In this document: one piece after another, positions 1-29,413 of the stretch | How the letters are laid out: each line of letters starts with the position of its first letter | How positions within the stretch are numbered: position 1 is the first letter of the stretch | Virus record (IMG/VR): IMGVR_UViG_3300046000_005294 | Location: 1 to 29,413 of that record | Direction: 5' to 3' (one strand) | DNA from: a virus | DNA length: 29,413 nt | The notes under the pieces: generated by a model | Database searches by the model: none | What the model saw: the letters and a program-made list of their open reading frames with translations, nothing else | What the model was told of the DNA's origin: nothing | Program-made: the position numbers and the translations under genes

Positions 1-27
1 AGCATTCAAACTTCACTAGGAGTCACT

Positions 28-255
28 ATGTACCGCATTTCATTCGATGTAAAAGCTGGCGTCTGGCGCATTCAAATTCTTTCCTATGGCTTCTTCTGGC
101 TTAACGTCTGTGATGCCGGCAAGGTCAGGGGCTGGCCCAACGTCAAGGCGTGTGAGGAGTTTGTCACCAACACCGGTATCAGCGATGTCTATCGCAACTA
201 CCGGGACTCAGCTACCCACAGCATTTTCAATGGCACACATCAAAGGAGCTACTGA
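28..255 (+). CDS. small hypothetical protein, 75 aa
   Basis: This is a 75-residue protein that I do not recognise. It is rich in aromatic residues in the first half (segments such as WRIQILSYGFFWLNV) and hydrophilic in the second; the hydrophobic part is too short and interrupted to call a membrane helix with confidence. The start at 28 is supported by AGGAG at 18-22, a good ribosome-binding-site distance. Its TGA stop (253-255) shares one base with the ATG of the next gene, and a strong AAAGGAG lies at 242-248 inside its end, so the two are probably translationally coupled. It belongs to a string of small rightward phage accessory genes. Coding is supported by the RBS and the tight junction, not by homology. 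Confidence 0.6.
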   Translation: MYRISFDVKAGVWRIQILSYGFFWLNVCDAGKVRGWPNVKACEEFVTNTGISDVYRNYRDSATHSIFNGTHQRSY

Positions 256-581
256 TGAAAACACTTCTTGAGCAATGCAAGTCATGGGCTGAGCGCTTCC
301 AGTACGGCCCACCACTGGCGCCGGTTGAGCTGGAAGAGATGGCAGCCCAGCTTGACCTGCTGACAGACTTGGTCGATGTGATGGAAGCCTACCACTGCGA
401 GACTCCAAAGGAGCTTGAGGCGTACCTTGAAGAGCAAGGCTGCCTCTCGTACTCTCAGGGTGACTTTGATGAAATCTGTCAGGAGCGTGATGATCTTCAG
501 CGTGACCTCAGTGCTGCCGAGGAGGAGATCGAAGACCTGAAGACCGAGCTGGCCAAATACTGTGAGGAGGTGGATGCATGA
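255..581 (+). CDS. small acidic protein with C-terminal coiled coil, 108 aa
   Basis: This is an acidic 108-residue protein of unknown function. The N-terminal half is mixed alpha-helical (KTLLEQCKSWAERF). The last 45 or so residues (about 62-105, including DDLQRDLSAAEEEIEDLKTE) show leucine and hydrophobic heptad spacing typical of a coiled coil, so it may dimerise or bind a partner. The start is fixed by AAAGGAG at 242-248. The stop TGA (579-581) overlaps the ATG at 578 of the next short gene in an ATGA arrangement, and GAGGAGG at 564-570 inside this gene serves that next start. Small coiled-coil proteins of this kind are common in phage early regions. No enzymatic motif is visible. Confidence 0.7.
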   Translation: MKTLLEQCKSWAERFQYGPPLAPVELEEMAAQLDLLTDLVDVMEAYHCETPKELEAYLEEQGCLSYSQGDFDEICQERDDLQRDLSAAEEEIEDLKTELAKYCEEVDA

Positions 582-679
582 GACCCGTGATGCCCATCAC
601 CTATGAGTACCGGTCTGACGGCTGGTGGTTCAGCCCAGACCTTGGCCGATCATGGCACAAAGCACCATCTCCGATGTAG
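578..679 (+). CDS. very short hypothetical protein, 33 aa
   Basis: A 33-codon reading frame starts at an ATG that overlaps the previous stop (ATGA) and has a near-perfect GAGGAGG ribosome binding site at 564-570. The product is aromatic and basic (contains YEYRSDGWWFSPDLGRSWHK), similar in style to tiny phage proteins. It overlaps the start of the next gene (652). The RBS and stop-start overlap argue that it is translated, possibly as a coupling peptide. It falls below the size many gene callers accept, so it may be missing from standard annotation. Confidence 0.5.
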   Translation: MRPVMPITYEYRSDGWWFSPDLGRSWHKAPSPM

Positions 680-867
680 CCAGGGCAGTCCTGGCATTTG
701 ATGAAGAGCAGGGCCTGCTGGAAGCACAACAGCTGGCCCTGTGTGCTGAGCAGTACAAAATCCACCTGCGCCTTGAAGCAATCAAGGAAGCGCGGGAAAC
801 ACTCTGGAGAAATTCCCATGGCAATAGAACGTATTCTCGACCTATCAACAGCGCATGTCACACCTGA
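652..867 (+). CDS. small hypothetical protein, 71 aa
   Basis: This is a helical, charged 71-residue protein of unknown function (residues about 6-45: SDVARAVLAFDEEQGLLEAQ and an EAIKEAR helix). I chose ATG 652 because the first part then overlaps the tiny preceding gene by only 28 bases, and the upstream GGCCGAT offers only a weak RBS. The last 17 codons overlap the next gene, which starts at 818, in another frame. That C-terminal stretch (HGNRTYSRPINS) looks less protein-like. An open frame also runs upstream to an ATG at 625. Confidence is moderate because both ends overlap other frames. Confidence 0.45.
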   Translation: MAQSTISDVARAVLAFDEEQGLLEAQQLALCAEQYKIHLRLEAIKEARETLWRNSHGNRTYSRPINSACHT

Positions 868-1096
868 AACGCTGATCCATAACAAGGTCCATCTCTACCT
901 AGTGGCTGACTATGAGCTGGGCGCTATCTACTACGTCCCGCCCTTCGCTGACATTGATGATGACCTGCCTGAAGACCTGAAGCTGGTCATGAAGTACGCC
1001 TCGATCAATGACTGCTTGCTGATCCGTTTCGATGCCGATGCACCGTTCATCGAAGCCCTACCACGGTATGAATGGATGGAGACAATATCGCTATGA
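818..1096 (+). CDS. hypothetical protein, 92 aa
   Basis: This 92-residue acidic protein begins MAIERILDLSTAH. Openings of the LDLSTAH type occur in small proteins of proteobacterial phages and mobile elements, but that is recollection and assigns no function. ATG 818 is preferred over upstream ATGs in the same frame (698) because TGGAGA at 805-810 is well placed and the longer version would give a cysteine- and basic-rich, non-native-looking extension. The frame contains a strongly acidic centre (ADIDDDLPEDLK). The stop TGA (1094-1096) overlaps the next ATG at 1093. It belongs to the same coupled chain of small early genes. Confidence 0.7.
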   Translation: MAIERILDLSTAHVTPETLIHNKVHLYLVADYELGAIYYVPPFADIDDDLPEDLKLVMKYASINDCLLIRFDADAPFIEALPRYEWMETISL

Positions 1097-1422
1097 TCAT
1101 TCAGCTTGAAGGTGGGAAGTACACATTTGTTGCCCACGATGGCAAGGCTACAGCTTTGCGCTACAACGAGAAGTGGCGCGACTGTACTGGTGACAAGTTC
1201 ATCTTTGCGATGGCAGATGAGATTGAATCACTACAGCAAAAGCTTGTTCAAGAGCGTGTCAACAGCCTGCTGCTGACAAAGCAACTGGAGAAACACCAGA
1301 AGGCAGAACCAGCAGCCACCGTTCGGTACTGCTCCGGTTGCCGAAGCTTCAGCATTGAGAACCACATGCCTGATGTGTTGGAAGCTGGCATGAAACTTTA
1401 TTTACGAGAGGAACCACTATGA
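1093..1422 (+). CDS. hypothetical protein with a CxxC motif, 109 aa
   Basis: This is a 109-residue unknown protein. The N-terminal part (MIIQLEGGKYTFVAHDG) looks like a small beta fold. The middle (residues about 40-75) is a charged helix likely to coil (EIESLQQKLVQERVNSLLL). The C-terminal third has CSGC in RYCSGCRSFSIE, which could bind a metal, although no second CxxC pair is seen. I chose ATG 1093 over ATG 1072 because 1093 makes the ATGA overlap with the upstream stop and has GGAGA at 1078-1082. Its own TGA (1420-1422) overlaps the next ATG in the same way. Confidence 0.65.
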   Translation: MIIQLEGGKYTFVAHDGKATALRYNEKWRDCTGDKFIFAMADEIESLQQKLVQERVNSLLLTKQLEKHQKAEPAATVRYCSGCRSFSIENHMPDVLEAGMKLYLREEPL

Positions 1423-1700
1423 GCTCATCACGAAAGCGTGCTTATAAGCACAAGGCATACGCCGAGATCGACCACCTGAAGCAGAAGCTGATGATGGTCG
1501 AGCATCACTACAAGGTCATGGAGCTGATGGCCCGTAAGGCAGCAGGCATGGTCGATGGTCACAAGGCCTGCCTGGTAGAAGTCAAAGGCTTGCTTCACTC
1601 AGTCAGCCTCTGCGAGATCAACTCAATGAGCAGCCGCGAGGAGATGGGCCGGCTGACCCGTCTGGCGATCACCAAAATCGAGGAAACACTCAACTCTTAG
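1419..1700 (+). CDS. small basic helical protein, 93 aa
   Basis: This is a 93-residue, largely alpha-helical, basic protein of unknown function. It starts with a Ser/Arg/Lys-rich tail (SSSRKRAYKHKAY) and continues with heptad-like helices (EIDHLKQKLMMVEHHYKVM), which suggests a coiled coil or nucleic-acid contact. The ATG overlaps the previous stop by four bases, and a GAGAGG RBS lies just upstream (about 1405-1411). The next gene follows after 9 bases. No family is recognised. Confidence 0.65.
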   Translation: MSSSRKRAYKHKAYAEIDHLKQKLMMVEHHYKVMELMARKAAGMVDGHKACLVEVKGLLHSVSLCEINSMSSREEMGRLTRLAITKIEETLNS

Positions 1701-1709
1701 GAGATTCAA

Positions 1710-1949
1710 ATGAAAGATCGAATCGTTCCAACCTTTCTCGTTTCTGAGAACCTGGACTGCGTAGGCTACAAGCTGGGGCAGTTGTTCATCCGCTTCAAGT
1801 CAGGTATCGCCTACAGCTATGACGGCGTGCCTTTCGACTACTACGACGCTATTCAGAAAGTAGAGAGCGCCGGCAAGTTCTTCCATCGTTTCATTCGCGG
1901 CAAGTTTCATTATTCCAAATTGGACAGCGATCCATTCGCAGTTAAATAG
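1710..1949 (+). CDS. KTSC-domain protein, 79 aa
   Basis: This 79-residue protein matches the KTSC domain pattern (a small domain first described at the C-terminus of some lysyl-tRNA synthetases, and common as a stand-alone protein in phages). Visible hallmarks are the order VGYKLGQLFIRFKSG, IAYSYDGVPFDYYDAI, then SAGKFFHRFIRGKF, corresponding to the usual beta strand, the tyrosine-rich Y-x-Y-x-x-V-P segment and the S-x-G-x-x-F-x-x-x-I-R motif. Its molecular role is not established; RNA binding has been suggested for the family by its context. The start has AGGAG at 1699-1703. The gene has its own space and no overlap, and is followed by 32 noncoding bases. Confidence 0.8.
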   Translation: MKDRIVPTFLVSENLDCVGYKLGQLFIRFKSGIAYSYDGVPFDYYDAIQKVESAGKFFHRFIRGKFHYSKLDSDPFAVK

Positions 1950-1981
1950 AGCAAGATTAGAAGTAACCAAGGATAAACAAA

Positions 1982-2356
1982 GTGTTGTTCACCATCCATA
2001 AGAATACAGATAACTCCTGGAACATTGTTCCTAATTCAGGTCAACTAGCTGGGCTAACCGTAGGTGTAGCTGAGGGAATTGAGCTGTCGTCAGTAGTGAC
2101 AAACACTGACAAAATAATTGGTACCATCAAGGCTATCTGGGGTCTTCAACTCAATGAAGATAACCAGCATAATCTTGACACTGAAACACTCAGGGCGCTG
2201 TCCCTTGGTAAAGCATTTAAGATGGATGCAGAACATGCCGTAAGCTGGGCACGGGATGGGTTGCATGACGTTAATTCTGGACAGATCATTAAGCGTTGCA
2301 AGAAGCTTGTAATTCTTGGATCACTTATCTTTAGGAGAGGCAATGCAGTTTTCTGA
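1982..2356 (+). CDS. hypothetical protein with GTG start, 124 aa
   Basis: This 124-residue protein of unknown function starts at GTG 1982 (GTG TTG TTC), with AAGGA at about 1970-1974. The sequence is AT-richer than most neighbours and uses codons such as ATA and CTA more freely, which suggests later acquisition. The N-terminal part looks beta-rich (FTIHKNTDNSWNIVP, LAGLTVGVAEG) and the C-terminal part helical and basic (IIKRCKKLVILGSLIFRR). Its last 14 bases overlap the next gene. No conserved domain is recognised. Confidence 0.55.
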   Translation: MLFTIHKNTDNSWNIVPNSGQLAGLTVGVAEGIELSSVVTNTDKIIGTIKAIWGLQLNEDNQHNLDTETLRALSLGKAFKMDAEHAVSWARDGLHDVNSGQIIKRCKKLVILGSLIFRRGNAVF

Positions 2357-2693
2357 ACACCCACACAAGCACTACTTGAACGGTGATTGGGGCCCAGGCT
2401 CTGCCTATGTTGGCGATGAAGAGCGCTGGAACTGGCGATGGTTACTGATTGGAGTGGAGGTTAATGATGCGTTCGATGCTGGCGTGTTGGCCTTTTTCAA
2501 CGATCAACAACGGGAGCTGATGAGGCAGCCCCCTATGGATGTGATCGACATGATGTTGGGCTTCATGCCTGACTCAGTCACAGATGCAGTGCTCAAACGA
2601 GCAGCAGAGGCCCACGTAAGGCTCTTCCCGCCAAAGATTGCGGCGAGGGAGGGAAATGTAATTACTGGGAATTTTGGAAAGCGGAAGTGCTAA
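2343..2693 (+). CDS. hypothetical protein, 116 aa
   Basis: This 116-residue unknown protein begins MQFSEHPHKHYLNGD and contains a tryptophan-rich stretch (ERWNWRWLLIGVEV), then a helical second half. I chose ATG 2343 because AGGAGAGG at 2332-2339 precedes it at a good distance; an upstream in-frame ATG at 2316 lacks this. It overlaps the previous gene by 14 bases. Its stop is followed directly by the 2698-2727 inverted repeat. Confidence 0.65.
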   Translation: MQFSEHPHKHYLNGDWGPGSAYVGDEERWNWRWLLIGVEVNDAFDAGVLAFFNDQQRELMRQPPMDVIDMMLGFMPDSVTDAVLKRAAEAHVRLFPPKIAAREGNVITGNFGKRKC

Positions 2694-2697
2694 GGAT

Positions 2698-2727
2698 AGT
2701 TGGCAGGGTTTATAATCCCTGCCAATT
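2698..2727 (+). promoter_or_regulatory. perfect inverted repeat with TATAAT in its loop
   Basis: TTGGCAGGG (2700-2708) and CCCTGCCAA (2717-2725) form a perfect 9-bp inverted repeat, extendable by a G-U and an A-T pair. The 8-base loop contains TATAAT (2711-2716). There is no U-run after the stem, so a classical terminator is doubtful. No good -35 lies 16-18 bases upstream of TATAAT. It could be an RNA hairpin between two genes or a palindromic operator over a weak promoter. It lies 30 bases before the next start codon (2757). Confidence 0.45.
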
Positions 2728-2756
2728 ATTCAACACTGACTACTGTGGAGAAGCAC

Positions 2757-2993
2757 ATGGATTACCACCAATACCTGAACGACCCTCGCCGCGCTTTTGA
2801 GCGCCGGGTTGTGAATGGTTACGAATCAAACTGGCTGACGGCTGATGCCGAGGCTGCTGTGTCCGAGGAGGCATTCATCTCCGCATGTGAACTGGAGGGC
2901 CCTAATTCAGCAGGGTTCAGCGCACTGCTTGAGAAGAAGGAGCTGGAGCTGACCGAGGAGCTGTGCGATGCCGCTGCCTCGCTGACCTATTAA
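2757..2993 (+). CDS. hypothetical protein, 78 aa
   Basis: This is a 78-residue acidic, helical protein of unknown function (contains NDPRRAFERRVVNGYESNW, then EAAVSEEAFISACELEG). I chose ATG 2757 because GTGGAG (about 2745-2750) is a suitable RBS; extending to a TTG at 2700 would run translation through the hairpin at 2698-2727. It is followed by a 95-base noncoding stretch holding the structured element at 3001-3072. Confidence 0.6.
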   Translation: MDYHQYLNDPRRAFERRVVNGYESNWLTADAEAAVSEEAFISACELEGPNSAGFSALLEKKELELTEELCDAAASLTY

Positions 2994-3000
2994 CGATCAT

Positions 3001-3072
3001 TGCCGCGCTACAACGAACTTTGGTTCGGTTTAGTTTGTCTTCGGAAAACCTTCTAAACATCGTAGCGCGGCA
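3001..3072 (+). ncRNA. compact three-way-junction RNA element (candidate)
   Basis: This 72-base intergenic stretch folds on paper into a closed three-way junction. The outer stem pairs TGCCGCGCTAC (3001-3011) with GTAGCGCGGCA (3062-3072), 11 perfect pairs. The first inner hairpin is CGAAC/GTTCG (3014-3018/3023-3027) with loop TTTG. The second arm begins GTTTAG/CTAAAC (3028-3033/3053-3058) and ends in a C(UUCG)G tetraloop (3039-3044). UUCG loops stabilise RNA hairpins, which favours a plus-strand RNA over a DNA operator. It sits between the stop at 2993 and the RBS at about 3080, so it may be a 5'-leader element, a processing site or a small RNA. No known family is recognised. Confidence 0.45.
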
Positions 3073-3088
3073 CCCCATTGAGGAATGT

Positions 3089-3253
3089 ATGCGAAAGAAC
3101 TCGCAAGAGAAACGGGCCACAGCTGAGCGCAAAGTCAGGGAGTGGGCCAACAAGTCTGAGGCTAATTACCAACGCTACCGCTGGTGGCGCGACCACTGCT
3201 CCATGACCTACTGCGACATCATGGACTACGTGGCCGGCATGGGTTACAAGTGA
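3089..3253 (+). CDS. small basic protein, 54 aa
   Basis: This 54-residue, lysine/arginine-rich protein of unknown function starts MRKNSQEKRATAERK and ends [15 protein letters not shown] chose ATG 3089 with GAGGA at 3080-3084, because a longer frame from 2963 would translate the structured element at 3001-3072. Its stop TGA (3251-3253) overlaps the GTG at 3250 of the next gene. Charge and size would fit a nucleic-acid-binding or regulatory peptide, but nothing shows this directly. Confidence 0.55.
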   Translation: MRKNSQEKRATAERKVREWANKSEANYQRYRWWRDHCSMTYCDIMDYVAGMGYK

Positions 3254-3453
3254 GCTGGATGCCATCGCTGAGGTTTCGGTGGGCCAAGCGGTTAGTACCT
3301 GTCGTGCTTGACTGCGACATACTCGGCACCCCCATCCTGACTATCCAAAAAGAAACCAAGATACTCCAGCAATGGTGGGGCCGGCTGTACAGCGATGGCT
3401 CTATTGTGCCGCACCTTGGTGAGTGGAAAGACATACCAATTGAGGAGGAATGA
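3250..3453 (+). CDS. small hypothetical protein, 67 aa
   Basis: This 67-residue unknown protein contains [20 protein letters not shown] followed by [19 protein letters not shown], which looks beta-rich. The start is uncertain: GTG 3250 makes a 4-base overlap with the previous stop, while ATG 3259 is three codons downstream; neither has a strong RBS. The C-terminal codons carry AGGAGG (3443-3448), which serves the following J-domain gene. The tight spacing on both sides supports coding. Confidence 0.5.
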
Positions 3454-4055
3454 TGACCTACTATGAAATCCTTGGCGTGGCCAAGGACGCAACAGCAAAA
3501 CAGATCAAGGCTGCATACCGCAAGATGGCTCAAACTCACCACCCAGACAAGGGTGGTGATTCATTGCGGTTCGTGGAAATTCAACAAGCCTACGACACCC
3601 TGTCTGATGCTGAGAAGCGGGAGCATTACGATCGGTACGGCACGATCAAGCCGAATGACTCCCTGATGGACAAGGCTAAGCAGCACGTTGGCGCCATCTT
3701 CACTAGCGTCATGTCACAACCCTTCGACCAATACACCAACGTGGTCGAGGTCATGACCGTCAATACAAAGAATGAAATCTCACGGGCTAAGCAGCACAGC
3801 CTTCAGTTGCAGGCTGAGCGGAAGAAGAACCTGATGGTGCATAAGCGGCTGAAGAGGACAGGTCAGGAAGACCTCCTGCTCCAGATTTTACGTGGCCGTC
3901 GCCATGAAATCTGGCGCAACTACAGCAACCTGAAGGAGGTTATCAAGACGCTCAACGTAGCCCTTGGCATGATCTCTGGCTACAGCTACACCTCTGACTC
4001 ACGCCCAGCCAGGCAGTATGCACCTTGGGCAACGTCAACTTCGACAATGGGGTGA
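3453..4055 (+). CDS. J-domain (DnaJ-like) co-chaperone, 200 aa
   Basis: The N-terminal 65 or so residues are a clear J domain: [20 protein letters not shown], the invariant HPD tripeptide in THHPDKGGD, and a helix IV region ending [10 protein letters not shown] domains stimulate ATP hydrolysis by Hsp70 (DnaK) and deliver clients to it. The remaining 130 residues lack the Gly/Phe region and zinc-finger repeats of true DnaJ and are helical and basic (about residues 115-160, [17 protein letters not shown]), so the client specificity is probably phage-specific. AGGAGG at 3443-3448 fits ATG 3453 better than the adjacent ATG 3450. The gene leads directly into the helicase and primase genes, which suggests a role in loading or remodelling replication proteins with host DnaK; that is inference. 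Confidence 0.85.
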
Positions 4056-4058
4056 CCT

Positions 4059-4250
4059 ATGATTCCCAAATACGTCTATGAAGTACTTCCCTTCCTCTAC
4101 ATCCTGGCCGGCACTGCGTCGGTCATGGGTTTGGATATCTCAACCGGCAAGATATCAGGCTTGCTCCTGATGTCTGCGGGTGTCGTCGTCTATTGGTTGC
4201 GCCTCAGTTACCGGCGAGAGCTGCGTAAGCGCTACTGGGCAGGCTACTGA
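4059..4250 (+). CDS. small membrane protein, 63 aa
   Basis: This 63-residue protein has two predicted membrane segments, at about residues 8-26 (LPFLYILAGTASVMGL) and 33-48 (ISGLLLMSAGVVVYWLRL), followed by a strongly basic tail (SYRRELRKRYW) that by the positive-inside rule would be cytoplasmic. The function is unknown; tiny two-helix inner-membrane proteins are common in phage replication regions. The start follows the upstream stop by three bases, with GGGGTGA as RBS. Its stop is immediately followed by the helicase start at 4252. Confidence 0.7.
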   Translation: MIPKYVYEVLPFLYILAGTASVMGLDISTGKISGLLLMSAGVVVYWLRLSYRRELRKRYWAGY

Positions 4251-4251
4251 A

Positions 4252-5655
4252 ATGACACCATACGAGTTCGTAAAAGAGCGGTTCCAGCTGCCATCTGAGC
4301 TCTACCCATTCCAGCAATCAGCTATGAATGAATTGGCCTTGCTTGACCGGGCCGGCTATTACCTCGACGTGGGTACAGGCAAGACCTACACAAGCATCAC
4401 GTCTTGTCTGTACAAGTTGGCCATGGGCGAGGTCAAGCACGTCATCTGCCTCATGCCACCGGTACTGATCACCAACTGGTCACGTAACCTGGCCAAGTAT
4501 GTAGGCATCACCCACACAGCCTACCGAGGCTCACCGGCAGCCAGAGCGAAGCTGGACCTGGACACGCACTTCATCCTGATGAGCTACCAGATTTTCAAGA
4601 AGGACTGGGACAAGCTGCATGAGCACTTCATCAACGAACCGGTGGTGGTGCTCTGCGACGAGGCCACGGCCATCAAGAATATCGGGTCAGACACTCACAA
4701 GAAGGTGCGTGACTTCTCAGTAGGCAACAGCCTGATGCTGCTCACCGGCACGCCGCTGAGCTCACCCATGGATGCCTATGCCTACGTTAAGCTGATCAGC
4801 CCCGGCGTCTATCGCAACCAGCTCCAGTTTGAGCGGGTGCATGTCGCCAAGTACGACTTCTTCGGCAAGCCCAAGGAATGGACAAACATTGAACTGCTCA
4901 GGGAAAACCTGGCGCTGAACAGTGTCCGGGTACTGAAAGAGGACGTGCTCAAGGACTTGCCGCCCATCACCTACACCGAGCTGTTCTATGACATGGAACC
5001 GAAGCACGTCAAACTGTATCAGGAGCTGGCCAACAACCAGCTCAAGGTGCTGGAGGACGGGTCGAAGATTGACCTGACGCAAGTCTCGGCACTCTTCAAT
5101 GCCTTGCAGCAGGTGCCGGCCAATGCCGAGCACTTCAGCGGGGGCACAGTCGATTCCACAATCTTCGAGCTGATCGATGAGGTCATGGAGGAGATCGGCG
5201 CGGAAGGCAAGCTGGTCATCTTCTCGAAGTATGTGATGACCAATCGCCGGCTGCTGGAGAAATGCGCCCAGTATGGGGTGCGTGCCTTGTTCAGTGACAT
5301 CAGCGCGAAGAAGCAGCAGGAGGCAATCGATGCATTTATCGAAGACCCGGCCTGCCGCATGATCGTGCTGCAGCACCAGTCAGGAGGCTTTGGTATTGAT
5401 GGCTTGCAGACTGTCTGCAGGGACGTCCTGTTCATCGAACTACCCCATACAGCCGCAGCATTCACTCAGGCTGTGGCCCGTGTTCATCGGGGTGGCCAGA
5501 AGGAGAACGTGAATTGTCGCGTAGCCATTGCAGAGAAGACCCTGCAGAGCTACATCTGGGAGACAGTTCAGGACAAAGACTCGCTGACCAACCTCTGTAT
5601 TCGGGGGCCGGCAGACCTTCGGGACATCGTTTTTGGGGCTTCTAGCCGAAAGTAG
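4252..5655 (+). CDS. superfamily 2 (SNF2-like) DNA helicase/ATPase, 467 aa
   Basis: This is an SF2 ATPase of the SNF2-like branch seen in many phages, expected to use ATP to translocate on or unwind DNA in replication or recombination. Motifs in order are a Q-like LYPFQQSA (residues 17-24), Walker A DVGTGKT (39-45), motif Ia region VICLMPPVLITNW (64-76), Walker B variant CDEAT (135-139, DEAT in place of DEAH), motif III LTGTP (164-168), and near the C-terminus IVLQHQSGGFGIDG (motif V) and QAVARVHRGGQ (motif VI, with the arginine finger). Both RecA-like lobes are complete, and it lacks the long insertions of eukaryotic SNF2 proteins. ATG 4252 follows the previous stop by one base. An in-frame upstream ATG (4180) would overlap the membrane-protein gene and is unlikely. 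Promoter-like sequence begins 6 bases after its stop. Confidence 0.9.
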   Translation: MTPYEFVKERFQLPSELYPFQQSAMNELALLDRAGYYLDVGTGKTYTSITSCLYKLAMGEVKHVICLMPPVLITNWSRNLAKYVGITHTAYRGSPAARAKLDLDTHFILMSYQIFKKDWDKLHEHFINEPVVVLCDEATAIKNIGSDTHKKVRDFSVGNSLMLLTGTPLSSPMDAYAYVKLISPGVYRNQLQFERVHVAKYDFFGKPKEWTNIELLRENLALNSVRVLKEDVLKDLPPITYTELFYDMEPKHVKLYQELANNQLKVLEDGSKIDLTQVSALFNALQQVPANAEHFSGGTVDSTIFELIDEVMEEIGAEGKLVIFSKYVMTNRRLLEKCAQYGVRALFSDISAKKQQEAIDAFIEDPACRMIVLQHQSGGFGIDGLQTVCRDVLFIELPHTAAAFTQAVARVHRGGQKENVNCRVAIAEKTLQSYIWETVQDKDSLTNLCIRGPADLRDIVFGASSRK

Positions 5656-5660
5656 AATTA

Positions 5661-5704
5661 CTGACATTTATTTACCAGTGTTCAGTATCGTCAAATAATG
5701 ACGA
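5661..5704 (+). promoter_or_regulatory. phage promoter/operator motif copy C (TGACA-N16-CAGTAT)
   Basis: TGACA (5662-5666) is followed after 16 bases by CAGTAT (5683-5688), matching the pattern also found at 9250, 11035 and 18758. It lies 6 bases after the helicase stop. Overlapping and following the -10-like box is a perfect palindrome TCGTCA-AATAA-TGACGA (5688-5704), well placed for an operator near the transcription start. This copy has the weakest match to a sigma-70 extended -10. Confidence 0.5.
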
Positions 5705-5713
5705 AATGTGTTG

Positions 5714-5765
5714 AACCAAAGTTGGTACTGGAGTAATCTGGCCGGTACCACTTTGGTTTATTTTT
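5714..5765 (+). terminator. strong intrinsic terminator ahead of the HNH gene
   Basis: AACCAAAGT (5714-5722) pairs with ACTTTGGTT (5750-5758), followed after a one-base bulge by GGTAC with GTACC and two further G-C pairs. This gives a stem of about 17 bp around a short loop (about 5732-5739). The stem is followed by TATTTTT (5759-5765), a classical Rho-independent terminator. It lies only about 20 bases downstream of the expected start site of promoter copy C and 16 bases before the next gene, so it could end helicase transcription, attenuate the downstream genes, or define a short RNA. Confidence 0.75.
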
Positions 5766-5780
5766 GTTGGAGCAGTGTTT

Positions 5781-6416
5781 ATGGGTAGGCACAGAATTGC
5801 TGTAGGTCAATCGTTTGGAAAGTGGGTGGTAAAGGCTAAGGAGCCGAGTAGTCCTTCAGGCTCACAGTGGTTATGCGAATGTGAATGCGGCACATCAAAA
5901 GTAGTCAGCGGGTGCAACCTAACTAGGGGCACATCTAAGTCTTGTGGTTGTTTAAGGGCAGAGTTGCTGACGATACATGGTGGTTCAAAACACGAGCTAT
6001 ACCCAATTTGGATAGGTATAAACGCTCGTTGTTATGACCCTACCCACATTCATTACAGTAGGTACGGTGGCCGAGGAATATCAGTTGACCCTAGCTGGTC
6101 AACATCATTTTCAGACTTTAAGGCAGATGTCCTTGCTGAGATAGGTCCAAGGATAAGTGGCACGACTTTAGACAGAGTGGATAATGAGCTTGGGTATGTT
6201 CCTGGCAACATAAGGTGGTCCACTGGTTTTGAACAGGCTACAAACAAGGTGGGTACAACAATGGTTGTATTTAATGGTGTTAATCAGTCTTTAGCTAGAC
6301 TATGTAAATCGCTAGGTACCCCTACTAATCTGGTACGTGGCCGTCTTAAGCAGGGTTGGGCAATAGAGAAGGCACTTACTACACCAAGTAATAGGGCAGG
6401 TAAAACCCATGAGTAA
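5781..6416 (+). CDS. HNH-type homing endonuclease-like protein, 211 aa
   Basis: This looks like a free-standing phage HNH homing endonuclease. The N-terminal part has a cysteine cluster (C32, C34, C36, C45, C55, C57: LCECECG and SKSCGC), probably a zinc-binding fold. The core has the motif order YPIWIGINARCYDP, then SRYGGRGI, then TLDRVDNELGYVPGNIRW, which is typical of the HNH proteins that carry a GGRGI segment and end in N-x-RW. The C-terminal 50 residues resemble a DNA-binding repeat (SLARLCKSLGTPTNLVRGRL). ATG 5781 has GGAG at 5769-5772; a GTG at 5775 is possible. The gene is visibly AT-richer than the neighbouring replication genes, and its end overlaps the primase start by 8 bases, as expected for a late insertion into the replication operon. 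Biological activity is not proven. Confidence 0.85.
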   Translation: MGRHRIAVGQSFGKWVVKAKEPSSPSGSQWLCECECGTSKVVSGCNLTRGTSKSCGCLRAELLTIHGGSKHELYPIWIGINARCYDPTHIHYSRYGGRGISVDPSWSTSFSDFKADVLAEIGPRISGTTLDRVDNELGYVPGNIRWSTGFEQATNKVGTTMVVFNGVNQSLARLCKSLGTPTNLVRGRLKQGWAIEKALTTPSNRAGKTHE

Positions 6417-9252
6417 TGACTTTTACTTTTACCATCAACAGGAGGCCAAATCCCCATGGACTTTAGCCCTCTCATCCCAACGTGCTCAGATCAACCGGGA
6501 CTTGAAACCTGAGCTGAATACAGTCCTCGACGTGAATACCTCAATGGATGAGGCCATGTCACTAGAGGACAAGTCCAAGGTTAAATACCGGGGCGATATG
6601 TACTTCGACTTCGACTGTGAAGACACAGAAGAGGTCATCTCGTACTTCAAAGAATTCTTGAGCATCCTTCAATCGAAGGGCGTTAATCTTCGTTCACTCC
6701 GCATCTATGCGTCAGGTGGCAAGGGCTTCCACATTGAAATGCCGGCCATCATCCTGATGGCTAAGGTGCCGCTTCATGGTATCGCCGCCCTGCCACTGAT
6801 CTACCGTGAGGTAGCCTACTCACTGTTCGTCAATACCCTGGACCTCCGCGTCTATTCACAGGGTAAAGGCCGGCAGTGGCGCCAGCCAAACATCAAGCGT
6901 GCCAACGGCAACTACAAGGTGCAGATCACCTTGGATGAGGCCTTTGAGATGACGGTTGAGGGCTATGCTGACGTGATCAGCCGCCCTCGCCCAGTCTTCC
7001 CGGTTGAGGATGCGGTGTTCAACTCTGAAATCGCCCTGCTCTATGCCAAGGCACGGGACAAGGTCGATAAAGGCTTGGCGACACGCCGCAAGAAGAAGCC
7101 GGGTACCAATGACCTGAAGCGCTTCAATGGCCAGTGGCCTGAGACCCTGAAGACTATCCTCAACGGTGTCGGCCTGAAGCCAGACGTGGGCTGGAACTAC
7201 ATCGTCGTGCAGCTGGCAACGGCTGCCGTCGATCTGGGCAAGACTGAAGACCAGCTGATCGAAGACGCCAAGGGCATCCTCGAGACGTACCAAGGTGACT
7301 CAAGCCGCTACGGTTCCGCCAAGAAGCGGGAGCGTGAGCTGCGGGACAAACACCGGTACTTCGCTGAGAACCCCTGCTACGACTACAGCATCGGCGGCAT
7401 CCTATCGATGGTTGATAAGGAAACGCAGGCGGCGACTGATCTGACACTGGGCGAGTTCGTTGCTGATGTAGTGGTCGAAGGTGAGGAGGTTGATGAAGAA
7501 GACGAGGGCGACGAGCCGACAACACAGGTTCGGGTCAATCGTAATGGCCTCTGGTCTCGGGGTGAGCAAGGCTGGAAGCGCATCAGCGACTTCGGCTTTG
7601 CCAACGCTACCTTGCTGAGGCTGCCACAGCCAGCAAACAAGATCATTGGCTACGACATTGACGGGTACATCAAGGGTGTGGGCAAGGGTCGAATTACCGT
7701 GGCCATGTCTGACCTTGTTACCAAATCAACCCTCCATAATCTGCTGCTCCGCGCAGCAAATGCATCGTTCAAAGGAACAGACATGGATGCCGCACACATC
7801 GTAGATTACCTACGAGAGAAAGTTGAACACAAATCCAGGGTCACTTACGTGACCCAGGTCGAGGGCATCGATACTATCCTGCCCCCGGATGCAAAGAACC
7901 CTGAAGAAGTGGATATCATCTGGAGCTCACCTACTGGTGTGATCACCACCGGTACCACGCAATACACCTTCAAGTCTGGCGTGACCGGTGAAGCTACCTA
8001 CAACTCTGACCTGTGGGGTGCTCAAGCATTAGGGCTTGAGGATGCACAGATGATCGAAGACCTGATGACGGTCAATACGCCGCAGAACCTTGCCAGAATC
8101 CTTGGCTGGTACTCAGCGACGTTCCTCTGCCCCCTCATGCGTCTCTTCTATCGCCAGTTCCCGCTCCTCCAGATTTACGGCGGCGCCTCTGCCGGTAAGT
8201 CGAAGACAGTAGCCCTGATGGCTCACATCCACTACCACCTGCACACCCCTCGCATCACGGCAGCAGCTCAATTCACACCGTTTGCCTTGGTCGCGGCGGC
8301 AGCAGCCTCCAACTCGATACCGATGTATCTGGAAGAGTGCCGGCCACGTTACCTTACCCACGGCAAGTGGGAAGGCGTACTGAACGTCCTCAAATCCAGC
8401 TATGACGGGCAAGCGATTGCTCGTGGTGGGCTCAGCGCCAACAAGGGTGAAGGCCCGGTGGTCACCCAGACCCGTTGCACGGCGCCTATCGTCTATGTGG
8501 CCGAGGAGAAGAACAGCGAGACTGCGGTGCAGGAGCGCTCAATCAGCGTCTGCCTGTCAGCGATGGATCGCTATGGCCGGGACAAGCAGTATGACCGCTT
8601 GCTGGCTGACGTGAGCCACCTTGGCCGGCTGGGCAAGTCCTTAGCATTGAACACTCTGTCTCTCGACATTCCAAAGTTCCGCAGCGAGATGAACGGCTTC
8701 ATTGCTGACATCAAGGGCAGCATGACTGATGAGGAGCGTGCCGGTAAGGATCGCCCGATCTTCAACCTTGCAGCTGTCCTGATGGGCTTGCGCTTCATGA
8801 AGGCTACTGTTGGCCAGGTCTTTGGTACGAAGTTTGACCACCACTTTGACCTGATGTCAGACGCTGTACGAGACAACGTGATTGAGTTCGTGCCACACAA
8901 TATGTCGGAATCCTCACGGGTTCTCGACACGATGGCTCAGCTCACCAAGGTTCTCGATGTTCAGTTCAAGATGGAATATGGCCGGGAATACACAGTGGCA
9001 AACGATGGCACCACAGTGGATATCAAGCTCAAACCAGCCTACGCCAAGTACATGAAATACCAGCGGAGCCTTGGCTCTGTGCCGTTGTATGACTCGGATC
9101 AAGCCTTTATCGCAGCAATGGTGCGCTACGGTGGGGTGACATCCAAAGCATGCGTTGATAACGATCGGTTGTTCGGTGGCCCCACTGAGCCAGTCTATCG
9201 CTTCAGCGTTTCGTTCATGGAGAAGGAGCAGGTCGAAAGCTTCAAACCATGA
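6409..9252 (+). CDS. primase-helicase: AEP-type primase fused to P-loop helicase, 947 aa
   Basis: This large replicative protein makes primers and probably drives the fork. The N-terminal region carries archaeo-eukaryotic primase (AEP/prim-pol) signatures: YFDFDC with D67 and D69 as metal ligands, SGGKGFHIE (102-110) with the catalytic histidine, and DLRVYSQGKGRQWRQPN (145-161). A basic linker (RRKKKPG) and a very acidic patch at about residues 350-368 (EGEEVDEEDEGDE) separate the domains. The C-terminal half has Walker A GGASAGKS (591-598) and a Walker B-like IPMYLEEC about 50 residues later, then an arginine-containing C-terminal motor part. This is the layout of phage and plasmid primase-helicases, where the motor is SF3- or DUF927-like; which of these I cannot decide. 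Its TGA stop coincides with the -35-like element of the next promoter. Confidence 0.85.
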   Translation: MSNDFYFYHQQEAKSPWTLALSSQRAQINRDLKPELNTVLDVNTSMDEAMSLEDKSKVKYRGDMYFDFDCEDTEEVISYFKEFLSILQSKGVNLRSLRIYASGGKGFHIEMPAIILMAKVPLHGIAALPLIYREVAYSLFVNTLDLRVYSQGKGRQWRQPNIKRANGNYKVQITLDEAFEMTVEGYADVISRPRPVFPVEDAVFNSEIALLYAKARDKVDKGLATRRKKKPGTNDLKRFNGQWPETLKTILNGVGLKPDVGWNYIVVQLATAAVDLGKTEDQLIEDAKGILETYQGDSSRYGSAKKRERELRDKHRYFAENPCYDYSIGGILSMVDKETQAATDLTLGEFVADVVVEGEEVDEEDEGDEPTTQVRVNRNGLWSRGEQGWKRISDFGFANATLLRLPQPANKIIGYDIDGYIKGVGKGRITVAMSDLVTKSTLHNLLLRAANASFKGTDMDAAHIVDYLREKVEHKSRVTYVTQVEGIDTILPPDAKNPEEVDIIWSSPTGVITTGTTQYTFKSGVTGEATYNSDLWGAQALGLEDAQMIEDLMTVNTPQNLARILGWYSATFLCPLMRLFYRQFPLLQIYGGASAGKSKTVALMAHIHYHLHTPRITAAAQFTPFALVAAAAASNSIPMYLEECRPRYLTHGKWEGVLNVLKSSYDGQAIARGGLSANKGEGPVVTQTRCTAPIVYVAEEKNSETAVQERSISVCLSAMDRYGRDKQYDRLLADVSHLGRLGKSLALNTLSLDIPKFRSEMNGFIADIKGSMTDEERAGKDRPIFNLAAVLMGLRFMKATVGQVFGTKFDHHFDLMSDAVRDNVIEFVPHNMSESSRVLDTMAQLTKVLDVQFKMEYGREYTVANDGTTVDIKLKPAYAKYMKYQRSLGSVPLYDSDQAFIAAMVRYGGVTSKACVDNDRLFGGPTEPVYRFSVSFMEKEQVESFKP

Positions 9253-9276
9253 CAAATTATTTGCAGTTGTCAGTAT
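9250..9276 (+). promoter_or_regulatory. phage promoter/operator motif copy A (TGACA-N16-CAGTAT)
   Basis: TGACA (9250-9254) overlaps the stop codon of the primase-helicase and is followed after 16 bases by CAGTAT (9271-9276), preceded by TGT as in an extended -10. The block AGTTGTCAGTAT is identical to that in copy B at 11051-11062. TGACAA (9250-9255) and TTGTCA (9267-9272) also form an inverted repeat, and GCAGTT/AACTGC flank the -10-like box, both consistent with a repressor or activator site. Confidence 0.6.
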
Positions 9277-9285
9277 AGAAACTGC

Positions 9286-9314
9286 TTGACCTAATCAGAC
9301 AGGGTGTCTAATAT
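9286..9314 (+). promoter_or_regulatory. sigma-70-type promoter
   Basis: TTGACC (9286-9291) and TAATAT (9309-9314) are separated by exactly 17 bases, close to the sigma-70 consensus, with an expected start site near 9321. It lies just downstream of promoter motif copy A and about 50 bases before the RBS AAGGA and ATG 9373. A tandem-promoter arrangement suggests high or two-stage expression of the following gene. Confidence 0.7.
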
Positions 9315-9372
9315 GCACCTTGTCGGATCGCAGTACCAAACCAGTTCAATCTCAATCTCAAGGATAAATATC

Positions 9373-10140
9373 ATGGCCCTCAAAAACCAACCAGAAATGA
9401 CCCAAGCCGCCGCTACCGCTGGCTTTGAAACCGAAGCTGAAACCGCTGGTGTCGCAACCAAGGTTGAAGCCCCGGAAGCCGCTGTTGCCGCCGCAGGTGT
9501 CGCCGCTTCTACCGCCATCGCCAAGGCTTCTGCCGGCGCTGTCTCTACTCAGGTTCGCTCCAAGCTCGTGATCGCTTTCAGTGGTCACAAGGATGTGTTC
9601 GATACCGCCACCGTCTCCGCTCTCTCCATGGCTACACCCCGTATTACCGGTGAGCAAGGTTCTCTGAAGAAGAACCGTACTGTGAAGCTGGGCACCTCAA
9701 TGCGTCTGGAAGTCATCAGCTGGAATCACCGCTGGGCTCTGGGTTGCGGCGAACAGACGATGAACGACGAGATGAAGCAGCTGTTCCGCGTCTCCTACGA
9801 CAACAAGACTGTCGATGGCGAAGGCTGCAGCATTGAGGACTACATCAATAGCCTCAAGGCTCAGGGTTACGAGAAGGCCAAGGTCAGCCCGTACTGTGAC
9901 CTGTTCGGCTACATCACCTGGACCAAGGACGGTGGCGACATCGCTCCTGATGACCGCGAGTTGGCCCTTGTTCAGCTCTCCTCAACCTCACTGGGTAACT
10001 TCACAGCCTTCTGCGTTTCACGCGGCTTGCTTGAATCCCGTGGCACTGTCCAGCCGAGTGAGATGATCGAGATCACTGCCGAGGACAACACCAAGGGCTC
10101 CATGTCTTACACCAACATGAGCTTCAAGGCAGTCAAGTAA
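9373..10140 (+). CDS. putative abundant replication protein (possible ssDNA-binding protein), 255 aa
   Basis: This 255-residue protein has an Ala/Glu/Thr/Val-rich low-complexity N-terminus (about residues 10-56, AAATAGFETEAETAGVATK) and a folded remainder with beta-type segments (KLVIAFSGHKDVFD, TSMRLEVISWNHRW, FGYITWTKDGGD) and an acidic C-terminal third. No family is recognised with certainty. Its place between primase-helicase and exonuclease/polymerase genes, the strong tandem promoter and the absence of any other SSB-like gene make a single-stranded DNA-binding or replication accessory role plausible; this is inference from context. ATG 9373 has AAGGATA upstream. A GTG at 9304 in the same frame lies inside the promoter -10 and is rejected. 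The highly structured region 10141-10339 follows. Confidence 0.75.
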   Translation: MALKNQPEMTQAAATAGFETEAETAGVATKVEAPEAAVAAAGVAASTAIAKASAGAVSTQVRSKLVIAFSGHKDVFDTATVSALSMATPRITGEQGSLKKNRTVKLGTSMRLEVISWNHRWALGCGEQTMNDEMKQLFRVSYDNKTVDGEGCSIEDYINSLKAQGYEKAKVSPYCDLFGYITWTKDGGDIAPDDRELALVQLSSTSLGNFTAFCVSRGLLESRGTVQPSEMIEITAEDNTKGSMSYTNMSFKAVK

Positions 10141-10150
10141 TAGACAATCC

Positions 10151-10182
10151 GGCCACACCAGCCCACAAGGTTGGCTGTGGTC
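10151..10182 (+). terminator. hairpin after 10140, possible weak terminator
   Basis: GGCCACA (10151-10157) pairs with TGTGGTC (10176-10182, one G-U), and after a three-base bulge GCC pairs with GGC (10161-10163/10173-10175). The hairpin begins 10 bases after the stop of the upstream gene. No U-run follows, so it may stabilise the 3' end or act as a partial terminator rather than an efficient intrinsic one. Confidence 0.35.
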
Positions 10183-10186
10183 GGAG

Positions 10187-10314
10187 TGTTTAGAGGGTGG
10201 CTCTGGTGCTGTAACGGCGTATCAGTCTGGCTAAGCAGACAAGGTGGCTTGCTAGTTCGGAATTCCCCACCTGATACAAGGGCCCGAGGCCCTGCCAGAC
10301 CCACGCTCTAAACA
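10187..10314 (+). ncRNA. long-stem multibranched RNA element (candidate)
   Basis: This 128-base intergenic block has a long closing stem. Bases 10187-10206 pair with 10295-10314 over 20 positions, with only two mismatches (10196/10305 and 10201/10300). Inside it, GTATCAG (10219-10225) pairs with CTGATAC (10271-10277) and encloses two hairpins, TCTG/CAGA (10226-10229/10236-10239) and GTGG/CCAC (10244-10247/10267-10270). A separate hairpin AGGGCC-CGA-GGCCCT lies at 10279-10293. The result is two nested three-way junctions with little unpaired sequence, and no open reading frame of interest. It lies between the stop at 10140 and the RBS at 10330-10335. I recognise no known RNA family; a structured leader, processed sRNA or transcription-control element are the options. 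Confidence 0.5.
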
Positions 10315-10339
10315 TAAGACCAACATACAAGGAGTTCAA

Positions 10340-11026
10340 ATGAGAAGTTACTTCGTTGCTGACGTAGAAACCACTGGCGTCCGCCCCACCGACAAGATCG
10401 TTGAGCTCTGCTTCATCGAGATCAATGACAGCTTTGAGCTGCTGAGCCAGGGCGAAAGCCTGATCGATCCTGAAATCCCGATCCCGTCTGGCGCCTCAGC
10501 CGTGCATGGCATTACCAATCGTCGCGTTGAAGATGAGCCGACCATTGAGCAGTACATGGATATGAAGAGCAACCCGCTCATGACCACCCACCCGGCAGTC
10601 CTGATCGCCCACAATGCTGCGTTCGACTTCCGTTATCTCGGACCTTGGATGCAGGATGGCTCTGACACCCTGTGCACGCTGCGTCTGGCCAAGAAGATTT
10701 ATCCCGGCCTCGACAGCTACAAGCTGCAGGCTTTGAAATACAGCCTTGACCTGCCTGATGTTGAGGGCGATGCCCACCGGGCCGGCGCTGACGTTGAGAT
10801 GCTGCTGAACCTTGTATCGCACATGGCCATCTCCACTGGCCTGGACCTGCAGGGGTTGCTTGAGCTGAGCAAGGCACCGCTGACCATCGAGAAGATGGCC
10901 TTCGGCAAGCACAAGGACAAGCCCCTGAAGGATGTACCGCTTGATTACATTCAGTGGTACATGAAGCAGGACCAGACCGACGCCGACCTCGTTGCTTCAT
11001 TCAAGAAGCTTCACCCAAGTCTTTAA
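10340..11026 (+). CDS. DnaQ-like DEDDh 3'-5' exonuclease with DUF3820-like C-terminus, 228 aa
   Basis: This is an exonuclease of the DnaQ/epsilon family, which removes nucleotides from 3' ends. Exo I is FVADVETTG (D8, E10), Exo II is HNAAFDFRYL (D96), and Exo III has GDAHRAGADVEML (H146, D151), so all DEDDh residues are present. After residue 183 comes MAFGKHKDKPLKDVPLDYIQ, which matches the DUF3820 pattern (M-x-F-G-K-x-K-G-x-x-L-x-D-x-P) often fused to or next to exonucleases. AAGGAG at 10330-10335 fixes the start. Given that the Pol I-like gene (13356) carries a Glu in place of one proofreading Asp, this separate exonuclease might support proofreading or recombination. It follows the structured element at 10187-10314. 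Confidence 0.9.
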   Translation: MRSYFVADVETTGVRPTDKIVELCFIEINDSFELLSQGESLIDPEIPIPSGASAVHGITNRRVEDEPTIEQYMDMKSNPLMTTHPAVLIAHNAAFDFRYLGPWMQDGSDTLCTLRLAKKIYPGLDSYKLQALKYSLDLPDVEGDAHRAGADVEMLLNLVSHMAISTGLDLQGLLELSKAPLTIEKMAFGKHKDKPLKDVPLDYIQWYMKQDQTDADLVASFKKLHPSL

Positions 11027-11034
11027 TCAAATCC

Positions 11035-11062
11035 TGACAATTTTGAGGGAAGTTGTCAGTAT
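11035..11062 (+). promoter_or_regulatory. phage promoter/operator motif copy B (TGACA-N17-CAGTAT)
   Basis: TGACA (11035-11039) is followed after 17 bases by CAGTAT (11057-11062), preceded by TGT as in an extended -10. It lies 8 bases after the exonuclease stop. TGACAA/TTGTCA form an inverted repeat (11035-11040/11053-11058), and GAGGGA/TCCCTC flank the -10-like box. The 12-base 3' portion is identical to copy A. Confidence 0.6.
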
Positions 11063-11099
11063 TCAATCCTCCCTCGTATAAGACCAAAAGGAAATAAAA

Positions 11100-11321
11100 A
11101 TGGCACAAGTTATCAAATTCGCCTCTGACATCGACGGCAAAGAGTTCAACACCCAGTCCGAGCAGCTGGCTTACGACGCATCCATCCAGAACAAGGCGGT
11201 CATCGATGCCTTCCTTGACAAGCACTACCCGGCTGGTGGTGGCAAGAAGCAAGGCCCGTCCCGTGCCATCGTTGGCAAGGGCATCGCGCTCTGGCTGTCC
11301 AGTCAGGTAGCTGCCGAGTAA
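11100..11321 (+). CDS. small basic/glycine-containing protein in its own transcription unit, 73 aa
   Basis: This 73-residue protein of unknown function starts MAQVIKFASDIDGKEFNTQS, has a glycine/lysine linker (PAGGGKKQGPS, about residues 45-55) and ends with a short helix (GIALWLSSQVAAE). AAAAGGAA at about 11086-11092 is the RBS. It has promoter copy B 38 bases upstream and an intrinsic terminator 19 bases downstream, so it can be transcribed alone. That arrangement, and its clean RBS, suggest an abundant or separately timed product such as a small replication accessory, nucleoid-type or host-directed protein; none of these is demonstrated. Confidence 0.75.
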   Translation: MAQVIKFASDIDGKEFNTQSEQLAYDASIQNKAVIDAFLDKHYPAGGGKKQGPSRAIVGKGIALWLSSQVAAE

Positions 11322-11340
11322 TACGGCGCTAAGCTGAAAG

Positions 11341-11370
11341 AGAAAGCCTCGCTGATGCGGGGCTTTCTTT
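11341..11370 (+). terminator. intrinsic terminator
   Basis: AGAAAGCCTCGC (11341-11352) pairs with GCGGGGCTTTCT (11357-11368) with one G-U pair, closing a TGAT loop. The stem ends in TTTCTTTC, a partly interrupted U-run. It follows the 73-residue gene and precedes the next gene by about 28 bases. Some read-through is required if no other promoter serves 11398-18754. Confidence 0.75.
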
Positions 11371-11397
11371 CGTACCTACAATAAAAAGAGAAGAATA

Positions 11398-12273
11398 ATG
11401 GCCTCACTGGAAACGGTTAACATCCTGATGAACAGGGTGCACAGGGCATTAACGTCAGCCAAAAAGAAGACTGGTGCCTGCAAGTACGCATCTGCAACCC
11501 TGCAGATTCCTGGCCTTGCTACCACAAAGGTAGTGGAAGGGTTTGACATCCTGGACATCATCGTTCCTGATGCATTCACAGCTGAGGAAGACAAGGCCCA
11601 GGCCCTGACTGACTCACTAGCCTACATCTGCTACGACACGATTGACTCACCCACAAAGCAGGTTCTGGTCGATCTCTATGGCCGGCTGGTGGTTGAGTTC
11701 ATGCTACTGAGCACGACGACTGAGCAGCGGCTTGCACGCTTGCTGTGGTCACTGGGCAAGGGCTTTGAGAAAGAGGTTGGTGAAAACACCCTCGTGATCA
11801 AGTCACCGCTTGGTGAGTATGGTGTGCGGGATGGACTCCTTGTCGGCGGCGCCTACGCCGGCTACGCCCAAGCAATTGATACCAGCCTTGTGCTGGAGAA
11901 GGAAAGGGTACTGATGACACGGTCAAAGTACCTAGTTGAAGCACGCACCATCCTTGAAGGTCGCCAAGACCCTCAAGCCTACTGGTTGTTCTGTGCCTTG
12001 TATGCAAGGTCTGAGTGGGATCACCGGGTGATTATCAAATCACTCATGATGCTCAGGCCAAACATGAGCCATATAAACCGGCAGGCTATCCTCGACAAAA
12101 TCATGACATCACCTGACCCCTACGCCACGCTTTACCGGACGATGGTGCCAGCCTGCATGCTCTACACAGACTTTGTCATCCTGTTCGGTAACCCATACAA
12201 CCGAGGAAACACAAGACCCAGCTCACGCTTGAAACTGTGTAACAAAGTGCAAGACCTCCCATTCTTTTACTGA
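11398..12273 (+). CDS. hypothetical protein, 291 aa
   Basis: This is a 291-residue protein I do not recognise. It is mainly alpha-helical, with several hydrophobic helices (DLYGRLVVEFMLLSTTTEQR, PQAYWLFCALYARSEW) and a glycine-rich centre (GLLVGGAYAGYAQ, about residues 142-154). No P-loop, nuclease or zinc motif is visible. The C-terminal part carries cysteines (ACMLYTDFVILF, LKLCNKV) without a clear pairing. AAAAAGAGAAG upstream is an acceptable RBS. It opens the gene group that contains the dNMP kinase, polymerase and ligase, so a replication-linked role is possible, but nothing in the sequence shows it. Confidence 0.75.
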   Translation: MASLETVNILMNRVHRALTSAKKKTGACKYASATLQIPGLATTKVVEGFDILDIIVPDAFTAEEDKAQALTDSLAYICYDTIDSPTKQVLVDLYGRLVVEFMLLSTTTEQRLARLLWSLGKGFEKEVGENTLVIKSPLGEYGVRDGLLVGGAYAGYAQAIDTSLVLEKERVLMTRSKYLVEARTILEGRQDPQAYWLFCALYARSEWDHRVIIKSLMMLRPNMSHINRQAILDKIMTSPDPYATLYRTMVPACMLYTDFVILFGNPYNRGNTRPSSRLKLCNKVQDLPFFY

Positions 12274-12283
12274 GAAGAACAAT

Positions 12284-12817
12284 ATGAAAAAACTGATCGG
12301 CATAGCCGGCAAAGCAAGAAGTGGTAAAGACACCGTTGCCAAGTACCTCTGGGAGCGTCATGCCTTCACCCGTATCGCCTTCGCAGACCCACTGAAGCTG
12401 GCAGCTCAGCAGATGTTCGGCCTGACGGATGAGGCAGCCTTTGGAGATGAGTTCAAGGAGACTGTGATGCCCTACTGGGACAAGTCACCTCGCCAAATCT
12501 TCCAGCTGCTGGGCACCGAGTGCGTCAAGCCATTCTTTGGTGACGACATCTGGATCAAACGACTCAAGCTGACCTACAGCGTGATGTCTGAGACCGATGA
12601 TGTGATCATCCCTGATGTCCGCTTCAACCCTGAAGCTGAGTGGATTCGCAGTATCGGTGGCCGCATCATCCACCTGCACCGAGGCGCCGCGCCAGTGGTC
12701 AATCACCACGTCTCCGAGGCTGGCATTCAGCTGGTCGAGGGTGACATCTGGCTCGACAACAATGGCACGCTTGATGACCTTGCCTCAATGATTGACACCA
12801 TCGTAGAGGCCCTATGA
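12284..12817 (+). CDS. deoxynucleoside monophosphate kinase, 177 aa
   Basis: This is a P-loop kinase of the phage dNMP kinase type (T4 gp1-like family), expected to phosphorylate dNMPs to dNDPs for phage DNA synthesis. The Walker A motif GKARSGKDT is at residues 9-17. It is followed by FADPLKLAAQQMFGL and SPRQIFQLLGTECVKPFFGDDIW, the substrate-lid segment found in this family. VIIPDVRFNPEAEWI resembles the strand carrying the second acidic motif. The length fits the family's usual 170-240 residues. It starts 11 bases after the previous stop, and its TGA overlaps the next ATG (12814). It works together with the dCTP deaminase and thymidylate synthase encoded further downstream. Confidence 0.85.
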   Translation: MKKLIGIAGKARSGKDTVAKYLWERHAFTRIAFADPLKLAAQQMFGLTDEAAFGDEFKETVMPYWDKSPRQIFQLLGTECVKPFFGDDIWIKRLKLTYSVMSETDDVIIPDVRFNPEAEWIRSIGGRIIHLHRGAAPVVNHHVSEAGIQLVEGDIWLDNNGTLDDLASMIDTIVEAL

Positions 12818-13062
12818 AGTGCAGCGACCCAATTGATCAAGCCAGTCAAACGACTGAACTGCACAATCGGGTAGCCCTTGAGGCTCACCGCCTCAAGGCT
12901 GCACCTCAGCAGGTTCCTTTGCCCGATGGTTCCTGGCCCACCACAGACTGTGCAGATTGTGGTGGCCCTATCGAATCAGTACGGCTGGCAGCTGGCCGTA
13001 TTCGCTGTGTAGGGTGCCAGACAGCGCTGGAGAAAGAAGAGTCTGGATATGCAAAACGCTAA
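12814..13062 (+). CDS. TraR/DksA-type C4 zinc-finger protein, 82 aa
   Basis: This 82-residue protein ends in the TraR/DksA zinc finger: C46-A-D-C49 then, after 15 residues, C65-V-G-C68, within TDCADCGGPIESVRLAAGRI, very like DksA's C-x-x-C-G-x-P-I...R-C-x-x-C. TraR/DksA proteins bind in the RNA polymerase secondary channel and shift host transcription. The N-terminal helix here is short (about 30 residues), as in TraR and phage homologues, so regulation of host transcription is plausible. The ATG overlaps the kinase stop by four bases, and its 3' end overlaps the next gene by 14 bases. Confidence 0.8.
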   Translation: MKCSDPIDQASQTTELHNRVALEAHRLKAAPQQVPLPDGSWPTTDCADCGGPIESVRLAAGRIRCVGCQTALEKEESGYAKR

Positions 13063-13354
13063 GTTCAATGAGATCAGAGCGAAGTCTGTGCAAGACCTGC
13101 AGGAAGCACTCAGGGATGTCGAGTTTGTGGATGTGCCAGCTTGGCTCATCACGATCTTGATCATCCCTGTCTATCTGTGGGAACTCCTCAAGATGACGCT
13201 GAGGTTTGCTGCTGGAACAGTAGTAGGTATGGTCGTTGGCATAGCCGCTACACTGTTTATGCCCTTCATGGCGCTCTACCATCTTCTGGATGCGCTACTG
13301 GTGATGACCTGGTTCTTCAAGCACATACTGTGGAAGATGACTGAAAGGAAATGA
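13049..13354 (+). CDS. small membrane protein, 101 aa
   Basis: This 101-residue protein has a charged N-terminal 25 residues, then hydrophobic segments at about residues 31-48 (AWLITILIIPVYLWELL), 53-72 (FAAGTVVGMVVGIAATLFM) and 74-92 (FMALYHLLDALLVMTWF), ending in a basic tail. It is an inner-membrane protein candidate with two or three helices, directly upstream of the DNA polymerase gene (one base between its stop and that ATG). The function is unknown; membrane attachment of the replication complex is a speculation suggested only by position. Confidence 0.7.
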   Translation: MQNAKFNEIRAKSVQDLQEALRDVEFVDVPAWLITILIIPVYLWELLKMTLRFAAGTVVGMVVGIAATLFMPFMALYHLLDALLVMTWFFKHILWKMTERK

Positions 13355-13355
13355 T

Positions 13356-16300
13356 ATGAGACTGATAATCGACCTGTCCTCGATTGGCAAGACTGGCCTG
13401 TACGAAGGCAAGGATCAGGAGTTCGGCGTTGAAGTCGAGCATGAAGGAAAGCCAGTCTGGGTCAATGGCTGGCAGCACGGGTTTGAGCGCTTCACTGGCT
13501 ACGTTATCGAGGTCATGAAGCGTTTCAATATTCAACCCCACAACGTGGTCATGGTCACAGACGGGAAGAATAGCAAGGAGCGCCGCAAGGCTATCTACCC
13601 TCCTTACAACTCAAAGCGTACCAGCCGCCCACCTGAGACGCGGGTTCAGTTTGAATTGATGCAGGCCGAGATCACAACCCAGTTCCGCGCCATTGGTTGT
13701 CACTTCGTGACCCAGGACGGGGTCGAGGCTGATGACGTGATAGGTTATCTTTGTCAGGAACTAACCAGCGATTGTGCTATCCTATCAAATGACGGCGATA
13801 TGGCCGCACTACTCAGCGACAGGGTATCGCTCATTGTGAAGGGAACCCTGGTCACTGACAATCCACTAGGACCATTCAGTCCCAAGTACATCACCCTCTA
13901 CAAAGCGCTGGTCGGTGATACCGCTGACACGATCAAGGGTGCCTTCAACTTCGGTAAGAAGTCGTTCCTGGACTTCCTAGTCTGGCAGGATGAACAAGGC
14001 CTTGCAGCCCTTGAAGGCATGGTCAAACGCAGAACCTTGCATGAGCTGGTCGAGGACGTGCCTGACTTCAAGCCCTTGCAGCGTATTGTGGATGATGCTG
14101 CTGAAGTCTATAAGTGCTACGAAGTCGCCAAGATTCACCCTGACTGGTGCAACAAGGTTCGTCAGCCTCTGCAGTGGCAGGCCGGCATGGTGCGAGGCCG
14201 CGACGTTGTGCTCGATGAGCGCCTTCGCCCCTTCTGCCAGAGCGTGCGCCTGATTACGGCAGCCAACTACGAACAGGCCATGAAGTTCCTGGCCGAGAAG
14301 CTGCGGGACTCACCCATCGTGGCGCTGGACATTGAGACAGCTACGCCAGAATTGTCTGACCAGTGGTTGGCCGAGCGCGGCACGCCTGACAAGGTAGATG
14401 TCTTCGGCTCACTGCTGACTGGCCAGGGCCTGACCTTCGGCAACAACAGCCAATTCACCTTCTACTTCTGTGTGAATCATGCCGAGACCCAGAACGTGAC
14501 CTCTGATCAGGTCCGCGCTGCAGTCGAGCTGATTCCGCAGACCTGCCCTATCGTTGTGCAGAATGCCAGCTTCGAGCTGCCCATCCTGTACGAGGCATGG
14601 GGCGAGGACATGAAGGACAACGGCTGGCATGGCTTCCTGCCCAACGTGATCGACACCAAGCAGATGGCTTCTTATGTGGATGAGAACCAGAGCCTGGGCC
14701 TGAAGAAGCTCTCAGCTCACTACCTTGACTACAAGCAGACCGAGTACCTTGAGGTGACGACTAGCGAAGGCGAAGTCGGTACCCTGCGTGCCGGTGGCCA
14801 GCAGACCAAGGCGTGGGAGATTCCGCTGACCCGTGAGGTAACCAAGGAGGTTGTCGATAAAGAGACCGGTGAGATCACGCTGGTCACGACCAAAGAGAAT
14901 GTGGTCGATGCCGAGGGTAATGTCGTTATTGCCAAGCACATGGAGCAGCGCAGCTACAAGATGAACGAGCTGAGCGGTGAGCATGTGCTGTCGTATGGCG
15001 CCGATGACACGATCTGTACCGCAGCCCTCTTCCACTTCTTCAAGATGATCATGGAGATGGAGAAGACTTGGGATGTGTTCATGGAAGTCGAGCAGCTGCC
15101 GGCCTACCTGACCGCCTTGGCGTTTCACCAAGGGACGAAGTTCGATCTGGGTGCCATGCAAAAGATGGCTGCCGAGGATCAGGCGACGTGGGAAGAGCAC
15201 GCTGCAGTCCTGCGTGAGTTCCTGTTCAAGATCGAATGGCCGGGTACCAAATGCCCTGTCTATACCTTGCCACTGGCACCCAAGGATGTGAAGGAGATCG
15301 TTGAGATCGTTCTGGGTCACAAGCTGGACACTCAGGTTAGAACGATCAGCAAGCTGGCCAAGCTGGTAGAGTTGGTTGAACACGACGAGGCTGCTTCGCT
15401 GGCTGACATGATCGCTAAGGATCAGGTTGATCAGATCAACAAGTGGGTGGCAATGCGCTTTACAGGTGAAGCCAACCTCGATACTGACAGCCCGACGCAG
15501 ATGAAGAAGTTCCTCTACGACACCTGCGGCTTCCCTGTCCGTATCGTCGGCAGCTGCACCCCGCTTGAACGCAAGAACAAGCCAGAGCTTGCCGGTGCTG
15601 TCTCTCGCTACAAGCGTATCTGGGCCGGCTCAACGACAGAGATGCCGTTGATGGAGTCGGAGAAGGAGTTGATCAAGGCCAAGGCCAAGACCAACGAGAT
15701 CGCCATCGCCTTTGCGCTGGAGATGGATCAGGACAACGAGAACATCTACGTCCTGGACCACATCCAGAAGATGAAGAAGTGCGAGACCCGCCGCAAGCTC
15801 TACTACGAGACCTACAGCAACATCAGGCACTGGAAAGACCGGAAGATTCATGCTCAGGTCAATCAGAACGGCACGATCACCCGCCGTTACTCTTCGTCTG
15901 ACCCCAACCTGCAGCAGCTACCAAAGAAGGGTGAGGGCGTTAAGTTCCGCAAGTGCTTCCTGCCACATCACAAGGATGCAGTGGTCTGCTCGGTTGACTT
16001 CGCCGGCCAGGAATTGCGTCAGGGTGCTGGGATGTCAGGCGATGTCAATATGTTGGCCTGTTTCGTGGGGGATAACCTCAAGGACATGCACAGCATGACG
16101 GCTGCCGGCGCGATGGAGAAGAAGTGGGGCAAGTCGAAGCTGACCGCGCTGATCGAGAACTTCGGCCAGACCGGCGACAGCGCCGATATGTATGACCTGT
16201 ACCTGCGGTTGCGGAAGATGAAGGATCAACCTGAAATTGCCAAGATGGCGGATGACTTGCGGAAGAATGCAAAGAACGTCAACTTCGGTGCTCAGTACGA

Positions 16301-16877
16301 TGCGATGGCGCCTAAGCTGGCCGAGACGCTGATCATCCCGGTGGCTGATGCACAGGCTTTCCTTGATGCAAAGTTTGCAATGTTCCCGCGCTTTGAAGAG
16401 TGGAAAGAGGAAGTAAAGAATCAGGCATCAGAACTTGGTTATGTCACAACCTGCATGGGTGCTCGTCGCCACCTGCGGGAAAGCCTCATCTCTCAAGAGT
16501 GGGGTGTGGCTGACAAGGCACTGCGTCAGGGTCCGAACTTCAAGATTCAAGGTTCATCAGCTGAACAAACGAAACTGGCCATGGCCAGGCTCTGGAAGTC
16601 AGGCATCTTGCACCGTCTGGACATGGTCTTCTTCGCCCCGATTCACGACGAACTTTGCTGGTCAGTCCATAAGGATCACGCCGCCGAGTCCTGCCGTATC
16701 GTGAATGAGTGCATGACCGTACCTTACGGCAACCTGCCGGTACCGTTCCTTGGGTCTATCTCCCTTGGGAAAACCTTCGGTGACCAGATCGAATGCGGTG
16801 ACGTATTTGACGAGGCTGCCATCAACGAAGCACTTGCTTCAATCTTCGAGGTTAAAAATGAAACGTCACTCGCCTGA
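13356..16877 (+). CDS. polA: DNA polymerase I-like, three-domain (FEN + proofreading exonuclease + family A polymerase), 1173 aa
   Basis: This is the replicative or repair polymerase. Residues 1-300 are a 5'-nuclease (FEN) domain: D6 in IIDLSS, EADD (124-127), SNDGDM (D146, D148) and GDTADTIKG (D188, D191). A DEDDy proofreading domain follows: Exo I ALDIE (D325, E327), Exo II NASFE (403-407) and Exo III SYGADD (Y547, D551). Exo II has Glu at the usual Asp position. Then comes the family A polymerase: motif A VDFAGQELR (D881, E886; the usual DYSQIELR is altered), O-helix RKNAKNVNFG with F977 and Y981, and motif C APIHDELCW (D1098, E1099). At 1173 residues it is about 250 longer than E. coli Pol I, with an extra segment at about residues 465-540. 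A complete three-domain Pol I is unusual in phages, which mostly lack the FEN part. AAAGGAA sits at 13344-13350. Confidence 0.93.
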   Translation: MRLIIDLSSIGKTGLYEGKDQEFGVEVEHEGKPVWVNGWQHGFERFTGYVIEVMKRFNIQPHNVVMVTDGKNSKERRKAIYPPYNSKRTSRPPETRVQFELMQAEITTQFRAIGCHFVTQDGVEADDVIGYLCQELTSDCAILSNDGDMAALLSDRVSLIVKGTLVTDNPLGPFSPKYITLYKALVGDTADTIKGAFNFGKKSFLDFLVWQDEQGLAALEGMVKRRTLHELVEDVPDFKPLQRIVDDAAEVYKCYEVAKIHPDWCNKVRQPLQWQAGMVRGRDVVLDERLRPFCQSVRLITAANYEQAMKFLAEKLRDSPIVALDIETATPELSDQWLAERGTPDKVDVFGSLLTGQGLTFGNNSQFTFYFCVNHAETQNVTSDQVRAAVELIPQTCPIVVQNASFELPILYEAWGEDMKDNGWHGFLPNVIDTKQMASYVDENQSLGLKKLSAHYLDYKQTEYLEVTTSEGEVGTLRAGGQQTKAWEIPLTREVTKEVVDKETGEITLVTTKENVVDAEGNVVIAKHMEQRSYKMNELSGEHVLSYGADDTICTAALFHFFKMIMEMEKTWDVFMEVEQLPAYLTALAFHQGTKFDLGAMQKMAAEDQATWEEHAAVLREFLFKIEWPGTKCPVYTLPLAPKDVKEIVEIVLGHKLDTQVRTISKLAKLVELVEHDEAASLADMIAKDQVDQINKWVAMRFTGEANLDTDSPTQMKKFLYDTCGFPVRIVGSCTPLERKNKPELAGAVSRYKRIWAGSTTEMPLMESEKELIKAKAKTNEIAIAFALEMDQDNENIYVLDHIQKMKKCETRRKLYYETYSNIRHWKDRKIHAQVNQNGTITRRYSSSDPNLQQLPKKGEGVKFRKCFLPHHKDAVVCSVDFAGQELRQGAGMSGDVNMLACFVGDNLKDMHSMTAAGAMEKKWGKSKLTALIENFGQTGDSADMYDLYLRLRKMKDQPEIAKMADDLRKNAKNVNFGAQYDAMAPKLAETLIIPVADAQAFLDAKFAMFPRFEEWKEEVKNQASELGYVTTCMGARRHLRESLISQEWGVADKALRQGPNFKIQGSSAEQTKLAMARLWKSGILHRLDMVFFAPIHDELCWSVHKDHAAESCRIVNECMTVPYGNLPVPFLGSISLGKTFGDQIECGDVFDEAAINEALASIFEVKNETSLA

Positions 16878-17316
16878 GTGGTGGGCTTCACTCCCTCCCG
16901 AGAAAACCGGGAAGGAGACCGAGAAGCTTGTCGAAGCGCTGTTCATCAAGTGGAATGACCGGAGCCAGTTCTCATGGCACCGGTTACCAGATGCCAAGTC
17001 TGCGCGGGGCTTTCTGGCCGCGCAGCCAGCGGACTATGTCTGGTGGAACCTGCCGCATGGTGGCTACCTTGAAGTTAAGGCCTGTCACCATGCCTACCGC
17101 CTGCCAAAGGACAAGGTCAGGCAACTGCCCTTGCTCCAGAAGCATGCGCTGGCCGGCGCCCGTTCTTTGATCCTCGTCAATCACTACCTGCTGGGTGGTT
17201 GGCGTGTGGTGTATTCATCACAGCTGGAAATTGGGTTGCCATCATGGGACTTATCTGAAATTCAATTGTTCGACAGCGCCGAGGCGGCGCTGAAATCTAC
17301 AGGACTATTCGCATGA
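16858..17316 (+). CDS. PD-(D/E)XK nuclease, RecU-like Holliday-junction resolvase candidate, 152 aa
   Basis: This 152-residue nuclease has a PD-(D/E)XK core: GKETEKLVEALF (residues 18-29, E20/E22), PADYVWW (D59), GYLEVKA (E72 and K74), then a Q-rich helix RQLPLLQKHALAGA. This order (acidic helix, D, E-x-K, helix with Gln) fits the RecU-like resolvases and related phage nucleases; RecU-type proteins cut Holliday junctions during recombination. The start at 16858 overlaps the polymerase by 20 bases, and upstream in-frame ATGs would lie deep in the polymerase frame. It is placed next to polymerase and ligase, where branch-cleaving activity would be useful in phage replication. It could also be a general VRR-NUC-like nuclease. 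Confidence 0.8.
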   Translation: MKRHSPEWWASLPPEKTGKETEKLVEALFIKWNDRSQFSWHRLPDAKSARGFLAAQPADYVWWNLPHGGYLEVKACHHAYRLPKDKVRQLPLLQKHALAGARSLILVNHYLLGGWRVVYSSQLEIGLPSWDLSEIQLFDSAEAALKSTGLFA

Positions 17317-17543
17317 AAAAGAATCTAACACCAGAGCAGGCCCGTGATCTCGAGATCAAGGTCAAGAAGCTATATTCCGACTTTGGAGACATTGCCGTCA
17401 AGTACGTCCCTTACTCAAACGTGAAGTCGCGGTTTGGTAAGTTGATTGACAAAATGAACGCGAACATGCGAGAGCTTGGGGTTATTGCTTGGAATGTAGC
17501 AGGCGATGTTGAAGCTGGCCGCAATCCTCCTGACATGAAATAA
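17313..17543 (+). CDS. small hypothetical protein, 76 aa
   Basis: This 76-residue, slightly basic, helical protein of unknown function starts MKKNLTPEQARDLEIKVKKL and contains SNVKSRFGKLIDKMNANM. The start overlaps the nuclease stop by four bases (ATGA). The following gene begins 9 bases after its stop. No conserved domain is recognised. Confidence 0.6.
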   Translation: MKKNLTPEQARDLEIKVKKLYSDFGDIAVKYVPYSNVKSRFGKLIDKMNANMRELGVIAWNVAGDVEAGRNPPDMK

Positions 17544-17552
17544 GGATTGAAG

Positions 17553-17831
17553 ATGTCAAACCAAGAAGAACAAAACCCAATCAAATTCGACGGGCTTGAT
17601 GACTGCCTGATCGGTGTCGCTGATGTATGGGGCACTGACGGTGACCGCCCTACTCGCTTGATCTACAGCGGAGACATGATCATTCAGCTCCTCATGGAAC
17701 GTGATGACATGGGTGTCGAAGAAGCCCTTGAGTTCATTCAATTCAATATTGAGGGTGCCTACGTGGGGCCACAGACCCCAATCATTCTGTGGGAAGTGCC
17801 TGATGAATTCCTTACTGGAGAAGAAGAATAA
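17553..17831 (+). CDS. small acidic protein, 92 aa
   Basis: This 92-residue acidic protein starts MSNQEEQNPIKFDGLDD and ends EVPDEFLTGEEE, with a central helical region VEEALEFIQFNIEG. The function is unknown. AAGGA at 17542-17546 serves ATG 17553. Its TAA (17829-17831) shares one base with the ligase ATG at 17831, so it is probably translationally coupled to the ligase. The pronounced acidity is of the kind seen in DNA-mimic or regulatory phage proteins, but that is only a remark on composition. Confidence 0.65.
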   Translation: MSNQEEQNPIKFDGLDDCLIGVADVWGTDGDRPTRLIYSGDMIIQLLMERDDMGVEEALEFIQFNIEGAYVGPQTPIILWEVPDEFLTGEEE

Positions 17832-18754
17832 TGGCTAAAGGATTTGCACCGATGCTGGCCGCAACCATCGACCCAAAGAAAGATGCGGACGTTTTTTCAA
17901 AGCTGAAATTCCCCCTGCTCGGCAGCCCAAAGCTGGACGGCATCCGGGCCGTAGGCCGGGACGAGCGCCTGAAGTCCCGCAAGCTGCTTGACTTGCCGAG
18001 TGCTCAGGCCCAGGCCCTGTTCGGCCACTTGATTCACTTTGATGGCGAGATTATCGCCGGCTCCTCAACAGCGCCTGATGTCTATAACGTGACACAGTCT
18101 TATGTCATGTCGAAGGACAAGCAACACCCGGAACTCACCTATTACGTCTTCGACTGGGCTGACCCAGAGGCGGCATACCACCCGTTCAATCACCGCATGC
18201 TACTACTAGCCAAGGCTGTGGCCGACCTCAATCGCGTTGATGTGAAGCTGGTCCCGCAGGTGATGATCCACAACCTTGAGGAGCTGATCGCTTTCGAGGA
18301 GGAGATGCTGGCGCTGGGCTACGAGGGCATCATGCTGCGTGACCCGACAGGCATGTATAAGCATGGCCGATCAACCTTCAGGGAGCAGACGCTGATGAAG
18401 CTGAAGCGCTTTGAAGATTTTGAGGCACAGGTCGTCGGGCTGGTCGAGCAGATGACCAACACCAACGTCGCTGAGAAGGACGAGCTGGGCCACAGCAAGC
18501 GCTCAAGTGCCAAGGCTGGCATGGTTGGCGCCGGCACACTCGGTAAGTTCCTCGTCCATTACGACACTGATGAGGGCCAGGACTTGCTGGAGATTCCCTG
18601 TGGCGTCCTGACTCACAAGCAGCGCAAGGCAATCTGGGAAGATGATGGACTGGCCATTGGCCAGTACATCAAGGTTCGACACTTCCCGATCGGTGCAAAG
18701 AACAAGCCACGCTTGCCTCGCTGCGTTGGCTTCCGTGATCGAATGGACTTCTAA
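17831..18754 (+). CDS. ATP-dependent DNA ligase, 307 aa
   Basis: This is an ATP-dependent DNA ligase of the small phage (T7-like) type, which seals nicks after Okazaki fragment synthesis or recombination. Motif I is SPKLDGIRA with nucleotidyl-lysine K34; motif III FDGEIIAG, motif IV EGIMLRDP and motif V LMKLKRFEDF follow. The C-terminal OB-fold is shown by VEIP-type strands and the terminal RHFPIGAKNKPRLP. The length of 307 is close to T7 ligase and shorter than cellular enzymes. The start overlaps the previous stop by one base. Its stop is followed after 3 bases by promoter copy D. Confidence 0.9.
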   Translation: MAKGFAPMLAATIDPKKDADVFSKLKFPLLGSPKLDGIRAVGRDERLKSRKLLDLPSAQAQALFGHLIHFDGEIIAGSSTAPDVYNVTQSYVMSKDKQHPELTYYVFDWADPEAAYHPFNHRMLLLAKAVADLNRVDVKLVPQVMIHNLEELIAFEEEMLALGYEGIMLRDPTGMYKHGRSTFREQTLMKLKRFEDFEAQVVGLVEQMTNTNVAEKDELGHSKRSSAKAGMVGAGTLGKFLVHYDTDEGQDLLEIPCGVLTHKQRKAIWEDDGLAIGQYIKVRHFPIGAKNKPRLPRCVGFRDRMDF

Positions 18755-18757
18755 ACC

Positions 18758-18799
18758 TTGACATAAGCTGCTACACTGTGCAGTATGCAGTGTGGCAGC
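18758..18799 (+). promoter_or_regulatory. phage promoter/operator motif copy D (TTGACA-N17-CAGTAT) with overlapping palindrome
   Basis: TTGACA (18758-18763) is a perfect -35 and is followed after 17 bases by CAGTAT (18781-18786), with TGTG just before it. It starts 3 bases after the ligase stop. A 12-bp inverted repeat, GCTGCTACACTG (18767-18778) and CAGTGTGGCAGC (18788-18799, one G-T), brackets the -10-like box, well placed for an operator. This promoter would drive the SbcD, SbcC, dCTP deaminase and ThyA genes. Confidence 0.65.
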
Positions 18800-18811
18800 A
18801 AGGAGACTCAA

Positions 18812-19120
18812 ATGAGCAGATTTTATGGACCGGGCGCACCAAAGATTAACGCCGGCTACCAGCCCCGCGAGGGGAGCGCGACGAAGCGTCCGGTTAAGCG
18901 TCCTGATAGCGTCCTGATAGTGCCCTCCCCAACACCAGACATATTCATCCGCTTTGTACTGAAGAGCGGTGCAGCACTTGAGCTCAAGGAGTCATCACTC
19001 GATGAAGTGGTAGGCACTTGGGCAGACCGCATATGCAAGACGGTATGCGGTATCAAGGCAGACGGAACGAAGACAGTAATCCCCGTGGATTCTGTCGATT
19101 ACATGGAGGCAGTCCAATGA
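18812..19120 (+). CDS. small hypothetical protein, 102 aa
   Basis: This 102-residue protein of unknown function has a basic/proline N-terminal region (residues about 5-35, GAPKINAGYQPREG) and a mixed C-terminal half (DIFIRFVLKSGAALELKESS), possibly a small beta fold. AGGAG at 18801-18805 defines ATG 18812; an in-frame ATG at 18785 lies inside the promoter. A short 11-base tandem repeat occurs at 18898-18919. Its TGA overlaps the ATG of the SbcD-like gene, so it heads that transcription unit. Confidence 0.65.
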   Translation: MSRFYGPGAPKINAGYQPREGSATKRPVKRPDSVLIVPSPTPDIFIRFVLKSGAALELKESSLDEVVGTWADRICKTVCGIKADGTKTVIPVDSVDYMEAVQ

Positions 19121-20172
19121 TTACCATCATCAATGATATTCACCTTGGCACACAGCGGCAGGCCGGCACCACCCCGGCATCGCAGATTGCGCTCAAGTCC
19201 TACATTCAGGACGAGTTCCGTATTCTGGTCGAGCGCCAGGCCCAGAACCACCTCATCATCAACGGCGACCTCTTCGACGGCTTCTCGGTTGATCCCGGCG
19301 AAGTCATCAAGGCTTATGACGTGCTCAGCGCCCACCTCAGTTTTGGAGGTCGGCTCACCCTGATCGCCGGCAACCACGACGAGTCAGCCAAGGGCGACAA
19401 GACAAGCAGCTTCCACCTACTGGCTCACATCCTGTCCCAGTATGGGACTGAGGTACAGGTAGTGGATCACAGCGTTGGCTTCACCAACGTGGCCAACAAG
19501 GTCTTTGCCATCCCCCACATGATGAACCAGGACTTGTTCGACATGGAGATCGAAAAGGCGCTGGCCAGCTTCGGCGCCGGCCAGTTCCTGCTCCTGCACT
19601 GCAACGTGATGTCGCCCTTTGCCGAGAAGGCCGACCACTCACTGAACCTGTCCGAGGGGCAGCTTGAGGCACTGGTCGATGCCGGCTGGAAGCTGATCGT
19701 TGCTCATGAGCACCAGATGAAGTCTTACCGGGGCGGCGAGTGTCAGATCGTTGGCAACCAGATTCCGACCTCAGTCTCTGACTGCCTGAACAACAAGAAC
19801 AACCAGAAATTCTATGCTCAGATTGACCTTAAGAAGTTTGAGCTGGTGCAGTGGTTGGACGTGGATCAGGTCTATGCCGAGGTCGATTGGCAGGACATCT
19901 CTTCTGCCTATCTGGACAATTCAAAGTTCATCCGGGTGACCGGTGACTGCACCGCTGAGCAGGCTGCCGACATGGTAAGCCGAGTCTCCAAGCTGCGTCA
20001 GGGTTCCCCCGCTTTCGTTGTCTCCAACGCAGTCAAGATCGAAGGCGTGGCCCAGATGGAAGGCCTTGCTGATCTGACCACAGAGAACATCTCGAAGTTT
20101 GACGTACTCGGTGCGCTGCTTGAAGAGCTGACTGAGAAAGAAGCTGAAGTCGTGAAGGAGCTTTTGAAATGA
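19117..20172 (+). CDS. sbcD: SbcD-like nuclease subunit (calcineurin-type phosphoesterase), 351 aa
   Basis: This is the nuclease subunit of an SbcCD/Mre11-Rad50-type complex, comparable to T4 gp47. The metallophosphatase motifs are NDIHLG (D7, H9), NGDLFDG (49-55, D51), AGNHDE (85-90; N86, H87), LLHCN and AHEHQ near the middle. The C-terminal half is a cap or DNA-binding region without recognisable repeats. The start is the ATG overlapping the upstream stop; an earlier in-frame ATG (19018) lies inside the upstream gene. Its TGA overlaps the SbcC-like ATG (20169) by four bases, the usual order for coupled sbcD-sbcC expression. The complex would process DNA ends and hairpins during phage replication and recombination. 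Confidence 0.9.
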   Translation: MITIINDIHLGTQRQAGTTPASQIALKSYIQDEFRILVERQAQNHLIINGDLFDGFSVDPGEVIKAYDVLSAHLSFGGRLTLIAGNHDESAKGDKTSSFHLLAHILSQYGTEVQVVDHSVGFTNVANKVFAIPHMMNQDLFDMEIEKALASFGAGQFLLLHCNVMSPFAEKADHSLNLSEGQLEALVDAGWKLIVAHEHQMKSYRGGECQIVGNQIPTSVSDCLNNKNNQKFYAQIDLKKFELVQWLDVDQVYAEVDWQDISSAYLDNSKFIRVTGDCTAEQAADMVSRVSKLRQGSPAFVVSNAVKIEGVAQMEGLADLTTENISKFDVLGALLEELTEKEAEVVKELLK

Positions 20173-22268
20173 TCAAGTCAATTAACCTGACCTGCTTCCG
20201 TCGCCACGAGAAGCTGGAAATCAACCTGACGGAAGGCTTGCAGGTCTTCCGAGGTTCCAATGAAGCAGGCAAGACCACTGTGCTGGAAGGCATGGCCTAC
20301 GCCTTGTTTGGTAGCAAGGCACTCCGCAATACGCTGGCCGAGGTCGTGACCTGGGACCACAAAGAAACTGAGCTGAAGGCCGAGGTCGAGCTGGAAGTCG
20401 GTGGCACCACCTACACCTTCAAACGTAGCAAGTCTGGCGCTGAGGCGCTGGTCGCCGGCAAGGTCTTTGCCACTGGCCAGACCGAGGTCAGCGCCCTCGC
20501 CGCCGAGCTGCTGGGTACCGATGCCAACACGGCAGCCCACCTGATGATGGCTGGCCAAGGTGGTCTGCGCGGAGTGCTAAGCGAAGGCCCCAAGGCTACG
20601 TCAGCCCTGATCGAAGGCTTGTCCAACCTCGACCTGATCGAAGAGATCATCGAGAAGGCTCAGACCAACCTGCAGCTTGGCAGCACTGCCATCCTGAATG
20701 ATCGTCTGAAGACTGCCCAAACCACGCTGGCCGCGACAATCAAGCCAGAACCTGTACCTGCCATCGATATGGCCAAGATGCAGACAGGTCTGGACGAAGC
20801 TGCAGCCAAGGTCAAGGTAGAGTCTGAGGCCCACCTGGCGGCCAACAACCTGTACATGGCCGAGACCCTGAAGCGTGAAAAGCTGAAGGCTATCGAAGCT
20901 GAGACGGCCCTGTACGAGACCCAGATCGCAGACACCAACAAGCAGCGTATGGAGGCGCATGCATTGGTCAAACCACTGCCTGATATCGATGTCTGGCAGG
21001 CCGAGCTGGCCTACGCCAATAACATCACTGAAGTACGCCGAGGGTACGACGCTTTCCATAAAGCCCCGGTACCATGCTTCCGCATGGCTGCAGAAGGCTT
21101 TCAACCTTTGCGTAAAAAGATGGACCTGGACCTGGCCGAGGTCAAGGCTGCCATCGCCACCAACAAATCGACCATCGCCGCCCTCACGCCGCAGATCGCA
21201 GCAGATCACAACTGCCCAGCCTGTGGTCAGGACACCAGCCACCTTGAAGCTGTGAAGCAGAAGCAGGCCAAGCTCGTGGCTGATGTATTGGTTGCCAAGG
21301 ATCAGCTGGCCAAGGCTGAAGCCGCCTTGCCTGAAGCACTGGAGAATGTCGAAGAGATCAATCAGATGATTGATGTCAACAACACGCTGGTGAAGATTTC
21401 CGGGGGCTACCAAGGTATCAAGGCTGATCACTCTACCTACCCAGTGACCCTTATCTGGGAGGGTGGTGAGGTCAGCGATGCACTACCTGATGTGGCATTC
21501 ATCACGGGCAAGATCAATGCGATCAAGGCTGAGATCGCCGCAATCAACGCAGCTTTCAGCAAGACTGAGGCGCTGGGTGCCATGGTCATGGGGTTGGAAG
21601 AGAAGCTGAAGCTGGCTCAGGATAAGGTTGTGGTTCTGGGCCTGCTCCCACAGGCTGAGTATGACGTGCTGGCTTTCAACTACGATGCAGCCATCTCGTC
21701 ACTGGCGATGGCCGAGGGCATCTACGCCCTGCTGAAGATCGAGATGGACGTGGCCGTCAGCCAGTATGCCGAGGCATCTGCAGCCTACAGCCAAGCCATG
21801 CTGCTGATCACCAACGCTGAAGAGCAAGTCGCCCAGCTCAATGCAGATATCGAGACAACGGAGTTCAACAACGGCTTGTTGAAGAAGCTCCGCGCCGCAC
21901 GTCCGATCATCGCCAACAAGCTGTGGAGCCTTGTTCTCTCAACCGTCAGCACCCTCTTTACCCAGATGCGCGGTGAGCAGTCTGTCGTCACCAAGGGCAA
22001 GGATGGGTTCATGGTCAATGGGCGCCCGGTGGAATCCCTGAGTGGCAGCACGCAGGACATTCTGGGCCTTGCCATCCGTTGCGCTCTGGTCAAGACCTTC
22101 ATCCCGGCCTGCCCCTTCATCATCCTTGATGAGCCGTCAGCAGCCTGTGATGAAGACCGTAGCGCGGCGCTCGTCGGGTTCATTGCAGCAGCAGGATTTC
22201 AACAGGTAATCATGGTCACCCACTCGGACACGAGCGAGACCCTAGCCACCAATTTAGTACAACTCTAG
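20169..22268 (+). CDS. sbcC: SbcC/Rad50-like ATPase with zinc hook, 699 aa
   Basis: This is the SMC-like ATPase partner of the SbcD-like protein. Walker A GSNEAGKTT is at residues 29-37, the zinc-hook CPAC at 349-352, the ABC signature SLSGSTQDILGL near residues 625-636, and Walker B FIILDEPSAACDED with D654/E655 at the C-terminus, followed by a D-loop/H-switch region. The two long helical arms (about residues 185-330 and 355-590) form the coiled coil. At 699 residues it is shorter than E. coli SbcC (1,048) and near T4 gp46 (560), typical of phage versions. It overlaps sbcD by four bases. It probably tethers and processes DNA ends during phage replication and recombination. Confidence 0.92.
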   Translation: MIKSINLTCFRRHEKLEINLTEGLQVFRGSNEAGKTTVLEGMAYALFGSKALRNTLAEVVTWDHKETELKAEVELEVGGTTYTFKRSKSGAEALVAGKVFATGQTEVSALAAELLGTDANTAAHLMMAGQGGLRGVLSEGPKATSALIEGLSNLDLIEEIIEKAQTNLQLGSTAILNDRLKTAQTTLAATIKPEPVPAIDMAKMQTGLDEAAAKVKVESEAHLAANNLYMAETLKREKLKAIEAETALYETQIADTNKQRMEAHALVKPLPDIDVWQAELAYANNITEVRRGYDAFHKAPVPCFRMAAEGFQPLRKKMDLDLAEVKAAIATNKSTIAALTPQIAADHNCPACGQDTSHLEAVKQKQAKLVADVLVAKDQLAKAEAALPEALENVEEINQMIDVNNTLVKISGGYQGIKADHSTYPVTLIWEGGEVSDALPDVAFITGKINAIKAEIAAINAAFSKTEALGAMVMGLEEKLKLAQDKVVVLGLLPQAEYDVLAFNYDAAISSLAMAEGIYALLKIEMDVAVSQYAEASAAYSQAMLLITNAEEQVAQLNADIETTEFNNGLLKKLRAARPIIANKLWSLVLSTVSTLFTQMRGEQSVVTKGKDGFMVNGRPVESLSGSTQDILGLAIRCALVKTFIPACPFIILDEPSAACDEDRSAALVGFIAAAGFQQVIMVTHSDTSETLATNLVQL

Positions 22269-22277
22269 GAGAATTAA

Positions 22278-22820
22278 ATGTCATTACTTTCACACAGCCA
22301 GTTGGTCGAACTCATTGCCCAAGGCGTTATCGAAGGCGCTCAGTACGAACACATCAACGCGACCAGTATCGATCTGGTCCTGGGCCCGACCATCATGGTT
22401 GAGAAGCGCGAGGCTGGCATCATCGACATGCTCGATAAGAATGCCGGCCATCTCGAAACCATCGTGATGGGTGAGGAAGGCTACGTTGTCCCGCCCGGTG
22501 GTGTCCTGCTGGCCCACTCGGTGGAAATCTTCCACCTGCCCAACAACATCAGCGGCGAGTACAAACTGAAGAGCACCCAAGCCCGTAACTTCTTCAACCA
22601 CCTGAACGCGGGTTGGTGCGATGCCGGCTGGAACGGGTCAGTCCTGACCTTGGAGTTCGTCAATCACATGCAGCTGCACTCGGTGCGGGTCAAGCCGGGG
22701 ATGAAGTGCGGCCAGATCATCTTCTTCAATCACGAGGAAGTCCCGGCTGATCGCTCCTATGCCGCCCGTGGTCAGTACAACGGCGACAAGACAGTGATGA
22801 GCGGGAAGGGTCTGAAATGA
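22278..22820 (+). CDS. dcd: dCTP deaminase (Dcd/dUTPase family), 180 aa
   Basis: This is a trimeric deoxynucleotide hydrolase-fold enzyme most like dCTP deaminase, converting dCTP to dUTP and ammonia. Seen in the sequence are NATSIDLVLG (28-36), KSTQARNFF (98-106, the R/K-S-S/T-x-A-R motif) and NGSVLTLEFVN (119-129), where E126 aligns with the catalytic glutamate of Dcd, and GQIIFF plus QYNGDKTVMSG at the end. The length of 180 is near E. coli Dcd (193). The presence of the TLE motif favours deaminase over plain dUTPase. Bifunctional deaminase-dUTPases look alike at this level and would yield dUMP directly. AGGAG lies at 22267-22271. Its product would feed ThyA two genes downstream. Confidence 0.8.
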   Translation: MSLLSHSQLVELIAQGVIEGAQYEHINATSIDLVLGPTIMVEKREAGIIDMLDKNAGHLETIVMGEEGYVVPPGGVLLAHSVEIFHLPNNISGEYKLKSTQARNFFNHLNAGWCDAGWNGSVLTLEFVNHMQLHSVRVKPGMKCGQIIFFNHEEVPADRSYAARGQYNGDKTVMSGKGLK

Positions 22821-23140
22821 AGAAGATCATAGACATAAAAGTATTTACCCCACCTATTGGCCAGGAGTTCATAGTCACATCCTACCCGGGCCCTGGTATT
22901 TACCACCACCCCTCGACCATGGCCTGGACTTTGATATACCCGATTGGATCAACCTTATGTTGTCTGAACATAGGTGTTGGATATACCTGCCCAATTCCAG
23001 TCACTGACGTACCAGAGCCTGAGCCTACAACTGCCATCCTCAATCAAACAAACGAGGCAAGCGGTATCACCGCCTCTGACCTGCTCAAAGCCATCGCTAT
23101 CTCACAAAACCCACTACTAGCCAAGGAGCTATTGAAATGA
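22817..23140 (+). CDS. hypothetical protein, 107 aa
   Basis: This 107-residue unknown protein has an N-terminal part that is proline- and glycine-rich with beta-like strands ([18 protein letters not shown]) and contains a CC pair ([14 protein letters not shown]). The C-terminal part has an acidic, proline-rich linker (VPEPEPTT) and a helix ([20 protein letters not shown]). It overlaps the dCTP deaminase stop and the thyA start by four bases each, so it is co-translated with both nucleotide enzymes. A link to nucleotide metabolism is suggested by location only. Confidence 0.65.
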
Positions 23141-23958
23141 AGCAGTATCAAGACTTACTGGCCCAAATCCTGACTACAGGAGTTGATAAAGGTGATCGCA
23201 CAGGAACTGGTACTCGCTCACTATTTGGGCATCAGATGCGGTTTGAGCTATCGGCTGGTTTCCCTATTCTCACTACTAAAAAGCTGCACCTGAAGTCTAT
23301 CATCCATGAACTGCTGTGGTTCCTCAAGGGTTCTACCAACATTAAGTACCTGCAGGAAAACGGCGTCAAAATCTGGGATGAGTGGGCAGATACTGATGGA
23401 GAACTTGGGCCTGTGTATGGTAAGCAATGGCGCAACTACACAGCCAAGACATTTTTGACAAGCGATGGTCATATCGGGTGGGCGAAGCGAGATCAGATAC
23501 TTGAGCTTGTGGGGAATCTTGTAACAGCACCAGATTCTCGCCGCCACATCGTTACTGCATGGAACCCGGCTGAGATAGACGATATGGCCCTACCTCCGTG
23601 CCACTGCCTGTTCCAGTGTTATGTTGCCAACGGTGAGTTGTCACTGCAACTGTACCAGCGCTCAGCCGACACATTCCTTGGTGTTCCATTCAACATTGCA
23701 AGCTATGCGCTGTTGACGATGATGCTTGCGAAGGTTGCAGGACTTAAGCCTGGGGCTTTCATCTGGACTGGTGGTGACTGCCACCTGTATTCCAATCATA
23801 TCGATCAGGCTAAGCGCCAGTTGTCTCGCCAACCGTTCAGTCTCCCGACCATGCTTATTAAGGACCGGGGCCAGGGTATTGACGACTTTGTGTATGAGGA
23901 CTTTGAATTGGTAGGGTATGAGTGCCACTCACACATCAAGGCTGAAGTTGCTGTGTAA
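23137..23958 (+). CDS. thyA: thymidylate synthase, 273 aa
   Basis: This is a ThyA-type thymidylate synthase, making dTMP from dUMP with methylenetetrahydrofolate. The catalytic cysteine is C155 in [10 protein letters not shown]; the dUMP-binding motif [13 protein letters not shown] (residues 174-186) keeps Asn186, the residue that favours dUMP over dCMP, so this is not a dCMP hydroxymethylase. The N-terminal [13 protein letters not shown] and [18 protein letters not shown] motifs are intact. The length is near E. coli ThyA (264). The region reads more AT-rich than the preceding replication genes, which fits separate acquisition. It forms the end of the 18812-23958 unit and provides dTMP for phage DNA. 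Confidence 0.95.
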
Positions 23959-23975
23959 CTAGGTAAAAACGGCTT

Positions 23976-24005
23976 TCAGGGTCGCGCCCAGCTGCGCGAT
24001 CCTGA
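23976..24005. terminator. 12-bp hairpin after thyA, possible terminator or operator
   Basis: TCAGGGTCGCGC (23976-23987) pairs with GCGCGATCCTGA (23994-24005), 12 pairs with one G-U, around loop CCAGCT. It begins 17 bases after the thyA stop. No U-run follows on the plus strand, so intrinsic termination would be weak; it could protect the mRNA 3' end or be a protein-binding palindrome. The rest of 24006-24113 shows no further clear signal. Confidence 0.4.
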
Positions 24006-24113
24006 CCTGGCCCAGATCGTCCTATCAAAAGAGAACCAAATCGATTGCAGCGCAGGGAACAAGGCTTCCTGACGATCGCATTCCATAAGAATAATTAACG
24101 ACAAAGGCATACC

Positions 24114-24296
24114 ATGAAACTCGCCAGAAATACAAAAGAGCGGATCGCACACATCAAAAATGAGGCCAGCTCCCCAAAGTCCCGCTTGATGCAGTTGCTC
24201 AACCAGCTTGAAGAGATGCCAGGAACCAAGGCTATTTGCTCGAAGCTGGAGGATGTCATCGGTAGGCTTGAGCACTGGCAAAACGCCAGGCTCTAA
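24114..24296 (+). CDS. small helical protein, 60 aa, convergent with integrase
   Basis: This 60-residue basic, helical protein (MKLARNTKERIAHIKNEASS, then LMQLLNQLEEMPGTK) is of unknown function. AAAGG at about 24104-24108 is the likely RBS. It ends 4 bases inside the end of the integrase gene, which runs the other way. Size and charge would fit a DNA-binding accessory such as an excisionase-like factor, but there is no clear helix-turn-helix motif, and this is only a location-based idea. Confidence 0.5.
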   Translation: MKLARNTKERIAHIKNEASSPKSRLMQLLNQLEEMPGTKAICSKLEDVIGRLEHWQNARL

Positions 24297-25237
24297 AGAC
24301 GATCAGCAAGTGAGTCGGAAGACTCAGCGTAGTAGCCCATCAATGACTTAAGGTCTCGGTGACCAATCATTTTTGCAAGCTGCATCACATCAAGCTTCCT
24401 GCTCAACCTAGTCACAGCCTCAGACCTTGCATCGTGGAACCGGACATCCTTACAGGGTGTCTTTTTCTTGGCTACGTTAAACCTCACACTACTTAATTGA
24501 GCATCAACAGGGAACACCTTGGTATCGTCCAGCCCACTCCTACTGGCTATGATGGCCCTGGCCTTGGTTGATAGCGGCACCTCCCGCCTGTCTCCATTCT
24601 TAGTCTCAGGGAGTATCACAAACTTCTCCTTAACCCTGTCCCAGGTTAGCCCTGTCATTTCACTTAACCTCAGCCCAGTCTCCAGACTGAGCTGAAACAT
24701 TTGAGAAACTATGCGACCACCTCGGGTGCTTTCAAGGCTCAGGACAATAGTGTCGATCTCGTCCTGGGATATACCCCGTCTCCTTGGAGCAGGCAAGGTT
24801 GGCTTGATCACACCCTGCACCGGGTTGGTCTTCAGCCAGCCCCAGTCCCTTATAGCCTTGGAGAACATGCCAGCCATGATCGCCATCTCCCTCTGAACTG
24901 TACCCGCCGCGACCTTCTGCAATCTTGCATCCCTGTAGGCTGCTATCATCGGCTTTGTGATGTACTCAACAGGCAGGTCAGCAAATACCACGTTACTTAG
25001 GATCGTATCAATCTTGTATGTCTCAGACCTCACCCCTTTGTGATGAGCTATAGTAGGTTTGTAAGCTTCGACCAGCTCCCTGAAAGTATGTGGAACGAGC
25101 TTTGCAGTCCCTTCTTCTTCTCGTTCATTACCCCAGGCTACAGCCTCTTTCTTTAGGTCAAAGGTCTTTGATTCCCTGACACCGTTGATGAGTACAAAGG
25201 CCCTCCACTTATTACCTCTCTTCTGGATAGATGCCAT
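24293..25237 (-). CDS. int: tyrosine-family integrase, 314 aa
   Basis: This is a tyrosine recombinase that would integrate and excise the phage. An N-terminal arm-binding-type domain (IQKRGNKWRAFVLINGVRES, about residues 4-45) and a core-binding domain (about 50-150) precede the catalytic domain. All catalytic residues are present: R190 in TGLRLSEM, K213 in ETKNGDRREV, H268 and R271 in FHDAR, H293 in IGHRD, and nucleophile Y302 in MGYY. The length is normal for a phage integrase. ATG at 25237 is preceded on the minus strand by AGGAA, which lies within one of the repeated blocks at 25237-25258. It runs opposite to the replication genes and the same way as the tail genes. A lifestyle with lysogeny is indicated. 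Confidence 0.93.
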   Translation of the reverse strand: MASIQKRGNKWRAFVLINGVRESKTFDLKKEAVAWGNEREEEGTAKLVPHTFRELVEAYKPTIAHHKGVRSETYKIDTILSNVVFADLPVEYITKPMIAAYRDARLQKVAAGTVQREMAIMAGMFSKAIRDWGWLKTNPVQGVIKPTLPAPRRRGISQDEIDTIVLSLESTRGGRIVSQMFQLSLETGLRLSEMTGLTWDRVKEKFVILPETKNGDRREVPLSTKARAIIASRSGLDDTKVFPVDAQLSSVRFNVAKKKTPCKDVRFHDARSEAVTRLSRKLDVMQLAKMIGHRDLKSLMGYYAESSDSLADRL

Positions 25238-25432
25238 GGTGCAATTCCTGGTGCAGTTAAGTTGACTCTCAGTGTAACTTAAACTTTTTACACTTTGTTA
25301 AACTGATGTAAACACAGGCTTTACGTGACTCAGTACCCTACCAGTAGATGTAACAAGGGCACCTTACGGTGCCCTTGCAAAGGCCCAGTTAGTGGGCCTT
25401 TTGATTGATTATGGTGCAGTTTTGGTGCAATT
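25237..25432. other. noncoding region upstream of int with four TGGTGCARTT repeats, candidate attP region
   Basis: Four copies of TGGTGCA(A/G)TT occur as two direct pairs, at 25237-25246 and 25249-25258 (12-base spacing) and at 25412-25421 and 25423-25432 (11-base spacing). They flank about 150 noncoding bases next to the integrase start. Paired short direct repeats on each side of a core are what integrase arm-binding sites look like in lambda-type attP regions. The interval also holds two terminator hairpins and AT-rich sequence with near-repeats of TTACAC/GTGTAAA. No tRNA-gene segment that would mark the core is seen. The alternative is that the repeats bind a regulator of int. Confidence 0.4.
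25354..25401. terminator. two adjacent terminator hairpins between tail genes and integrase
   Basis: The first hairpin, CAAGGGCACC/GGTGCCCTTG (25354-25363/25368-25377), has a loop that reads GTAA on the minus strand, a stable tetraloop type, with only TT after it. The second, AAAGGCCCA/TGGGCCTTT (25379-25387/25393-25401), is followed on the plus strand by TTGATTGATT and on the minus strand by a short TTTG. Together they would stop leftward tail transcripts before int and rightward transcripts reading out past int. Directionality is not certain. Confidence 0.65.
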
Positions 25433-26078
25433 AGACATCAGCAGTTACTCTGACCACGTTTGTACCATCTGAATAGACTATTGCGCGCTTGCCTGCCCCT
25501 ACGGTAATGCCTGTACCAGTTGGACCTATAAACACAAGTCCAAAGCCACCTGTCGTGCCATTGAACACTGTCCATTGCTGTACAGCCAGCGGAACAACTA
25601 TGTTCCTAGCTACTGACAGTGTTCCAGTGAATTCCAGTATATGGTTACGAGCCTCTGCCATGGTCAAGGTTGTGTTGGCATCAGTCATCGCTTTGGCTAA
25701 CTTACCAGTGTATGGGGTTAGCTGTAGGCGGTAGTCTGTGTAACTAGTAATGGTTGCAGCCCCTGCTACAACTGTATAGAGGGGAATGCTACCGGCTGTA
25801 AAGCCTGTCGTATTCTTACTAACAACACCTGCACGAGTAGTTTCGATATAGTTAGTTGAGGAGGCAGTCAAGGCTATGGCACTGTTTGCTACCTGGGTCA
25901 TCACACCATCTATCAGGATGTTCCCACCGTAGTAACCCCAAGTTAGGCCACTGGTTGTCGATTGCCGACGACCAAACGTAGCTGATGCTGAGACTGCATC
26001 AAACATAGCGTTTGCTGTGATCTCTTTGGAAGATTGACTCTGTGATATCAGGTCAAGATTTGTTGTGCTATTAGCCAT
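25431..26078 (-). CDS. short tail-fibre-like protein, 215 aa
   Basis: This is a 215-residue Ser/Thr/Ala/Gly-rich protein with repetitive beta-type sequence, placed directly after the tail-tip gene. The N-terminal part (SQSQSSKEITANAMFDAVSA) resembles the start of phage fibre and minor tail proteins with a helical attachment segment. The C-terminal end (TGITVGAGKRAIVYSDGTNV) is a pattern common to small phage receptor-binding or fibre tip domains. It probably forms or attaches to the tail tip and may contact the host surface. It begins 2 bases after the tail-tip stop, with a weak GAGGT RBS. No catalytic residues are visible, and a chaperone-type role cannot be excluded. Confidence 0.7.
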   Translation of the reverse strand: MANSTTNLDLISQSQSSKEITANAMFDAVSASATFGRRQSTTSGLTWGYYGGNILIDGVMTQVANSAIALTASSTNYIETTRAGVVSKNTTGFTAGSIPLYTVVAGAATITSYTDYRLQLTPYTGKLAKAMTDANTTLTMAEARNHILEFTGTLSVARNIVVPLAVQQWTVFNGTTGGFGLVFIGPTGTGITVGAGKRAIVYSDGTNVVRVTADV

Positions 26079-26080
26079 GA

Positions 26081-29000
26081 TTACCTCGTGATGGACTGTG
26101 TTAATGGGTACCCTCGGCCAACATTGGCCGATAGTTGATAAACTTTTAGGTAGAGCGTGGCCTGGTTGCTGCCAAAGTCTGTCACCTGATCTGCGCTTGT
26201 GTAGGTGGCGTTTGGAGTGGTAAGCCCAGTGATAGTTCGCTTGAGCGTTACGTAAGTGCCGCTTGAGTAAATCTCAACCTCGTAAGCCTCAGACGCCTCA
26301 CTCAATAACGCATCAACATTATTCAACCACTCCCCACCCACCCTGGTACGGCGCAGCCACTCAAGGCTCCAGTCATTTGTGGAGGGGTGGCGATTACCAT
26401 TTAGATAAACTGGGCTCAGACATTCCAGATTCACGCCTGTGTAAATGAAGGCTCTATTTGTGTCCTCATCAATTGACTGGTCATAGGAGACACCACGGTA
26501 GTCAAGTGACAGCCCGATAGTCCCTACATTCACAGATGAAAATTGTGTTTTGTTGATGTCCAGCAGGTAGATCGAGTCGCCAGTAACATGAAGCCCCATT
26601 GCCCACTCAGTACCAAACCGGCCCCGCAATAGGTCTGTCAGCACATAAGTACCATTGCCTTGCAGCACGCAGTTCTGAGCAGCGATGAGCTCCCACCTGC
26701 CCTCGACACCGTAGGCAAAGTAATTGGAGCCGTTGAGCATCTGGGACTCTGTAACACTGACCAGTGATGCACCACCGGACAAGGCAACCGTCAGCTGGCT
26801 TGACTTGTCTATTAAGCGCGGCTCAGCGGGGGCACCAATATTGCTCAGGGTTGAGCCCATGGCTGATTGTGATGTGAAACCACTCACTACGGCCCAGGTT
26901 TGGCCACCATCCGTACTCTTGAATATGGTTCCACCATTCCACCCACTGACCACCCCTGACATTACAGTTGGGAAGCCAGCCGTATCAAGTGCATCAAGGA
27001 TTGTGGGTATGTTGAGTAGGTCGTAGCTGCTCCGAACAGTCCGCTTCACCACACCCAGTGGGAGGACGCCTGTGTCACTAATGGCCGTGCTTGAGTAAGC
27101 TGCTGCGTTATTAAGCTTGGCCACGCAGTCCATGACACCACTCGACTGGTAGTCGATACTGGTCAAGCGTAATTCGTAGGTGCCAGACTCGGCCTGCACC
27201 GTGATCACGTCTGCCGGCTCAAGCTGCCTAAAGGTCGGCGGCAGGCTGAAGGACACTTCGCTGCGCTCAAGCCAATACATATAGAGCAGCACTTCTGCCT
27301 TCTGTACTGCTTCATTGGCCGTCATGACTATGGACATCTCAATAGCTCGGGTGGCTACTGAGCCAGTATTCAACCGTTCTGCGTACTGCTCACCCATGTC
27401 GTACTCACGGTCATAATCGATATAGCCGATGAGGACATTAGACGGGAGCTGAATAGCCATCTCACGGGACTCAGTAAAACGCTCAACCTCTTTTTCACCT
27501 GAGATTGCGGCACCGAGTTCTGATGATGAAACAGTAGCCATCGTGCTGCTACCACGGCGCTTAAAGCGCAGCTTGTAGCCTGACTGAACAACATCGAATG
27601 GCCAAGCTCCCTGCAGGGTATCAAGGCTGGACCGGATTGCTGCGACTGAGGCAAGCTTGTAGCCACGCACTGGGTCTGTCAGAGATGTTACGTCCAAGTC
27701 TGCATCAAGCAGCGTGCCTGATTTCTTGCACTCAGCAGAAATAATAGAACCTAGTGTTGGGCTAGTACCAACCAGCTTGTTAAGAACCATGCGATATGAT
27801 GGACCGCTGAAGCCAAGGAATAAACCGACGCCTGATGAGTAAGCCATGTCATAGACGTTAAGACCTGACGGAATCGTCACATTAGACCAGGTCAGCCCAT
27901 CGTATGAGACTTTCTGGGTGTTTGTGTTCTGAGCCATATAAAGAGCATCGCAGTACTCAACAGGGCCATAAGCATGTGGCATTGTGTAGGTCTGCCAATT
28001 TATAAAGTCAGAAGTAAGTGCAGCTTGATTTGCTTGGTTGGCCATGAACCACATACCAATATTGGGCATGTAAGCAATGACTCTAGGCCCAGTACCTAAT
28101 GGGTAGGGGTAGGCTATTACTAGGTCAGTACCATTGGCCTCTGGTGAAACTACGGTTACGCCAGCATACCCGTTCTTTACAATAGCAATCACCTTGCCAT
28201 CTGTAGCCCAGCATTTCTGGTCATAACTAGTTGGGTAAGGCAGCGTGGGCCCAGCTCTCCATACCTTGCCATTATCTGATACATAGGTACTACCAGTGTA
28301 TTCACGGGCAAACATCAGGAAAAATGAATTTGTCTTAGCCAACCCCCAGTAGCCGTTACCAGCCCCTGTATTAACTTTAACCCAGGTCAGGCCATTTTCA
28401 GTACGCCACACCCCACCTTGGTAAGCCCAGAAGGCTAGTGTTACGCCACCCTTCGTGGCAATCTCTACACTTGTGCTAGGGCCTGCTGCACCCGCAGCAC
28501 TACGCACAGTCCAGTTAAGCCCATCTGGAGAGGTTGAATAGTTTGATGTATTAGCCACCTGGTTAATCGCAATGAACTGAGTACCATCCCAGACTACCCG
28601 TATTGCTGTACTAATACCCACGTTGGTGTAAGTCATGAGTCTGTTTAAGTCAGACCCTGAGCGCACTACCTCTACCTTGACCTGAGCACTCATCAAAGAG
28701 TTGCTGTACTCGGCCAGAGCCAGGTCGTAGAACACAATGTAAGCCAGACCACGATAGGCGGGTGTATTGGCCACACCCAAGGTTGCCTGCATGCGCGAGT
28801 CAGGGGTCTGAGACTCATCGCCTAAGTAAATACGAAACCCGCTGGAAGCCTGATTACTGGCCTGGATCGTGCCCATGTCGTCAGACCCTGCATCATAGAT
28901 CAGCTTGCCACTGATCCAGATTCTGCGTACTCCAGTGATCGGCCCTTCGCATAAGCCAAGCGCGAATGTGGCCGAGTAAGAGTAGGTTGTGTTCTTGGTC

Positions 29001-29338
29001 TTTCCGCCACCACCTTTACCACCGTGAGATTCAGTGTGGCTGCTTTCCTTCAGTGCATTATTTTCGATCCAGAACACATTCCCCATCACAGCAGCTGACC
29101 CATACACGCGGGGGATAGACGCCCCATAGTTAGCACTTTGCTGAGTCAGGTCATTAAGTCGTGGCCCTACAAGGTGAGGGCCGGGTGGCGGGTCGATCGC
29201 CCCACCCACTGCCATACCGACAGACGCGCCTGATGCCATCGCTGCCGCAACTGCGTACCAGGTCGCACCGCCCGTGAAAAAACCAGCTACCGCGCCAATG
29301 ATTCCGCCGACTATCTGGCCAGTGGTCATTCCACTCAT
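26081..29338 (-). CDS. tail-tip (lambda J-like) protein with inserted beta-propeller-like repeats, 1085 aa
   Basis: This is a large tail-tip attachment protein like those of lambda J and many siphoviruses, at the distal end of the tail and responsible for receptor contact. The N-terminal 50 residues are a glycine/alanine-rich hydrophobic segment (GGIIGAVAGFFTGGATW). A conserved beta-rich part (about 60-230) contains GLCEGPITGVRRIWISGK. Residues about 233-525 then hold at least five S-x-D-G-x-x-W-like units (SPDGLNWT about 271, TENGLTWV about 314, SDNGKVWR about 355, SDFINW about 444, SYDGLTW about 479), the Asp-box pattern of beta-propellers. The tail domain resumes at about 545 (DVTSLTDPVRGYKLA) and includes another Asp-box at about 800 (STDGGQTW). 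The start has AAGGAAG within the 29341-29384 hairpin. Confidence 0.88.
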   Translation of the reverse strand: MSGMTTGQIVGGIIGAVAGFFTGGATWYAVAAAMASGASVGMAVGGAIDPPPGPHLVGPRLNDLTQQSANYGASIPRVYGSAAVMGNVFWIENNALKESSHTESHGGKGGGGKTKNTTYSYSATFALGLCEGPITGVRRIWISGKLIYDAGSDDMGTIQASNQASSGFRIYLGDESQTPDSRMQATLGVANTPAYRGLAYIVFYDLALAEYSNSLMSAQVKVEVVRSGSDLNRLMTYTNVGISTAIRVVWDGTQFIAINQVANTSNYSTSPDGLNWTVRSAAGAAGPSTSVEIATKGGVTLAFWAYQGGVWRTENGLTWVKVNTGAGNGYWGLAKTNSFFLMFAREYTGSTYVSDNGKVWRAGPTLPYPTSYDQKCWATDGKVIAIVKNGYAGVTVVSPEANGTDLVIAYPYPLGTGPRVIAYMPNIGMWFMANQANQAALTSDFINWQTYTMPHAYGPVEYCDALYMAQNTNTQKVSYDGLTWSNVTIPSGLNVYDMAYSSGVGLFLGFSGPSYRMVLNKLVGTSPTLGSIISAECKKSGTLLDADLDVTSLTDPVRGYKLASVAAIRSSLDTLQGAWPFDVVQSGYKLRFKRRGSSTMATVSSSELGAAISGEKEVERFTESREMAIQLPSNVLIGYIDYDREYDMGEQYAERLNTGSVATRAIEMSIVMTANEAVQKAEVLLYMYWLERSEVSFSLPPTFRQLEPADVITVQAESGTYELRLTSIDYQSSGVMDCVAKLNNAAAYSSTAISDTGVLPLGVVKRTVRSSYDLLNIPTILDALDTAGFPTVMSGVVSGWNGGTIFKSTDGGQTWAVVSGFTSQSAMGSTLSNIGAPAEPRLIDKSSQLTVALSGGASLVSVTESQMLNGSNYFAYGVEGRWELIAAQNCVLQGNGTYVLTDLLRGRFGTEWAMGLHVTGDSIYLLDINKTQFSSVNVGTIGLSLDYRGVSYDQSIDEDTNRAFIYTGVNLECLSPVYLNGNRHPSTNDWSLEWLRRTRVGGEWLNNVDALLSEASEAYEVEIYSSGTYVTLKRTITGLTTPNATYTSADQVTDFGSNQATLYLKVYQLSANVGRGYPLTQSITR

Positions 29339-29340
29339 TT

Positions 29341-29384
29341 GAGCTTCCTTAGTTTGAGGTTACTGAGCACCATTAAGGAAGCTC
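29341..29384 (-). promoter_or_regulatory. inverted repeat covering the RBS of the tail-tip gene
   Basis: GAGCTTCCTTA (29341-29351) and TAAGGAAGCTC (29374-29384) are perfect 11-bp inverted repeats, extendable by two pairs, with a loop of about 18 bases. On the leftward mRNA the second arm contains the AAGGAAG ribosome binding site of the gene starting at 29338. Folding would hide the RBS, so translation may depend on coupling with, or ribosomes passing, the upstream gene that ends within the other arm. Confidence 0.5.
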
Positions 29385-29413
29385 TACAGTAGGTGGCGTG
29401 AAGTTAGTCTTCC
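29373..29413 (-). CDS. 3' end of an upstream leftward tail gene (partial)
   Basis: One minus-strand frame reads from the window edge through about 12 codons ending TPPTVELP and then TAA at 29375-29373, just before the tail-tip gene. Its position and direction fit the upstream tail assembly gene of a siphovirus tail operon. Only 12 residues are visible, so identity and even frame are uncertain. Confidence 0.3.
   Translation of the reverse strand, partial: KTNFTPPTVELP

Follow-up and report, generated by a model that had tools for sequence, protein, structure and literature searches.

What occupies the 199-nt intergenic gap between the stop codon of an SSB-like gene (10140) and the start of an exonuclease gene (10340) in this uncultured phage? 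The window, by which we mean the whole stretch of DNA that was analysed, is a 29,413-base IMG/VR virus record carrying genes for a helicase (phrog_62), a primase-like protein (phrog_16345), the exonuclease (phrog_192) and a family A DNA polymerase. An initial annotation had placed one large structured RNA in this gap. We confirm that the structure is there, well above chance. The region 10186-10316 is probably a structured RNA; the reading that we favour, with about even chances of being correct, is a stable phage sRNA that would be cut from the SSB-exonuclease transcript and would putatively act in trans. The relevant features, all on the plus strand, are the following.

9286-9314, plus strand: sigma-70-like promoter TTGACC-17-TAATAT upstream of the SSB-like gene (consensus match only)
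9373-10140, plus strand: SSB-like gene, 255 aa (the 'abundant protein'), with a disordered N-terminus and a beta-rich core
10148-10185, plus strand: hairpin 3' of the SSB-like stop codon, 16 bp with one bulge, -26.8 kcal/mol
10186-10316, plus strand: multi-branched structured element, the candidate RNA, about 131 nt, from the fold, the window scan and the pairing probabilities
10186-10207, plus strand: 5' arm of the outer helix, partner 10294-10315; 20 pairs, 2 mismatches
10208-10218, plus strand: small 4-bp hairpin in the outer four-way junction, from the fold
10219-10277, plus strand: inner domain, in which the stem 10219-10223/10273-10277 closes a three-way junction with hairpins 10225-10240 and 10242-10272
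10279-10293, plus strand: 6-bp GC hairpin, AGGGCC-CGA-GGCCCU, from the fold
10294-10315, plus strand: 3' arm of the outer helix, partner 10186-10207
10329-10334, plus strand: AAGGAG, the exonuclease-gene Shine-Dalgarno sequence, which lies outside the structured element
10340-11026, plus strand: DnaQ/ExoX-like exonuclease gene (phrog_192, PF00929)

The 255-aa protein has no family match, and a search against phages and plasmids found no match either. Its predicted core weakly matches the gp32 core of T4 and RB69 (Foldseek probability 0.95-0.96, E 9e-3, TM about 0.3), and this structural likeness suggests that the protein may be SSB-like. Homologues with 40-51% identity are encoded by the related contigs L002, L008, L038 and L044.

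Fold and architecture of the intergenic element

The whole gap (10141-10339) folds at -91.0 kcal/mol, with an MFE structure close to the centroid (RNAfold). In the comparison with shuffled sequences that the initial annotation had proposed, none of 200 dinucleotide shuffles reached so low an energy (z -5.8). The element 10186-10316 alone folds at -63.1 kcal/mol (z -5.7 to -6.1), and in a scan of 2928 plus-strand windows of 131 nt (step 10) it ranked first in fold excess (z -6.1), a rank that depends on a pre-screen on energy corrected for dinucleotide content, shuffle z-scores having been computed for the best 70 pre-screened windows only. A coarser scan (130 nt, step 50) did not place it first because the exact borders were missed.

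The architecture is largely as the initial annotation had drawn it. The 20-position outer stem with two mismatches (10187-10206 with 10295-10314) is exact, with 18 of 20 positions paired (90% complementary), although the helix extends slightly further, to 10186-10207 with 10294-10315; its mismatches are G.G (10196/10305) and C.C (10201/10300), and its pairing probability is 0.97-1.0 in three differing flanking contexts. The separate GC hairpin is present at 10279-10293. The arms of the inner stem, described as seven perfect base pairs (10219-10225 with 10271-10277), are indeed 100% complementary, but just five of the seven pairs are firm. Of the nested junctions, both taken to be three-way, the inner one is so, whereas the outer one is four-way and holds the hairpin 10208-10218, the inner stem and the GC hairpin. 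The hairpin noted further upstream at 10151-10182 exists with a true span of 10148-10185, and the gap, which had been treated as one structured region, contains a large structured element as proposed and also, as a separate thing, this hairpin; the hairpin belongs to the family and the element to this lineage.

In keeping with the view that the stretch holds no plausible protein gene, the sole plus-strand ORF is a 46-aa TTG frame. On the plus strand the gap folds at -91.0 kcal/mol (z -5.7 in this comparison) versus -74.4 kcal/mol on the minus strand (z -1.8); for the element the difference is smaller, at -63.1 (z -5.7) versus -54.7 kcal/mol (z -3.8). This bias may be taken as moderate evidence for a plus-strand RNA, tempered by the presence of only three G-U pairs in the element. 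The element has neither a U-tract terminator nor an obvious promoter of its own.

Other stretches of the window also fold strongly. The second most structured of the plus strand (12766-12960, z about -5.8) spans the overlap between a kinase-like gene (ending at 12817) and an 82-aa gene (starting at 12814), and is possibly a translational-coupling structure. Further examples lie at 5626-5776, 11326-11466 and 25336-25476, and a typical terminator can be seen by eye near 11344-11371 (AAAGCCTCGCTGATGCGGGGCTTTCTTT).

The post-SSB hairpin and the variable slot in relatives

Relatives were taken from IMG/VR scans and include many contigs; a scan of bacterial genomes yielded distant polymerases only. 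The gene order helicase, primase, SSB-like, exonuclease, polymerase is kept among the IMG/VR relatives, and the closest by polymerase are L002, L007 and L008 (55-61%), of which the L007 contig stops before the region. Hairpins no more than about 40 nt from the SSB-like stop codon are common: over 34 loci, the 55 nt after this stop gave a mean z of -3.0 in the shuffle test, with 24 of the 34 below -2, and the hairpin of the window is the strongest of all those tested. The same test detected none in L038, L002, L050 and L124. Several relatives have U-tracts at this hairpin. That of the window occupies the same place as the terminator hairpins of relatives such as L016, L031, L048 and L067, but it is followed by GUGUUUAG, which is not a full U-tract, the terminator scan called no plus-strand terminator at 10148-10185, and the big element is added downstream. 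Because such a hairpin is common in relatives, 10148-10185 is best read as a family feature, a terminator or mRNA 3' end that is separate from the big RNA. Its occurrence in most relatives suggests termination and read-through, or 3'-end control, upstream of the slot that follows.

What does this slot hold elsewhere? In most relatives it is empty, a gap of 35-70 nt with the hairpin. In L002 it contains an HNH-like ORF (by eye), a tRNA-Thr(TGT) and a tRNA-Arg(TCT), and in L042 a U-tract terminator and a tRNA-Arg(TCT); these are the only tRNAs in the two contigs. Extra ORFs are found there in L004, L008, L010, L040, L047, L051 and others. The gaps of L044 (297 nt, z -3.9) and L038 (255 nt, z -2.6) are folded and contain neither a tRNA nor an evident gene; their sequences fold equally well or better as the minus strand and are not recognisably related to the element of the window. 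The multi-branched element is lineage-specific and lies in a variable slot behind the post-SSB hairpin.

Three details of the slot in relatives deserve mention in their own right. In L002 the HNH-like ORF (5811-6314, by eye) directly follows the SSB-like gene, at a point that lacks the usual hairpin, and adjoins the two tRNA genes. In L008 (4157-4686) a 120-aa ORF lies between direct repeats (AGAGCCGGAACCGTAACCGGCACCAACACCCA...), as if it had been inserted into the slot with duplication of the border. A hairpin of the form GCYGG...CGTAACCRGC is common to L044 (5875-5906) and L008 (4198-4226), with one compensated stem pair (T-A versus C-G) and a local alignment p of 0.04; it is not clearly seen in the window, and is possibly a small conserved RNA element of the slot.

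Homologues of the element itself were sought in several ways. Against Rfam 15 (4227 families, including GOLLD, ROOL, tmRNA and known sRNAs), the cmsearch that the initial annotation had proposed produced no hit in the window that reached the gathering cut-off; at a relaxed threshold CLRN1-AS1 alone appeared, at chance level (E 2). That the initial annotation recognised no known family is therefore borne out for Rfam, tRNA and tmRNA models. When the gap was used as a blastn query, neither phages nor plasmids nor E. coli genomes gave a match. R1, a covariance model with limited reach that was built from the element's one sequence and may miss a diverged relative, recovered from 41 sources and 14 whole records only the element, the reverse strand of the element and a single chance match (L013, E 5). 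Local alignments of the window's gap with the gaps of L002, L008, L038, L042 and L044 never beat shuffles. A hexamer, TCTGGC, which by eye is common to the gaps of the window, L044 and L038, was dropped in the light of these non-significant alignments. With no homologue in any collection searched, there is no sign of conservation for the element.

Origin and possible role of the element

How might such an element be expressed, and what might it do? The initial annotation had named an sRNA, a cis-acting leader and a host-factor binding RNA as candidates, and of these we favour the first with about even chances. We infer that it is transcribed, processed, stable and active in trans. Transcription of the candidate RNA would start at the promoter of the SSB-like gene and read through hairpin 10148-10185. 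The TTGACC-17-TAATAT match is suggestive of this promoter through its placement just upstream of the gene, one promoter-type consensus match being found where 1.0 is expected by chance. Host RNases would then cut the SSB-exonuclease transcript at the base of the 20-bp helix (an RNase III-type cut) and in the single-stranded flanks. Since its ends would be closed, the RNA would be stable and, we propose, would accumulate in step with SSB during replication. Its target, in trans, would probably be an RNA or a protein of the host or of the phage.

This sRNA reading is favoured, indirectly, by the first rank in fold excess, by a defined fold that is unaffected by context, by the better folding of the plus strand and by the lack of an ORF. 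It is also favoured by a slot that holds tRNAs in L002 and L042 and folded non-tRNA sequence in L044 and L038, by the post-SSB hairpin of most relatives and, by analogy, by known abundant phage RNAs near tRNAs, which may serve as precedents. tRNAs are the best-known processed stable RNAs. Against it, a strong fold of a single sequence does not prove that an RNA is functional, no homologue was found, the L044 and L038 sequences are not recognisably related to it and fold on either strand, and the element has no U-tract terminator of its own. The main rival, which we consider possible though clearly less probable, is a cis-acting intercistronic element that yields no free RNA with a job of its own. 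Its big helix would serve for RNase III-type processing, would block 3'-5' exonucleases or would do both, so that the abundant SSB message would be separated from the exonuclease message and their levels set differently. The location inside a probable SSB-exonuclease transcription unit fits this rival, as does the position of the exonuclease Shine-Dalgarno sequence outside the structure, where AAGGAG (10329-10334) is unpaired in the gap-only fold and pairs elsewhere only when flanking coding sequence is included. In addition, the hairpin is common here in the family, and differential expression across the junction has therefore probably been selected. However, a single simple hairpin within a gap of 35-70 nt suffices for most relatives, and with hairpin 10148-10185 already in place an elaborate four-way junction is not needed.

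Two further readings are less likely than either an sRNA or a cis-acting element. It is improbable that the near-palindrome works at the DNA level, either by forming a DNA hairpin, such as might serve as a replication signal, or as a small mobile element with the terminal inverted repeats TGTTTAGAG...CTCTAAACA. The element is lineage-specific, has 20-bp inverted arms and lies among replication genes, and the slot accepts insertions in relatives (the HNH-like gene in L002 and other ORFs); yet its interior is also built of firmly paired stems, the plus strand folds better than the minus strand, and of the marks of a mobile element only the inverted arms were found: inspection by eye revealed no obvious target-site duplication at either end, the window has no second copy, and phages, plasmids and E. 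coli genomes contained no match. It is more improbable still, to the point of being very unlikely, that the element is a remnant or exotic form of the slot tRNA genes. It occupies the same position as the tRNAs of L002 and L042, one loop contains a T-arm-like stretch (GTTCGGAATTCC), and a short, non-significant alignment to the L042 tRNA was obtained (p 0.33). Nevertheless, the tRNA model RF00005 did not match the element even at E up to 10, and ARAGORN, with its thresholds lowered as far as 85%, reported no bacterial tRNA (at 80%, shuffles score too). No tRNA or tmRNA was detected in the window gap, with lowered thresholds too, and the same tRNA tests found the tRNAs in the L002 and L042 slots, which served as positive controls. 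Moreover, the best fold of the window is not what one would expect of a gene in decay.

Comparable phage RNAs and other signals

If the element is a processed sRNA, the nearest parallels would be small intergenic phage RNAs of unknown function. Phage PAK_P3 has two small (about 100 bp) RNAs that are strongly expressed late in infection, of which sRNA2 lies between tRNA genes, and the band C and D RNAs of T4, described in the 1970s, still have no assigned function (PMC4933390). The location of sRNA2 recalls that of the element in a slot that holds tRNAs in relatives. However, the PAK_P3 and T4 RNAs are proven by expression, whereas the element is known from sequence alone and is likened to them by kind and position; unlike them, it lies downstream of an SSB-like gene. 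ROOL and GOLLD are likewise highly structured RNAs of phages and prophages, of unknown function, that are often found near phage tRNAs (PMC12286853). They resemble the element in their high degree of structure, but are far larger (many GOLLD RNAs exceed 800 nt) and conserved across many phages, whereas the element has no Rfam match. The tRNA-Arg(TCT) and tRNA-Thr(TGT) of the L002 and L042 slots resemble it in position, as structured RNAs downstream of an SSB-like gene, and differ in that the element has no cloverleaf and no tRNA model match.

We group the element with uncharacterised structured phage RNAs, not in a new category. A more ambitious proposal, that it represents a new class of small multi-branched phage RNAs that replace tRNA genes in a post-SSB 'stable-RNA slot' and, while the phage replicates, target the host's translation or RNA-processing machinery in trans, seems to us unlikely. 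A defined post-SSB slot, which two relatives fill with tRNAs and others with non-tRNA sequence that folds, is nonetheless a place in which to seek phage RNAs; it could be used across many phages of the group, and the element offers a compact 131-nt candidate for testing.

The surroundings of the two genes contain one more pair of signals. Near-identical palindromes, TGACAA-N11/12-TTGTCA, occur at 9250-9272, before the promoter of the SSB-like gene, and at 11035-11058, before a 73-aa gene downstream of the exonuclease gene (0.02 expected by chance), and from their sequence and placement both look like putative operators of one phage regulator.
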